From Bacteroidales bacterium (GTDB taxonomy: Bacteria > Bacteroidota > Bacteroidia > Bacteroidales > P3): a stretch of 51,170 nucleotides of DNA. The stretch is from positions 1-51,170 of the forward strand of contig JAEEMK010000091.1 of assembly GCA_016283175.1 (NCBI GenBank), read 5' to 3'. The notes beneath the pieces were generated by a model. It saw only the letters and a list, made by a program, of their open reading frames with translations. It did no database searches and was not told the origin of the DNA. Of the stretch, positions 1 to 51,170 are shown piece after piece (the first letter of the stretch is position 1; each line of letters begins with the position of its first letter). The translations under genes and the position numbers were made by a program.

Positions 1-712
1 GGCTACCGAAGGTGTCTACGGTATGGAAGGCGACCTCGGTGCGCTGGACAAGATTGTTGCTCTGAAGAAGGAGTTCAACTTCCGCATCCTTATCGACGAT
101 GCCCACGGTATGGGCGTTATGGGTCCCGAGGGTCGCGGTACGCACACCCACTTCAACTGCGCCGACGACATCGACCTCTATTTCTGCGCTTTTGCCAAGA
201 CGATGGCCATCATTGGCGGCTTTATCGGCTGCAACGATGAGGATATCATCACCTATCTGCGCTTCAATATGCGCTCGCAGATTTATGCCAAGAGTCTGCC
301 GATGCCCATCGTTTGGGGTGTCAAGCGTCGTTTGGAGATTATCAACCAGCATCCCGAATACCGCGAGAAGCTGTGGGAACTCTCGACCTATCTGCAGAAA
401 TCGCTTCAGGCCGAGGGTCTCAACACGGGTGTCACCGAGTCGCCGATTACGCCGGTGTTCTTCCCGGGCGATGTGAACCAAGGCACGAACGTCGTTGTCG
501 ACCTGCGCGAGAATTACGGAATCTTCTGCTCGATCGTGGTTTATCCCGTCGTACCGAAGGGCCAGATTATGCTGCGTATCATCCCGACGGCTGTCCACAC
601 GATGGAGCACGCCAACCGCACCATCGAGGTGTTCCGCGAGGTGAAGAAGAAACTCGACGCCGGCTTCTACAACAAGCCGATGCCTGATATGCATATCATT
701 AAGAAAAATTGA
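1..712 (+). CDS. Alpha-oxoamine synthase, probable cysteate fatty acyltransferase (5' truncated)
   Basis: The reading frame is open from base 2 to the TGA at 710-712, so the 5' end lies outside the window; an internal ATG at 23 is not the start. The protein is a fold-type I PLP enzyme of the alpha-oxoamine synthase family (AONS, KBL and serine palmitoyltransferase are relatives), which condense an amino acid with an acyl thioester and release CO2. Visible motifs are TEGVYGMEGD, the PLP-ring aspartate region IDDAHGMG and the Schiff-base lysine in FAKTMA. It is unlike the usual Bacteroides serine palmitoyltransferase around that lysine (FSKSLASIGG there) and in its C-terminal half. The next gene is cysteate-synthase-like and the third an SDR. 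That set fits sulfonolipid (capnine) synthesis, with this enzyme joining cysteate to a fatty acyl donor. Family assignment is firm; the substrate is inferred from context. Confidence 0.8.
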   Translation, partial: ATEGVYGMEGDLGALDKIVALKKEFNFRILIDDAHGMGVMGPEGRGTHTHFNCADDIDLYFCAFAKTMAIIGGFIGCNDEDIITYLRFNMRSQIYAKSLPMPIVWGVKRRLEIINQHPEYREKLWELSTYLQKSLQAEGLNTGVTESPITPVFFPGDVNQGTNVVVDLRENYGIFCSIVVYPVVPKGQIMLRIIPTAVHTMEHANRTIEVFREVKKKLDAGFYNKPMPDMHIIKKN

Positions 713-795
713 AATAAACTTTGACCTTGACGTTGACTTTAACAAGCTTACGCATTAAAAGGTTAACGTTAAAGTTAATAGTTAAAGTTGATAAT

Positions 796-2013
796 ATGAA
801 ATACCAACTTCGATGCAAGAAATGTGGCAAAGTCATAGCTGACTTTGCCACTTGGTTTCAGCAAGACCAGCAGTGCGAGTGCGGCAGCGGCTATGCTGAA
901 GTGGAATACACCGACAGCACTCCGTTTAGTTTTGGTAAGCCTGTAAATGGCTCATACCAAGATTATTATTTCGATGTCCTCCCTGTCGAGAAACGCGATA
1001 ATGTGGTTAGTTTCGGCGAAGGTTTGATACCGATGGAGCGCTGGGATAACCTTGAGGCATACGCCAAGAAGAATGGTGTTGATTGCAAGGTGTTTGTCTA
1101 CCGCAACGACCAGAACGCCGGTAGCGGGTCGTTCAAGGACATCAGCGCAGCGTTGGCTGCTACGGTGCTGAAAGAGAATGGAGTGAAGGAATATTGCCTG
1201 GCATCGACTGGCAATGCCGGTGTGGCTTTCGCGACTTATCTTGCCAAAGCGGGCATCAAGTTCACCGAATTCGCTCCCAATTGCATCGACCCCGCCACTG
1301 TCGAGGCTATCCGCAAGGTAGGTCAACCAATTGTGATTTCGAAAGGCGGTTATGGCGATGCCAAGGCTGAGGCTGCCACTTATCACAAAGAGAACCACGT
1401 GCTTATCAGCGGTGGCAATACCGACCCGCTTCGTATCGAGTCGAAGCGTCTGTTGGCATACGAGTGTCTGCGCCAGATGGGACAGCTGCCTACGGTTTAT
1501 ATGCAGGCTGTTGCCGGTGGCACATCGCCGTTGGCATTCGAGAAGGGTTTCCGCGACCTTAAGCGCTGCGGTATGATTGATGCCGACGCTGCGTTGCCGC
1601 GTATGCTCCTTGTCCAGCAGGACGAGTGCGACCCGATGGTCACCGCTTGGGAGAAGGCTACAGCCAATGGTTTTCCCGAAGGCTGGGAGAAGGACTATGA
1701 GGCCAAGAAGAACATCAAGACACGCATAGGTATCCTTACGGCTGCCAATCCGGGCAACTATCCGCTCGTAGCTCCTCTGGTTCGTAAGTCGGGTGGCACG
1801 TTTTTGCGTGTTGCCGAGGCAGAACTGCCGCAGTATGGTAAGGAAATGAAGCAGTCGCAGAGGACACTTATGGGCCCTGCTTCGATGGTGTGCTATACTG
1901 GTTTTTTCCAGGCCGTGGACAAAGGCCTGATAAAGAGCGGCGATACCGTGCTTCTCAATACCGGTGAGGGTAGCGACCGCGCAGGTTGGTTCCGTGAACT
2001 GGTTGAAAAATAA
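796..2013 (+). CDS. Threonine-synthase-like PLP enzyme, probable cysteate synthase
   Basis: This is a 405-residue fold-type II PLP enzyme. The ATG at 796 is preferred over a TTG at 721, because the upstream extension translates to low-complexity sequence from an AT-rich repeat. An N-terminal zinc-ribbon pattern (Cys7, Cys10, Cys27, Cys29) precedes the catalytic domain. The PLP lysine is Lys114 in GSFKD, the phosphate-binding loop is STGNAG (137-142), and a Gly/Ser-rich TGEGSD motif lies near the C-terminus. Archaeal cysteate synthase evolved from threonine synthase, has a similar N-terminal ribbon and makes cysteate from O-phosphoserine and sulfite. The YYFDVLPVE stretch resembles that group as I remember it. 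Lying between an oxoamine synthase and an SDR, cysteate synthase for sulfonolipids is the best reading; a true threonine synthase is the main alternative. Confidence 0.72.
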   Translation: MKYQLRCKKCGKVIADFATWFQQDQQCECGSGYAEVEYTDSTPFSFGKPVNGSYQDYYFDVLPVEKRDNVVSFGEGLIPMERWDNLEAYAKKNGVDCKVFVYRNDQNAGSGSFKDISAALAATVLKENGVKEYCLASTGNAGVAFATYLAKAGIKFTEFAPNCIDPATVEAIRKVGQPIVISKGGYGDAKAEAATYHKENHVLISGGNTDPLRIESKRLLAYECLRQMGQLPTVYMQAVAGGTSPLAFEKGFRDLKRCGMIDADAALPRMLLVQQDECDPMVTAWEKATANGFPEGWEKDYEAKKNIKTRIGILTAANPGNYPLVAPLVRKSGGTFLRVAEAELPQYGKEMKQSQRTLMGPASMVCYTGFFQAVDKGLIKSGDTVLLNTGEGSDRAGWFRELVEK

Positions 2014-2019
2014 AGCTTA

Positions 2020-2823
2020 ATGAGTAAGAAGTTTGAAAACAAAGTAGTATGGATTACTGGAGCTTCGTCGGGCATTGGCGAGGCTACTGCCTACCGTTTT
2101 GCCGAAGAAGGTTCAAAAGTTATTGTCACAGCCCTCGAGGCTGATCTGCTTGAAGGTGTTGTTAATCGCTGTAAAGAACTTGGTGCATCCGATGTCGTAG
2201 CTCTACCTTTCGACCTCTCCAAAAGCGACGAACTTGATGCTTTGGCAGAAAAGGCTTGGAATCAGTTTAGTGGCATTGATGTTCTATACAACAACGCTGG
2301 CATCAGCCAGCGCGGTACCACGGTCGAAACCGAGATGCGCGTTATCCGAAAGGTGATGGATATCGACTACTATGCTCCTGTGATTTTGACTAAGAACATT
2401 CTGCCGCGAATGATAGAGCGCGGTGGTGGCCAGCTGGTGGTGACCACCAGTATTGCAGGACGCTTTGGCTTCCCATTGCGTTGCGCATACAGCTCCGCCA
2501 AACACGCCCTGTATGGTTTTTTCGAGACTGTTCAGGCCGAGACCTACGACCAGAATATCCGCGTCACAATTGTTTGTCCGGGTCGTGTGCAGACAAATAT
2601 TTCTAAATACGCCCTCGAGAAAGATGGCAAGCAACACGGCAAGATGGATGCGGGTCAGGCTGGTGGCGTCACGCCTCAACAAGCTGCAGACAAGATTGTT
2701 AAGGCCGTGTATAAGAAAAAACGCGAAGTCCTGGTAGGACGCTATGAGCTGCTGATGGCCTACATCAAGCAGTATTTCCCTGGCCTTGCCGCCAAACTGG
2801 CAAGGAAGATAAAGCCGATGTAA
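2020..2823 (+). CDS. SDR-family oxidoreductase, probable 3-oxocapnine reductase
   Basis: This is a 267-residue classical short-chain dehydrogenase/reductase. The cofactor motif TGASSGIG spans residues 13-20, NNAG follows at 91-94, and the catalytic triad is Ser144, Tyr157 and Lys161 (YSSAK). The C-terminus (LLMAYIKQYFPGLAAKLARKI) is hydrophobic and basic, as in DHRS7B and 3-ketosphinganine reductase-type SDRs that act at membranes. The gene starts six bases after the stop of the cysteate-synthase-like gene, so the three genes form one operon. By analogy with sphingolipid synthesis it would reduce the 3-keto product of the oxoamine synthase. SDR membership is certain; the substrate is inferred. 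Confidence 0.75.
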   Translation: MSKKFENKVVWITGASSGIGEATAYRFAEEGSKVIVTALEADLLEGVVNRCKELGASDVVALPFDLSKSDELDALAEKAWNQFSGIDVLYNNAGISQRGTTVETEMRVIRKVMDIDYYAPVILTKNILPRMIERGGGQLVVTTSIAGRFGFPLRCAYSSAKHALYGFFETVQAETYDQNIRVTIVCPGRVQTNISKYALEKDGKQHGKMDAGQAGGVTPQQAADKIVKAVYKKKREVLVGRYELLMAYIKQYFPGLAAKLARKIKPM

Positions 2824-2914
2824 CGGGCTTTAATTGAAGAATAACAGAGAAGACAAACCAATCAAAATCCGAGTGTAATGCTTATGTCGGAAAGCTCACT
2901 TGGATAGAGTAATG

Positions 2915-2949
2915 AAAAAGGACGGTTAAACCAATTAACCGTCCTTTTT
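2915..2949. terminator. Bidirectional intrinsic terminator
   Basis: A perfect 15-bp inverted repeat (2915-2929 with 2935-2949) encloses a 5-base loop. The stem has a GC-rich centre (GGACGG), starts with five A and ends with five T, so it can terminate in both directions. It lies between the convergent SDR gene and the acyl-CoA synthetase gene. Confidence 0.9.
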
Positions 2950-2971
2950 ATAAAGTGTTTTTTCAGCAGTC

Positions 2972-4756
2972 TTATTTGAAAAGTGCGTCGATCTGTTCTT
3001 TGTATGCTGCTGCGACATTGCGGCGGATAAGTTTCTGGGTGGGGGTGAGGAACTTGTTGGCCTCGCTCCAGGTGTCGGCTACCAAGGCAAATTTCTTCAC
3101 CTGTTCGGTGACACCGAGTTCGGCATTGTATTTATCGACAACTTTCTGATAACGTGCAACAACTGTCTTGTCGGCAATCATCTGCTCCTTGCTTGTGGCC
3201 GTAACGTTGTGGCGCCCGCACCAGTCTTTCAGCATATCGAAGTCGGGGGCAATAAGAGCGGCGGCAAATTTCTGGTCGGCGCCAACCACCATCATATCAA
3301 GTATGAACGGCGACTGTTTCATCTTCTCTTCGATGACCTCTGGGTTGATGTATTTGCCCATCGAAGTCTTGAACATACTTTTGGTGCGTCCGGTGATGAA
3401 GAGGTAGCCGTCGGGGTCGAAATAGCCGGTGTCGCCCGTGTGGAACCACCCCTCGCTGTCGATGGCTTCGGCCGTGAGTTCGGGCTGATTGTAGTAGCCT
3501 TTCATCACGTTGCCGCCACGGCATTGTATCTCGTTGGTTTGAGAATCGATGCGTACTTCGATTGCGCGCATTGCGAAGCCCACCGAACCGATTTTGCGGC
3601 CTTTCTTGTTGCTGTTGGTCACGGCGATGAGCGGCGAGCATTCGGTGAGCCCATAGCCCTCATAGAGGTCGAGACCCACACAGGAGAAGAACCTTGTCAG
3701 ACGTGGTTGGATGGTGGCACCGCCGCTGACCAGCATATAAAGCTCGCCTCCCATACTTTCGCGTATCTCTTTGTATACCAGCTTGTCGGCAATTCTTTTT
3801 TGGAGTTTGTACCAGCAGCTGAGTTTCGATTCGTCGAGGTCGTAGTCAAAGGCCAGGTCGATAGCCCAGTCGAATATTTTCTTCTTGATGCCAGTCATCT
3901 TCTCGCCCTTGCGGAAAATCTTGTCGTAAACCTTCTCGATGAAGCGGGGCACACAAGCCATCATATTAGGGCTGATTTCCTTGCAGTTGTCACCAACTTT
4001 GGCAATGCTTTCGGCGTATGCTATGGTGAAGCAGAGCCACTGGTAGAGGTAGCCCATCATACGTTCATAGATATGGCACATCGGCAGCCAGCTTAACGCC
4101 TTTGTCCAAGTCTTTCCTGGGCTCTCCTTGATTTCCTGCACGTTCATAATCAGGCCGCGGTGGGTCAGCATCGCGCCTTTGGGAACACCCGTGGTGCCGC
4201 TGGTGTATATCATAGTGCATACGTCGTCGGTGGTAAGAGCGTCTTTCATCTCCTGCAAGTGCTGCGGAGCGTCGGGATGCTCGGCAAGATAGCGTCGACC
4301 AATCTCGTAGATGTCGTCAATCGACTTGACTCCTTCCATAGGCACAATGGTGCAGAGGTTTTCCAGATGCGGCAGTTTTTCGCGAATATTGCTGATTTTG
4401 TTGTACAAGGTCGGTGTTTCGACAACCAGCAGGCGAACTTGTGCGTCGTTGAGGATATACTGGTAGTCATCTTCGCTGATGGTGGGATAGATGGGCAGCA
4501 GCACGGCGCCTGTTTGCTGTACGCCGAAGTCGACATAGTTCCACTCGGGACGTCCGGCAGAGATGAGACCGATGTTTTCGCCCTTCTTCACACCAAGGTG
4601 CATAAGGGCATAGCTTATAAGGTTGGATTTCTCGATATATTCGTCGATGAAATGTTCTTTCCATTCACCGTTTTCCTTGAATTTGAACACTGGACGTTCG
4701 GGGTGCAATTCTTTGCGCCATTGTAGCAAATCGAATAAACGTGTAGGTTCTTGCAT
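2972..4756 (-). CDS. Long-chain acyl-CoA synthetase (AMP-forming)
   Basis: A 594-residue member of the ANL superfamily that activates a fatty acid to acyl-AMP and then acyl-CoA. It shows the P-loop-like YTSGTTGVPKG motif about a third of the way in, the GYGLTE motif of the adenylation site, the ATP-ribose aspartate in GWFHTGDTG, and a C-terminal lysine in KTSMGKYINP that fits the catalytic lysine. The length and the long linker between the SGTTG and GYGLTE motifs match the FadD15/ACSL-like subgroup common in Bacteroidota. It is transcribed away from dusB with a 632-base leader region and a recognisable promoter. It could supply acyl-CoA to the neighbouring lipid operon, but it is on the opposite strand and such genes are widespread. 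Confidence 0.9.
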   Translation of the reverse strand: MQEPTRLFDLLQWRKELHPERPVFKFKENGEWKEHFIDEYIEKSNLISYALMHLGVKKGENIGLISAGRPEWNYVDFGVQQTGAVLLPIYPTISEDDYQYILNDAQVRLLVVETPTLYNKISNIREKLPHLENLCTIVPMEGVKSIDDIYEIGRRYLAEHPDAPQHLQEMKDALTTDDVCTMIYTSGTTGVPKGAMLTHRGLIMNVQEIKESPGKTWTKALSWLPMCHIYERMMGYLYQWLCFTIAYAESIAKVGDNCKEISPNMMACVPRFIEKVYDKIFRKGEKMTGIKKKIFDWAIDLAFDYDLDESKLSCWYKLQKRIADKLVYKEIRESMGGELYMLVSGGATIQPRLTRFFSCVGLDLYEGYGLTECSPLIAVTNSNKKGRKIGSVGFAMRAIEVRIDSQTNEIQCRGGNVMKGYYNQPELTAEAIDSEGWFHTGDTGYFDPDGYLFITGRTKSMFKTSMGKYINPEVIEEKMKQSPFILDMMVVGADQKFAAALIAPDFDMLKDWCGRHNVTATSKEQMIADKTVVARYQKVVDKYNAELGVTEQVKKFALVADTWSEANKFLTPTQKLIRRNVAAAYKEQIDALFK

Positions 4757-4784
4757 AACTGTTTTGTTAATTTTTATTAAACTG

Positions 4785-4815
4785 CAAATTTACAAAATTT
4801 TTTTTTAATGGCAAG
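4785..4815 (-). promoter_or_regulatory. Bacteroidota-type promoter of the acyl-CoA synthetase gene
   Basis: Read on the minus strand, a CTTG box (4812-4815), a 19-base spacer and TAAATTTG (4785-4792) match the TTTG-N19-TAnnTTTG consensus apart from one base in the upstream box. The -7 box lies 29 bases upstream of the ATG at 4756. Confidence 0.65.
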
Positions 4816-5388
4816 AAAAAAAATACAAACGTTGAAAAATCGTTGATTTTCAAATTCAAACGCCCTACAATCCACTTTGTATAGATAAATATGTCGATTA
4901 TTTTTTTCCCCATATTGGCAAAATGAAGTTTCGCTGGAATCCATATTGCTCATTTTCGGATAGGCATCCATTTCACCTTCAAGGCCCGAAAATCATAATA
5001 TTATCGCAGAGTATTTCATTTTTTACTTTCGAAATAGCAGTAAAGAGAAAAATGTTAAAGGAAATTTAACTTAAATTTTAACATTTCATACCCCTTCAAT
5101 GCCCCCTCTTAACCCCCTGATTTCAAGGTATCATCTTCTTACCGAAGTTTACCCAAACTCTTATCAAAGTTTTACCAAAGTTCATTTTCCTGAACTTTAA
5201 TTGGTTTTTGGTCAGTATTTTATAAGGGATAAATTTAGATAAAATATGGCTCAATCAAAGGGTGTGTTTTTTTTGTTAATCTCTGATAATCAAGCGGTTG
5301 AAAATGTTAAAATGAAATGTTAATTATACAACAAAATTAACATTTCATTTGTTCTGAAAATAGTGATAAGCGGGGTGGGAGAGGGGCG
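4816..5388. other. AT-rich gene-free region between dusB and the acyl-CoA synthetase gene
   Basis: I see no credible gene here: the longest reading frame (64 codons, minus strand, 4777-4971) has no recognisable features. The region is AT-rich and contains several copies of TTAACATTT, a small hairpin built from AAGTTCA/TGAACTT near 5178-5197, and the perfect inverted repeat annotated separately at 5310-5350. It serves as the 5' region of the acyl-CoA synthetase gene and the 3' region of dusB. Confidence 0.5.
5310..5350. terminator. Perfect 16-bp inverted repeat 3' of dusB
   Basis: 5310-5325 (AAATGAAATGTTAATT) is the exact reverse complement of 5335-5350, with a 9-base loop. On the minus strand it lies 39 bases beyond the dusB stop and is followed by TTTAACATTTTC, so it may act as a terminator. 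The stem is AT-rich and the T-tract short, so a regulatory role or a decayed element is also possible. Confidence 0.45.
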
Positions 5389-6366
5389 TTATTGAGCGTA
5401 GTGCCCGGTTATGCGGTCGAGGATGGTGTTGACTTCCGCCAAGGTTGTGACGCTGACCAGCGGAATGCGGAACTGCTTGAAATCGAACAAGCCACGGAAG
5501 TAGGCACCATAGTGTTTGCGCATTTCGAAGATGGCTTGTCGCTCGCCTTTGAAATCCACTTCGGCCATTAGGTGCTGCCGACATACTTCAACGCGGTCGG
5601 CCACAGAGGGTGAAAGTGGTGTCTGGTTTTGCATCAGCTGCTTGGTTTGTTCGAAAATCCAGGGGTTGCCAATGGCCGCACGGCCAATGAGGATGCCGTC
5701 TACGCCGTAGCGCCGGCGTGCTTCAAGAGCCTGCAGCGGTGTGGTGATGTCGCCATTGCCGAAGACAGGTATGCGCAGGCGTGGGTTGGCTTTTGTTTCG
5801 CCTATGAGGGTCCAGTCGGCCTCGCCTCGGTACATCTGTGTCTTTGTGCGGCCGTGAATGCTGACGGCGGCGACACCGACGTCCTGCAATTGTTCGGCAA
5901 GGGTGACGATGGGTTTTTCGCTGTCGTCGTATCCGAGGCGTGTTTTTACAGTAACGGGCAGGGGCGAGTTGCGTACAATAGCGGCTGTGATTTTCAGCAG
6001 TTTGGGTATGTCCTTGAGCATTCCTGAGCCACCGCCTTTGCCAGCCACTTTGCGTACTGGGCAGCCCCAGTTGATGTCGATGAAATCGGGCTGTGCCTCT
6101 GCAACGACATCGATGCAGCGCAGCATAGCATCCTCTTCGTTGCCAAATACTTGGATTCCGATTGGACGCTCAAAATCGGCGAAGAGCATCTTGCGGCGGC
6201 TTTTCTCGGCATCGCGTATCAATGCTTCGGAGGCAATGAATTCGCTGATAAGCAGGTCGGCACCGTGACGTTTGCAGAGCTGCCGGAAAGGCAGGTCGGT
6301 AACGTCGTCCATCGGTGAAAGAATCAGCGGGAATTCACCCAGCTCTATGTTGCCTATTTTTGCCAT
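5389..6366 (-). CDS. dusB: tRNA-dihydrouridine synthase, DusB type
   Basis: A 325-residue FMN-dependent TIM-barrel enzyme that reduces uridine to dihydrouridine in tRNA. The N-terminus has the family's SPMDDVTDLPFR flavin-site motif (residues 17-28), and the catalytic cysteine is Cys102 in NWGCPVRKV, followed by a glycine-rich loop. The phosphate-binding GRAAIGNPW lies late in the barrel, and a C-terminal helical domain has the RKHYGAYFRG signature. The length is normal for the family. It is transcribed divergently from cdd, with 60 bases between the start codons. Confidence 0.93.
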   Translation of the reverse strand: MAKIGNIELGEFPLILSPMDDVTDLPFRQLCKRHGADLLISEFIASEALIRDAEKSRRKMLFADFERPIGIQVFGNEEDAMLRCIDVVAEAQPDFIDINWGCPVRKVAGKGGGSGMLKDIPKLLKITAAIVRNSPLPVTVKTRLGYDDSEKPIVTLAEQLQDVGVAAVSIHGRTKTQMYRGEADWTLIGETKANPRLRIPVFGNGDITTPLQALEARRRYGVDGILIGRAAIGNPWIFEQTKQLMQNQTPLSPSVADRVEVCRQHLMAEVDFKGERQAIFEMRKHYGAYFRGLFDFKQFRIPLVSVTTLAEVNTILDRITGHYAQ

Positions 6367-6379
6367 CTACAATAATTTG

Positions 6380-6417
6380 CGCCATCTGGCGTTATGAATA
6401 ATAATTTTGCAAAGATA
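6380..6417 (-). promoter_or_regulatory. dusB promoter region with small dyad
   Basis: On the minus strand TATCTTTG (6410-6417) matches the Bacteroidota -7 element. No good upstream TTTG box is present at 19 bases. Between it and the dusB start lies the dyad CGCCA-TC-TGGCG (6380-6391), which could be an operator or a leader hairpin for the divergent dusB/cdd pair. Confidence 0.4.
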
Positions 6418-6426
6418 ACAAAATTT

Positions 6427-6891
6427 ATGGAAAGAACGCAAATAATACATTATCAAGAGTGTACGTTGGCCGAGCTCGACGTGGCCGATCGTGAGTTGAT
6501 GGATGCTGCAATTGCTGCCACAGCTACGGCCTATGCTCCCTATTCCAATTTTCACGTGGGTGCTGCGGTGCGAATGGCCGACGGTGCTGTTGTGACAGGC
6601 AGCAACCAGGAGAACATAGCCTATCCCAGTGGTCTTTGTGCCGAACGCACAGCTTTGTTTTCCGCTTCGGCGCAACGCCCCGGTGCCGTAATGGAAGCGT
6701 TGGCAGTGGTGGGTCGCAACAGCGAAGGGGTGCTGGTGGCTGCCAGCCCTTGTGGTGCGTGCCGCCAGGTAATGGCCGAGGTCGAGAACCGCCAGGGTCG
6801 CAAACTGCGTGTTTTGTGTTATTTTTCAGATGACAAAATATTGATATTCGACGGCATAGAATCACTTTTACCTTTCATTTTCAGTATGTGA
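6427..6891 (+). CDS. cdd: Cytidine deaminase
   Basis: A 154-residue homotetrameric-type cytidine deaminase of pyrimidine salvage. The zinc site is complete: Cys71 and catalytic Glu73 in CAERTALF, and Cys109 and Cys112 in PCGACRQV. The substrate-binding YAPYSNFHVGAA is at 37-47. I chose the ATG at 6427 rather than 6394, because the earlier one adds 11 residues with no counterpart in the family and would place the start inside the dusB promoter. The C-terminal end (LLPFIFSM) matches the usual LLPFxF ending. Confidence 0.92.
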   Translation: MERTQIIHYQECTLAELDVADRELMDAAIAATATAYAPYSNFHVGAAVRMADGAVVTGSNQENIAYPSGLCAERTALFSASAQRPGAVMEALAVVGRNSEGVLVAASPCGACRQVMAEVENRQGRKLRVLCYFSDDKILIFDGIESLLPFIFSM

Positions 6892-6970
6892 TATTGCTAA
6901 ATTTTATAATCTCAACAGTCTGAAATACAGAGGGGTATTTTATTTCTTGCAAAAAGTTTAGCAACAAAAA

Positions 6971-7001
6971 TTTGTCATACAGATTTTTCTTTGTACTTTT
7001 G
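6971..7001 (+). promoter_or_regulatory. Consensus Bacteroidota promoter of the PpiD-like gene
   Basis: TTTG (6971-6974), exactly 19 bases, then TACTTTTG (6994-7001) is a full match to TTTG-N19-TAnnTTTG. It sits 67 bases upstream of the start codon at 7068. Confidence 0.85.
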
Positions 7002-7067
7002 CAAACTTGTTTGGGGCATTTTGTGTCTCATTTTAACTTATGTAAATTATAAATAAAAGATAACAAA

Positions 7068-9197
7068 ATGGGAATTATTGGAAACATTAGAAAACACTCG
7101 TGGATAGCAGTCACCATTGTGGGTGTTGCTATCGTTGCTTTCATCATTGGCGACCTTACGAAGAACCGCAGCCGTGAGGCTTTTGTCAAGCTGGACGGTG
7201 AAGAGGTAACATACGACTATTTCAACAGCCGTGTACTTCAGCGTGAGCAGGACTACAATATGCGTGGCAACAGCAGCTACGCCTTCAAGGAGAGCATCTG
7301 GCAGGAGATTTTGCAGGAGCATCTGCTTGGCAAGGAAATGTCTGCTCTCGGTGTAACTGTTACCGATGCCGAGGTCAGCGATATGTACGTGGGCCGTTTC
7401 ATTCATCCTTCGCTGCAGCAGCAGTTCACCAATCCGCAGACAGGTGTTTATGACCGTCAAGGCATAAGCAACTATGTCCGTCAGATAGAGAGTCTGCCTG
7501 ATACGACAGAGGCCAAGATACAGTGGCTCAAATTCCAGGAGCAGATCCGCGAAGACCGTCAGCGCACAAAGTATGTCGTTATGCTCCAGAACGCAATGTA
7601 TATGCCTAAGGCTCTTGCCGAGAAGATTGCCGAAATGAGCAGCAAGCAGTCCGATGTCCGTGTTGCCGGTATGCTCTACTCGCAGTCTGCCGACATACAG
7701 GTCGACCTGACCGATGCCGACTATCAGAAGTTTTTCGACACTCACAAGAAAGAGCTCAACCGCGATGTGTTCCGTATGGACAACCGTGAGCAGCGCGAGG
7801 TTGCCTTTGCCGTTTTCACAGCCCAGCCTTCGCAGAACGATATGATGGAAATTCAAAACGAAGTCAATGGCTGGTGGAACGATATGCAGGCTATGGATGA
7901 CAACGAGGTTGTCGACTTTGTGAATATGCACGGAGGTTATGACTCGATGTTTGTCAGCAGCGACGTTTTCGCTACACCTCTTGACTCGGTCATTGGCGGT
8001 TCGCACGCCGGTACCGAGATTGCCCCGATGATTGTGCAGGCTATGACCAAGGATGGTTACAATCGCCACACTTACGGCGAGTATGTTATGGGTAAGGTGT
8101 TGAAGACCGAAATGCGTCCCGACAGCTTGCGCGTCTCCCTTATCCTCATCCCCTCGCAGAACTATCATCAGAGCATTACCCGCACTCCTGAACAGGCTGC
8201 CCACCTGCGCGACAGCGCAATGGCCAGCATCAAGGCAGGAATGCCTTTCGAGGCCGCTGTGGCTGCTTTCTCAATCGACACCAATAAGGGTGGCGACCAG
8301 GATTGGCAGGTTGACGGTGCCTATGGCATCCTGAACGAAGACATCGTTCATCACAATGTCGGCGACGTTTTCGACAAAGAACTTCCCAACAATGCCGGTT
8401 ACTTCATTGTGAAGGTCACTGGTAAGAGCTCTTCCAAGATGAAATACCGTGTTGCTTTGGCTCAGAAGGTCATCACTCCCAGCACTGATACCGAGAAGGA
8501 TGTTCGCGACCGCGCTAACCAGTTCGCCAGCCAGTTCTCGACTTGCCAGGCTATGATCGACGGCGCTCAGCAGCAGAATGTGCAGATGCGCAGCGCACTG
8601 CTGGTGTCGATGAGCGATTCTTTGACCGGTTTTGCCAACACTCGCGAAGCTGTCCGTTGGACATTCAACGAGAACACCAAGGCCGGTTTGGTAAGTGGCG
8701 AAATCTACAATTCAGACTACAGCTACATTGTTCTTGGTCTGCGTGAAATATATGTTCCCGACCACCTGACTCTTGATCAGGTCCGTCCTCTCATCGAGAA
8801 TCGCGTTCGCATTGAGAAACTCGGCGAACAGCTCGCTGCCAAGGCCGAAGAGGCTGCCAATGGCACCAAGGATATCAATGCTATTGCAGCCAAGCTTAAT
8901 GTCAGCGTCGACACTGTTGCGGGTGTGGCTTTCGGAGGCTATCTCGGCCGCAATGGTATGGAGCCCAAGGCCACTGGTGCCATCGCTGCAAAGAAGGACA
9001 CAGGCATCATCGGACCTATACAAGGTGCTAACGGTGTCTATGTCATCAGCGTAGACAGCAACAATCAGGGCGAGAAGAGCGATGCTGAAAGCGTTCGCCA
9101 AAGATATGAGAACACAGGTATGAATGGTCTCAACTATCTTATCCCAGTGCTGCAGAGCCGTGTCAAGATTGTCGACAACAGACTTATGTATCTCTAA
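7068..9197 (+). CDS. PpiD/SurA-like membrane-anchored peptidyl-prolyl isomerase
   Basis: A 709-residue periplasmic foldase anchored by one N-terminal transmembrane helix (about residues 11-29). A SurA_N-type helical domain follows, with the segment DGEEVTYDYFNSRVLQRE typical of PpiD-like proteins. A parvulin domain lies at roughly 345-455 and ends with the family features of a GGD-x-x-W turn and a hydrophobic GYFIVKV strand. A second, degenerate parvulin-like segment may follow near the C-terminus. It would help fold outer-membrane and periplasmic proteins. It has its own consensus promoter upstream and a terminator downstream, so it is probably monocistronic. Confidence 0.88.
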   Translation: MGIIGNIRKHSWIAVTIVGVAIVAFIIGDLTKNRSREAFVKLDGEEVTYDYFNSRVLQREQDYNMRGNSSYAFKESIWQEILQEHLLGKEMSALGVTVTDAEVSDMYVGRFIHPSLQQQFTNPQTGVYDRQGISNYVRQIESLPDTTEAKIQWLKFQEQIREDRQRTKYVVMLQNAMYMPKALAEKIAEMSSKQSDVRVAGMLYSQSADIQVDLTDADYQKFFDTHKKELNRDVFRMDNREQREVAFAVFTAQPSQNDMMEIQNEVNGWWNDMQAMDDNEVVDFVNMHGGYDSMFVSSDVFATPLDSVIGGSHAGTEIAPMIVQAMTKDGYNRHTYGEYVMGKVLKTEMRPDSLRVSLILIPSQNYHQSITRTPEQAAHLRDSAMASIKAGMPFEAAVAAFSIDTNKGGDQDWQVDGAYGILNEDIVHHNVGDVFDKELPNNAGYFIVKVTGKSSSKMKYRVALAQKVITPSTDTEKDVRDRANQFASQFSTCQAMIDGAQQQNVQMRSALLVSMSDSLTGFANTREAVRWTFNENTKAGLVSGEIYNSDYSYIVLGLREIYVPDHLTLDQVRPLIENRVRIEKLGEQLAAKAEEAANGTKDINAIAAKLNVSVDTVAGVAFGGYLGRNGMEPKATGAIAAKKDTGIIGPIQGANGVYVISVDSNNQGEKSDAESVRQRYENTGMNGLNYLIPVLQSRVKIVDNRLMYL

Positions 9198-9241
9198 TAC
9201 ATCTTTATCGCAAGTTGATATTCAACATAGATAAAACTAAG

Positions 9242-9280
9242 GCGGTGCGGAGGTGTGATAATCGAAGCACCGCTTTTTTT
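9242..9280 (+). terminator. Intrinsic terminator after the PpiD-like gene
   Basis: GCGGTGC (9242-9248) pairs with GCACCGC (9267-9273) around an 18-base loop and is followed by seven T. The hairpin argues against an alternative start of the next gene at 9255 and for the ATG at 9294. Confidence 0.8.
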
Positions 9281-9293
9281 CGATAGGAAAAGT

Positions 9294-9818
9294 ATGTCAG
9301 TAAAGGAAAAGATATCGGGCTTCTTTGCCAGCATCAAACGCTTCTTGCAGCGTCTTTGGAACGGTCGCCATACCATTGGTGACCTGGTGAAGCATAAGCA
9401 CCGCTTTGTGGTTCTCGATACCGAGACTTACAAGGAGAAGATATCTTTCCAATTGTCGGGCATCAATATCTTTGTTTTTCTCGGTGTCACGTCGCTGGTA
9501 CTGGTTTTTCTTACAGCCCTGCTGCTGGCTTTCACGCCTTTGCGCGAGCTGATTCCAGGCTATGCCAATACAGGTATGGTCGAGCAGACCTATGAAAATG
9601 CACGTATCATCGACTCGCTGGAAGCTGAGCTTAAGAGTCAGGAGGAGATGTTGGCAGACATACAATACATTATGTTGGGAAAAGACCCCGCCGAACGACA
9701 TATTGTGGAACAGCGACAGAAAGATAGCACCAAGGTGCAGCCTACACCGTATGTCAAGTCGAAGGCCGACAGCCTTTTGCGCGACGAGGTCGAAACGAGG
9801 GAGAATAATAAAAAATGA
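9294..9818 (+). CDS. Single-pass membrane protein of unknown function, upstream of dxr
   Basis: The 174-residue protein (start ATG 9294, chosen because 9255 lies inside a terminator) has a basic, amphipathic N-terminus and the segment HRFVVLDTETYKEKISFQLSG. One strong transmembrane helix follows (about 63-83), then a short coiled-coil-like stretch (residues 100-125) and a polar, charged tail. The arrangement resembles the N-terminal part of some Bacteroidota M23-peptidase-like cell-envelope proteins, but no peptidase domain is present. Its stop overlaps the dxr start (ATGA), so it is translationally coupled to dxr and upstream of rseP and an Lpt-type permease, suggesting an envelope role. I do not recognise a specific family. 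Confidence 0.75.
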   Translation: MSVKEKISGFFASIKRFLQRLWNGRHTIGDLVKHKHRFVVLDTETYKEKISFQLSGINIFVFLGVTSLVLVFLTALLLAFTPLRELIPGYANTGMVEQTYENARIIDSLEAELKSQEEMLADIQYIMLGKDPAERHIVEQRQKDSTKVQPTPYVKSKADSLLRDEVETRENNKK

Positions 9819-10966
9819 GCAAAAAGAAACAGATAGCCATCTTGGGTTCTACAGGCTCGATAGGTACCCAAACGCTCAACGTCATACGTCGCCATCCTGA
9901 TTTGTTCGAGGTTGAAGTGCTTGTGGCTGGCAGCAATGCCACGCTTCTGGCAGAGCAGGCTCTGGAGTTCAATCCCAATATGGTCGTCATAGCTGACAAG
10001 GCAAAGTATTCCGAGGTCAGCGAGGCTTTGAAGGACACCGATGTCAAGGTTTTTGCCGGCGTGGAGTCGGCGTGCGACGCTGTTGAGATGGATAGCATTG
10101 ACATTGTTGTTGCTGCCATTGTTGGTTTTGCAGGACTTCGGCCAACGCTCCGCGCCATCCAAGCTGGCAAGACCATTGCTCTTGCAAACAAGGAAACTAT
10201 GGTTGTTGCAGGTGAGATTGTTACCAGTGAAGCCCGACGTTGCGGTGTTGCCATCTTGCCCGTCGATTCCGAACATTCTGCCATATTCCAATGTCTGCAG
10301 GGCGAAATGCAGAACAGAATTGACAAAATACTGCTTACTGCCTCTGGCGGTCCGCTGTTTGGACGCAAACGCGAACAACTGGAAAATGTAACTTTGAATG
10401 AAGTGTTGAAACACCCTAATTGGAATATGGGCCGCAAGGTTACCATCGATTCTGCCAGCCTAATGAACAAAGGGCTGGAGGTCATTGAGGCTAAGTGGCT
10501 GTTTGGCGTTGGAACTGACCGTATTGATGTGCTTGTGCACCCTCAGAGCATTGTTCATTCAATGGTTCAGTTCGAGGATGGCTCGATCAAAGCTCAAATA
10601 GGTGCGCCGACAATGGAAACCCCGATACAATATGCCCTTTCGTACCCATATCGCATTGAAAGCCACATACCGCGTTTCAGTTTCTGGGAACATCCCGAGT
10701 TGACATTCTTCCGTCCTGATATCGAGACATTTCGCTGCCTTCCGTTGGCTTACAATGCCATAGAACGCGGGGGCAATATGCCTTGTGTTATGAATGCTGC
10801 CAATGAAGTTGCGGTGCAACTTTTTATAGATGGTCGTATACGTTTCATAGATATCGCCGATTTTGTAGGCAATGCTATGTCGAAGGCGCATTTTATTGAA
10901 AAACCGACTTTTGAACAATTGATGGAATGCGATTGTGAAGTCCGTAAAGAATTAACGAATAAATAA
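9815..10966 (+). CDS. dxr: 1-deoxy-D-xylulose 5-phosphate reductoisomerase
   Basis: A 383-residue enzyme of the MEP isoprenoid pathway that converts DXP to MEP with NADPH. It has the Rossmann motif GSTGSIGTQ (residues 11-19), ANKETMV, the metal/substrate motif PVDSEHSAIFQ, TASGGP, and the SASLMNKGLEVIEA loop. The C-terminal helical domain is present and the length is standard. The start overlaps the previous stop by four bases, and rseP follows after seven bases, so the genes form one operon. A dxr-rseP pair is a common Bacteroidota arrangement. Confidence 0.97.
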   Translation: MSKKKQIAILGSTGSIGTQTLNVIRRHPDLFEVEVLVAGSNATLLAEQALEFNPNMVVIADKAKYSEVSEALKDTDVKVFAGVESACDAVEMDSIDIVVAAIVGFAGLRPTLRAIQAGKTIALANKETMVVAGEIVTSEARRCGVAILPVDSEHSAIFQCLQGEMQNRIDKILLTASGGPLFGRKREQLENVTLNEVLKHPNWNMGRKVTIDSASLMNKGLEVIEAKWLFGVGTDRIDVLVHPQSIVHSMVQFEDGSIKAQIGAPTMETPIQYALSYPYRIESHIPRFSFWEHPELTFFRPDIETFRCLPLAYNAIERGGNMPCVMNAANEVAVQLFIDGRIRFIDIADFVGNAMSKAHFIEKPTFEQLMECDCEVRKELTNK

Positions 10967-10973
10967 ACAAATA

Positions 10974-12446
10974 ATGAAAATACTGGCCCTGATACTAAGC
11001 CTCTCACTGCTTGTCATTACGCACGAATTAGGTCACTTCCTGTTTGCACGTCTCTTCAAGACCCGTGTGCGTCGTTTCTACCTTTTTTTCAACTGGAAGT
11101 TTTCAATCCTAAAAGCTAAAAAGTTCAACGGCAAATGGCATTTCCTTTTCTTCAATGCCACAACTCCCGATGAATGGGATGAGAAAAACCTTTCTCCCGA
11201 GGACCAGGACAATACCCTGTGGGGAATAGGCTGGATTCCGCTGGGCGGTTATTGCGACATTGCTGGAATGGTTGATGAAACCAAGAATTCCGATGACCTT
11301 GAATCCGAACCCCAACCGTGGGAATATCGCTCGAAGAAAGCTTGGCAGCGACTTTGTATCATCAGCGGCGGTGTGCTGGTAAATTTCATTTCCGCACTTC
11401 TCATCTACTCCTGCATCTTTGCCCATTGGGGCAAGAACGACCTGCCTTTGCAGAATGCTCAGTTAGGCTATGACTATAACGAGATTCTGCAAAACGAGGG
11501 ATTTCAGAAAGGTGACATAATCTATGCCATCGACGGCGAAGAAATGAACGACATAGTCAAGACACAACACAAACTGTTGCTTGATCGTCCAAGCGTGGTC
11601 ACTGTGTTGCGACATCAGACTGTTGCAGATACCGTTTTTTATGACAGCACTGCCGTTAGTGAATCTGTCTCTGCTGAAGTCGTCGAACGTGACACTGTAC
11701 TTCTTGTAGACCTGCCTATCTCGTGCGACTTGTTGACGAAGCTCAACCCGCGCGACACCAATCTGCTTTTCACTGTCCGTGCACCTTTCGTGGTCAAGGA
11801 TTTCGGTCCCGGCTCGCGTGCCAAACGTGGTGGTATGCAGATCGGAGACAGTGTCGTAAGCATCAATGGCGAGCCTATGTCTTGCTATACTGAGATTTCT
11901 GCCCGTCTGAAAGATTTAAGCGGTCAGACGATAAACATAGGCTTATGGCGCGACGGTAGTTTGGACAGTGCTAGTGTGGAAGTTGACAAAAAAGGCAAGA
12001 TAGGGGTTTACCTGAAAGATTACAAGGACATCTTTAAGTGTGTCCATACCGATTACACCCTTTTGCAGGCCATTCCTGTCGGTATTAGCTATGGCTGGAA
12101 CCAGATGACTACCTATGTACGCTCGTTGCGTGTCCTGTTCACTCCCGACGGTTACAAAGGCTTGGGCGGTTTTGGCACGCTGGGCGGCCTTTTCCCCGAC
12201 AAGTGGAGCTGGTATTCGTTCTGGACCATTACTGCTCTTCTCGCCTTGATTCTGGCCTTTATGAACGTGATTCCCATACCGGGTCTCGACGGTGGACATA
12301 TCCTTTTCACACTTTGGGAAATCATCACTCGTCGCAAACCCAGCGACAAGTTCCTTGATGTGGCACAATCCGTCGGAATGGTTTTGCTGCTGGCGCTGCT
12401 TGTTGTAGCTAATGGCAACGATATTCTGCGCTGGCTAGGATTCTGA
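10974..12446 (+). CDS. rseP: Site-2 protease RseP (membrane zinc metalloprotease)
   Basis: A 490-residue intramembrane protease of the S2P family. The zinc motif His17-Glu-Leu-Gly-His21 lies in the first transmembrane helix, and the second catalytic motif is NVIPIPGLDGGH near residue 436. Between them are a membrane hairpin and two PDZ-like domains, the second with the RAKRGGMQIGDSVVSINGE signature. It would cut anti-sigma factors or leftover signal peptides in the inner membrane. It lies between dxr and an LptF/G-like gene. Confidence 0.94.
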   Translation: MKILALILSLSLLVITHELGHFLFARLFKTRVRRFYLFFNWKFSILKAKKFNGKWHFLFFNATTPDEWDEKNLSPEDQDNTLWGIGWIPLGGYCDIAGMVDETKNSDDLESEPQPWEYRSKKAWQRLCIISGGVLVNFISALLIYSCIFAHWGKNDLPLQNAQLGYDYNEILQNEGFQKGDIIYAIDGEEMNDIVKTQHKLLLDRPSVVTVLRHQTVADTVFYDSTAVSESVSAEVVERDTVLLVDLPISCDLLTKLNPRDTNLLFTVRAPFVVKDFGPGSRAKRGGMQIGDSVVSINGEPMSCYTEISARLKDLSGQTINIGLWRDGSLDSASVEVDKKGKIGVYLKDYKDIFKCVHTDYTLLQAIPVGISYGWNQMTTYVRSLRVLFTPDGYKGLGGFGTLGGLFPDKWSWYSFWTITALLALILAFMNVIPIPGLDGGHILFTLWEIITRRKPSDKFLDVAQSVGMVLLLALLVVANGNDILRWLGF

Positions 12447-12498
12447 TTACAATAGGTTTTTCTGCCTTTTGACATTCTGAATTTGTATTTCGCCGAAG

Positions 12499-13830
12499 AT
12501 GAAAAAGCTCGATAAACTGATAGTGAAGTCTTATGTGGGTCCATTGGTTCTCACATTCTTCATCGCTGTCTTTGTCTTGCTTATGCAGTTCATCTGGAAA
12601 TATGTCGACGACATTGCCGGCAAGGGACTGTCTGTTGGCATTATTGCCGAGCTGATGCTCGATGCCTCGGCAACTTTTGTTCCTATGGCTATGCCCATAG
12701 CAGTTCTTTTTGCTTCCATTATGACGATGGGCAACCTCGGTGAGCATTATGAACTTGTAGCAATAAAAAGCGGCGGTGTTCCTCTCTGGCGTGCAATGAT
12801 GCCTATGGGTGTCATCGTCGTCGTTATGACTGTCGTGGCATTCCTTTTTGCCGACTATGTTATGCCTTCGGCCGTGCTGAAGTATCGTGCCACACTCTAC
12901 GACATAACACGCAAGAAACCGGCATTGAATATACGACCGGGAGAATACTATTCCGAAATCGATGGTTTCGTGATACGCGTCAACCAAAAAGATCCTGACG
13001 GTAAAACGCTTCACGATATCACTATCTATGACCATCGCGGTTCTTCCAGCCAGCCCGATATTGTTGTGGCGCGCAAAGGTACGATGCAAACCACCCCCGA
13101 CGAACGTTATTTGCTCTTCACTCTGTATGACGGATGCTCGTACAGCGAGAACGATGCAAATGCCAACGCAGAGTCGAAACCTTTCACGCGTATTTATTTC
13201 GAAAAGAATGAACTGACCTTCGACCTGTCTGGATTTGCTTTTGACAAGTCCGACGAAAGTATTTTTCAGGGCGGCTATCAGATGATGAATACGCGGCAGC
13301 TTGATTCCAACATCGTCCGCCTCAAGGATCAGCGTAGTGAATCGCTGGCTTCGCAGAAGCAGAATATAAGGAATATTATGCCTTCATACATTGTTACAGG
13401 CGGTGAGAAGAAATCCTGTGCCGACTTGTGCGACTCGCTTCCGACACGTGAATACAACCGAGTCTACACCGATGCCCTCAGCAAGGCCGAGCGATGTCTC
13501 AGCGATGTAGGGATTCATAGTCAGGTGTTCCAGTCACAAACCGAATACATCAACCGTCACTACATTGAGTGGCATCGCAAGTGGACTCTCAGCCTGGCTT
13601 GCATTGTCCTTTTCCTTGTCGGAGCGCCCTTCGGATCCATTGTCCGCAAAGGCGGTCTTGGTATGCCTTTGGTAGCTTCGGTTGTCTTCTTTGTACTTTA
13701 CTATGTGGTCGGTATGATTGCCGAAAAAGCTGTCCGCGAAGGCGCCCTTGGCAGTGTTGGAATGTGGGTGTCCACGTTCGTAATGCTACCCATAGGTCTG
13801 TTCCTGACCTACAAAGCTGTCCAGCGATAG
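12499..13830 (+). CDS. LptF/LptG (YjgP/YjgQ) family permease
   Basis: A 443-residue membrane protein with the fold of the Lpt permeases that draw LPS from the inner membrane using the LptB ATPase. The N-terminus (KLDKLIVKSYVGPLVLTFF) is typical. Three transmembrane helices come first, then a large periplasmic beta-jellyroll-like region (about 120-320), then three C-terminal helices with the conserved GAPFGSIVRKGGLGMP loop. Bacteroidota often carry such genes apart from lptB; lptB and lptE are both in this window, far away. Which of LptF or LptG it corresponds to cannot be told from sequence alone. Confidence 0.88.
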   Translation: MKKLDKLIVKSYVGPLVLTFFIAVFVLLMQFIWKYVDDIAGKGLSVGIIAELMLDASATFVPMAMPIAVLFASIMTMGNLGEHYELVAIKSGGVPLWRAMMPMGVIVVVMTVVAFLFADYVMPSAVLKYRATLYDITRKKPALNIRPGEYYSEIDGFVIRVNQKDPDGKTLHDITIYDHRGSSSQPDIVVARKGTMQTTPDERYLLFTLYDGCSYSENDANANAESKPFTRIYFEKNELTFDLSGFAFDKSDESIFQGGYQMMNTRQLDSNIVRLKDQRSESLASQKQNIRNIMPSYIVTGGEKKSCADLCDSLPTREYNRVYTDALSKAERCLSDVGIHSQVFQSQTEYINRHYIEWHRKWTLSLACIVLFLVGAPFGSIVRKGGLGMPLVASVVFFVLYYVVGMIAEKAVREGALGSVGMWVSTFVMLPIGLFLTYKAVQR

Positions 13831-13871
13831 CGTTGCTGATTGTTTAAAATGTGAAGCTCCGTTCTGCCAGT

Positions 13872-15110
13872 TTAATTTGAGACAATTTTCGAACGGCTCA
13901 GTTTTTCAGTGGCCATCTTCTTGGTTATGCGTATTTTCTCACCTTTGTGCGATGGCAACTCAAACATCAGGTCGTTCATTATCGATTCCACTATGGATCG
14001 CAGTCCTCGTGCTCCAAGTTTATACTCGACGGCGGTGTCCACAATTGCATCCAGTGCTCCCTTGTCGAACTCAAGAGTTACATTGTCCATTTTGAACAGT
14101 TCTTGGTATTGTTTGACAAGGGCATTTTTGGGTTCCGTGAGGATGCGGCGCAATGCATCGCGATCCAGCGGCTCAAGGTGTGTCAGCACCGGGAATCGGC
14201 CCACCAGTTCTGGAATAAGTCCGAACTTTTTGAGGTCCATAGGCAGTATGTATTGCAGCAGGTTGTGACGGTCGATTTCCTCGCGGGTCTTTGTTCCGTT
14301 GAAACCGATAACGTTCGATTTCATACGCTGTGCAATGTCACGTTCTATGCCGTCGAAGGCACCACCCGAGATAAAGAGTATATTGCGTGTGTTAACCTGT
14401 ATCATCTGTTGTTCAGGGTGCTTTCGGCCTCCCTGTGGCGGTACGTTGACCACGGCACCTTCAAGCAGCTTCAGCATTGCTTGCTGAACGCCCTCGCCCG
14501 ATACATCGCGTGTGATTGAGGGATTGTCGCTTTTACGTGCAATTTTGTCTATCTCGTCGATGAAAACGATGCCGCGTTCGGCGGCAGCGACATCGTAGTC
14601 GGCGGCTTGCAACAGGCGTACCAGCACGTTCTCAACATCGTCACCCACATAGCCAGCCTCGGTCAGCGTTGTGGCGTCGGCTATGCAGAAGGGCACCTGC
14701 AGCATACGGGCTATGGTTCTGGCCATAAGTGTCTTGCCGGTGCCGGTCTCGCCGACCAGTATGATATTCGACTTCTCGATCTCAACGTCGTTTTTGCTGC
14801 CGGTCGATTCGTAGTAGCGAAGGCGTTTGTAGTGGTTGTAAACAGCCACGGAAAGCACCTTTTTGGCCTCGTCCTGGCCAATGACGTACTGGTCCATAAG
14901 AGCCTTTATCTCCGCCGGTGTTGGTATGTCCGACACAGTGGAACTGAACTTCTTGCTGTGCTGGTGGTTCTGTTCGTTGATAATCAGATTGGCCTGCGCA
15001 ATGCAGTCTGTGCATATAAATCCATCGATGCCGGTAAGGAGCATAGAGCATTGCGACGCGGGGCGGCCGCAGAAAGAACAATGATCCTCGTTATTTTTTT
15101 TGTTTGCCAT
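13872..15110 (-). CDS. clpX: ATP-dependent Clp protease ATP-binding subunit ClpX
   Basis: A 412-residue AAA+ unfoldase that feeds substrates to ClpP. The N-terminal zinc-binding domain has two CxxC pairs (CSFC and CTDC). Walker A is GETGTGKT and Walker B FIDEIDK; the [11 protein letters not shown] segment and the C-terminal ARGLRSIVE sensor-2 helix are typical. The IGF-type ClpP-binding loop reads VIGFNG. It is the last gene of an apparent mrdA-rodA-clpX operon (24-base gap after rodA). In many Bacteroidota clpX sits with tig and clpP, so this location is unusual. Confidence 0.96.
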
Positions 15111-15134
15111 AGAATGGTTTGTATTTTCTTGTGT

Positions 15135-16382
15135 TTAAATTGGTGTGGTGCGCTCCTGGTCCTGACGCAGGAATATGAACAGCAGTATGGTGAAAGCCAG
15201 CAGCGACGAGCCGCCGTAGCTGAAGAACGGCAGCGGGATGCCGATGACAGGCAACAGGCCAAGCACCATACCTATGTTGATCAAAAAGTGTAGGAAAAGT
15301 ATGCTTGCCACAGAGTAGCCATAGAATCGCGAAAACTTCGAATACTGCCGTTCGGCAAGTCTTATTATCCTGAGCAGCAGGCTTATGTAGGCTGCAATCA
15401 GCACCAGTGAGCCTATAAAGCCCCATTCCTCGCCGACGGTGCAGAAAATGAAGTCGGTCTCCTGTTCAGGCACAAAGTCGGCCTTGGTGATGGTGCCGTT
15501 CAGGAACCCTTTGCCGAATAGGCCGCCCGAACCGATAGCAATCTTCGACTGGTGCACGTTGTAGCCGGTGTCGCTGGTGTCGTCTGTTTTCCCGAGCAGA
15601 ACGTATATGCGGTCGCGTTGGTGCGGCTCCAGCACTTTGTCGAATACCAGGTCTACCGAGAAAATAAAAGCTGTGCAGGCCAGAAAAGCCACCGTCACCC
15701 ACACATAGTGCGTCCGTGTGCGTTTGTTGAGCCACACAAAGAGGTAAAACAAACCTATGGCGGCAAGAACACCGACAAGGATGAACTTGTTGATCAGCAG
15801 AGCCAAGACAAACAGAACGGCAGCTATAAGACCGGTAATAAGTATCTTTGCCGACATACCCTCGCGGTATAGCGGCAGCAGGAAACTGCCAAACACCAGT
15901 GCCGACCCGGCATCGTGCTGCAGCAGGATTATGCCTGCGGGAATCAGGATGATGGTCCACGCTATTATTTTTGTCCTCAGCTGGCTGTAGTCGAGATCCA
16001 GGGCGCTCATATATTTTGCCAGCGCCAGCGCCGTGGCAAACTTGGCAAACTCCGACGACTGGAACTTGAACGAGCCAATCTTTATCCACGACAGGCCGCC
16101 GTTGGTCGCCGTGCCGATAAACAGAGTCAGTATCAGCAGCCCTATGACACCGGCATATATCAAATACGCCGTCGAGGAGAAAATATGCGGGTCTATGTGT
16201 GTGATCAGCAGAGCGACAATGGCCGCCACGCCTATCCACATCAGCTGTTTGCCGTGGTTGGTGGCAAGGTCGAAAACGGCCGTGTGCGCGTCGTCATAGC
16301 AGGCGGCATAGATGTTGAACCATCCAAAAATAAGGATGAAGGCATATAGCGCAACGGATATCCAGTCTATCTTGTTTTCCAT
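15135..16382 (-). CDS. rodA: Rod-shape SEDS glycosyltransferase RodA
   Basis: A 415-residue polytopic protein of the SEDS family, the peptidoglycan polymerase of the elongasome. About ten transmembrane helices are visible. Conserved segments include SWIKIGSFKFQSSEFAK, the YQSKIAIGSGG-like stretch (VHQSKIAIGSGGLFGKG), DFIFCTVGEEWGF with the conserved acidic residue, and the C-terminal IPLPFFSYGGSSLL. The start codon shares one base with the mrdA stop (TAATG), so the two are translationally coupled, as expected for a cognate polymerase/transpeptidase pair. Confidence 0.95.
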   Translation of the reverse strand: MENKIDWISVALYAFILIFGWFNIYAACYDDAHTAVFDLATNHGKQLMWIGVAAIVALLITHIDPHIFSSTAYLIYAGVIGLLILTLFIGTATNGGLSWIKIGSFKFQSSEFAKFATALALAKYMSALDLDYSQLRTKIIAWTIILIPAGIILLQHDAGSALVFGSFLLPLYREGMSAKILITGLIAAVLFVLALLINKFILVGVLAAIGLFYLFVWLNKRTRTHYVWVTVAFLACTAFIFSVDLVFDKVLEPHQRDRIYVLLGKTDDTSDTGYNVHQSKIAIGSGGLFGKGFLNGTITKADFVPEQETDFIFCTVGEEWGFIGSLVLIAAYISLLLRIIRLAERQYSKFSRFYGYSVASILFLHFLINIGMVLGLLPVIGIPLPFFSYGGSSLLAFTILLFIFLRQDQERTTPI

Positions 16383-18244
16383 TATTTCCTTTTCTTTTTG
16401 ATGGTTCTTGGCAGTGGCAGCTTTTGGCAGGGTGTGGCCTCGCGGTACATCCGCTCCACATCCTTGCGCGTCACTTCTCCACGTATGTATTTCTCTATCA
16501 CCAGACTGGCAATCGGTGCCGCCCAGTATCCGCCGCCGCCGCGGGCATTCTCCACATAGACGGCCACGGCGATTTTTGGCTTGTTCTTGGGAGCGAACGA
16601 TATGAAGACCGAATGGTCGTCGCCGATGTTCTGTGCGGTGCCGGTCTTGCCGCAGATGTCGATGTCGGGGATATTGGCACGGCGTGCCGTTCCGCCGGCC
16701 GCGTGCACAACATCGTACATACCGTTGGCGGCAATCTCAAAATAGGCAGGCTTTATGCCGGTCTCGTGCCTGGTGTAAAACTCCTCGTTGCGTGTCGAGT
16801 CGGGACCGTAGTAGCGCACCAGGTGCGGCGTGATGTAGTATCCACGGTTGGCAACAATGCAGGCCAGGTTGGCCATCTGTATCGGCACCACCGTCACCTC
16901 GCCCTGGCCGATGCTGTTCGAATAGATGGTCGAGAAAGCCCATTTGTCGCGGCCATACCACCTTTTGTCGTTATAGAACGCCGTGTCGGGGATGTTGCCG
17001 CTCGACATACCGCCGCGAGGCAGGTCGATGGGCAGCTTCTGGCCGAAGCCGAAGCGGTGCATATAGTCGTCCCATACCGTAAGACCATACTGCGCATCCT
17101 TGTAAATGTTTTTGTATTTACCCTGCTGAATAACACGACGGTACACTTGGTAGAAGTACGGGTTGCAGCTCATCTTGATGGCTTCCTGCACCGAACGCGC
17201 CGACGGGTGGTTGTGGCACCCCACCAGCGATTTGTCGCACACAAAGCCTGTCTGTGGCGTGATGACACCAAGGTCGAGAGCCACCATAGCCTGTGCCACC
17301 TTGAAGATCGATCCTGGCGGATACTGGCCAATCAGCGCCCGGTTGAGCATAGGCTTGTTCACGTCCGAATCCAGCTTCAAATAGTTCTCGCCTCTCACGC
17401 GTCCCACCAGCAGGTTGGGATCGTAGCCCGGCGCGCTGACCATTGCCAGCACCTCGCCAGTGGATGGCTCGATGGCCACGATGCAGCCGCGTTTGTTGGC
17501 CATAAGGCCTTCGGCATACTCCTGCAGCTCGGCATCTATGGTGGTGTAGAGGTTGCCGCCCTCGATGGCAATTGTGTCGTGGGCACCGTTCATATATGAA
17601 CCTATCTGGCGGTTGTAGACATCCACCTGCATAATGCGCTTGCCTTTGACACCGCGCAGCACCTCCTCATACGACCTTTCCAGACCGCTTTTGCCTATGT
17701 AGTCGCCCTGTTTGTAGTATTTGTCGTTTTTGATGTCGTCCTTGTCCACCTCGCCAACATAGCCCAGCACGTGCGCCGCAATGGGCTTGTCGTACACTCG
17801 CAGTGTGCGCTGCTGCACATAGAAGCCGTGGAACTTGTACAGATGGTTCTGCCACGAGCCGTACTCCTCCTTCGACACCTGCTTCATAAACGCCGACGGC
17901 GAATAGGTCGAGTACTTGCGAGCCTTGTTCATACGAGCATCGAATTCGTCGCGCGTGATGCCCATTACACGGCAAAACATATTGGTATCCAAACCTTTCG
18001 TCATCCTCGGGATAACCATCAGGTCGTACACAGCCTCGTTGTAAACCAGCAATTCCCCATTGCGGTCGTATATCAGGCCGCGGGCCGGATACTGCGTGAT
18101 GGGGCGCAACGCCTGCTGGTCGGCCAGACGGCGGTATTCGCTGTCGAACACCTGCATAAACGCCAGCCTTACGATGAATATTATACCCACCGTAATGAAA
18201 ATGATGCGGACCACCGCGCTGCGTTCTTGGTATTGGTTACTCAT
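16382..18244 (-). CDS. mrdA: Penicillin-binding protein 2 (transpeptidase)
   Basis: A 620-residue class B PBP that crosslinks peptidoglycan with RodA. There is one N-terminal transmembrane helix (about 14-33), then a PBP dimer domain with RGLIYDRNGELL, then the transpeptidase domain. The catalytic serine is in PPGSIFK (SxxK), the second motif is SNS, and the third is KTGTAQN. I chose the ATG at 18244 over 18277, because the extra 11 residues do not fit the family and the basic stretch before the helix starts soon after the later Met. mreB, mreC and mreD, which usually precede this gene, are not in the window. Confidence 0.94.
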   Translation of the reverse strand: MSNQYQERSAVVRIIFITVGIIFIVRLAFMQVFDSEYRRLADQQALRPITQYPARGLIYDRNGELLVYNEAVYDLMVIPRMTKGLDTNMFCRVMGITRDEFDARMNKARKYSTYSPSAFMKQVSKEEYGSWQNHLYKFHGFYVQQRTLRVYDKPIAAHVLGYVGEVDKDDIKNDKYYKQGDYIGKSGLERSYEEVLRGVKGKRIMQVDVYNRQIGSYMNGAHDTIAIEGGNLYTTIDAELQEYAEGLMANKRGCIVAIEPSTGEVLAMVSAPGYDPNLLVGRVRGENYLKLDSDVNKPMLNRALIGQYPPGSIFKVAQAMVALDLGVITPQTGFVCDKSLVGCHNHPSARSVQEAIKMSCNPYFYQVYRRVIQQGKYKNIYKDAQYGLTVWDDYMHRFGFGQKLPIDLPRGGMSSGNIPDTAFYNDKRWYGRDKWAFSTIYSNSIGQGEVTVVPIQMANLACIVANRGYYITPHLVRYYGPDSTRNEEFYTRHETGIKPAYFEIAANGMYDVVHAAGGTARRANIPDIDICGKTGTAQNIGDDHSVFISFAPKNKPKIAVAVYVENARGGGGYWAAPIASLVIEKYIRGEVTRKDVERMYREATPCQKLPLPRTIKKKRK

Positions 18245-18340
18245 TGCAATTCCGGCTTTGTGGCAAACACAACACATCGTGTTTCGGCTTCGATTTGGTT
18301 GTCAATGTCTTACACGTATGGAGGTCGCTCAAAAGCTTTG

Positions 18341-18348
18341 CAAATTTA
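18341..18348 (-). promoter_or_regulatory. -7 element for mrdA-rodA-clpX
   Basis: On the minus strand TAAATTTG matches TAnnTTTG and lies 97 bases upstream of the mrdA start. No good TTTG box is found at the usual 19-base spacing; one exists five bases further upstream. Confidence 0.4.
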
Positions 18349-18601
18349 CGCAAAAAAAATCATTCCGGCTCACAAAAAACAGGGCAATAATTAAAAACAC
18401 ATAGAATCAGATTGTTTTCTCCAAAACAAAACCAGAACGTCGATGTTTCATAAACGGACTGAAAGGAATGAGACATATTTTACTGTAGTTTCGATGACCT
18501 GTTTTGATTAAATATCATAGAATCAACCATATGACTAGTCTTTGCCAAACAACGCTTGTTTCGCAACTTGTTGAAATCCAACCCTTTCAGATGACTAATT
18601 C

Positions 18602-18648
18602 GGTACTTGTACCGTATATGTATGCTTCGAAAAATACAAATACTTTAC
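18602..18648. repeat. Decayed copy of the 11-bp-unit palindromic repeat
   Basis: The units ACTTGTACCGT, ATATGTATGCT and TCG...AAATACAAATACT follow the order and 11-bp spacing of the intact copies at 26306-26404 and 41705-41795, including the central GCTTCGAA. Several TGTAC cores have become TGTAT or TTTAC. It lies in the 0.7-kb gene-free region upstream of mrdA, directly next to the branched element at 18650. Confidence 0.55.
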
Positions 18649-18649
18649 T

Positions 18650-18773
18650 ACCAGCCGTTTCAACGGCCGGCTATCTTTGTCCGACCCCTCTCGGGGTAAA
18701 CTGACATAAATCCCAATGACCGAATTGGGATAAAGAAGGCAACAACAGCCGGTATGACTGTCCAACGGCTGGT
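18650..18773. ncRNA. Candidate multi-branched structured element (RNA or folded DNA repeat)
   Basis: Five helices nest without conflict. P1 is ACCAGCCGTT (18650-18659) with 18764-18773, 10 bp and perfect. P2 is CCGGCT (18667-18672) with 18747-18752. P3 is TCTTT (18674-18678) with 18732-18736. Inside are two hairpins: P4, ACCCC-TCTC-GGGGT (18684-18697), and P5, ATCCCAAT with ATTGGGAT around GACCGA (18710-18731). An alternative local pairing of 18655-18659 with 18662-18666 would compete with P1. No reading frame of note is present. It could be a small RNA, a 5' element of the downstream outer-membrane gene, or a mobile palindromic repeat; strand is undetermined. I do not recognise an Rfam family. 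Confidence 0.45.
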
Positions 18774-18862
18774 GAGGAAATAGACTAAACTCCAGAGTTG
18801 CATCCTGACTGCTGAAAAGGTAGGCGAATGGCCGAAAAAACGTTTCTGGAACATCTTTTTTT

Positions 18863-18892
18863 CTTGCAATTAAAAATATTTACGTATTTTTG
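18863..18892 (+). promoter_or_regulatory. Promoter of the outer-membrane protein gene
   Basis: CTTG (18863-18866), 18 bases, then TATTTTTG (18885-18892): a near match to the Bacteroidota promoter consensus, 55 bases before the start codon. The rest of 18245-18947 holds only the decayed repeat and the branched element. Confidence 0.6.
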
Positions 18893-18947
18893 CACAATTA
18901 TACAGCTGTGATATAATGCACGTTTAACGACAATTAATTAGCACAAT

Positions 18948-19538
18948 ATGAGAAAAATAAAGATGCTTTTGGCTGTTATGGCCACTGCTGTTGCGTTTAA
19001 TGCCGCGGCCCAATTCCGTCAGGATCGCTCGGATTATGAGTATATGTTCAAGGCCGAAGTGGGCTATATGCCTTTTGTGATGAACCTTGGCAACGAGGGT
19101 CCCAACGGCTACTATATCGACGACCTGCAGCACGCTGCCGGTGTCAGTGTCGTCAACGGTGTCAATATCAAGCAGGACTTCTTCGTGGGTCTTGGTCTGG
19201 GCTGCAACTATGTGGCTGTACCCAAGGAGATTATGCAGGGCAAGTTTGCCAACGGATGGCTCTGCCCTATGGCTTTTGTCGATTTCGACTACCGTCCGCT
19301 CGATGTCGAATGGTCGCCGATGGTAGGCGCCAAAGCCGGTGCGAGCTACCTGATGGCCGACTCGCCCAACGGCAACACGCTGACACCCTATATCGAGTTG
19401 TCGACAGGCCTCAACTGGTTTTTCCGCTACGAGTACCGCAATATGGAGCGCAACTATCTGAGCCTATATCTTGAACTGGCTTTTGCCTACACCCAGCAAG
19501 CCACCTTTATTCCCATCCGTTTGGGTGTACGCTTCTAA
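18948..19538 (+). CDS. Outer-membrane beta-barrel protein, small
   Basis: A 196-residue secreted protein. The signal peptide is clear (KIKMLLAVMATAVAFNAAA, cleavage after about residue 21). The mature part has alternating hydrophobic strands with aromatic girdles, for example YMFKAEVGYMPFVMNL, DFFVGLGLGCNYVAVP, PMVGAKAGASYLM and PYIELSTGLNWFFRYEYR. It ends on a strand with a terminal Phe (FIPIRLGVRF), the outer-membrane insertion signal. This fits an eight-strand porin-family/OMP_b-brl protein of Bacteroidota. Its ligand or role is not visible. It has its own promoter and precedes rbfA by 12 bases. Confidence 0.82.
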   Translation: MRKIKMLLAVMATAVAFNAAAQFRQDRSDYEYMFKAEVGYMPFVMNLGNEGPNGYYIDDLQHAAGVSVVNGVNIKQDFFVGLGLGCNYVAVPKEIMQGKFANGWLCPMAFVDFDYRPLDVEWSPMVGAKAGASYLMADSPNGNTLTPYIELSTGLNWFFRYEYRNMERNYLSLYLELAFAYTQQATFIPIRLGVRF

Positions 19539-19550
19539 ATATTTGATTCT

Positions 19551-19931
19551 ATGGACTCGACTCGTCAGAACAAGATTTCAAGACTTATTCAGCAGGATTT
19601 GGGCGACATTTTCCTGAAAGAGATGAAACCCCGTATCGGCAATTCGCTCATCACTGTAACCAAAGTGCGCGTAACCAGTGACTTGTCGATCGCCCGCGCA
19701 TATATCAGCATCTTCCCTGTGGGCGATATGCCAGTGACGCCTGCCACGCCGGAGGGCACCAAGGCCACCAAGCAGACGGTCATCGATGCCATTTTGACCA
19801 ACGCTGCCGACATACGCCGCCGTCTGGGGCTGCGCGAAGGCAAGCAGCTGCGCATCATCCCCAATCTTGAATTCTATCTCGACGATTCGCTCGACTATAT
19901 CGAAAACATCGAAAAGCTTTTGAAGTCTTGA
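19551..19931 (+). CDS. rbfA: Ribosome-binding factor A
   Basis: A 126-residue KH-fold protein that assists 30S maturation and 16S rRNA 5'-end processing. The opening STRQNKISRLIQQDLGDIF and the strand/helix pattern VTKVRVTSDLSIARAYISIF are typical, as is the C-terminal LRIIPNLEFYLDDSLDYIENIEKLL. The length is standard. The stop codon overlaps the start of the following permease gene, an arrangement common in Bacteroidales. Confidence 0.93.
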   Translation: MDSTRQNKISRLIQQDLGDIFLKEMKPRIGNSLITVTKVRVTSDLSIARAYISIFPVGDMPVTPATPEGTKATKQTVIDAILTNAADIRRRLGLREGKQLRIIPNLEFYLDDSLDYIENIEKLLKS

Positions 19932-21154
19932 AGCTTTCGACTTTTATAGCACGCCGTTATCTGTTCTCGCGCAAGGAGAAGACCATCATCAACGTTATTT
20001 CGTGGATTTCGCTGGTCGGCATCACCGTCAGCACCTTGGCGCTGATCGTTGTTATGTCGGTATACAACGGCATAGGACTGCTGACGCAGTCGCTGTTCAA
20101 TGTCTTTGACCCTGAGCTGCTTATAGAACCTGCCGAGGGTAAGACGTTCCACACCTCGGCGATAGACTATGACGCACTCTGCAGCACCGACGGGGTGGAG
20201 CAGGTGTCGCAGATTGTAGAGGAGAATGCCTGGCTAACGCTGCGCCAGGCTGAGGCTATCGTACAGTTGCGCGGTGTCGACGGGAGCTATGGTGCTGCCA
20301 GTGGTCTGGACACTATGATTGCCGAAGGCGAATACCTGCTGAGAGAGTCGTTCCTTGATGGCGAGGATACGGTATATCAGGATTTCCTGCTGATGGGGTG
20401 GAATATTATGATTCGTATGGGAATCAACTCGATGACCAATACGCCGCTGGCAATTCATATTCCCAAACGCGGCACGTCGTCGATAGGTTTCTCGATGGAC
20501 GAGGCTTTCAACAATGGCTATGCGTTTCCTGCCGGTGCTTTTCGCATTCAGGAAGAGATTGACAACCTGTATGTTGTAGCCGACATCCGTTTTGTCCGTC
20601 ATCTTATGTCCTACGCTCCCGACGAAGTCACAGCTCTGGCAGTGACGTTGAGCGATTCCAAACAGCTCGGCAGCGTCAAACGCCAGCTGCGCAGTCTGCT
20701 CGGCGACAACTACACCGTCAAAGACCGCTTCGACCAGAAGCCGCTATACTACAAGATTTTCCGCTCCGAGCGTCTCGGCGTCTTCCTAATACTGTCGCTT
20801 ATTGTGCTGATCTCTACACTCAACCTCATAGCTTCGCTGTCGCTGCTCATCATCAACAAGCGCAAGGATATCGCCACGATGCGTGCTCTTGGAATGGACG
20901 GTGTGCAGATACGCCGTGTTTTCTTCACCGAAGGTATACTCATTGCTTTGGTCGGTGTTGTCGCGGGACTGCTTCTGGGGCTTATAACCTGTCTTTTGCA
21001 GCAGCATTTCGGCATTGTCAAGCTTGGCGCCAATGCCGTCGTCGATGCTTTCCCTGTGGCAATGCGTCTCGTCGATTTCGTAGCCACATTCCTTGTCGTA
21101 ACGCTGCTTTCAACCCTTGTCGTGGCCTTCACAGTACGACGAGCCAAAATCTAA
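19928..21154 (+). CDS. FtsX-like permease of the LolC/LolE type
   Basis: A 408-residue ABC-transporter permease with a TTG start that overlaps the rbfA stop (TTGA). The N-terminal segment FIARRYLFSRKEKTIINVISWISLVGI and first helix are typical of LolC/E proteins. A MacB-like periplasmic domain (about 50-270) is followed by an FtsX domain with three helices and the conserved SLLIINKRKDIATMRALGMDGVQIRRVFFTEG coupling region. In Bacteroidota such proteins are thought to release lipoproteins from the inner membrane with an ATPase (LolD) encoded elsewhere; no LolD is in this window. Confidence 0.88.
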   Translation: MKLSTFIARRYLFSRKEKTIINVISWISLVGITVSTLALIVVMSVYNGIGLLTQSLFNVFDPELLIEPAEGKTFHTSAIDYDALCSTDGVEQVSQIVEENAWLTLRQAEAIVQLRGVDGSYGAASGLDTMIAEGEYLLRESFLDGEDTVYQDFLLMGWNIMIRMGINSMTNTPLAIHIPKRGTSSIGFSMDEAFNNGYAFPAGAFRIQEEIDNLYVVADIRFVRHLMSYAPDEVTALAVTLSDSKQLGSVKRQLRSLLGDNYTVKDRFDQKPLYYKIFRSERLGVFLILSLIVLISTLNLIASLSLLIINKRKDIATMRALGMDGVQIRRVFFTEGILIALVGVVAGLLLGLITCLLQQHFGIVKLGANAVVDAFPVAMRLVDFVATFLVVTLLSTLVVAFTVRRAKI

Positions 21155-21165
21155 AACCCTGTATT

Positions 21166-21870
21166 ATGAATCGCGGAAAAAATATCTGCAACCAGCTGAA
21201 AGAGATACGCCGTGGCATAGCACGCGACAACGGTATTGATCTCGATATCCCCGAATGTACATTTGAAGGCGAATGCGAAGGCACCTGCCCGCGCTGCGAA
21301 GCTGAACTGCAGTATCTGGAGCGCGAGCTCACCCTGCGCACCGTTATGGGCAAGGCTGCCGTTATCGCCGGCCTTACGTTGGGCATCTCTGGCGGCACCC
21401 TTACGGCAGCGGCACAGGATGTAGCACCCGACCATCAAAACCACACCAAGACCATTCCCGATATAAACCCCTCGAAATCGGATACCTGCATCTTCAAAGG
21501 CAGTATAATCGACAGTGCGACTGGCGAGCCATTGATGTATGCAAGTGTCGTTCTTAAAGACAAAAACGACATAGTAATCAGCGGAGGACATACCGACTTT
21601 GACGGTAACTTCACCATCCACGTACCTAAAGGGAAATACGAGGTAGTATTCGCAAATATTGGATACGCCACTCAGAGAACAACCTTAAACCTCAACACCG
21701 ACACTCTAAACATCGGCGCGGCTGTTTTACTTAAGACTGCTAAATTAATGGGGCAGATTCCTGTAATGATTGTAGGTATGCCACGAAGTAGAAGCCCCTT
21801 AATCGATATGGGTGCTCCCGAAAGCGGCGAGCGCATCGATGCCGACCGCATAAGTCACTTCCCGCAATAA
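21166..21870 (+). CDS. Membrane protein with N-terminal Cys motif and carboxypeptidase-like regulatory domain
   Basis: A 234-residue protein. The cytoplasmic N-terminus carries four cysteines in CTFEGECEGTCPRCE (residues 31-45), followed by a conserved-looking amphipathic stretch (LQYLERELTLRT). One transmembrane helix lies at about 66-82. The exported part contains a CarboxypepD_reg-like beta-sandwich (about 107-190) with GSIIDSATGEPLMYASVVLKD and TDFDGNFTIHVPKGKYEV. The same Cys-rich leader occurs, from memory, in other Bacteroidales proteins of the TonB/regulatory-domain kind; its function is unknown, and zinc or Fe-S binding is possible. The start lies 11 bases after the permease stop. 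Confidence 0.75.
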   Translation: MNRGKNICNQLKEIRRGIARDNGIDLDIPECTFEGECEGTCPRCEAELQYLERELTLRTVMGKAAVIAGLTLGISGGTLTAAAQDVAPDHQNHTKTIPDINPSKSDTCIFKGSIIDSATGEPLMYASVVLKDKNDIVISGGHTDFDGNFTIHVPKGKYEVVFANIGYATQRTTLNLNTDTLNIGAAVLLKTAKLMGQIPVMIVGMPRSRSPLIDMGAPESGERIDADRISHFPQ

Positions 21871-21896
21871 AAACACCTTTACGGCGTTATGCCTGT

Positions 21897-22106
21897 ATGA
21901 AAAATAGAGCTAACATACTGAGAACCGCAGCGGCAGCAATACTTGTCGCCTCTCTGCTCTTGACTGCCTGCAGCCGCAAGGGTGTACATATGTCCAAACA
22001 CCGCAAAAGCCGCAAATGCAACTGCCCAACCTTCACCGAAAGGCATCTGGACAGCACCATAGACTTCACATCCTCAATCACCTATGGCCAGCGAGGAAGA
22101 GTATAA
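21897..22106 (+). CDS. Small lipoprotein of unknown function
   Basis: A 69-residue protein with a lipoprotein signal peptide (LLLTAC, lipidated Cys25) and a short basic, Cys- and His-containing mature part (KHRKSRKCNCPTF). The 3' end overlaps the SprT-like gene by 23 bases in another frame. I do not recognise a family; the short length makes it a weaker call, but the lipobox is clear and the spacing fits an operon. Confidence 0.6.
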   Translation: MKNRANILRTAAAAILVASLLLTACSRKGVHMSKHRKSRKCNCPTFTERHLDSTIDFTSSITYGQRGRV

Positions 22107-22716
22107 GTCCATTCTGCGACGCTACCTGCCCTTCTCTGCCGTCGACCCGATTTTTGATTACATCGTTGCCAATGGCGTCCGCTTCCACATCAAACGACAG
22201 CGCACCTCCAAGCTTGGCGACTACCGTATGCCGCAACCGCGACACAATTTTCACGAAATAAGCGTCAACGGCGACCTGTCGCCGCATCTGTTCCTGCTGG
22301 TGCTTCTGCACGAGATGGCGCATCTGAACACCTTCCTCAAATATGGCCGTGCGGTGCAGCCCCACGGCCACGAATGGCAGCAGCAGTACCGCGAGTTGCT
22401 GGTGCAGTACTACAACGACGGCCACTTTCCTAAGGAAATCTATCCCTTACTGAAAAAATACACATCCAGAATTCCGCTGAACCGCGCTGCAGGCAACGAG
22501 TTGGAACGGCGTCTGAAAGCTATCGACAGCCCATCAGAAACAACCACATCGCTGCTGCTCAGGGATTTGCCTGAAGGGTCGCTCTTCCGCATTAAGTCGC
22601 GTCCCCAAATGTTGTTCCGCTCGGTCGAAAAACGCCGCACACGCTACCACTGCATCGAGCTGCAAAGCAACCGAGCCTATCTCGTCAGCGGCAACGCCGA
22701 AGTGCTGCCGCAATAA
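22084..22716 (+). CDS. SprT-like zinc-binding domain protein
   Basis: A 210-residue protein with the metal-binding HEMAHL motif near residue 78, followed by a third candidate ligand in HGHEWQQQYRELL, as in the SprT-like/M48-like minimal metalloprotease fold. The beta strands before the motif (FHIKRQRTSKLGDYR) fit the SprT family. The C-terminal part (LRDLPEGSLFRIKSRPQMLFRSVEKRRTRYHC) is a separate small beta domain. Bacteroidota often encode such proteins without a known substrate. It is the last gene of the run that begins with the outer-membrane protein. Confidence 0.82.
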   Translation: MASEEEYKSILRRYLPFSAVDPIFDYIVANGVRFHIKRQRTSKLGDYRMPQPRHNFHEISVNGDLSPHLFLLVLLHEMAHLNTFLKYGRAVQPHGHEWQQQYRELLVQYYNDGHFPKEIYPLLKKYTSRIPLNRAAGNELERRLKAIDSPSETTTSLLLRDLPEGSLFRIKSRPQMLFRSVEKRRTRYHCIELQSNRAYLVSGNAEVLPQ

Positions 22717-22799
22717 AAACCCTTCACTATTTCTTTATTTATACTGTGCCGCAGTGCCATTATTCTGTGCTAATGCGCATATGGTTATAAGCGACAGAA

Positions 22800-25247
22800 T
22801 TATTTGTTCTGAATCGCTATGCTGTCCTGCAGTGCCATCAGAGGCGATACTGTGTAGGGTATGTATTTGCGCATATGCGCAGGCATAGTGAAATAGTATT
22901 CAAGTTGCTGGTATAGAATTCTGTGCGCTTGGCTCATCATAGCGTCGGAACGGACGCTGTCGCCGCATAAAGCGTAGGCTTTCGAAGCGCGATAGAAAAG
23001 ATGCGGACTCTTCATAATACTCAGTGGAATATATGAATAGGTGACATCAAGCACATCTTTACCTTTGTTCTGTCTGCCCGATTTGGCCAGTTTTTCGGCC
23101 ACAAGCAACGCATCGTCCCAATACTGCCGCAAGAACGATAAAGAAGTCTCGTCGATATAGACATTCTCAAGTGGATGCCATTTCAGACGCGATGTCATCA
23201 GACAGTAGGAGGCTTTTAGGTCAATACTGTCGCTTGGCACGGTGTCGCATAGACAATAAGCCATTCCACTCAGCTGCAGGCGTGTGCCGAAGGTCGACTT
23301 GTGCCCATTGGCGGCATAGTGGCTGAAATAAACCGGCCGTTGCCCACAGTTATTCTCCATAATCATTTTCATACGACGATAAGGACCCGTTTGGCGCCAG
23401 TCGTCGCCGACAATGATATTGGAACCTTGCTGCAGAAATTGTTTTCTTACAGATTCACAGTAGTTGTCGCTGCCCAGCAGAGACAGGTTCACAATCTGGA
23501 CATCGGTTCTGAATCCTTCCACTTGCTGCATATACCACAGGGGAAAAGTGTCGTTGTCGCCAACGGTGAAGAGTATGGCATCCTTGTCGCACGAATTCAG
23601 AAGGTTGGCAGCGGCATCGTGTGCTATGTAGCGCCCCGAACGGTCGTGGTCGTCCCAGTTCTGCGCTGCCATAAGCAGCGGCGTACCTATAACAATGACA
23701 GGAAGCAACGGTTTCACCAGATGCTGCATCCATTTGCGTTTGAACACCTTGACAAGCATAGCGTAGGCTCCGATACCAATCCATACTGCAAACGCATAAA
23801 ACGAAAGCACGTAGGCATAGTCGCGTTCACGCGGTTCGTAGACAGGGTGGTTCAGATATATCGACAGCAGCACACTCGATGTAAGGAACAGTGTCGTCAA
23901 CATCCAAAAAATGCGTTTGTTGCGCCGAGCCAAAGCAACAATACCAATAATGCCCATTATCAATGGCAGTAGGAAGTAGCGGTTGTGGCCTGCATTCTGC
24001 AGCGATTGTGGCAATTTGGCTGCTGTACCGACATAAAGACGGTCCACAAAGGGTATTCCGGTAATGAACTGTCCCTTTTGCAGATTGCCAAAGCCCTGCC
24101 GGTCGTCGTATCGGCCGGAGAAATTCCACATCAGATAGCGTAAATACATATACCCCAGCTGATAGCCTCCGAAAATCACCAAGTTGTCGCCAAACGAAGG
24201 CTTGTAGTATTCTTTGCCGTCAACCTCGACCATTCGGCCGTGGCGGCCGGTCCAGTCGGTATAGTATAGCTCGGCGTTGGCGTGCTGCTTCCACATACGT
24301 GGAAACAGCATATCCATCTCTTTGGCATAGACCGGTCTGCCTTTTTTGAATGCCACAATCGGCGAGTTGAAACAGCGTCCATAGAGTAGCGGTGCCTTTT
24401 CGTATTGGTCGCGTGAGATATACGATTTGAAAGCCGTCCACGAACTTGGGTTGCCCTGGTTGATTGGAGGGTCGGCGGCTGCGCGGATCGGAAGAATGAG
24501 ATAGGGTGTCAGACCGATTGCGAAAAATGCCAGAAGAAGCGCAATGTGTTTGACAAGCGGAATGACGCGGGAAGATCTGATGCTGGTGTCCGAATCACTT
24601 TCACTTGTTTCACGTGTGCGCCTTTCGTGACGTTTAAAAACATAGACTAGTGCCACCATCGGCATCGTTAGCAGGCTCAACTGATGAACGCCTACAGAAA
24701 GACCTGCAAGCAAAGCAATAAGCATCAGCCATCGAGTGCTGCCATCCTCTTCGTCGCTCTGCCACCAGCGTATTGTAGCCCAAACGATTGCAGAAGAGAA
24801 AAGCATCGAAAGGCTGTATACCTCGCTTTCGACAGCTGAAAACCAGGCGGTGTCGCAAAACAAGTAGCACAAGGCACCCGATGTCGCGGCGACTATGCGT
24901 TTCCATCGCGGAGCTTTGTTGCCCAAGGTGTTGATGATGCGTAGCAGTGTCCAAAACAAGAACATTGCCGTCAGTCCGCCAGCTACTGCCGACAAAGCGT
25001 TGCTCCACCACGCCACGGTCTGTGGATTGCCACCGGCAAAAAGCATAAAGCAATGAGCCAAAAGTTGGTAGAGGGGTGCTCCTGGAGGATGCCCAATCTG
25101 CAAGCCCTGTGACGTGGCTATGAACTCGCCACAGTCCCAGAAACTTACTGTCGGCTCGAGCGTAAGCAAATAAACAGCGGTGCCCAATGCTGCAATAGCC
25201 CAGCCGATAATAATATGAATATTGTTTTTGATATTTCGATTCGACAT
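22800..25247 (-). CDS. DUF2723 integral-membrane protein, probable protein O-mannosyltransferase-like
   Basis: An 815-residue polytopic protein. The first half has many transmembrane helices in a GT-C glycosyltransferase pattern. The catalytic-type acidic motif sits early, in FWDCGEFIATSQGLQIGHPPGAP (residues 36-58). Other DUF2723 hallmarks are YLILPIRAAADPPINQGNP and HPVYEPRERDYAY in the middle, and DNDTFPLWYMQQVEGFRTDV in the soluble C-terminal part. The family is related to eukaryotic TMEM260, which transfers O-mannose; Bacteroidota have general periplasmic O-glycosylation. It follows lptE by 15 bases on the same strand and ends convergently with the SprT-like gene. Confidence 0.87.
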   Translation of the reverse strand: MSNRNIKNNIHIIIGWAIAALGTAVYLLTLEPTVSFWDCGEFIATSQGLQIGHPPGAPLYQLLAHCFMLFAGGNPQTVAWWSNALSAVAGGLTAMFLFWTLLRIINTLGNKAPRWKRIVAATSGALCYLFCDTAWFSAVESEVYSLSMLFSSAIVWATIRWWQSDEEDGSTRWLMLIALLAGLSVGVHQLSLLTMPMVALVYVFKRHERRTRETSESDSDTSIRSSRVIPLVKHIALLLAFFAIGLTPYLILPIRAAADPPINQGNPSSWTAFKSYISRDQYEKAPLLYGRCFNSPIVAFKKGRPVYAKEMDMLFPRMWKQHANAELYYTDWTGRHGRMVEVDGKEYYKPSFGDNLVIFGGYQLGYMYLRYLMWNFSGRYDDRQGFGNLQKGQFITGIPFVDRLYVGTAAKLPQSLQNAGHNRYFLLPLIMGIIGIVALARRNKRIFWMLTTLFLTSSVLLSIYLNHPVYEPRERDYAYVLSFYAFAVWIGIGAYAMLVKVFKRKWMQHLVKPLLPVIVIGTPLLMAAQNWDDHDRSGRYIAHDAAANLLNSCDKDAILFTVGDNDTFPLWYMQQVEGFRTDVQIVNLSLLGSDNYCESVRKQFLQQGSNIIVGDDWRQTGPYRRMKMIMENNCGQRPVYFSHYAANGHKSTFGTRLQLSGMAYCLCDTVPSDSIDLKASYCLMTSRLKWHPLENVYIDETSLSFLRQYWDDALLVAEKLAKSGRQNKGKDVLDVTYSYIPLSIMKSPHLFYRASKAYALCGDSVRSDAMMSQAHRILYQQLEYYFTMPAHMRKYIPYTVSPLMALQDSIAIQNK

Positions 25248-25262
25248 TGGGCGAGAAATAGA

Positions 25263-25784
25263 TTACCAGTTTACTACCGACTTGTTGAATACATCGTCGC
25301 ACAATTCGCTGACAATCTCACCCATAAGCGTGTTTTCCACCGATGAGAAATTGAGCTGCGCATTATAGTCGCGGTAGCGTGAAAACGACTGCTCGAAATT
25401 GGCATCGGGGTCGCAGTTGTTGACAAACTTCACTTTGATGGTGATTGTCAAGCGGTTCATCGACACCTCGTCGTTGGCCGAAAGAGCCGCGGCGCGGGTT
25501 ACGTATGACGTTATCTCGCCTGAAACTTCAAGGTCGGCGTTGCCGTTGACGACATTGAGGCTGGTTTGCGACGAAAAAAGATTACGCAAGTCGTCTGTCA
25601 GCTTCTGGCTCAACTGCGGATTGACAGTGGTGGCATAGTTGGGGAACGTGCTGACCGATATGGTTTTGGCATTCGGCGGGATGGAAGCGCCAGTGAAACT
25701 GTAACCACCCTTGCAGCCGCACCATAGTAGGGCCGCAAAAGCCAGCAGCAGCGTCAAACAACATTTATGCCAATGGTTTTTCAT
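25263..25784 (-). CDS. lptE: LPS-assembly lipoprotein LptE
   Basis: A 173-residue lipoprotein with a signal peptide ending at Cys24 (lipobox LWCGC, slightly atypical). The mature protein opens YSFTGASIPPNAKTISVSTFPN, the recognisable LptE start in Bacteroidota, and continues with the predicted alpha/beta fold (LSQKLTDDLRNLFSSQTSL). LptE plugs the LptD barrel during LPS export to the outer membrane. Its start overlaps the stop of the small upstream ORF by four bases, and the DUF2723 gene follows closely. Confidence 0.88.
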   Translation of the reverse strand: MKNHWHKCCLTLLLAFAALLWCGCKGGYSFTGASIPPNAKTISVSTFPNYATTVNPQLSQKLTDDLRNLFSSQTSLNVVNGNADLEVSGEITSYVTRAAALSANDEVSMNRLTITIKVKFVNNCDPDANFEQSFSRYRDYNAQLNFSSVENTLMGEIVSELCDDVFNKSVVNW

Positions 25785-25951
25785 ACGTTATGAGAGTCGT
25801 TGTCAATATGTTTCTCGTCCTCCATCTGCCAAAGCATAAAGCCCGCTTGTTGTTCCATATAGGTCAGAACAGCGTGCTTGATGTTCAGGTCGTTGATGTT
25901 GCTGATCTCGTTGACTATCTCGTCGATCTTTTTCTTTATATTGTTGTCCAT
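25781..25951 (-). CDS. Small acidic protein of unknown function, upstream of lptE
   Basis: A 56-residue reading frame starting at the ATG at 25951 (MDNNIKKKIDEIVNEIS); a longer frame from 26017 adds 22 residues that overlap the promoter. The sequence is helical and charged with no signal peptide. Its stop overlaps the lptE start (ATGA on the minus strand), which supports translation. No family recognised. Confidence 0.55.
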   Translation of the reverse strand: MDNNIKKKIDEIVNEISNINDLNIKHAVLTYMEQQAGFMLWQMEDEKHIDNDSHNV

Positions 25952-26014
25952 ATTAAATACTGTTTGTTTGATTTGCAGCCTTTTGTGGTGAATTATGACT
26001 GCTGCTACAGTTTG

Positions 26015-26022
26015 CAAATTTA
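26015..26022 (-). promoter_or_regulatory. -7 element for the lptE operon
   Basis: TAAATTTG on the minus strand, 63 bases upstream of the small ORF. A TTTG box lies 22 rather than 19 bases upstream, so the match is partial. Confidence 0.4.
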
Positions 26023-26245
26023 CGAAAAAAAATACTTTTTATGACAAAGGGGCCCATAATTTGCACAATAAAAATGTCAAATCAGGATGATGTTTTGCGT
26101 AATACAATACAAGACAGGGTGTTGGCGCGTAAAATGCCGGGGTGTGTCGCACCGGCAATGCAGCACTGGCAAATCTGCTCCGGAAGGTGTTGCCAACCAA
26201 ATTCCTTCAAAAACGGTTGTAAAATGTGAACCAGCAAGTTGCGGG

Positions 26246-26270
26246 CACCGGTGTTTCACGGTGTCTTTTT
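26246..26270 (+). terminator. Terminator-like hairpin beside the palindromic repeat
   Basis: CACCG (26246-26250) pairs with CGGTG (26259-26263) around an 8-base loop and is followed by TCTTTTT. No plus-strand gene ends here, so it is more likely part of the repeat-bearing insert than a gene terminator. The stretch 26023-26245 shows no credible gene. Confidence 0.3.
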
Positions 26271-26305
26271 AGGTACAAAAAAGGTGCATAGCATATACCT
26301 TCAAA

Positions 26306-26404
26306 GGCATATGTACAGTACTTGTACAGTATATGTACAGTATGTGTACGCTTCAGAAGCGTACATATACTGTACAAGTACTGTACAAGTACTGTACATA
26401 TGCC
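26306..26404. repeat. Near-perfect 99-bp palindrome of 11-bp TGTACAGTAYT units (copy A)
   Basis: The two 49-base arms (26306-26354 and 26356-26404) are reverse complements at 46 of 49 positions, around a single A at 26355. Each arm is itself a tandem array with an 11-bp period: units of the type TGTACAGTAYT (itself containing the palindrome TGTACA), ending in TGTACGCTTC at the centre. A weaker outer symmetry continues to about 26271 and 26439 (AGGTRCAAAAA with its complement, equally spaced from the centre). The reading frames across it are artefacts of the repeat. It lies in an 808-base gene-free region between divergent genes. Confidence 0.9.
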
Positions 26405-26577
26405 AGGGAATGTATACCGAAAACAGTGTTTTTGCACCTATTTGAAACTTTTGAATCATCGTGAAACAGAAACATACACAACAGTTTTGCTGTCAGTCAT
26501 TTCCAGTATCGATTCAATTCCGGGTAAAATGACTGTCTGGTAGATGGTCGCAACTGGGGGAAAGTCTGGCTAGATAT

Positions 26578-26607
26578 TAAAAAAGGCTTCGACCGTTAGG
26601 TTGAAGC
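26578..26607 (-). terminator. Orphan terminator-like hairpin
   Basis: GGCTTCGACC (26584-26593) and GGTTGAAGCC (26598-26607) form a 10-bp stem with a GTTA loop and one mismatch (a G-U pair in one orientation). On the minus strand the stem is followed by TTTTTA. No minus-strand gene lies just upstream, so it may terminate a short untranslated transcript or antisense RNA from the Ig-like gene promoter region. A 9-bp inverted repeat (26494-26502 with 26527-26535) lies just before it. Confidence 0.4.
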
Positions 26608-26760
26608 CCTCAAATACATCTTGAAATTTTATAAGCACGCCATATTAACGGCATCGTGTGGTTTTTATTTTGCGTAAATGCTTTTTTTTGACTTTTTATG
26701 ATTTCGGGCAATATGTGAAGTTATCTGCCGTTATATTTATTTATTATTGAAACATAGCAA

Positions 26761-28470
26761 ATGCATCATAAACATTTTTTGTCGATTTTTTTTCTTCTCG
26801 CAGTACTGTTGACAGGCTGTGCCAAGCAGGGTATGCCGACCGGCGGTCCTAAGGATGTTACGCCGCCGGTTCAGAAACGGACAGTGCCCGACAACCGTAC
26901 GCTCAGTTTTGCGGACAATCAGTTCTATATAGAGTTCGACGAGTATGTTGTACTGAAGGATGCCGACAACAATGTACTTGTGTCGCCACCTCTTAAAAAC
27001 AAGCCCGAAATCAAGACAAAAGGGCGTGGCGTGCAAGTCAAGATCAAGGACACTCTGGCTGAGAACACGACCTATCTGTTTCAGTTCAAGGATGCTATAG
27101 CCGACTTCAACGAGGGCAATCTGTTGCCTTCGCTCGAATATGTCTTCTCGACGGGCAGTTATATCGACAGTATGACCGTGCGCGGACGTGTTGTCGACGC
27201 GATGACTTTCGAGCCGCGCGAAGAGGCTGTGAGTGTTTGGCTGATGTCGCTGGCTGACGCTGAGCGTTTTATGGCGACATATGGCGACAGCGCTGCAACT
27301 GCGCCCAAGCTGGCCTATGCCACACGCTGCAACAAAGATGGTTCGTTCGTTTTCAACTATATGGCTCCTGGTAAGTATAGGATTTTCGCTGTGGTTGACG
27401 AGAATAAGAACCAGCATATAGAGCCAGGTGAGAGTGTGGCTTTTGCGATGGGAGAGGTTGAATCGAAGAATATGAAAGACAGTGTGATGGTGGATTCCGT
27501 TCTGCGCAGTTCCGCCGACACGGAGCCTGTAGAACTGCTGATATTTACCCCCAATGCCGACAAGCAGCGCGTCACGGGCAGCGATTTCACGGCGTCGGGC
27601 AAGGTGCGACTGACGACACTTCTGCCGATGGAGGCGCCTGTTGTTGATGCAGGTGGCGAGAAGGTAATGTGGCGGCTTAATGCCAGACGCGACACGCTGA
27701 CACTGTGGACTTTTCGTGAAAAGTGCGACTCGCTGCGGCTTGTGGTGAGCGACAAATCGGGCATTGCCGACACGTTGCAGCTGCGGTGGCGTCCCAAAAA
27801 GGGCAAGGGAACAGCAATGGCCCAGATGCAGCTTGGCAGCGGCTTAGAGATGAATCTGAATCACAAGACATTGCCTTTCTTTGATACATTGTCTTTGGTG
27901 TTCAATACACCACTTGGCGGCGAAAGTGGGGCAAGGGACTCATTAGTGCAGGTCAAATGCTTGAAGGACAGCAGCCTGATGTATTGTGCTGTTGTGGTGG
28001 ACAGTGGCTTGATGAAGGCGAGAATTGTGTATGACTTCAAACAGGGCGAGAAGTACGAAGTAGTGGTTTCAAAGGGTTGTTTCAAAGATATTTATGGAAA
28101 GGGCAATGATTCGTTGAGTGTGGCTGTCAGCGTTACAAAGGCGGAAGAATACGGCAATCTGACGGTGGAGATTAGGGACACCACTCTGCTGTTGCCGCCC
28201 GATTATATAGCTATTGTTCAGTTGCTTGACGAGAAGGGAACGGTAGTGGTCTCGGAGAATGCATATACAAATGTAATCAAGACATTTTTCCCGCACTTGA
28301 AACCAGGCAAATACCGTGTTCGTGCCATAGTGGACGAAAACCGCAACGGCAAGTGGGACACAGGCAATTTCGCTGCCGGAGTCCAGCCCGAGCGCGTGGT
28401 GTATCTGCCTAAGACACTGGACATTCGTGCCAATTGGGATTTTGAAGAGAAATTGGAGTTGTCGAAATGA
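26761..28470 (+). CDS. Ig-like (SbsA/Big_5) domain lipoprotein
   Basis: A 569-residue lipoprotein (lipobox LLTGC, lipidated Cys20). The segment after it, GMPTGGPKDVTPPV, is the hallmark of a Bacteroidota family that begins with a Big_5-type Ig domain (residues 27-125). A middle region holds CarboxypepD-like folds (EPREEAVSVWL, PGKYRIFAVVDENKNQHIEPGE), and a second such repeat lies near the C-terminus (PGKYRVRAIVDENRNGKWDTG). The role is unknown; it is probably cell-surface or periplasmic. The next gene, a flippase, overlaps its stop by four bases, which suggests a link to surface polysaccharide or lipid export. Confidence 0.85.
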   Translation: MHHKHFLSIFFLLAVLLTGCAKQGMPTGGPKDVTPPVQKRTVPDNRTLSFADNQFYIEFDEYVVLKDADNNVLVSPPLKNKPEIKTKGRGVQVKIKDTLAENTTYLFQFKDAIADFNEGNLLPSLEYVFSTGSYIDSMTVRGRVVDAMTFEPREEAVSVWLMSLADAERFMATYGDSAATAPKLAYATRCNKDGSFVFNYMAPGKYRIFAVVDENKNQHIEPGESVAFAMGEVESKNMKDSVMVDSVLRSSADTEPVELLIFTPNADKQRVTGSDFTASGKVRLTTLLPMEAPVVDAGGEKVMWRLNARRDTLTLWTFREKCDSLRLVVSDKSGIADTLQLRWRPKKGKGTAMAQMQLGSGLEMNLNHKTLPFFDTLSLVFNTPLGGESGARDSLVQVKCLKDSSLMYCAVVVDSGLMKARIVYDFKQGEKYEVVVSKGCFKDIYGKGNDSLSVAVSVTKAEEYGNLTVEIRDTTLLLPPDYIAIVQLLDEKGTVVVSENAYTNVIKTFFPHLKPGKYRVRAIVDENRNGKWDTGNFAAGVQPERVVYLPKTLDIRANWDFEEKLELSK

Positions 28471-29915
28471 AGAAGTCGCTGCTAACGGGATTGTTCTGGG
28501 TTTTGCTGGCAAATCTGCTGGTCAAACCGTTCTGGCTGCTCGGCATCGAGGTCGGAGTGCAGAATGCCGTGGGCACCGAGATGTACGGCTTCTATATTGC
28601 CATTTTCAACCTCACTTACATATTCAACATCCTGCTTGACCTGGGCGTGACCAACTTCAATACGCGCAATATTGCGCAGTATCCCAAGCTTATCGGCAAG
28701 CACCTGTCAGGCATACTGAGTATCAAGCTGATGCTGCTGGCGTTGTATGTTGTAGTGACGTTCAGCGTCGGGGCACTACTGGGTTATGGGGCTACGCAGT
28801 TCAAGCTGCTGGCGTGGCTGAGTTTCAATCAGTTCCTCGGTTCGATGATACTCTATCTGCGCAGCAATTTCGAAGGGTTGCTGCTGTTCAAGTGGGACAG
28901 CCTGCTAAGTGTTATGGACCGCATATTGATGATAGTCATCTGCGGCACAATGCTTTGGGCACCGTTTGGCGGTGGCATTTCGATATTCAAGTTTGTCTAT
29001 GCGCAGACAGCGGCCTATATTGTCACCGCGGGGTTGGCGTTTTGGGTGTTGGCGCGCAAGACAGGCCTTCGCAAGCTGCACTGGAACAAGCCTTTCACGT
29101 ATGCCATACTGAAGAAGAGTCTTCCGTTTGCGCTGCTGGTGCTGCTGATGGCCAGCTACAACAGGTTGGACCCCGTGTTGCTGCAGCTGCTTTCGCCTGA
29201 CGGTGCAGGCGACTTCAATGCGGGCGTCTATGCCGGTGCGTTCCGTTTGCTCGACGCTTTGACGATGATAGCCTATCTTGTGTCGGTGCCGCTGCTGCCG
29301 ATATTCTCGAAGATGACGAGGGCAGGGGAGGCGAGCCGCGAGCTGGGCGACACGGTGCGGATGATGTTCTCGATGATGATGGTCTTTGCCGTCACCGCCT
29401 CTTGCGCCCTTGCTAGTATGGACGGCGAGCTGATGGCGCTGTTCTATGACGACAATGTGGGCGACTATGCGGGAGTGTTCCGCGTGGTGGTGTTCTGCAT
29501 AATACCTATCTCGACGACATACGTCTTCGGCACGCTGTTGACGGCGGCAGGCAGGCTGAAGAGCCTTAACGTCTTCGCTGCCACATCGTTGGCGGTCAAT
29601 GCCTTGATCAACGTGCTGCTCATTCCACGCTGGGGAGCGGCAGGCAGTGCGTGGGCGGCGCTGACGGCACAAAGCTTTATGGCTGTGGCGCAGGTGGTGG
29701 CCGCTGTAAGGATATTTAAACTAAAACCTTCGGTCGGCTACATACTAAAACTGCTGTTTTTTACGTTAGCCATAGTTGGGTGCACGTTCTTCACGCCGCA
29801 TCTGAAGTGGTGGATAGCGCTTTCGGTGGTGGCGGCGGTAGCCGTGGGACTTGCTATGGTGCTGAGACTGATAGATTTGAAGGAGATAATCAAAATTATA
29901 CAAACTGAAAAATAA
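28467..29915 (+). CDS. Polysaccharide flippase of the MOP superfamily (Wzx-like)
   Basis: A 482-residue integral-membrane protein with about 12-14 hydrophobic helices in the MATE/Wzx pattern. Features include GTEMYGFYIAIFNLTYIFNILLDLG in the first repeat and TYVFGTLLTAAGRLKSLNVFAATSLAVNALINVLLIPRWGAAGSA in the second, the typical Wzx region. No glycosyltransferase cluster is adjacent, so the substrate (O-antigen, lipid II or other lipid-linked glycan) is open. The start overlaps the stop of the Ig-like lipoprotein gene, and fabD follows nine bases later. Confidence 0.85.
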   Translation: MKKSLLTGLFWVLLANLLVKPFWLLGIEVGVQNAVGTEMYGFYIAIFNLTYIFNILLDLGVTNFNTRNIAQYPKLIGKHLSGILSIKLMLLALYVVVTFSVGALLGYGATQFKLLAWLSFNQFLGSMILYLRSNFEGLLLFKWDSLLSVMDRILMIVICGTMLWAPFGGGISIFKFVYAQTAAYIVTAGLAFWVLARKTGLRKLHWNKPFTYAILKKSLPFALLVLLMASYNRLDPVLLQLLSPDGAGDFNAGVYAGAFRLLDALTMIAYLVSVPLLPIFSKMTRAGEASRELGDTVRMMFSMMMVFAVTASCALASMDGELMALFYDDNVGDYAGVFRVVVFCIIPISTTYVFGTLLTAAGRLKSLNVFAATSLAVNALINVLLIPRWGAAGSAWAALTAQSFMAVAQVVAAVRIFKLKPSVGYILKLLFFTLAIVGCTFFTPHLKWWIALSVVAAVAVGLAMVLRLIDLKEIIKIIQTEK

Positions 29916-29924
29916 ATACATACG

Positions 29925-30806
29925 ATGAAAAAAGCATACGTTTTCCCCGGTCAGGGAGCCCAGTTCGTAGGAATGGGCAAAGACCTCTATGATGGTAACA
30001 AGCTGTGTCGCGATATGTTCGAGACGGCCAACGATATTATCGGCTTCCGCATCACCGACCTGATGTTTGCCGGTACCCCCGAGGACTTGAAGCAAACCAA
30101 GGTGACGCAACCTGCCATCTTCCTGCATTCCACTATCCTGGCTGCCTATATGGGCGATAAGTTCCAGCCCGATATGGTTGGAGGCCACTCGCTGGGCGAG
30201 TTCTCGGCACTGGTGGCTGCAAAAGCTATGAGTTTCGAAGACGGTCTGCGTTTGGTCATTGCCCGTGCCAACGCTATGCAGAAATGCTGCGAGGCTCATC
30301 CGTCGACGATGGCTGCTGTGCTGAAACTCGACGACAAAACAGTAGAGGATATCTGCGCTTCGATAGAGGGCGAAGTGGTGGTTGCTGCCAACTACAACTG
30401 CCCCGGCCAGCTGGTTATCAGCGGCACAATTGAAGGTGTCAACCAGGCTTGCGAGAAGGTGAAAGAAGCCAAGGGCCGTGCACTGCCGTTGGCGGTAGGT
30501 GGTGCTTTCCACTCGCCTCTGATGGAGCCTGCCCGTGTCGAGCTCAGCGCTGCCATCGAGAAAACGGCATTCCACCAACCTATATGCCCCTGCTATCAGA
30601 ATGTCAATGCAATGCCTGTTTGCGACCCTGACGAGATAAAGGCTAATCTCAACAAACAGTTGACCTCGCCGGTGCGCTGGACAGCCACGGTTCAAAATAT
30701 GCTGAAGGACGGTGCTGAAGAGTTTATTGAGGTTGGTCCTGGCACAGCCCTGCAGGGAATGATAAAGAGAGTGGACGCCAACGCTAATGCCCATTCTGCT
30801 GAATAA
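29925..30806 (+). CDS. fabD: Malonyl-CoA:ACP S-malonyltransferase
   Basis: A 293-residue acyltransferase that moves malonyl from CoA to acyl carrier protein at the start of fatty acid synthesis. The oxyanion motif GQGAQFVGMG is at residues 9-18, the nucleophile is Ser89 in GHSLGEF, and the catalytic histidine is His196 in GGAFHSPLM. The C-terminal EVGPGTALQGMIKR is typical. The length is standard. Confidence 0.95.
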   Translation: MKKAYVFPGQGAQFVGMGKDLYDGNKLCRDMFETANDIIGFRITDLMFAGTPEDLKQTKVTQPAIFLHSTILAAYMGDKFQPDMVGGHSLGEFSALVAAKAMSFEDGLRLVIARANAMQKCCEAHPSTMAAVLKLDDKTVEDICASIEGEVVVAANYNCPGQLVISGTIEGVNQACEKVKEAKGRALPLAVGGAFHSPLMEPARVELSAAIEKTAFHQPICPCYQNVNAMPVCDPDEIKANLNKQLTSPVRWTATVQNMLKDGAEEFIEVGPGTALQGMIKRVDANANAHSAE

Positions 30807-30820
30807 TAAAATATAAGAAA

Positions 30821-31027
30821 ATGGAAGAAGGCTATAAAAAACTGACCCGCAGCACCACCGACAGGAGAATTGCCGGTGTGTGCGGCGGTGTTGCCAAGTA
30901 TCTGAATGTGGATCCTACGGTGATACGCATTCTTTTCCTTGTAGCACTGATTTGTGGCTCGCTGGGATTCTGGATGTATCTGATTATCTGGATAGCAGCA
31001 CCTGAGGACAATCGATTAAATCAATAA
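30821..31027 (+). CDS. PspC-domain membrane protein
   Basis: A 68-residue protein consisting of one PspC domain: [32 protein letters not shown] followed by a transmembrane helix (about 40-60). PspC modules are linked to envelope-stress signalling; stand-alone short forms are common in Bacteroidota. It lies 14 bases after fabD and 11 before tatA. Confidence 0.88.
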
Positions 31028-31038
31028 CACCTAATATT

Positions 31039-31242
31039 ATGGTACTGTTAAATTTAGGCGCACCGGAGATAATACTCATCGTACTCGCTGTTTTGATTCT
31101 TTTCGGCGGCAAAAAAATACCTGAGCTAATGAAAGGTTTGGGCAAGGGTGTCAAAGAATACAAAAACGCTGTGAACAGCGTCGAGGACGAAATAAAGTCC
31201 GCCGCAAGCAACGACGAGGCGAAAAAAGACGATAAAGAATAA
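31039..31242 (+). CDS. tatA: Sec-independent translocase subunit TatA
   Basis: A 67-residue protein with one N-terminal transmembrane helix (about 8-21) and the [21 protein letters not shown] amphipathic helix and FG hinge of TatA, followed by a charged tail. It is directly upstream of tatC. No TatB is present, as is usual for Bacteroidota, where one TatA/E-like protein serves. Confidence 0.92.
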
Positions 31243-31251
31243 CCCCTGCCG

Positions 31252-32037
31252 ATGAATTTTTGGGGTCACGTCGAGGTACTGCGATGGGCTTTGATACGAT
31301 GCCTTGTCGTGGTGTTTGGTCTTGCCATTGCTGTGTTCTGTCTCAAGGACTTTGTCTTTGACAGAGTGATTTTGGCACCTGGCGATGCTGATTTTATCAC
31401 TTATCGCTTGATGTGCCGTTTGGGTGAGCTTACGGGCATCGAAAGTCTGTGTCCTCGGTTGGGGAATATCGATATGATAAACATTAACCTTGCCGCACAA
31501 CTGATGACACACCTCAGCGTTTCGTTCTACATTGCTGCCGTTATAGCGATGCCTTATATTATTATGGAGTTGTGGTTTTTTGTCAAGCCTGCACTCTACA
31601 GCAACGAACAACGTCCGGCGCGCTTTGCCATAGTGGCTTTCTTTTTCCAGTTTTTCCTTGGGCTGGCGTTGGCATACTTTATTATTTTCCCAGTCACTTT
31701 CAATTTTTTGGCCAACTATCAGGTCAGTGAACGAATAGTGAATCAAATTTCGCTAAGTTCATACATCGGCACCTTTTTAGGTTTGATGCTTGTTATGGGT
31801 ATTGTCTTTGAAATGCCTATTGTGGCTTATTTCTTTGCAAAAATTGGGGTTTTGACATCGTCGTTCCTGAAACGGTATCGTAAGGTGGCTTTTGTTGTTG
31901 TTTTGGTGTTGGCAGCATTCATAACTCCCTCGACTGATGTGTTCACAATGAGTATTGTAGCACTGCCGCTGTATTTGTTGTATGAATTCTCGCGCTACGT
32001 AGTTTGTCGTGTTGAAAGCAGGGTGGTAGTGGCTTAA
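31252..32037 (+). CDS. tatC: Sec-independent translocase subunit TatC
   Basis: A 261-residue six-helix protein, the receptor for twin-arginine signal peptides. The N-terminal HVEVLRWALIRCL corresponds to the conserved HLxELRxRL motif, with an R-W substitution pattern common in this phylum. FEMPIVAYFFAKIGVLTSSFLKRYRKVA and LAAFITPSTDVFTMSIVALPLYLLYE are the characteristic C-terminal TatC blocks. Its stop overlaps the convergent lptB stop (the TAA and TTA share bases 32034-32037), which leaves no room for an independent terminator. Confidence 0.93.
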   Translation: MNFWGHVEVLRWALIRCLVVVFGLAIAVFCLKDFVFDRVILAPGDADFITYRLMCRLGELTGIESLCPRLGNIDMININLAAQLMTHLSVSFYIAAVIAMPYIIMELWFFVKPALYSNEQRPARFAIVAFFFQFFLGLALAYFIIFPVTFNFLANYQVSERIVNQISLSSYIGTFLGLMLVMGIVFEMPIVAYFFAKIGVLTSSFLKRYRKVAFVVVLVLAAFITPSTDVFTMSIVALPLYLLYEFSRYVVCRVESRVVVA

Positions 32038-32783
32038 ATTGCCTGTGTCTGTTTCTTCCCGTTCCATACAAAGTCACGGCCTAGATATTTCTCGCGTACG
32101 TCAGGGTCGTTGGCCATAATTTCCGGATCGCCTTCGTGCAACACACTTCCTTCGTAAAGCAGGTAGGCATAGTCGGTGATACGCAGCGTCTCGTTGACAT
32201 TATGGTCGGTAATAAGAATGCCTATATTCTTGTATTTCAGATGTGCTACAATGTCTTGGATGTCCTGTACAGCTATGGGGTCGACGCCTGCGAAAGGTTC
32301 GTCGAGCAAAAGGAAGTTGGGGTTGGTTGCCAAGGCGCGGGCTATTTCGGTGCGTCTGCGTTCGCCGCCGCTAAGCTGTATGCCTTTGCTGTCCTTAATC
32401 TTACGCAGACCGAATTCATCAAGCAGGCTGTTCAGTTTGGCCTCTCGTTCTTCACGTGTCAAATTGGGTTGGAATTCAAGAACAGACATTATATTCTCGG
32501 ACACCGTCATATGGCGGAATACCGATGCTTCCTGAGCCAGATAGCCTACACCCATCTGGGCACGGCGATACATAGGCAAGTCGGTGATGTCTTTGTTGTC
32601 TATAAATACACGTCCTTCATTGGGCTTGATGATACCCACAATCATATAAAAGGTTGTTGTTTTGCCTGCACCATTAGGTCCTAAAAGTCCGACAATCTGT
32701 CCCTGTTTGACACTTACCGACACGCCTTTGACGACGGTGCGCTGTCTGTATTTTTTTTCGACTAATTCAGTTCTAAGTTCCAC
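32034..32783 (-). CDS. lptB: LPS export ABC transporter ATP-binding protein
   Basis: A 249-residue ABC ATPase. Walker A is GPNGAGKTT, the Q-loop region YLAQEASVFRHMTV, the signature LSGGERRRTEIARAL, and Walker B LLLDEPFAGVDPIAV; the switch histidine is in ITDHNV. The close match to LptB (FAGVDPIAVQDI) separates it from branched-chain amino acid ATPases. The start is GTG at 32783. It powers the LptFG permease in moving LPS from the inner membrane. It is transcribed divergently from recQ across a 323-base intergenic region that contains the recQ promoter but no gene. Confidence 0.93.
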   Translation of the reverse strand: MELRTELVEKKYRQRTVVKGVSVSVKQGQIVGLLGPNGAGKTTTFYMIVGIIKPNEGRVFIDNKDITDLPMYRRAQMGVGYLAQEASVFRHMTVSENIMSVLEFQPNLTREEREAKLNSLLDEFGLRKIKDSKGIQLSGGERRRTEIARALATNPNFLLLDEPFAGVDPIAVQDIQDIVAHLKYKNIGILITDHNVNETLRITDYAYLLYEGSVLHEGDPEIMANDPDVREKYLGRDFVWNGKKQTQAI

Positions 32784-33025
32784 TTTTGCAGATTTTGAAG
32801 GTTGGAAAAATCAAATATTTTGCCCTATATGAAGGTGTTATTGCTTATTTAGTATTGAACCATAAGAATATGCACCCTTCCTTTGGTCAAAAAAAGTGTT
32901 TCGACGGCTTTGACAAAAGCGCCACCTATGTTGTAGACCACCAGTCCGATGGCTTTTTTAATATTGTCAATTGTTTGATATATAATATTTTTAGTCTTTT
33001 CTATCACTCCTGATTCAAAAAATAT

Positions 33026-33056
33026 TTTGCAGTTTTTAAAAAATTACGTAACTTTG
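33026..33056 (+). promoter_or_regulatory. Consensus promoter of recQ
   Basis: TTTG (33026-33029), exactly 19 bases, and TAACTTTG (33049-33056) fully match TTTG-N19-TAnnTTTG. It lies 51 bases upstream of the ATG at 33107. The rest of 32784-33106 shows only AT-rich sequence and no gene. Confidence 0.85.
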
Positions 33057-33106
33057 TAAAACTATTATTACAACTATTAACGCTTCTTTTGCAAAAAAAG
33101 TATTTG

Positions 33107-35320
33107 ATGGCGAATATTGATTTGCGACAAAAACTAAAAGAGATTTTCGGCTTTGACAATTTCAAAGGCGACCAGGAGAAGATTATCCAAAGTCTACTTG
33201 CTGGCAATGACACCTTCGTCATTATGCCGACAGGTGGCGGCAAATCGCTTTGCTACCAGTTGCCGGCAATGCTGCTTAAAGGTACGACCATAGTGGTATC
33301 TCCTCTTATAGCATTGATGAAAAACCAAGTCGATGCCGTACGCTATACATCTGGTCACGATGCTGTGGCTCACTTCCTCAATTCTTCACTCAACAAACAG
33401 CAAATCACTGAAGTTAAAGAAGACCTTCTGCGCGGTGGCACAAAGCTCTTGTATGTAGCCCCTGAAACACTTTCGAAAGAAGAGACCGTTGAATTCCTGA
33501 AACAGCTTGACATAAGTTTCTTTGCAATTGACGAAGCACACTGTATCTCGGAGTGGGGTCACGATTTCCGTCCCGAATACCGTCGTCTCCGCAACGCCAT
33601 CAACCAGATCAATGGCAAGGTGCCGTTGCTTACGCTTACGGCATCGGCTACGCCAAAAGTGCAGCAGGACATCATCAAGAATTTGCAGATGGAGAATGCG
33701 CAGCTTTTTGTCTCCAGTTTCAATCGTCCGAACCTTTATTATGAGGTGCGTCCGAAACCGGCAGAAACCCTTGCGTTGCATAAGGAAATTATCAAATTCA
33801 TAAAGGAAAACTCAGGCAAAAGCGGTATCATCTACTGCCTGACACGCAAAAGGGTAGAGACACTCGCCGAACTGCTGGTAATCAATGGCATCAAGGCGTT
33901 GCCGTACCACGCGGGTTTGGATGCCAAAACACGTGCAGAGAATCAGGACAAATTCCTTATGGAAGAGGTCGATGTCATAGTGGCCACCATCGCTTTTGGT
34001 ATGGGTATTGACAAGCCCGACGTTCGTTTCGTTATACATTACGACATACCCAAAAGTCTTGAAGGATATTATCAAGAGACAGGTCGTGCCGGTCGCGACG
34101 GCGGTGAGGGCAAATGCATTGCTTTCTATTCGGAACACGATATCGAGCGATTATACAAATTCTTCACTGACAAGAATATCACAGAACAGGAAATGGCGCG
34201 CCAGTTGGTGCAGGAGATTGTATCCTATGCCGAGAGTTCTATGTGTCGCAGAATGAATATCCTTCGCTATTTTGGCGAGGAATATAACCAGGAAAACTGT
34301 GGCAATTGCGACAACTGTCTGCATCCCAAGCCGCGTGTGGAAACCAAAGAGGAGATGGTCTATGTGCTTGAAACCATCATCGCTATGAAGCAAGCTTTCA
34401 AGGCACAGGAAATAGTGGATGTCATTATGGGGCGTTCCAATGCACACACCCGCATCTACAAGCATCATCTGCTCGAACAGTTCGGCAAGGGTACAGACCG
34501 TGACGAGCTATACTGGAAAGCCGTTATACGTCAGGCCGTCATTGAGAAACTTCTCGTCAAGGAGATTGAATTGTTCGGCGTTTTGAAGCTTACGCCGCAG
34601 GGATACAAGTATATAAAGAATCCCTATACGTTGATGGTTCCTTGCGACCACGACTATGCCAATACGGGCAATGGCGACGACGATGACGAAGAACTTGCTG
34701 CTGGCGGTGGAGGATCCGCAGCTGGCGACGAAACGCTTTATATTCAGCTCAAAGGGCTGCTCCGTTCCATAGCCCAAAAGGAGAATCTTGCACCATATGT
34801 CATCTTTGAAGACCGATCGCTGAAAGATATGACAATACAGTATCCTTGTACAATTGAGGAACTTAGCCGCTGTACTGGTGTGGGAATCGCAAAGGCACAG
34901 CGCAATGGACAGCCATTTGTCGATTTAATAAAAAAGTATGTAGAGGATAATGAAATTGAGCGTCCGCAAGACATTGTTGTTCGTTCCGCTGTCAACAAGT
35001 CGGGACTCAAGGTGTACATAATCAAAGCTATTGACCGTCAGATGCCTCTCGAGGACATTGCACAAGGGAAAGGCATTTCGATGAGCGATTTGATTACGGA
35101 GATGGAACACATCCTGTCGTCAGGAACAAAACTTAACATCGACTACTATATTGACGCTAACATTGAACAGGAACATCAAGACGTGCTGATGGATTACTGG
35201 CACGATGCTGAAAGCGATTCGCTCGAAGACGCTTACAGCGAGTTCGAGGACGACCCAGACTATACCGAAGAAGAAATCCGCCTTATGCGCATCCGCTTCC
35301 TAGCCACAGAAGGTTTTTAA
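33107..35320 (+). CDS. recQ: ATP-dependent DNA helicase RecQ
   Basis: A 737-residue superfamily-2 helicase. The order of motifs is complete: Walker A MPTGGGKSLCYQLPA, DEAH box (DEAHCISEWGHDFRP), TLTASATP, and the arginine-finger region YQETGRAGRDG. The RecQ zinc cysteines follow (CRRMNILRYFGE, then CGNCDNC), then a winged helix and, after an acidic and glycine-rich linker (about 525-550), an HRDC domain. A C-terminal extension of about 120 residues is usual in Bacteroidota RecQ. The ATG at 33107 is chosen over an upstream TTG (33089) because of promoter spacing and family fit. Confidence 0.95.
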   Translation: MANIDLRQKLKEIFGFDNFKGDQEKIIQSLLAGNDTFVIMPTGGGKSLCYQLPAMLLKGTTIVVSPLIALMKNQVDAVRYTSGHDAVAHFLNSSLNKQQITEVKEDLLRGGTKLLYVAPETLSKEETVEFLKQLDISFFAIDEAHCISEWGHDFRPEYRRLRNAINQINGKVPLLTLTASATPKVQQDIIKNLQMENAQLFVSSFNRPNLYYEVRPKPAETLALHKEIIKFIKENSGKSGIIYCLTRKRVETLAELLVINGIKALPYHAGLDAKTRAENQDKFLMEEVDVIVATIAFGMGIDKPDVRFVIHYDIPKSLEGYYQETGRAGRDGGEGKCIAFYSEHDIERLYKFFTDKNITEQEMARQLVQEIVSYAESSMCRRMNILRYFGEEYNQENCGNCDNCLHPKPRVETKEEMVYVLETIIAMKQAFKAQEIVDVIMGRSNAHTRIYKHHLLEQFGKGTDRDELYWKAVIRQAVIEKLLVKEIELFGVLKLTPQGYKYIKNPYTLMVPCDHDYANTGNGDDDDEELAAGGGGSAAGDETLYIQLKGLLRSIAQKENLAPYVIFEDRSLKDMTIQYPCTIEELSRCTGVGIAKAQRNGQPFVDLIKKYVEDNEIERPQDIVVRSAVNKSGLKVYIIKAIDRQMPLEDIAQGKGISMSDLITEMEHILSSGTKLNIDYYIDANIEQEHQDVLMDYWHDAESDSLEDAYSEFEDDPDYTEEEIRLMRIRFLATEGF

Positions 35321-35358
35321 CATCAATATATTTTTAGTCATTAATAAACAAAACAATT

Positions 35359-36186
35359 ATGCGCGTATTAATTGCAAAAAACTACGACGAGATGTCTGTA
35401 GCGGCAGCTAACTATGTTGCCAAAAAAATCAACGACTTCAAGCCCACTGCCGACCGTCCTTTCGTGCTGGGCTGCCCCACAGGAAGTTCACCGCTGGGTC
35501 TCTATCAGCATCTTATCAAGCTGAACAAGAAGGGCCTCATCAGTTTCCAGAATGTGGTGACATTCAATATGGACGAATATGTGGGACTGCCTGTAGAGCA
35601 TCCTGAAAGCTACCACAGCTTTATGTGGAACAATTTCTTCAACCACATTGACATTAAGAAGGAAAATGTCCATATCCTCGATGGCAATGCTCCCGACCTG
35701 ATGGCCGAATGTGAACACTATGAAGAGATGATTGCCGCAGCTGGCGGAATTGACCTGTTTATGGGCGGTGTGGGTCCCGACGGTCATATTGCTTTCAACG
35801 AGCCTGGTAGCAGCCTTTCCAGCCGTACCCGTATCAAAACTTTGACCACCGACACCATTCAGGCCAACTGCCGTTTCTTCGACAACGACGTTACCAAGGT
35901 GCCCAAGCAGGCTCTCACCGTTGGTGTCGGCACTGTGATGGATGCCCGCGAGGTACTCATCCTCTGCAATGGCCCCAAGAAAGCGCGTGCCCTGCACCAT
36001 ATGATTGAAAACGGTGTCAACCATATGTGGACATCGTCGATGCTGCAGATGCACCAGCACGGCACCGTCTTCTGCGACGAAGAGGCTACCGTAGAGTTGA
36101 AAATGAGCACTTACGAGTATTTCAAGGACAAACAGACCATAGAGAAAACCCTTGAACGTTTCTGTGCATACTACGACTGCAAATAG
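35359..36186 (+). CDS. nagB: Glucosamine-6-phosphate deaminase
   Basis: A 275-residue isomerase-deaminase that converts glucosamine 6-phosphate to fructose 6-phosphate and ammonia. Conserved blocks include [22 protein letters not shown] with the catalytic aspartate, [19 protein letters not shown] with the ring-opening histidine, and [15 protein letters not shown]. The length is that of the short, stand-alone NagB form (the longer fused form of some Bacteroides has an extra domain). A strong terminator follows. Confidence 0.95.
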
Positions 36187-36205
36187 TTGACCGGTAACAC
36201 CGTCT

Positions 36206-36250
36206 GATTAGTGAGCCGCAGCGCACACTGCCGGCTCACTAATCGTTTTT
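36206..36250 (+). terminator. Intrinsic terminator after nagB
   Basis: A perfect 13-bp stem (36206-36218 with 36232-36244; GATTAGTGAGCCG) encloses a 13-base loop and is followed by GTTTTT. It lies 19 bases after the nagB stop. Confidence 0.85.
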
Positions 36251-36280
36251 AATATATGTCTTTTATCATCTTTACAAACA

Positions 36281-38089
36281 ATGGATTATAGAAATCTTAC
36301 CACCGAAGAGATTGCTGCCCTCAAAGCACAGGGCAACCGCGCCGAAGACTGGAACAAAATCCTTGTCGGCCAAACCTTTGACCCCGCCTGCATCTATGGC
36401 AGCTGCTTCGGCGGACACGTATATCTCGGTGCTGTCGCCGACGGCACCGTCAAGGACGGCGACCTCGCCCTGCCCGAAGGCATCACCGCCAGCACACTGC
36501 GCGACTGCTGCATAGGCGACCATTGCGCCATCCATAATGTTAAAATGCTTTCGGGCTACAGCATCGGCAACAACTGCCTGCTGTTCAACATTGATGAAAT
36601 GACTGCCTCCATCGGCGACGATGCCAAATATGCCTGGCTCGAGCCGATGAACGAGAATGGCGGACGCCGCATAATGCCTTTCAGCGGTATGACCATCGGC
36701 GACGCCTATATGTGGGCGCGCTTCCGTGGACAGGCCAAATTCGTCGAACGCCTTGAAACATTGACTCGCAACGAATTGAAGACCCTCAAAGGTGGTTACG
36801 GCCGTGTCGGCGACCACTGCGTCATCAAGAATACCAAGCTTATCCACAACGTTGCCGTCAACAGCAGCGCCGAGGACCGCAGCCGTGTCGAGGAATGCAT
36901 AGCCTTGACCGACGGCGTAATAGGCTTTGGCTGCAAGCTGGAGTTCGGCATCATTGCGCAGCGTTTCCTGCTCGGTGAGCACGTCACCCTCGAATTTGGC
37001 CTGCGTCTCAACGATACCGTTGTGGGTGACAACTCCACGCTGGCACGCTGCGAGGTTGGCAACAGCATCATCTTCCCTGCCCACGAGCAGCACCATAACA
37101 ACTCGTTCCTCATCGCCGCACTCGTGATGGGACAGAGCAACGTTGCCGCAGGCGGCACGTTGGGCAGCAACCACAACAGCCGCACCGCCGACAACGAAAT
37201 CAGCGCCGGACGCGGCTTCTGGCCGGGACTCTGCGTAAGCCTCAAGCACAGCAGCCGCTTCGCCAGCTACTGCCTGCTCGCCAAGGCCAACTACCCCTCC
37301 GAACTCAACGTCACGCTGCCTTTTGCGCTGGTCAATAACAACGCCTCCAAGAACTGTCTCGAGGTAATGCCGGCCTACTGGTGGATGTACAATATGTACG
37401 CTATGGACCGTAACAGCCGCAAGTTTGCCGCTCGCGACAAACGTCTCTATAAGGCGCAGCACGTAGAGTTCGACAACCTGGCTCCCGACACCGCCGAGGA
37501 AATCATCATCGGCCGCGACCTGCTGCACATCTGGGCCGAGGAGGCCAACCGCGAGGGTCGCACCGAAATCCTTGCCCACGGCATCGAGAAAGGCAAGCGC
37601 AAGACCGTTATCCTCAAGGCCGGCGAAGGCTACAAGGCCTACTACGATATGCTGGTGCACTACGCTATGAAGACCCTCGAGCCCATCTTTGGCGACAAGC
37701 TGCCCGACGCTTCACTCGGCGACGGCGAGCGCATTACGCGTTGGGTCAACATAGGCGGTCAGTTGGTGGCTGAAAACGATATCAACCAGCTTATTGCCGA
37801 CATCGAGAACGGTACCCTCGACAGCTGGGATGCCGTCCACAAACGCTTCGACGCACTGTGGGAGGCCTATCCCGAGCAAAAGCAGCGTCACTGCTATCAG
37901 GTGCTCTGCCACCTGTCGCAGAAACAGCACCTTGATGCCGAGGAGTGGGCCACGTACCGCGCACATTACCAGCGCATACAGCAATACATCGCCGACCAGA
38001 AAGTCATATCGCGCAAGAAGGACGACACCAACGAGTTCCGTCGCGCCACCTACTGGAACGATGCCGAAATGAACGCAGTACTTGGATGA
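36281..38089 (+). CDS. DUF4954 family protein (left-handed beta-helix)
   Basis: A 602-residue protein of the Bacteroidota-centred DUF4954 family. The opening MDYRNLTTEEIAALKAQGN is typical. The middle is a run of hexapeptide-like turns (for example IGDHCAIHNVKM, VGDHCVIKNTKL, VGDNSTLARCEV, SNHNSRTADNE) that form a left-handed beta-helix as in sugar-nucleotide acyl- and nucleotidyltransferases. The last third is helical and charged. The enzyme activity, if any, is unknown; related folds act on sugar nucleotides, and nagB is just upstream. It has unusually long GC-rich codon usage relative to the later AT-rich genes. Confidence 0.87.
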   Translation: MDYRNLTTEEIAALKAQGNRAEDWNKILVGQTFDPACIYGSCFGGHVYLGAVADGTVKDGDLALPEGITASTLRDCCIGDHCAIHNVKMLSGYSIGNNCLLFNIDEMTASIGDDAKYAWLEPMNENGGRRIMPFSGMTIGDAYMWARFRGQAKFVERLETLTRNELKTLKGGYGRVGDHCVIKNTKLIHNVAVNSSAEDRSRVEECIALTDGVIGFGCKLEFGIIAQRFLLGEHVTLEFGLRLNDTVVGDNSTLARCEVGNSIIFPAHEQHHNNSFLIAALVMGQSNVAAGGTLGSNHNSRTADNEISAGRGFWPGLCVSLKHSSRFASYCLLAKANYPSELNVTLPFALVNNNASKNCLEVMPAYWWMYNMYAMDRNSRKFAARDKRLYKAQHVEFDNLAPDTAEEIIIGRDLLHIWAEEANREGRTEILAHGIEKGKRKTVILKAGEGYKAYYDMLVHYAMKTLEPIFGDKLPDASLGDGERITRWVNIGGQLVAENDINQLIADIENGTLDSWDAVHKRFDALWEAYPEQKQRHCYQVLCHLSQKQHLDAEEWATYRAHYQRIQQYIADQKVISRKKDDTNEFRRATYWNDAEMNAVLG

Positions 38090-38127
38090 TTATTAGGAGT
38101 AAAAATAAAACTAAAAACTTAATCATA

Positions 38128-38535
38128 ATGTCCAAAAAAACACTCACAACTCTACTATGTGCCGTCGCCATCTGCGGAGCCGTTATGCTCATCAGCTGCG
38201 CCACCAGCGACGGTATTATGACCAAGAAAAAAGGTGTCTACACTGTCGACACCACGACCTTGTCGCAGGACGTCAAAGGCTACATAGGCCCCACACCGCT
38301 GCTGATAACAATCACCAATGACAAGATTGTCAGCGTCGAAGCCCTCGAAAACAGTGAGACGCCCAAGTTCTTCAAACGTATGACCGATGGCGGTATGCTG
38401 CATCGCTGGGACGGTATGACTGTCGACGACGCCCTCGGCGCCAAGGTTGACGCCGTTGCAGGAGCCACATTCTCCTCCAATGCCGTCATCGAGAACGTCC
38501 GTCTTGGCCTCACATACTACAAAGAGCACAAATAA
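38128..38535 (+). CDS. FMN-binding-domain lipoprotein
   Basis: A 135-residue exported protein with a lipobox (LISC, lipidated Cys24). The mature part is a single FMN-bind domain, and DAVAGAT (108-114) fits the ApbE flavinylation motif, in which the threonine (Thr114) is covalently linked to FMN. Such small proteins, related to RnfG and NqrC, pass electrons outside the inner membrane. An ApbE gene is not in the window. The start is ATG 38128; upstream extension in the same frame overlaps the DUF4954 gene and is not used. The next gene is a rubredoxin remnant, another electron carrier. Confidence 0.85.
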   Translation: MSKKTLTTLLCAVAICGAVMLISCATSDGIMTKKKGVYTVDTTTLSQDVKGYIGPTPLLITITNDKIVSVEALENSETPKFFKRMTDGGMLHRWDGMTVDDALGAKVDAVAGATFSSNAVIENVRLGLTYYKEHK

Positions 38536-38600
38536 TCCATTTATAAGAGTTCAACAATCTTTAACCGTTAAACTTTAAACTTTATTAAAATCAAACGCTT

Positions 38601-38654
38601 ATGAAGAAAATGGTTTGCGACCTCTGTGGCTGGGAGTACGACCCCGCCGTATGA
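38601..38654 (+). pseudogene. 5' remnant of a rubredoxin gene, cut by an Rhs fragment
   Basis: ATG at 38601 opens 17 codons, MKKMVCDLCGWEYDPAV, then a TGA at 38652. This is the N-terminal knuckle of rubredoxin (first CxxC, then YDPAVG). The second CxxC half is missing. At this point the sequence continues in another frame as the core region of an Rhs protein, so the gene is broken at, or just before, TACGACCCCGCCGTA. No rubredoxin 3' half was found in the window. Confidence 0.7.
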
Positions 38655-38950
38655 GTGCTTCCGACTGGACCGCAGGCCAGGACGGCACCTCATTCTCTTT
38701 CCGTCGTGGATTCACTGGCCACGAGCACTACGACCGCTTCCGCATCATCAATATGAATGCCCGCCTATACGACCCCGTCATAGGACGTTTCTTCAGCCCC
38801 GACCCACAGGTGCAGAACCCCTTCTCCACCCAAGGCCTTAACCGCTACACCTACTGCGGAAACAACCCGGTGATGTATATCGACGAGAACGGAGAGATTG
38901 CATGGCTGATACCGGTTATAGGTGCGGTAGTTGGCGGCACCTTAATCTAA
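38615..38950 (+). pseudogene. Rhs repeat-associated core fragment, frameshifted
   Basis: In the frame starting at 38615 (usable ATG 38651) the protein has the end of an Rhs core: RGFTGHEHYDRFRIINMNARLYDPVIGRF, followed by FSPDPQVQNPF and LNRYTYCGNNPVMYIDENGE. The N-terminal shell-forming repeats are absent, so this is only the last part of the delivery module. It runs into WLIPVIGAVVGGTLI and a stop at 38950. The natural continuation, NLITKAVQGKI, lies in the frame of the next feature, which suggests loss of one base (probably a T in the CTTAAT stretch) at about 38943-38946. GC content is like the host genes up to this point and drops after it. Confidence 0.75.
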
Positions 38951-39663
38951 TAACAAAAGCCGTTCAAGGTAAAATAAATAGGTTTGAGAATGCTCTTGCT
39001 GCATTTGGGATAGGTGCACTGGCTGGTGCTGCAGCTTCTTGGACAGGAGCAGCATCCCTTGCCGCAGTGGGTTCCAGTTTGGGTGCAGGAGGGTTTTTAG
39101 GCGGCTTCGCCTCTGGAGTGGCAAGCTCTTTTGTCTCAACGACTATGCTGTCTGTCGGCAACGCCACATATTTTGGCGACCCTATGCCAACAACGGGACA
39201 ATTTTTGGGTTCTTTAGCAATAGGGGGTGTTATGAGCGGTGGTGCTAACGGTTTGACAGCTCTTGCAAACAATAGAACTTTTTGGACAGGAACACCTCAA
39301 ACAACAACATTTACATATCCTGAAATACAACAAATCATCAAGACCCCCAATCAGTTGGGCAAGGAAGGTGAAAAAGCCGCAAACATCCAAGCGCCAAAAG
39401 AAAGGATAGAATCTCTGACTGGTACAGCAAAATACAGAATTCCAGACGGGATTGAGCACGAGGCACATATTTTATATGAAGTGAAGAATGTGTCATATCA
39501 AGGATATACTTATCAGATTAAGGATTATGTCTTATATTGCCAAACTTATGGCTATAAGTTTATTCTTGTTGTAAGAGAAACGTCAACAACTTTATCCACA
39601 CCATTACAAGAAGTTTTAAAAGTAATTCCAAGTGAGGTAAAATATATTTTACCAGACCTATAA
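38902..39663 (+). CDS. Rhs C-terminal toxin, Tox-REase-7-like nuclease (frame-shifted from its core)
   Basis: This 253-residue reading frame continues the Rhs protein. A glycine- and alanine-rich linker (INRFENALAAFGIGALAGAAASW and following) is the usual segment between Rhs core and toxin. The C-terminal domain (about residues 155-250) matches, from memory, Tox-REase-7: QLGKEGEKAA, then LTGTAKYRIPDG with the catalytic aspartate, then LYEVKNV with the E-x-K pair of a PD-(D/E)xK nuclease, then a Q/Y/D-rich helix. The ATG at 38902 lies in the overlap with the core frame and could allow independent translation, but without the core the toxin would lack its carrier. The gene may be an orphan toxin cassette. 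Confidence 0.7.
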   Translation: MADTGYRCGSWRHLNLITKAVQGKINRFENALAAFGIGALAGAAASWTGAASLAAVGSSLGAGGFLGGFASGVASSFVSTTMLSVGNATYFGDPMPTTGQFLGSLAIGGVMSGGANGLTALANNRTFWTGTPQTTTFTYPEIQQIIKTPNQLGKEGEKAANIQAPKERIESLTGTAKYRIPDGIEHEAHILYEVKNVSYQGYTYQIKDYVLYCQTYGYKFILVVRETSTTLSTPLQEVLKVIPSEVKYILPDL

Positions 39664-39672
39664 AATAATAAT

Positions 39673-40251
39673 ATGGCAAAACGCTGGTTTGAAAATGATT
39701 ATTGGAACGCTGAGATTGAAAATCTTTTTTTTACAAAAATTTCTCGTGCGAGAAAAGAGATGGCATCGCAGTATCTAAGAATACAATCAATAAAACTACT
39801 AAGAAAAACAGAATTGGAATCTCGCAAGGCAGCAATACGCTTAATGGAGAAACTTTTTTCCGAATATCAAGACCAATATATTGATATTTGTTTTTGTCAC
39901 AATGCCTTGGCAGAATATTACTACGAAAATTGTAATTATTTTGAATCGTATAGAAACTATAAGTATATTCGAGACTATAATATAGGTCATTCCCAGACTA
40001 TGTGTAATTATACAATAGCAGAAATCGGACTAATCAAAAACATTATCAAATTAAAAGATTTATCAAAATATAAGTATGCAAAAGAACTAATAATAGAGAT
40101 ATTTCCTAGTCTCAACAACAAATTCGTTTTTTTGAAACGTGAAAGAAAAGAATATTTAATAGTCTGCGAAAAAATTAACGAAGTACTAAAAGATAGCGAA
40201 ATTGAAAAAATCATCCAAACCATTGAATGCAGAAATGCTCTTATGGAATAG
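39673..40251 (+). CDS. Probable immunity protein for the nuclease toxin
   Basis: A 192-residue AT-rich gene starting nine bases after the toxin. The protein is all-helical, rich in Tyr, Lys and Ile, with TPR-like helix pairs (LAEYYYENCNYFESYRNYKYIRDY). It lacks a signal peptide, as expected for an immunity protein that neutralises a cytoplasmic nuclease. A second, damaged copy of the same family follows at 40319. Position directly after the toxin is the main evidence. The base composition differs strongly from the host genes. Confidence 0.65.
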   Translation: MAKRWFENDYWNAEIENLFFTKISRARKEMASQYLRIQSIKLLRKTELESRKAAIRLMEKLFSEYQDQYIDICFCHNALAEYYYENCNYFESYRNYKYIRDYNIGHSQTMCNYTIAEIGLIKNIIKLKDLSKYKYAKELIIEIFPSLNNKFVFLKRERKEYLIVCEKINEVLKDSEIEKIIQTIECRNALME

Positions 40252-40322
40252 TGGAATTCGTCCGTGGATTATCTAAAATGTTAGAAACTATTCCTCACGA
40301 AATAAAACCATTAGGATTATGA
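40251..40322 (+). pseudogene. Possible C-terminal remnant of another immunity gene
   Basis: A 23-codon open frame (VEFVRGLSKMLETI and so on) with no ATG runs from just after the previous stop to a TGA at 40320-40322 that overlaps the next start codon (ATGA). The overlap looks like ordinary translational coupling, so the stretch may be the tail of a lost gene left by cassette exchange. It is short and could be chance. Confidence 0.3.
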
Positions 40323-40878
40323 AAGTTAATAATAGTCTACCTGAAATAGAGTTTTGGACAGGAGATGAATTGTCTGATTTAAGCAGGCAACTAAACCGTA
40401 GAAAAGGGGATCACTTAAAGGCTCAATTTCTAAAAATAAAGGCATCCGAGATGCTACGTAACGATAATAAAGAAGTGCAAAAAAAGGAATTTCTCTAATG
40501 AAATTAATGATTGAATTATTTCCTAAAACTTATTTTGACACAATGACAGGTCATTCTATTTTGGGAGCATACTATCGTTCAATTTCTGAATATGATAACG
40601 CCATGTTTCACTTTAGTAAAATATTGGATTATAATAATTTTAATGTTTCAAATGGTAAATATTGTATGCCTGAAATGCAAATTGCTCTTACTATCATTGT
40701 TTTAAATCGTATTGACAAATATGAATATGCAAGAACATTACTAAACAGTGTGAATGTCAAAACACTATTTGTCAAGCAACATATGGATTTATATACACTT
40801 ATGAATGGGGTATTAAATGGGAGTCGCTCTACATCTGAAGTAGCTGCTTTTTATAAAAATATGAACCTGAATAACTAA
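40319..40878 (+). pseudogene. Second immunity-family gene, broken by a frameshift in an A-run
   Basis: The frame from ATG 40319 reads EIEFWTGDELSDLSRQLNRR and stops at 40498. The homologous continuation, ELFPKTYFDTMTGHS and onward, is in another frame from 40498 to 40878. The two parts joined align with the protein at 39673: LLRKTELESRKAAIRLMEKLF matches MLRNDNKEVQKKGISLMKLMIELF if one A is added to the seven-A run at 40479-40485, and ALAEYYYENCNYFESYRNYKYI matches LGAYYRSISEYDNAMFHFSKIL. A downstream start at 40498 would give a 126-residue fragment. It is probably a decayed paralogue, or a slippage-controlled gene. Confidence 0.7.
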
Positions 40879-40880
40879 TT

Positions 40881-41438
40881 ATGGAGAGACGAATTCAAAT
40901 CAGAAAAGGTGATATATTGTCTATCACCAGAGGAGAAATCAAAAGGCATATCCAGTATGTCTGTAATGATTTTTATCAACTGAATGGTAATATTATATAT
41001 ATTTTCAAGACAAAATATAGCTCTAAAGACGATCCGACAATAGAAGAAATAGTAAATGACTCTTATGAATTGGTCCTACATACGTTTGTACGAATTGGTG
41101 TAAAAAAAAACGGATGGAAAAAGATCGGACATTCCCATTCTAAAGATGTAAGTGATATTTATTTTTTTACTTGGAATGATGACGATCAACGAAGAATATT
41201 ATCTATGTGTAATCATTTCTCCGAATATAACTGGAGAGTGTGGACAATAAACAAAGAAATGCCGTATGAAAATGAATTACCAACAGGGAAATGTATGTAC
41301 GGCCCTGTTTATCCACCATCACACATAGAAAATATCTTATTCGACAATGAACCAATAGTTCATCCAAAAACAGTAAATCAAATTGTTTCACGCGGATTGC
41401 TTGTACCTCCAATTGCAACGTATAAAGTTGTAACCTAA
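40881..41438 (+). CDS. Imm26-like immunity protein
   Basis: A 185-residue AT-rich gene unrelated to the two before it. The opening RRIQIRKGDILSITRGEIKRHIQYVCNDFYQLN and the segment IIYIFKTKYSSKDDPTIEEIVND resemble the Imm26 immunity family of Bacteroidota polymorphic-toxin loci, as I recall it. There is no signal peptide. It is the last gene of the module; its stop is followed within three bases by the tandem motif that also bounds the other Rhs module. Confidence 0.6.
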   Translation: MERRIQIRKGDILSITRGEIKRHIQYVCNDFYQLNGNIIYIFKTKYSSKDDPTIEEIVNDSYELVLHTFVRIGVKKNGWKKIGHSHSKDVSDIYFFTWNDDDQRRILSMCNHFSEYNWRVWTINKEMPYENELPTGKCMYGPVYPPSHIENILFDNEPIVHPKTVNQIVSRGLLVPPIATYKVVT

Positions 41439-41441
41439 CCC

Positions 41442-41496
41442 GTCGCGGTGGATGTTCCCCGTCGCGGTGGATGTTCCCAGTTGCGGCAGATTTGAA
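41442..41496. repeat. 19-bp-period tandem motif at the 3' edge of Rhs module 1
   Basis: GTCGCGGTGGATGTTCC occurs at 41442-41458 and 41461-41477; a third, diverged unit GTTGCGGCAGATTTGAA follows at 41480-41496, all at a 19-base period. A fourth copy, GTCGCGGCGGATGTTCC, lies on the minus strand at 49482-49498, next to the other module. Similar tracts are scattered in Bacteroidales genomes, as I recall, often near Rhs-type and REP-like elements. Confidence 0.8.
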
Positions 41497-41549
41497 ATCT
41501 GACGCAAAATATTATAAGGATTTGCAATCCGTAATACAATAATCCTTAT
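41482..41549. repeat. Paired hairpins, REP-like
   Basis: TGCG-CAGATTT-G-AAATCTG-CGCA (41482-41506) is one hairpin; GGATT-TGC-AATCC (41518-41530) is a second, and ATAAGGATT (41514-41522) also pairs with AATCCTTAT (41541-41549). Two small hairpins with opposite purine/pyrimidine bias in tandem are typical of REP-like mobile repeats. No transposase is nearby. Confidence 0.6.
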
Positions 41550-41623
41550 TCGATTACGTTGCTGTAAGGCACCTCGACTAACAGGGTGCCTTGTTAGAAG
41601 TTTACCCTGCCGTAATGAATAGA

Positions 41624-41653
41624 AAAGCCTCTTGTTGCAAGAGGTTCTTTTTT
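41624..41653 (+). terminator. Intrinsic terminator after Rhs module 1
   Basis: CCTCTTG (41628-41634) pairs with CAAGAGG (41638-41644) around TTG, preceded by AAAA and followed by TTCTTTTTT. An 8-bp hairpin without a T-tract (AAGGCACC with GGTGCCTT, 41566-41592) lies just before it. Confidence 0.8.
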
Positions 41654-41704
41654 GTTGTGTTTAGCAACAAAAATGGCTTTGGAAATGTAAAATTAGCACT
41701 AGCC

Positions 41705-41795
41705 GTTGTACAGTACTTGTACGCTATATGTACAGTATATGTACGCTTACGAAGCGTACAAATACTGTACATATACTGTACAAATACTGTACATA
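41705..41795. repeat. 91-bp palindrome of 11-bp TGTACAGTAYT units (copy B)
   Basis: The arms 41705-41748 and 41752-41795 are reverse complements at 38 of 44 positions around the 3-base loop ACG. Each arm holds four 11-bp units of the pattern (A/T)TGTACAGTA(T/C) ending in TGTACGCTT at the centre, as in copy A at 26306. The surrounding 41816-42108 is AT-rich, with no gene; TATTTTTG at 41930-41937 is a possible -7 element for the redox operon. Confidence 0.88.
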
Positions 41796-42108
41796 TGCCG
41801 AAGAAGGTACCTTGATTGCCTGGTTTTCAATATGTTGGATTGTGAAAAAGCGTACAAATGATTATATAATGTTTAAAATCAGTATTTTGTAAAGGCAAAT
41901 TTTAAAGTTTTTTAGTGTCTGAAATGGCCTATTTTTGATGTGTATCGATTGATATTCAGTTTGTTTGATGTTATTATTCTGTTTTTTATCATTTTGAAAA
42001 CCATTTTAGTATGTAGAGTTTTTTTAATTATTTAACGCACTGAAAAATAATTTTTTGCAAGACGCCTCGTTATTAAACAACAGAAATATGTAATCTTATA
42101 AGATAGAA

Positions 42109-43170
42109 ATGGAAGATTTTTTTGTTTCCGGAATACAGCAAGTCGGCGTGGGATGTGTTGATTTTCAGGCATCTTGGCGCTGGTATATCGAGATGTTCCA
42201 GATGGATGTGCGCATCCTTGAGGACGACACTGTGGCCGAGCGTATGCTGCCCTATACGGGCGGCAAGCCGCAGAAACGTCACGCCTGCATAGCCGTCAAC
42301 CTGCAGGGTGGCGGCGGCTTCGAGATATGGCAGTACAGCGAGCGCAAGCCGCAGCCTGTGAACTTTGACATCCAGGTCGGCGATCTTGGCATCTTCGCCG
42401 CCAAAATAAAGAGCCGCGACGTTGAGGCTTTCCGCAGCGAGTTGCTGAAGAAATACGACAAGATAGGTACGCTCAACACTTTGCCCGACGGCACACGCTG
42501 CTTTGTGGTCGAAGACCCGTGGGGCAACTGGTTCCAAGTGGTGGAGGATAAGTATGTCTTCATCGACAAGAAGCGTCTGAGCGGTGGCATCGTCGGCGCC
42601 ATTACCGGCTGTACGGACATTGACCGCACGATACCGCTCTACCGCGACGTGCTGGGCTATGACCGCGTTGTATACGACGAGACTGGTACGTTCGAGGACT
42701 TTGGCTTTATGCGAGGCGGCAACGGTCGTTTCCGCCGTGTGCTGCTGGCTGGCAGCAAGAAGCGCAAAGGCGCCTTCGTTCCTCTGTTCGGCGAGAGCAC
42801 CATCGAGCTGGTGCAGTCTCTTGACCGTGAGCCGCGCAAGATTTTCGAAGGCCGCCAGTGGGGCGACCCGGGTTTCATTCAGATATGCTTCGACGTCACC
42901 AATATGCGCGCCCTCGAGAAGCACTGCAACGCGCTGGGCTTCCCCTTCACGGTGGACAGCTGCAAGGGCGACGAGCATTTCGATATGGGCGAGGCCAGCG
43001 GCCACTTCACCTACGTCGAGGACCCCGACGGCACACTGATCGAGTTGGTGGAGGCGCACAAACTGACGATTCTCAAGCACCCGCACCTGTATATCAATAT
43101 GCTGACACGCAACCGCGAGAAGGCGTTCCCGAAGATGTTCTTCCGCTTGATGGGGATGAATAAAGTTTAA
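42109..43170 (+). CDS. Double-VOC protein related to 4-hydroxyphenylpyruvate dioxygenase
   Basis: A 353-residue protein with two vicinal-oxygen-chelate domains (about 5-150 and 160-330), the layout of HPPD-type dioxygenases. The expected first-strand His ligands are replaced: GIQQVGVGC in domain 1 and GAITGCTDID in domain 2. The second His position reads GFIQICFDV. The usual Glu near the domain end (LIELVEAH) is kept. A standard HPPD iron site therefore seems incomplete, and the substrate is unknown. It is the first gene of the redox operon (stop to next start 28 bases), so it may bind or process the substrate or a partner of the Hdr-like proteins. Confidence 0.75.
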   Translation: MEDFFVSGIQQVGVGCVDFQASWRWYIEMFQMDVRILEDDTVAERMLPYTGGKPQKRHACIAVNLQGGGGFEIWQYSERKPQPVNFDIQVGDLGIFAAKIKSRDVEAFRSELLKKYDKIGTLNTLPDGTRCFVVEDPWGNWFQVVEDKYVFIDKKRLSGGIVGAITGCTDIDRTIPLYRDVLGYDRVVYDETGTFEDFGFMRGGNGRFRRVLLAGSKKRKGAFVPLFGESTIELVQSLDREPRKIFEGRQWGDPGFIQICFDVTNMRALEKHCNALGFPFTVDSCKGDEHFDMGEASGHFTYVEDPDGTLIELVEAHKLTILKHPHLYINMLTRNREKAFPKMFFRLMGMNKV

Positions 43171-43198
43171 AGTTAAGAGTTTAAAGATTGAAGTTGGA

Positions 43199-43804
43199 AT
43201 GGGTAATTTGGTTGACTATTTGAAACAGGATATCAGAGCCGACGAGGCTCTGAAGGCCTGTATGAACTGCGGTATGTGCACGGCGGTGTGCCCTGCGGCG
43301 GAATTCTACGACTACGACCCGCGTCGCATTTGCGACATCGTGCAGCGCGGCGACGAGAACGAGATAGAGAGCCTGCTGAAGGATGACACCATCTGGTATT
43401 GTGGCCAGTGTATGTCGTGCAAGACGCGCTGTCCGCGCGGCAATGTGCCCGGCGAGCTTATCAACGTGCTGCGCAAGGCGTCGCAGGAATTGGGCTATTT
43501 CGCCGAAAGCGAAAAGGGCCGTCAGCAGAAACAGCTGATGAACAGCATAGGAAAGAATATTCTCGACATCGGCTATTGTGTGCATCCCGACCGCGTAGAC
43601 CCTGAATATCATCCCGAGCAGGGACCGATATGGGAATGGTATCGTGAACATATAGAGGAAATTGCACCCAAACTTGGTGCCAACTACCACGGCAACGGTG
43701 CCGGTGCGCTGCGTACCATTCCCGAAGAGGATTTGGAAGAGGTGCGCCGCATCTTCGAGGTCACAGGTGGTATGGAGTTTAGAGGAAAAGTCCTTGACAA
43801 TTAG
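43199..43804 (+). CDS. HdrC-like protein with two [4Fe-4S] motifs
   Basis: A 201-residue ferredoxin-like protein. Two complete cluster motifs are visible: Cys21-24-27-31 (CMNCGMCTAVCP) and Cys68-71-74-78 (CGQCMSCKTRCP). Their spacing and the flanking segment PRRICDIVQRGDENEIESLLKDDTIWYC are typical of HdrC of heterodisulfide reductase. The C-terminal part (about 100-200) is longer than in archaeal HdrC. It would pass electrons between the HdrA-like flavoprotein and the HdrB-like subunits. Confidence 0.85.
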   Translation: MGNLVDYLKQDIRADEALKACMNCGMCTAVCPAAEFYDYDPRRICDIVQRGDENEIESLLKDDTIWYCGQCMSCKTRCPRGNVPGELINVLRKASQELGYFAESEKGRQQKQLMNSIGKNILDIGYCVHPDRVDPEYHPEQGPIWEWYREHIEEIAPKLGANYHGNGAGALRTIPEEDLEEVRRIFEVTGGMEFRGKVLDN

Positions 43805-43816
43805 GATTATAGCTTT

Positions 43817-44209
43817 ATGAAACAATTTGGTTTTACTATATCTAAAGGCCGTCAGCTGAATTTTGACGAGATGAAGACCGACAAGGTCGAGAAGCTGTTG
43901 GAGCTGGTGCCGTCGTACAAGCTGTGCATCGGCTGTGGTGGATGCACGGCGTCGTGCAGTGCTGCAGGCTTCACCGACTTCAATATCCGCAAGATACACA
44001 CGTCGTTCCTGCGCGCGCAGTACGACGGTCTGGACGAGCAGCTGAAACGCTGTATGCTCTGCGGCAAGTGCCTGCTGGTGTGTCCGCGCGGTGTCAACAC
44101 AAGGTCGCTGATTATCAATATGCGGCGTGTGCTCAACAATGTCGATGCCGTCACGTGGCGTCCGCAGCGTGAGCTGAAACAAAAAGAGCAGGGAGGAGGC
44201 GAACAATGA
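43817..44209 (+). CDS. Second HdrC-like [4Fe-4S] protein
   Basis: A 130-residue protein with two cluster motifs, Cys37-40-43-47 and Cys79-82-85-89 (CMLCGKCLLVCPRG), again in HdrC spacing (IRKIHTSFLRAQYDGLDEQLKRC). It is shorter than the preceding paralogue and ends with a basic and Gln-rich tail. Its stop overlaps the start of the next gene (ATGA). Two different HdrC-type carriers in one operon suggest two electron-transfer branches. Confidence 0.83.
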   Translation: MKQFGFTISKGRQLNFDEMKTDKVEKLLELVPSYKLCIGCGGCTASCSAAGFTDFNIRKIHTSFLRAQYDGLDEQLKRCMLCGKCLLVCPRGVNTRSLIINMRRVLNNVDAVTWRPQRELKQKEQGGGEQ

Positions 44210-46008
44210 GCGAAGAATTTTTCCATCCTTTTGTGCTGCCTTTCTGCATAGGTGTGCTGTTTCTGCTGGTATTCTCGGTATGGAAGTACTGGCGCTGGAT
44301 ACGCGGCTTCGACAAGCTGCAGCGCGCCATCATACGCAAAAACATATGGACGTGGCGTTTTCTGCCTGCCATATGGGAGGCTTTCCGCGAGGGTTTGCTG
44401 CACTGGCGCATCACTAAGAAAAATGCCCTGCTGGGCTATATGCACCGCAGTCTGGCCTTCGGCTGGTTCCTGCTGATTGTGGTCGGTGCCGTGCAGGCCG
44501 ATATGGCCTATACTGGTCATAAACCGTTCTGGATAGCAATCTTTTACAACTATTTTGAACCGTTCAGCAACATCGACTTTCCGCAGGCCGATTTCTTTGC
44601 CAACCTGATGGATGCGCTGTTGCTCTATGTGTTGAGCGGTCTGTTTCTTGCGATGTTCAAGAAGGTGTGGTCGCGTCCGATGGGTATGAAGCGCACCACA
44701 CGCCACACGCTAATGGACCGCGCGGCCAAAATGGCCCTTTGGTGCATCTTCCCGCTGCGCCTGCTGTCGGAGGCTGTGACGTCGAGCCTTGTGGGCAACG
44801 GTGGCTTCCTGGTCAAGTGGCTGGGCGATGTCATCACCACCATAGGCCTTGACAACCAGGCGTTCGACATCACCTGCTGGACACTGTACAGCGTGGCTCT
44901 CGGTACATTCTTCTGCCTGATGCCGTTCTCGCGCTATATGCACATTTTCACCGAGGTGTTCCTCATCTATTTCCGCCAGTTGGGCGTAAAGGACAGCGAC
45001 AAGAAGACAGGCTATACGATGTTTGAACTCAGTGCCTGCTCACGCTGCGGCATCTGCATAGACGGCTGTCCGATGAACAAGGAGCTTGGCATCGTCAATA
45101 TGCAAGGTGTCTATATGCTGCAGTCGGTGAGAAACCTTGAGCTTCAGAAGAATGCCGAGCCTATTGCCGAGAACTGCCTGATGTGCGACCGTTGTGTGGC
45201 CGACTGTCCTGTCAACCTCGACCTGTCGGTGATACGCCGTCAGGTGCGCATCAAGAACAAAAAGGCCATCGACAAAGGAGGCTACGGCTATCTGAAAGAT
45301 GTGCAGCCATTCAACTCTATAGGCCGTGTGGCCTATTTTGGAGGCTGTATGTCGCACCTGACGCCGGGCATCACCAAATCGATGGAGACAATCTTCAACG
45401 CCGTAGGCCAGAAATATTGGTTTATGGATCGCGACGAGACCATCTGCTGTGGACGTCCTCTGTTGCAGCAGGGCTTTGAAAACCAAGCCTTCGAACTGCG
45501 TCGCAAGAACACCGAAATGATTGTCAACAGCAAGGCCACAATGCTTATCACCTCGTGTCCGATATGCTACCAATCGTTCAAGAAGGAGTACAAACTCTCT
45601 ATACCGGTGATGCACCACACAGAATACATCAATATGCTGATAGAGAGTGGCAAACTGAATCTGCGCAAGGACGACCGCAAGGTTACGTATCACGATCCCT
45701 GCGAGCTGGGTCGCGGATGCGGCATCTACGACGAACCGCGTAATATTCTGAAGACTGTCACCACGCTGCTGAAAACCTCGCAGGAACGTGAGAAGAGTCT
45801 CTGTTGCGGTTTCAATCTGGGCAACCCCTTGCTCGACATAGAGCAGCAGACCAAGATACGCAATGCCTCGCGCGACAACCTTCTGGCTCCCAATCCCGAC
45901 GTCATAGCCACAGCCTGTCCGATGTGCAAGAAAGCCTTTATGCGTGCCGACAGCGTACCCGTCAGGGATGTGGCTGAAATTGTTGCCGAGAATATTGTTA
46001 AACAGTGA
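44206..46008 (+). CDS. DsrM/DsrK-like fusion: membrane cytochrome-type domain with Fe-S and CCG domains
   Basis: A 600-residue protein. The N-terminal third has five or so transmembrane helices with histidines placed as in NarI/DsrM cytochrome b subunits (for example YMHRSLAFGWFLL, and RYMHIFTEVFLIYF). Then come two [4Fe-4S] motifs (CSRCGICIDGCP, CLMCDRCVADCP). The C-terminal half has two CCG-type motifs: CCGRPLLQQG with TSCPICYQSF, and CCGFNLGNP with ACPMCKKAF. This is the combination of DsrM and DsrK (or HdrE and HdrD) in one chain. It would link the quinone pool to the soluble Hdr-like subunits. Confidence 0.83.
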   Translation: MSEEFFHPFVLPFCIGVLFLLVFSVWKYWRWIRGFDKLQRAIIRKNIWTWRFLPAIWEAFREGLLHWRITKKNALLGYMHRSLAFGWFLLIVVGAVQADMAYTGHKPFWIAIFYNYFEPFSNIDFPQADFFANLMDALLLYVLSGLFLAMFKKVWSRPMGMKRTTRHTLMDRAAKMALWCIFPLRLLSEAVTSSLVGNGGFLVKWLGDVITTIGLDNQAFDITCWTLYSVALGTFFCLMPFSRYMHIFTEVFLIYFRQLGVKDSDKKTGYTMFELSACSRCGICIDGCPMNKELGIVNMQGVYMLQSVRNLELQKNAEPIAENCLMCDRCVADCPVNLDLSVIRRQVRIKNKKAIDKGGYGYLKDVQPFNSIGRVAYFGGCMSHLTPGITKSMETIFNAVGQKYWFMDRDETICCGRPLLQQGFENQAFELRRKNTEMIVNSKATMLITSCPICYQSFKKEYKLSIPVMHHTEYINMLIESGKLNLRKDDRKVTYHDPCELGRGCGIYDEPRNILKTVTTLLKTSQEREKSLCCGFNLGNPLLDIEQQTKIRNASRDNLLAPNPDVIATACPMCKKAFMRADSVPVRDVAEIVAENIVKQ

Positions 46009-46025
46009 ATTGATATTAGAAATAT

Positions 46026-47084
46026 ATGGAAAAACGTTTTTGGAACGAGTATCAGAAAGAGATAGCCGACGACCATTTCTTCTATGAGCGCAGTTGCATC
46101 CGCCAGACCTTCTTCCCGGGGTCGGAGGCTGCCTTTCTGCGTATATTGCGTGAAGAATTGGGTAAGGACATATGCGACAACCCTCATCAGCACACCTGCA
46201 CGGGCATCGGCTACCACAGCGACGTGGTTCCCTTCGAGACCACGATGACTGTCGTGGCGCGACTCTTCTCGCTGATGACCGAGTGTGGCTACGAGAACTA
46301 TGTGCCGTCGTGCGTCACGTCGTTTGGCGTCTTCTCCGAGATGATTGAGAAGTGGGAGAACGATCCCAAACTGCTGGAGCAAGCGCGCCAATACCTGTGG
46401 GAAGCCACCAAACGCGAGTTCAATATACCGAAGAACATAGTCCATCCATCCGATGTCATCTACAAGTTCCGCTTCGACCTCAAGCCGAAGATGAAATACC
46501 AGCTCATAAACCGCTTCACGGGCAAACCGTTGCGTGTGGTGGAGCATATCGGCTGCCACTATGCCAAGATATTTCCCGAGCGCGGCATCGGCAAGGCTGA
46601 GTTCCCCTACGTGTTGGCGGGAATGATAGAGGCCTGGGGCGGCGAAGTCATAGACTATCCCGAACGCCGCCACTGCTGCGGTTTCGGCTTCCGCCAGTAT
46701 CTGGTGCAGGAAAACCGTGGCTACTCTATCGCCAACACCAAGAAGAAGTTCCAGTCGATGGAACCCTACGAGCCCGACTTCATCCTCACCAACTGCCCGG
46801 GATGCAGTATGTTCCTCGACAAATGGCAGTACACCATTGCCGAAATGGAGCACAAGACCTTCGACAAGCAGGGCTATGGCATACCAGTGCTTACCTACGA
46901 GGAACTGACTGGTCTGTTGTTGGGCTACGATCCCTGGCAGCTGGGATTCCAATTGCACCAGGTGCAGAGCGAGCCACTGTTCAACAAGATAGGAATAGCC
47001 TACAATCCCGACGAGAAATACAAGGGCGTGTCAGGCCGCCTGCTGCCTCGTCCCGACCGTCCTGAATGCCTGAGGCAAGAATAA
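46026..47084 (+). CDS. HdrB-like CCG-domain protein
   Basis: A 352-residue protein. The second CCG motif is complete: HIGCHYAKI, then RRHCCGFGFRQYL, then TNCPGCSMFLDKW, which in HdrB binds the noncubane cluster that reduces the disulfide. The first CCG motif is degenerate (HTCTGIGYHSD and PSCVTSFG instead of CC and CxxC). HdrB in methanogens carries two such clusters, so this one probably has one. It lies between the DsrMK-like and HdrA-like genes. Confidence 0.82.
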   Translation: MEKRFWNEYQKEIADDHFFYERSCIRQTFFPGSEAAFLRILREELGKDICDNPHQHTCTGIGYHSDVVPFETTMTVVARLFSLMTECGYENYVPSCVTSFGVFSEMIEKWENDPKLLEQARQYLWEATKREFNIPKNIVHPSDVIYKFRFDLKPKMKYQLINRFTGKPLRVVEHIGCHYAKIFPERGIGKAEFPYVLAGMIEAWGGEVIDYPERRHCCGFGFRQYLVQENRGYSIANTKKKFQSMEPYEPDFILTNCPGCSMFLDKWQYTIAEMEHKTFDKQGYGIPVLTYEELTGLLLGYDPWQLGFQLHQVQSEPLFNKIGIAYNPDEKYKGVSGRLLPRPDRPECLRQE

Positions 47085-47171
47085 TTTTCAACATTAACCT
47101 TAACTCAAACTTATACCTTAACCTTTTAACCTTAAAACCACATAACACCTTTAACCCTCAAATCCCCAATA

Positions 47172-48179
47172 ATGAAATCAATATCCATCATAGGCGCCGG
47201 TCCTGCCGGCATCGAAGCCGCCTCGGTACTTGCCAAACAGGGTATGACGGTTGCCCTCTTCGAGAAATCGTCGTCACCGCTCAAGAACATTGCCGACAAG
47301 GCCTTCCTCTTCCCTAATTTCGCTGCTGCCAGCGACATCGTCGAGCTGATGAGCAAGAAACTTTTGAATCAGAACATCACCCTGCATTACGATACCGAGA
47401 TTGTAGATATGCGTCGCGAGGGGCAGGGGTGGAAGATAGTCGACGGCAAGGGTGCCACATATTACAGCGACTGTGTACTGATGGCCACGGGCTACACGCC
47501 TTTCGACGCCCATCGCAAGGAGGAGCTGGGCTATGGCATCTACGGCGGTGTCGTCACCTCGCTCGAAATGGAGAAGATGATACGCTACAACCAGATTGTC
47601 AACTCGCTTGGCGAGAAGCCCAAACGTGTCGTCTTCCTGCAGTGCGTAGGCTCGCGCGACGAGAAATCGGGCAACCACTACTGTTCAAAGGTTTGCTGCG
47701 TCACGGCCGTCAAACAGGCCATCGAGCTGAAACGTCAGCTGCCTGACACCGAGGCATATATCTTCTATATGGATCTGCGTATGTGGGGCCAGCACTTCGA
47801 GGAGCTCTACCGCCAGTCGCAGCAGGAATACGGTGTGCGCTATGTGCGTGGTCGCATCTCCGAGGCATCAGGAACCTTCGACGGTCGTGTACAGATAAAG
47901 GCTGAGGATACTTTGATGGGATTGCCGCTTAAGATGACCACCGACCTACTGGTGCTGATGGTCGGTATGGAGGCTTCCGAAGGCACACGCTGCCTGGCCA
48001 AAGCCTGTGGCATCTGCGGCGACTATGGTTTTGCGCAGTCGGTCGACCCGCATTTGGGCGACTGCCTCACGGCTGAAAGCGGACTCTATGTCTGCGGTGC
48101 CTGCAAGCGTCCGATGTCCATCAACGATGTTGTCAACGACGCCCGCGCAGCCGCAGTGGCGATATTAGAGGCTGAGTAG
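47172..48179 (+). CDS. HdrA-like FAD-dependent oxidoreductase (short form)
   Basis: A 335-residue flavoprotein. The FAD motif GAGPAGIEAASVLAKQG is at 8-24. The central block CVGSRDEKSGNHYCSKVCC and the following IFYMDLRMWGQHFEELYRQ are hallmarks of HdrA, as is the C-terminal LYVCGACKRPMSINDVV. It lacks the extra N-terminal domain and C-terminal ferredoxin domains of full-length methanogen HdrA, so the electron donor is not evident. The gene ends the redox operon and is preceded by a 87-base repeat-rich spacer of CCTTAAC/TTTAAC motifs. Confidence 0.83.
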   Translation: MKSISIIGAGPAGIEAASVLAKQGMTVALFEKSSSPLKNIADKAFLFPNFAAASDIVELMSKKLLNQNITLHYDTEIVDMRREGQGWKIVDGKGATYYSDCVLMATGYTPFDAHRKEELGYGIYGGVVTSLEMEKMIRYNQIVNSLGEKPKRVVFLQCVGSRDEKSGNHYCSKVCCVTAVKQAIELKRQLPDTEAYIFYMDLRMWGQHFEELYRQSQQEYGVRYVRGRISEASGTFDGRVQIKAEDTLMGLPLKMTTDLLVLMVGMEASEGTRCLAKACGICGDYGFAQSVDPHLGDCLTAESGLYVCGACKRPMSINDVVNDARAAAVAILEAE

Positions 48180-48191
48180 GGCAGAGGGCTT

Positions 48192-48362
48192 CTACCAGCT
48201 CCAGTGGCTTTCCGTGTAGCTGGCGGCCTGGTTCAGATCTTCGTCGTTGTTGTAGGTGAACATATCGAACGTTAGCGGGCTGCCCTCCAGACTACCCGTG
48301 AATTCCTGTTCCACCTTGAAGGTTACCACCGTCAGCGTCGGTGCTGTATAAGGTTGTTTCAT
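48192..48362 (-). CDS. Small conserved-type protein (56 residues)
   Basis: Minus-strand ATG at 48362 opens 56 codons to TAG at 48192: MKQPYTAPTLTVVTFKVEQEF, then a polar and acidic C-terminus rich in Tyr, Asn and Trp, ending SHWSW. Codon use is host-like and the frame is uninterrupted. Short Bacteroidota proteins with a Y-x-x-P-x-x-x-V-V-x-F/V-x-x-E start are familiar as unassigned peptides, sometimes near secretion or peptide-export genes. It follows mazG on the same strand by 15 bases, so it could be co-transcribed with it. Confidence 0.6.
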   Translation of the reverse strand: MKQPYTAPTLTVVTFKVEQEFTGSLEGSPLTFDMFTYNNDEDLNQAASYTESHWSW

Positions 48363-48377
48363 ATCGTAATAGTTTGA

Positions 48378-49184
48378 CTATATTTTTCTTAACTCAGTTT
48401 TTGCCTCGTTCCAGTAGCGTTCCATCTCCTCGAGGCTCAAATCCTGCATTTTGCGTCCCGAGGCTTCTGCTTTCGTCTCAACATACTTGAAACGCTCTGC
48501 GAATTTAAGGTTGGTGTGAGCCAAAGCGTCGTCAGCGTTGATGTTCTCGAACCGGGCCCATTTGACAATGGCAAACAGCAGGTCGCCCAGTTCCTCTTCA
48601 GCGTCGCTATGTGCTGGCTCTCCGTCGGAGTGGTATTTGTCCAAAGCCTCGACAAACTCCCTGTATTCTTCGTTTACTTTGGCTTTAGCCAACCCTTTGT
48701 TTGGAAACTCGAATCCCAGCCCGGCAGCTTTTTCCTGCAAGCGAACTGCTTTCACGAGCGATGGCAGCGATGCCGGCACGCCTTCCATCGCCGAGCGGCG
48801 GCCCTCCTTCATCTTCACCTGCTCCCATTTGGGCGTCTCCTTCTGACGTGCGGGCTGCAGAGTACCTTCGCGGTCGGGCAGGGCGATATGCGGATGGCGC
48901 GCTATGAGCTTGCGGCAGATGCCGTCGAGGACATCGCAAAGATTGAAACGCCCCTCGTCGTCGGCTATTTTGGCGTAGAACATCAGATGCATAAACAAGT
49001 CGCCCAGCTCCTTGCGCATCTCGTCGTAGTTGCCGGCGGTGATGGCCTCGGAAAGTTCGTAGACCTCCTCGATGGTCAGGTAGCGCAGGCTGTCGATGGT
49101 CTGCACACTGTCCCACGGGCACTCTTTGCGCAGCGTGTCGAGAATGCTGCCGAGCCATTGCAAGGATTTCTGTTCTTCGGTCAT
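48378..49184 (-). CDS. mazG: Nucleoside triphosphate pyrophosphohydrolase MazG
   Basis: A 268-residue protein with two MazG domains. The first holds the metal-binding pattern EEVYELSEAI...EELGDLF-like (IEEVYELSEAITAGN, then RKELGDLFMHLMF), the second EEYREFVEAL and EEELGDLLFAIVKWAR. PWDSVQTIDSLRYLTIEE is the family's N-terminal signature. It hydrolyses noncanonical or regulatory NTPs. I chose ATG 49184 over 49286, because the extra 34 residues include the promoter and have no family match. A -7 box TATCTTTG is at 49297-49304 on the minus strand. Confidence 0.92.
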   Translation of the reverse strand: MTEEQKSLQWLGSILDTLRKECPWDSVQTIDSLRYLTIEEVYELSEAITAGNYDEMRKELGDLFMHLMFYAKIADDEGRFNLCDVLDGICRKLIARHPHIALPDREGTLQPARQKETPKWEQVKMKEGRRSAMEGVPASLPSLVKAVRLQEKAAGLGFEFPNKGLAKAKVNEEYREFVEALDKYHSDGEPAHSDAEEELGDLLFAIVKWARFENINADDALAHTNLKFAERFKYVETKAEASGRKMQDLSLEEMERYWNEAKTELRKI

Positions 49185-49296
49185 ACCGTCATATTTGTAA
49201 AATATGTGCTTACAACGCCATACGTGCGGAATTATTGTTTTAACCCTGTTTTTTTCGTCACTAATAGATTCAACTGCGAAGTGCAACGCCGATGTG

Positions 49297-49304
49297 CAAA
49301 GATA
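49297..49304 (-). promoter_or_regulatory. -7 element for mazG
   Basis: TATCTTTG on the minus strand, 112 bases upstream of the mazG start. The upstream box is poor. Next to it (49316-49348) is the AT-rich CTTTAACCGTTAAAC tract also found at 38559. Confidence 0.4.
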
Positions 49305-49481
49305 GCAAGACAGGTCTTTAACCGTTAAACTATAAACTTAAACCTTTATTGGATTAGTTTTGTGATTTGGAAATCCTGATAATAATATGTGGAGGATTTT
49401 TCGCTATATTTAATTTATTCTGTGGCGCTCAAGGTCGTTTCCTTCGGTCAGGCAGGCAGATCCGCCACAACAAGTCACAAC

Positions 49482-49498
49482 GGAACATCCGCCGCGAC
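49482..49498 (-). repeat. 17-bp motif at the 3' edge of Rhs module 2
   Basis: Read on the minus strand: GTCGCGGCGGATGTTCC, one base different from the two tandem copies at 41442 and 41461. It starts five bases after the stop of the last gene of the module. The stretch 49349-49481 also contains a 7-bp inverted repeat TGTGGCG/CGCCACA (49421-49469) and no credible gene. Confidence 0.75.
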
Positions 49499-49502
49499 AG
49501 AT

Positions 49503-50045
49503 TTAATGATGTATTCTTTGGTCGTATCTACGTATGTTTTCAATTTTTTTCTCAGGGAAATACTTCTTACAGATATCCATTAATATACGAGGGTCTTCGT
49601 AATTATATGAATCATAACAGTAAATAGTATCTTTAATAATGTAAATACCCCATTCAGAACGATCACATCTACCATCATCTACATCTAAAATTTCTTTATA
49701 ATTTGCTTTTTTTTCAACTGAGAAATAAATAGGATTCTTGTCGCCATAAACCTTAACGGTTAGACTATCCAACTTCGTTTGTCCTATATAATTTTTCGAT
49801 TGGTATTTTTCCCAGTATGTGATTAACACAGAATTGTCAAATTCCTTTGAGGCAGTACTTGAATTAAGGATTATCAAACCTAGTTCCTTGTTAAAATAAT
49901 TATGATGTTCTTCTTTGATAAACGCCTCAATAATCTCTTCTGAAAAATGTGACAGTACAATATTTTCATTGGGGTATTTAGTACAAGATGCAAGTGTTAT
50001 AATGAAGACAACAAATGCAATTTGCTTTGTAAACACCTTATTCAT
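49503..50045 (-). CDS. Lipoprotein, probable immunity protein of Rhs module 2
   Basis: A 180-residue AT-rich gene with a lipoprotein signal (lipobox LASC, lipidated Cys21). The mature protein is charged and of mixed alpha/beta character, with no family I recognise (for example SVEKKANYKEILDVDDGRCDRSEWGIYIIKDTIYCYDSYNY). It lies six bases after the Rhs gene, so immunity to the Rhs toxin, acting in the periplasm, is the likely role. The base composition is foreign to the core genes. Confidence 0.6.
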   Translation of the reverse strand: MNKVFTKQIAFVVFIITLASCTKYPNENIVLSHFSEEIIEAFIKEEHHNYFNKELGLIILNSSTASKEFDNSVLITYWEKYQSKNYIGQTKLDSLTVKVYGDKNPIYFSVEKKANYKEILDVDDGRCDRSEWGIYIIKDTIYCYDSYNYEDPRILMDICKKYFPEKKIENIRRYDQRIHH

Positions 50046-50051
50046 ATATAC

Positions 50052-51170
50052 TTATTTTAAGTTTTGTTTTACCATTGAATGACTAGAGTATCCTAGTAGA
50101 TGCTCATAATTAAACATTTGATATAACCCATTTTGAGGCCTATATACATAATATTGAACTTCATTCCCGTGCGATCTAACAAGGCGTTCTGCCGCGTATT
50201 TATCACCACCTGTACTGTTTTCCCTAAATCCAGAAGGTTGGTCACTGCCGGGATGATTATGTATTATAGACGTAATAGTTAATCCATTTTTGTCCATTTC
50301 CTCTGCTGTCCCCATCACAAAAACAGTACGATCTTTGTGATTGGTCATTAACACAGAGCCATTTCTACTAGTGGTAATTAATCCATACTCTACCGACGTG
50401 TTGTCAGAAAGGAATTTAAACAGATCAATTCCACATTCATTATTTGAAATGTTGAATTCTGTATAAAACAAATAACTACCCATATCTTTATTAACAATTG
50501 TACCATAGTCGAATGATATTGATTTATATAATACAGAATAGTTTTCATCCATCATACGGTTACCTTTGTCATCTACAATAAAAAATGCATCGTGTTCTTT
50601 TGTTTCAATACGGTTTACAACTTTCCCTTGTTGATTTATTTCCCATTCATCATTTCCGTTAGGATCTATTTTTATTATTGGGTTCCAATGGCAATAGTGA
50701 TAAGGAGATATATTCAGATACTTGTCCGACATCGGGTCAACACTCAAAAACAGGCCGGACAAATCGCAGTCATAATAGCGGGCTCCGAAGTAGTAATAGC
50801 CTGTTTCTGAGTCTTTCTCCTTGCCGGTGAAAGTGAATCGCTCGTGATAGCCCGCGGCGCGCTGGTCGACATAGCGTTCTCCGAAAGGCAGATACTGGAG
50901 GTGCTGGACAGGGACGCCGTTGGCATCGGTGATCCAGCTGGCAGACCCAAGCTGGTCGGAGTGGTCATAGAACACATCTTCTGTCTGTTGCGTAATTGAG
51001 GAAAAATTAGACATCGCAACATCAAAGGCACTTGTTCCGACTTCCACTTCGGCAATGACGATAAAAGGATGGCCTTCTATCTTTGCCACAAGTTCGGCTG
51101 GCGTCTTATCGCAGACGCCTGTTATTCCTGAGGTTTCATTCTCCGTGTTCGTCCTCTCGGCCATTGCAGA
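50052..51170 (-). CDS. Rhs repeat-associated protein with JAB-like toxin domain (5' truncated at window edge)
   Basis: The open frame runs to the window end (a possible start is ATG 51164, but the frame stays open beyond it), so the N-terminal part is probably missing. An Rhs core is visible: FYDHSDQLGSASWITDANG, YLPFGERY, FTGKEKDSETGYYYFGARYYD and DPMSDKYLNISPYHYCHWNPI. The C-terminal domain (about residue 190 on) has the JAMM/JAB metal motif HNHPGSDQPSG followed by a Ser and Asp (ENSTGGDKYAAERLV), as in the JAB-like toxin 1 family, a deubiquitinase-type peptidase. It is followed by the lipoprotein gene. Toxin assignment rests on the motif and the core context. Confidence 0.8.
   Translation of the reverse strand, partial: SAMAERTNTENETSGITGVCDKTPAELVAKIEGHPFIVIAEVEVGTSAFDVAMSNFSSITQQTEDVFYDHSDQLGSASWITDANGVPVQHLQYLPFGERYVDQRAAGYHERFTFTGKEKDSETGYYYFGARYYDCDLSGLFLSVDPMSDKYLNISPYHYCHWNPIIKIDPNGNDEWEINQQGKVVNRIETKEHDAFFIVDDKGNRMMDENYSVLYKSISFDYGTIVNKDMGSYLFYTEFNISNNECGIDLFKFLSDNTSVEYGLITTSRNGSVLMTNHKDRTVFVMGTAEEMDKNGLTITSIIHNHPGSDQPSGFRENSTGGDKYAAERLVRSHGNEVQYYVYRPQNGLYQMFNYEHLLGYSSHSMVKQNLK

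Follow-up and report, generated by a model that had tools for sequence, protein, structure and literature searches.

Dispersed intergenic palindromes are a known kind of bacterial element; chromosomal protein sites are likewise dispersed in the case of MatP and matS, and the BrickBuilt MITEs have a tandem-repeat structure. REP and BIME elements (the GTAG and CGTC families, with RAYT) occur as dispersed intergenic palindromes, often in more than 100 copies and in genome-specific sequence families of which one genome may hold several; according to an excerpt of PMC3733652, REPs measure 20–40 bp, have mostly 6–9 bp stems and carry a GTAG or CGTC tag. Tens of dispersed palindromic chromosomal sites also serve proteins that act on the nucleoid and on division, and the excerpted text of PMC4726725 gives about 70 sites for Noc, whose consensus is a single 14-bp palindrome, and 24–52 for SlmA. 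The parC of plasmid R1 is an array of 11-bp repeats bound by ParR, with repeat sequence and spacing that vary among plasmid families (PMC9426499, in part). The ends of Tn7, Mu and IS21 are inverted and hold repeated transposase sites, and target immunity would space copies of such elements; parts of PMC10122671 and PMC11208146 describe AAA+-linked target immunity as well as transposon ends that carry multiple direct repeats. The BrickBuilt MITEs of Porphyromonas gingivalis (PMC5771137, in part) are intergenic repeat elements in Bacteroidales, which we set beside the present copies by description only.

The palindromes reported here are set apart from that known kind by helical phasing, mutual exclusion along the chromosome and the swapping of spelling at shared positions. 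Their arms of 45–58 bp lie outside the REP range (20–40 bp, with a short stem) and consist of 11-bp-phased repeats, the copies are over-evenly spaced, and their positions are common to species; inspection by eye of 91 aligned copies and of those in the relatives G061 and G064 gave no consistent GTAG or CGTC end tag, the shoulders being of CATATG or CGTTG type on both sides. The likeness to Noc and SlmA sites and to R1 parC is one of analogy only. Each site here carries eight phased half-sites whose sequence turns over between species, and about 100 inverted arrays are present per chromosome as against the direct repeats of a plasmid centromere. Unlike the ends of Tn7, Mu and IS21, the two arms enclose neither cargo nor transposase (the centre is 3 nt) and no target duplication was seen, and unlike CRISPR arrays the 11-bp units are contiguous in inverted arms without spacers. 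A literature search, thin in its coverage of subscription journals, found no prior description of such an element, and no element known to us has eight half-sites in helical phase, keeps its copies at least 7.5 kb apart and also shows swapped sequence at shared positions.

The window is the whole 51,170-nucleotide stretch analyzed, contig C2 in the genome (G000; 2,249,148 bases in 111 contigs, 93.8% complete, broken at repeats) of a Bacteroidales-like gut bacterium. A first-pass annotation of this DNA had described a palindrome with 49-nt arms matching at 46 positions around one base, and our palindrome scan returned exactly this structure (copy A; score 40, equal to 3 mismatches). A repeat search placed the center at the same base and extended imperfect arms to 85 nt at 80% complementarity. 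RNA folding of 26270–26450 gave −98.2 kcal/mol against −41.1 (SD 3.7) for shuffled sequences (z = −15.3; 0/200 shuffles equal), and the annotated 11-mer, with at most one mismatch, matched 11 times in the window against 1.17 expected, a number that 0/100 shuffles reached. Six of these matches lie in copy A and five in a second element, copy B. The features are as follows.

25263–25784, minus strand: LptE-domain gene to the left of copy A, divergent
26249–26305 (limits approximate), minus strand: degenerate outer flank module of copy A, of the outward ...GGTATATGCTATGCACC...GTGAAACA type, common to many copies
26306–26404, no strand: copy A, 49-nt arms about base 26355
26306–26311, plus strand: left shoulder of copy A, GGCATA
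26312–26344, plus strand: left arm of copy A, three 11-bp units TGTACAGTA+NN starting at 26312, 26323 and 26334
26345–26353, plus strand: left tip unit of copy A, TGTACGCTT
26354–26356, no strand: loop of copy A, CAG, 3 nt
26357–26365, minus strand: right tip unit of copy A, the reverse complement of TGTACGCTT
26366–26398, minus strand: right arm of copy A, three 11-bp units starting at 26366, 26377 and 26388
26399–26404, minus strand: right shoulder of copy A, TATGCC
26405–26475 (limits approximate), plus strand: degenerate outer flank module of copy A, of the other type, AGGGAATGTATACCGAAAACA...GTGAAACA
26761–28470, plus strand: gene to the right of copy A with an Ig-like (Big_5) domain, its start 406 bp from the center
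41707–41793, no strand: copy B, arms 41707–41748 and 41752–41793 (90% complementary), loop ACG, one TGTACGCTA unit
42109–43170, plus strand: gene to the right of copy B with a glyoxalase-superfamily domain, its start 359 bp from the center

The gene to the left of copy B (40881–41438) has an Imm26 (immunity protein) domain. The flanks of copy A (23354–29355) map to two separate contigs, C4 and C14 (L344, L348), of the relative G098, which is compatible with a rearrangement breakpoint near the palindrome.

The first pass knew of no matching family, and the collections that we searched agree with it: Rfam 15 returned 32 matches up to E = 1 for window positions 25700–27000, all of them microRNA families below their gathering scores, which we dismiss as what any long hairpin may give, and phage and plasmid collections returned no match to a 221-base query (E 1e-5, low-complexity filter on). 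Three viral matches (L122–L124) are not this palindrome; L123 and L124, both IMG/VR contigs, hold short direct repeats, namely TGTACAGTACT doublets in an iteron-like arrangement. Exact-pattern matches in Lysinibacillus, Bacillus, Muricauda and others are apparently chance or coding sequence, as none of the 16 loci read by eye among the matches listed is palindromic.

Copy A belongs to a family of about 100 closely similar 97-base palindromes in G000, each built of eight short-motif units one helical turn apart. The exact tip GTACGCTTNNNAAGCGTAC occurs 91 times, and a pattern allowing loops of 1–6 nt returns the same 91 as the 3-nt pattern, so that the loop is 3 nt long in every copy with an exact tip. 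At least five others, with the tip altered or absent, lie on C3, C7, C10, C18 and C81, and the total is a lower bound because the profile searches scored the best 150 candidates per genome. Copies are probably undercounted in short-read assemblies more generally, since seven G000 contigs end at palindromes (C10, C18, C34, C43, C72, C75 and C81) and, in UBA3724, an N run falls inside one (gap L065:2296-2353). The double-unit pattern TGTACAGTANNTGTACAGTA matches 181 + 176 = 357 times (reversed control, 0), with 343 of these matches inside the 91 exact-tip copies. Aligned on the tip, the 91 copies share one arm plan, in which a shoulder of CATATG or CGTTG type is followed by three TGTACAGTA and one TGTACGCTT at an 11-bp period; motif-to-motif spacing is exactly 11 bp in 529 cases (97.6%), and the two inner units span 21 bp in 90/91 copies. 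Four units per arm were counted in 80/91, 40/40, 25/26 and 14/14 of the copies examined in four genomes, the counts for G098 being unreliable as its loops of 10 displace the center. The tandem 11-bp phasing described at first pass is thus borne out, and the copy number, which it had proposed to check, is high. Its unit, TGTACAGTAYT, needs revision: the 11-bp length holds, yet TGTACA does not occur in every unit, the innermost of each arm being TGTACGCTT, and the linker letters are not fixed, so that the unit is TGTACAGTA+NN.

The distribution of changes within the copies bears on what maintains them. Across the 91 copies, 52 of 6516 motif cells deviate from the consensus (0.8%) as against 190 of 1088 linker cells (17.5%), and mispairing between arms affects 46 of 3258 motif cells as against 96 of 544 linker cells. 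If all that counted were the hairpin, the linkers too would be protected; linkers that vary and mispair far more than motifs are the pattern expected for protein recognition of phased sites and favor such recognition, in helical phase, over a hairpin requirement alone. The arms nevertheless co-vary, with changes on both arms in 13/48 pairs (40 of the 91 copies aligned; shuffle mean 8.3, 0/500 shuffles equal), a kind of count that kinship among copies can inflate, and extrusion of the copies as cruciforms is possible. The cooperative protein-binding array suggested at first pass accordingly gains from the phasing and from the constraint on motifs over linkers; against it, the search for a protein co-located with the copies, as a candidate binder, found none. 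Beyond the shoulders, column conservation drops to roughly half, and degenerate inverted modules are found there. Within them, GTGAAACA is present in 30/176 outward G000 flanks, about 80–120 bp from the center and in a single orientation (0 in the other), and on both sides of copy A. This motif resembles half of a ParB parS site; we treat it as a piece of the flank module and set it aside as evidence for ParB. A repeated non-coding module, ACCGGGCTGCCACGCACAAGGC...CGCGCTCCACAGGAGCTTGTG, adjoins copies in L026 (1540–1640), L129, L162, L180, L189 and L212 and then has another CATATGCC-like shoulder after it.

The copies are spread along the chromosome more evenly than chance allows. On the 20 G000 contigs with at least two copies, the 36 gaps have a minimum of 7577 bp, a mean of 16.4 kb and a CV of 0.44, copies typically lying 10–18 kb apart. 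Random placement on the same contigs gives a CV of 0.84 and 14.6 expected gaps below 7.5 kb, against 0 observed, and 0/20000 randomizations, in which contigs are treated as independent, were as extreme. Adding the five altered-tip copies (39 gaps, minimum unchanged) leads to the same outcome, as does restricting placement to discrete candidate sites. The eight gaps of G025 repeat this spacing, the shortest being 8667 bp (P = 0.0013), and the ten gaps of G064/G082 repeat it weakly, the shortest being 15473 bp (P = 0.010; CV P = 0.047). A shifted-exponential law, i.e., hard-core exclusion, fits the gaps as well as a peaked gamma law (−125.9 vs. −126.2), and we therefore claim exclusion and over-regularity, not strict periodicity.

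Gene context was read from calls made by a simple codon-usage script, for which orientation counts shift slightly between passes. Both neighbors are resolved for 81 G000 copies, of which 43 are divergent, 33 tandem and 5 convergent; divergent spaces are thus enriched over the 22% length-weighted expectation (P = 8e-10), and convergent ones are rarer than the 19% expected by length. Divergent spaces stand out only moderately when the comparison is with empty spaces of at least 200 bp (odds ratio 3.3, P = 0.008). The other pass, over all 91 copies, gave 41 divergent, 34 tandem, 6 convergent, 9 at contig edges and 1 within a called ORF, in agreement with the intergenic bias that the first pass had proposed as a check; the one "inside" copy (L137) sits where an open frame begins, and an in-frame ATG follows it. 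The motif TAnnTTTG, which we take to be a promoter-like consensus, points toward the gene in 76 of the 125 flanks that run up to a gene start, and toward the palindrome in 13. Its usual place between palindrome and gene puts many copies upstream of the promoter, and many palindromes are probably excluded from the transcript of the downstream gene. We rule out intrinsic terminators by location (43 divergent, 33 tandem and 5 convergent of 81).

Relatives carry the same architecture under other spellings. Searching with the exact dialect of G000 found only 2 of 61 genomes, G000 included, and an early statement that only 1/36 same-genus relatives has the family was rejected as an artifact of querying one dialect. 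Profile and degenerate searches revealed the same architecture as TGTACGGTA/TGTACGCTA in G061 (RGIG6188, sheep rectum; the same contigs as G071) and G064 (RGIG2655, goat omasum; the same contigs as G082), and in a mixed-form spelling in G025 (the same places as G065, RGIG5467, sheep colon). The palindrome is hence not an artifact of one assembly, a possibility that the first pass had raised. Dialect units seen among some same-genus relatives include TGTACGGTA, TGTACAATA, TGTCCGCT and TGTTCAGT, among others. In 400 kb of G098, whose copy-A neighbor protein is the most similar (89%), a palindrome scan blind to sequence recovered 12 elements, two of them with perfect 58-nt arms, and their three main spellings, TGTACAATA, TGTCCAGT and TGTCCGCT, are again different ones; in all 12, period 11 is the best arm self-match among periods 9–13 (61–91%). 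Among 24 de novo palindromes with arms of at least 20 in G098, 12 have period 11, 1 period 14, 1 period 7 and 10 none, while 120 kb from other taxa held no such palindrome of any kind. The 70% period test passes L403 and L427 and fails the L399 and L405 elements, although by direct match their units sit at 11-bp steps. The scan is also weak on asymmetric dialects, catching 3/40 G025 elements at score 22, so that "none" at a locus means none above threshold. Several dialects coexist in G098 and in G082, and they differ so much that it is difficult to picture a single conserved protein binding them all.

The generic pattern TGTNCNNT at 11-bp steps, which misses dialects without TGTNC, has at least 10 matches in 20/120 same-genus genomes and 0 in 78, against 7 matches of its reversed control across all 120. 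Its strands are balanced in many genomes (G110 111/111, G082 52/52) and unbalanced in others (G074 266/160, G095 61/31). Outside the genus, 3/59 genomes from other genera of the family have 1–3 matches, and a few genomes in other families of the order have more (G177 23/13, G272 38/25), G272 holding a long head-to-tail direct array of the 11-bp unit TGTTCGRTAGA (G272:C19:9306-9456). Degenerate 11-bp TGTAC/TGGAC arrays with inverted halves were seen in Prevotellaceae UBA2744 (L071:1940-2030 and L087:1195-1280). Long hairpins of a second kind were also observed: other short units, of GGAGTGAAAG, GTGAATAGTGATTG and GAGAACTGAGAACGGA types, are repeated in tandem along their arms, and several have a GACAAAT/ATTTGTC-like tip at the center. 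At the G000 palindrome site L173, G098 holds this second kind instead. It was found at these places.

L349:1750-1843, second hairpin kind, G098
L353:7268-7384, second hairpin kind, G098
L355:18412-18508, second hairpin kind, G098
L358:12848-12964, second hairpin kind, G098
L247:1493-1607, second hairpin kind, G025
L281:1102-1214, second hairpin kind, G064

Positions of the elements are shared among species above chance. Copy A recurs between the same two genes in G061 and G064, and the protein beside it is 57–59% identical between species sharing positions. For 11/26 G064 copies, both flanks match those of a G000 copy with a summed tblastx score above 1000 bits, a threshold chosen after the scores were seen (the script's own count is 17/26). 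In the G098 sample, 8/22 projectable G000 sites hold an element of another dialect within 500 bp where 3% is expected (P = 1.5e-7, uniform), one of the eight (L181) sitting in the neighboring intergenic space; counted per intergenic space, 5/8 vs. 3/75 are occupied (Fisher P = 1e-4), a test that covers just the 8/12 G098 elements in spaces of at least 200 bp. Upstream of a conserved 689-aa gene, compared across 30 loci (G000 and 29 relatives), five spellings of an 11-bp-step palindrome occur 165–219 bp from the gene at 5/30 loci, in G000, G098, G071, G082 (GTTCTTATATC units) and G009 (CTCCGACC units), and the other 25 loci have no such palindrome above the scan threshold. Presence is patchy, as 14/22 projectable G098 positions are empty and 27/29 relatives lack a palindrome of this design at the copy-A locus, where 5/29 loci hold less than 600 bp of upstream sequence.

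The best reading of a shared place and a shared geometry with replaceable spelling is a site at the level of DNA, which probably binds protein and has an architectural role, and our tentative preference is for a distributed element of this sort, a cooperative protein-binding site that would help to organize the chromosome. In the proposed mechanism, the element presents eight half-sites, four per arm, inverted and one helical turn apart, with the inner two spanning 21 bp; a putative small DNA-binding protein would occupy them side by side, on B-form DNA or on an extruded cruciform, and the roughly 100 clusters, mostly upstream of genes and often divergent, could work as anchors, as loop or insulator points, or as tethers in segregation. 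Gene conversion, or re-insertion into old sites, may homogenize the copies of one genome, and such homogenization would change the unit spelling genome-wide while many positions and the 11-bp architecture persist. Several observations count against an architectural role: the wide differences among coexisting dialects, the patchy presence over the genus, at the copy-A locus and at the locus with five spellings, the empty G098 positions, the moderate size of the divergent bias relative to spaces of at least 200 bp, and the finding of TAnnTTTG on both sides in just 15/40 divergent copies.

The main rival, which we regard as a real if still uncertain possibility, is a REP- or MITE-like mobile palindrome with target immunity, for which the 11-bp units would be subterminal transposase-binding sites. 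Its transposase would be supplied elsewhere, immunity of the kind known for Tn7 and Mu and suggested for IS21 would keep insertions several kb from old copies, and new transposases would bring new dialects, whose copies would land at or inside older elements. The patchy presence over the genus (20/120 genomes with at least 10 matches), the fit of the shifted-exponential gap law, the repeated end sites and AAA+-linked immunity on record (PMC10122671 and PMC11208146, in part) and the several dialects per genome, coexisting dialect families being typical also of REPs, all suit such an element. The inverted outer modules look like MITE-like terminal repeats, with a blurred boundary; these flanks are inverted, not direct, and no target-site duplication was seen in the aligned G000 copies. 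Two-flank comparisons (G098; G071 vs. G082 at one locus) gave no alignable clean empty site. Mobility is further opposed by the fact that no lone arms (343/357 double-unit matches fall inside the 91 copies) and no autonomous separated-arm version in the dialect of G000 were seen in its assembly, itself 93.8% complete and broken at repeats, by a core conserved far above its flanks, and by positions common to species whose copy-A neighbor proteins are 57–59% identical. As to the enzyme, three Y1-transposase matches each lie within about 1.1–2 kb of an element, on one side (G025 C59, G025 C15 and G098 C12), in favor of the mobile reading. Y1 transposases otherwise appear not to track the palindromes, in a transposase search that covered Y1 only: PF01797 is found in 73/119 genomes and not in the palindrome-rich G026 and G071 (81% and 89% complete); in G000 the best match is on C99, which has no exact tip, and the other is on C18, about 8 kb from a copy; and none of four Y1 loci examined, only that of G110 being from a genome rich in palindromes, lies within 1.5 kb of a palindrome.

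Two further explanations were weighed against the same data. A regulatory role, in which the copies act on neighboring genes as insulators, as transcription terminators or as the operators of a global regulator, would explain the upstream location and the divergent bias, and units phased at 11 bp resemble operators; we nevertheless consider this improbable, since convergent spaces are under-represented (5/81 vs. 19% by length), which speaks against terminators, since exclusion below 7.5 kb has no obvious cause in a regulon, and since the promoter-like motif usually lies between palindrome and gene (76/125 flanks), leaving the hairpin probably outside that transcript. The spacing could instead be a by-product, long palindromes recombining and close pairs being lost to selection while the elements themselves are neutral, and the mapping of the copy-A flanks to different G098 contigs would be compatible with rearrangement near the site. 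This we judge very improbable, as it leaves near-invariant motifs beside drifting flanks, shared positions and the fixed 11-bp phase unexplained.

Returning to the architectural site, a bolder form of that reading, which we hold to be rather unlikely, is a chromosome-wide lattice in which geometry is conserved (the palindrome, four one-turn repeats per arm, a minimum spacing of several kb and recurrent intergenic positions) and sequence is not; the code would change across the whole genome, either by homogenization or along with a DNA-binding protein that evolves fast, as a bacterial parallel to rapidly evolving centromeres. The architectural and mobile readings make opposite, testable predictions. 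If the elements are mobile, target immunity would have left an unusually clear mark on the genome, as would a repeat that replaces its own older versions. If they are architectural, they would represent a rare natural case of nearly evenly spaced chromosome-organizing sites in a bacterium, and the dialects found at one locus would amount to built-in natural experiments.
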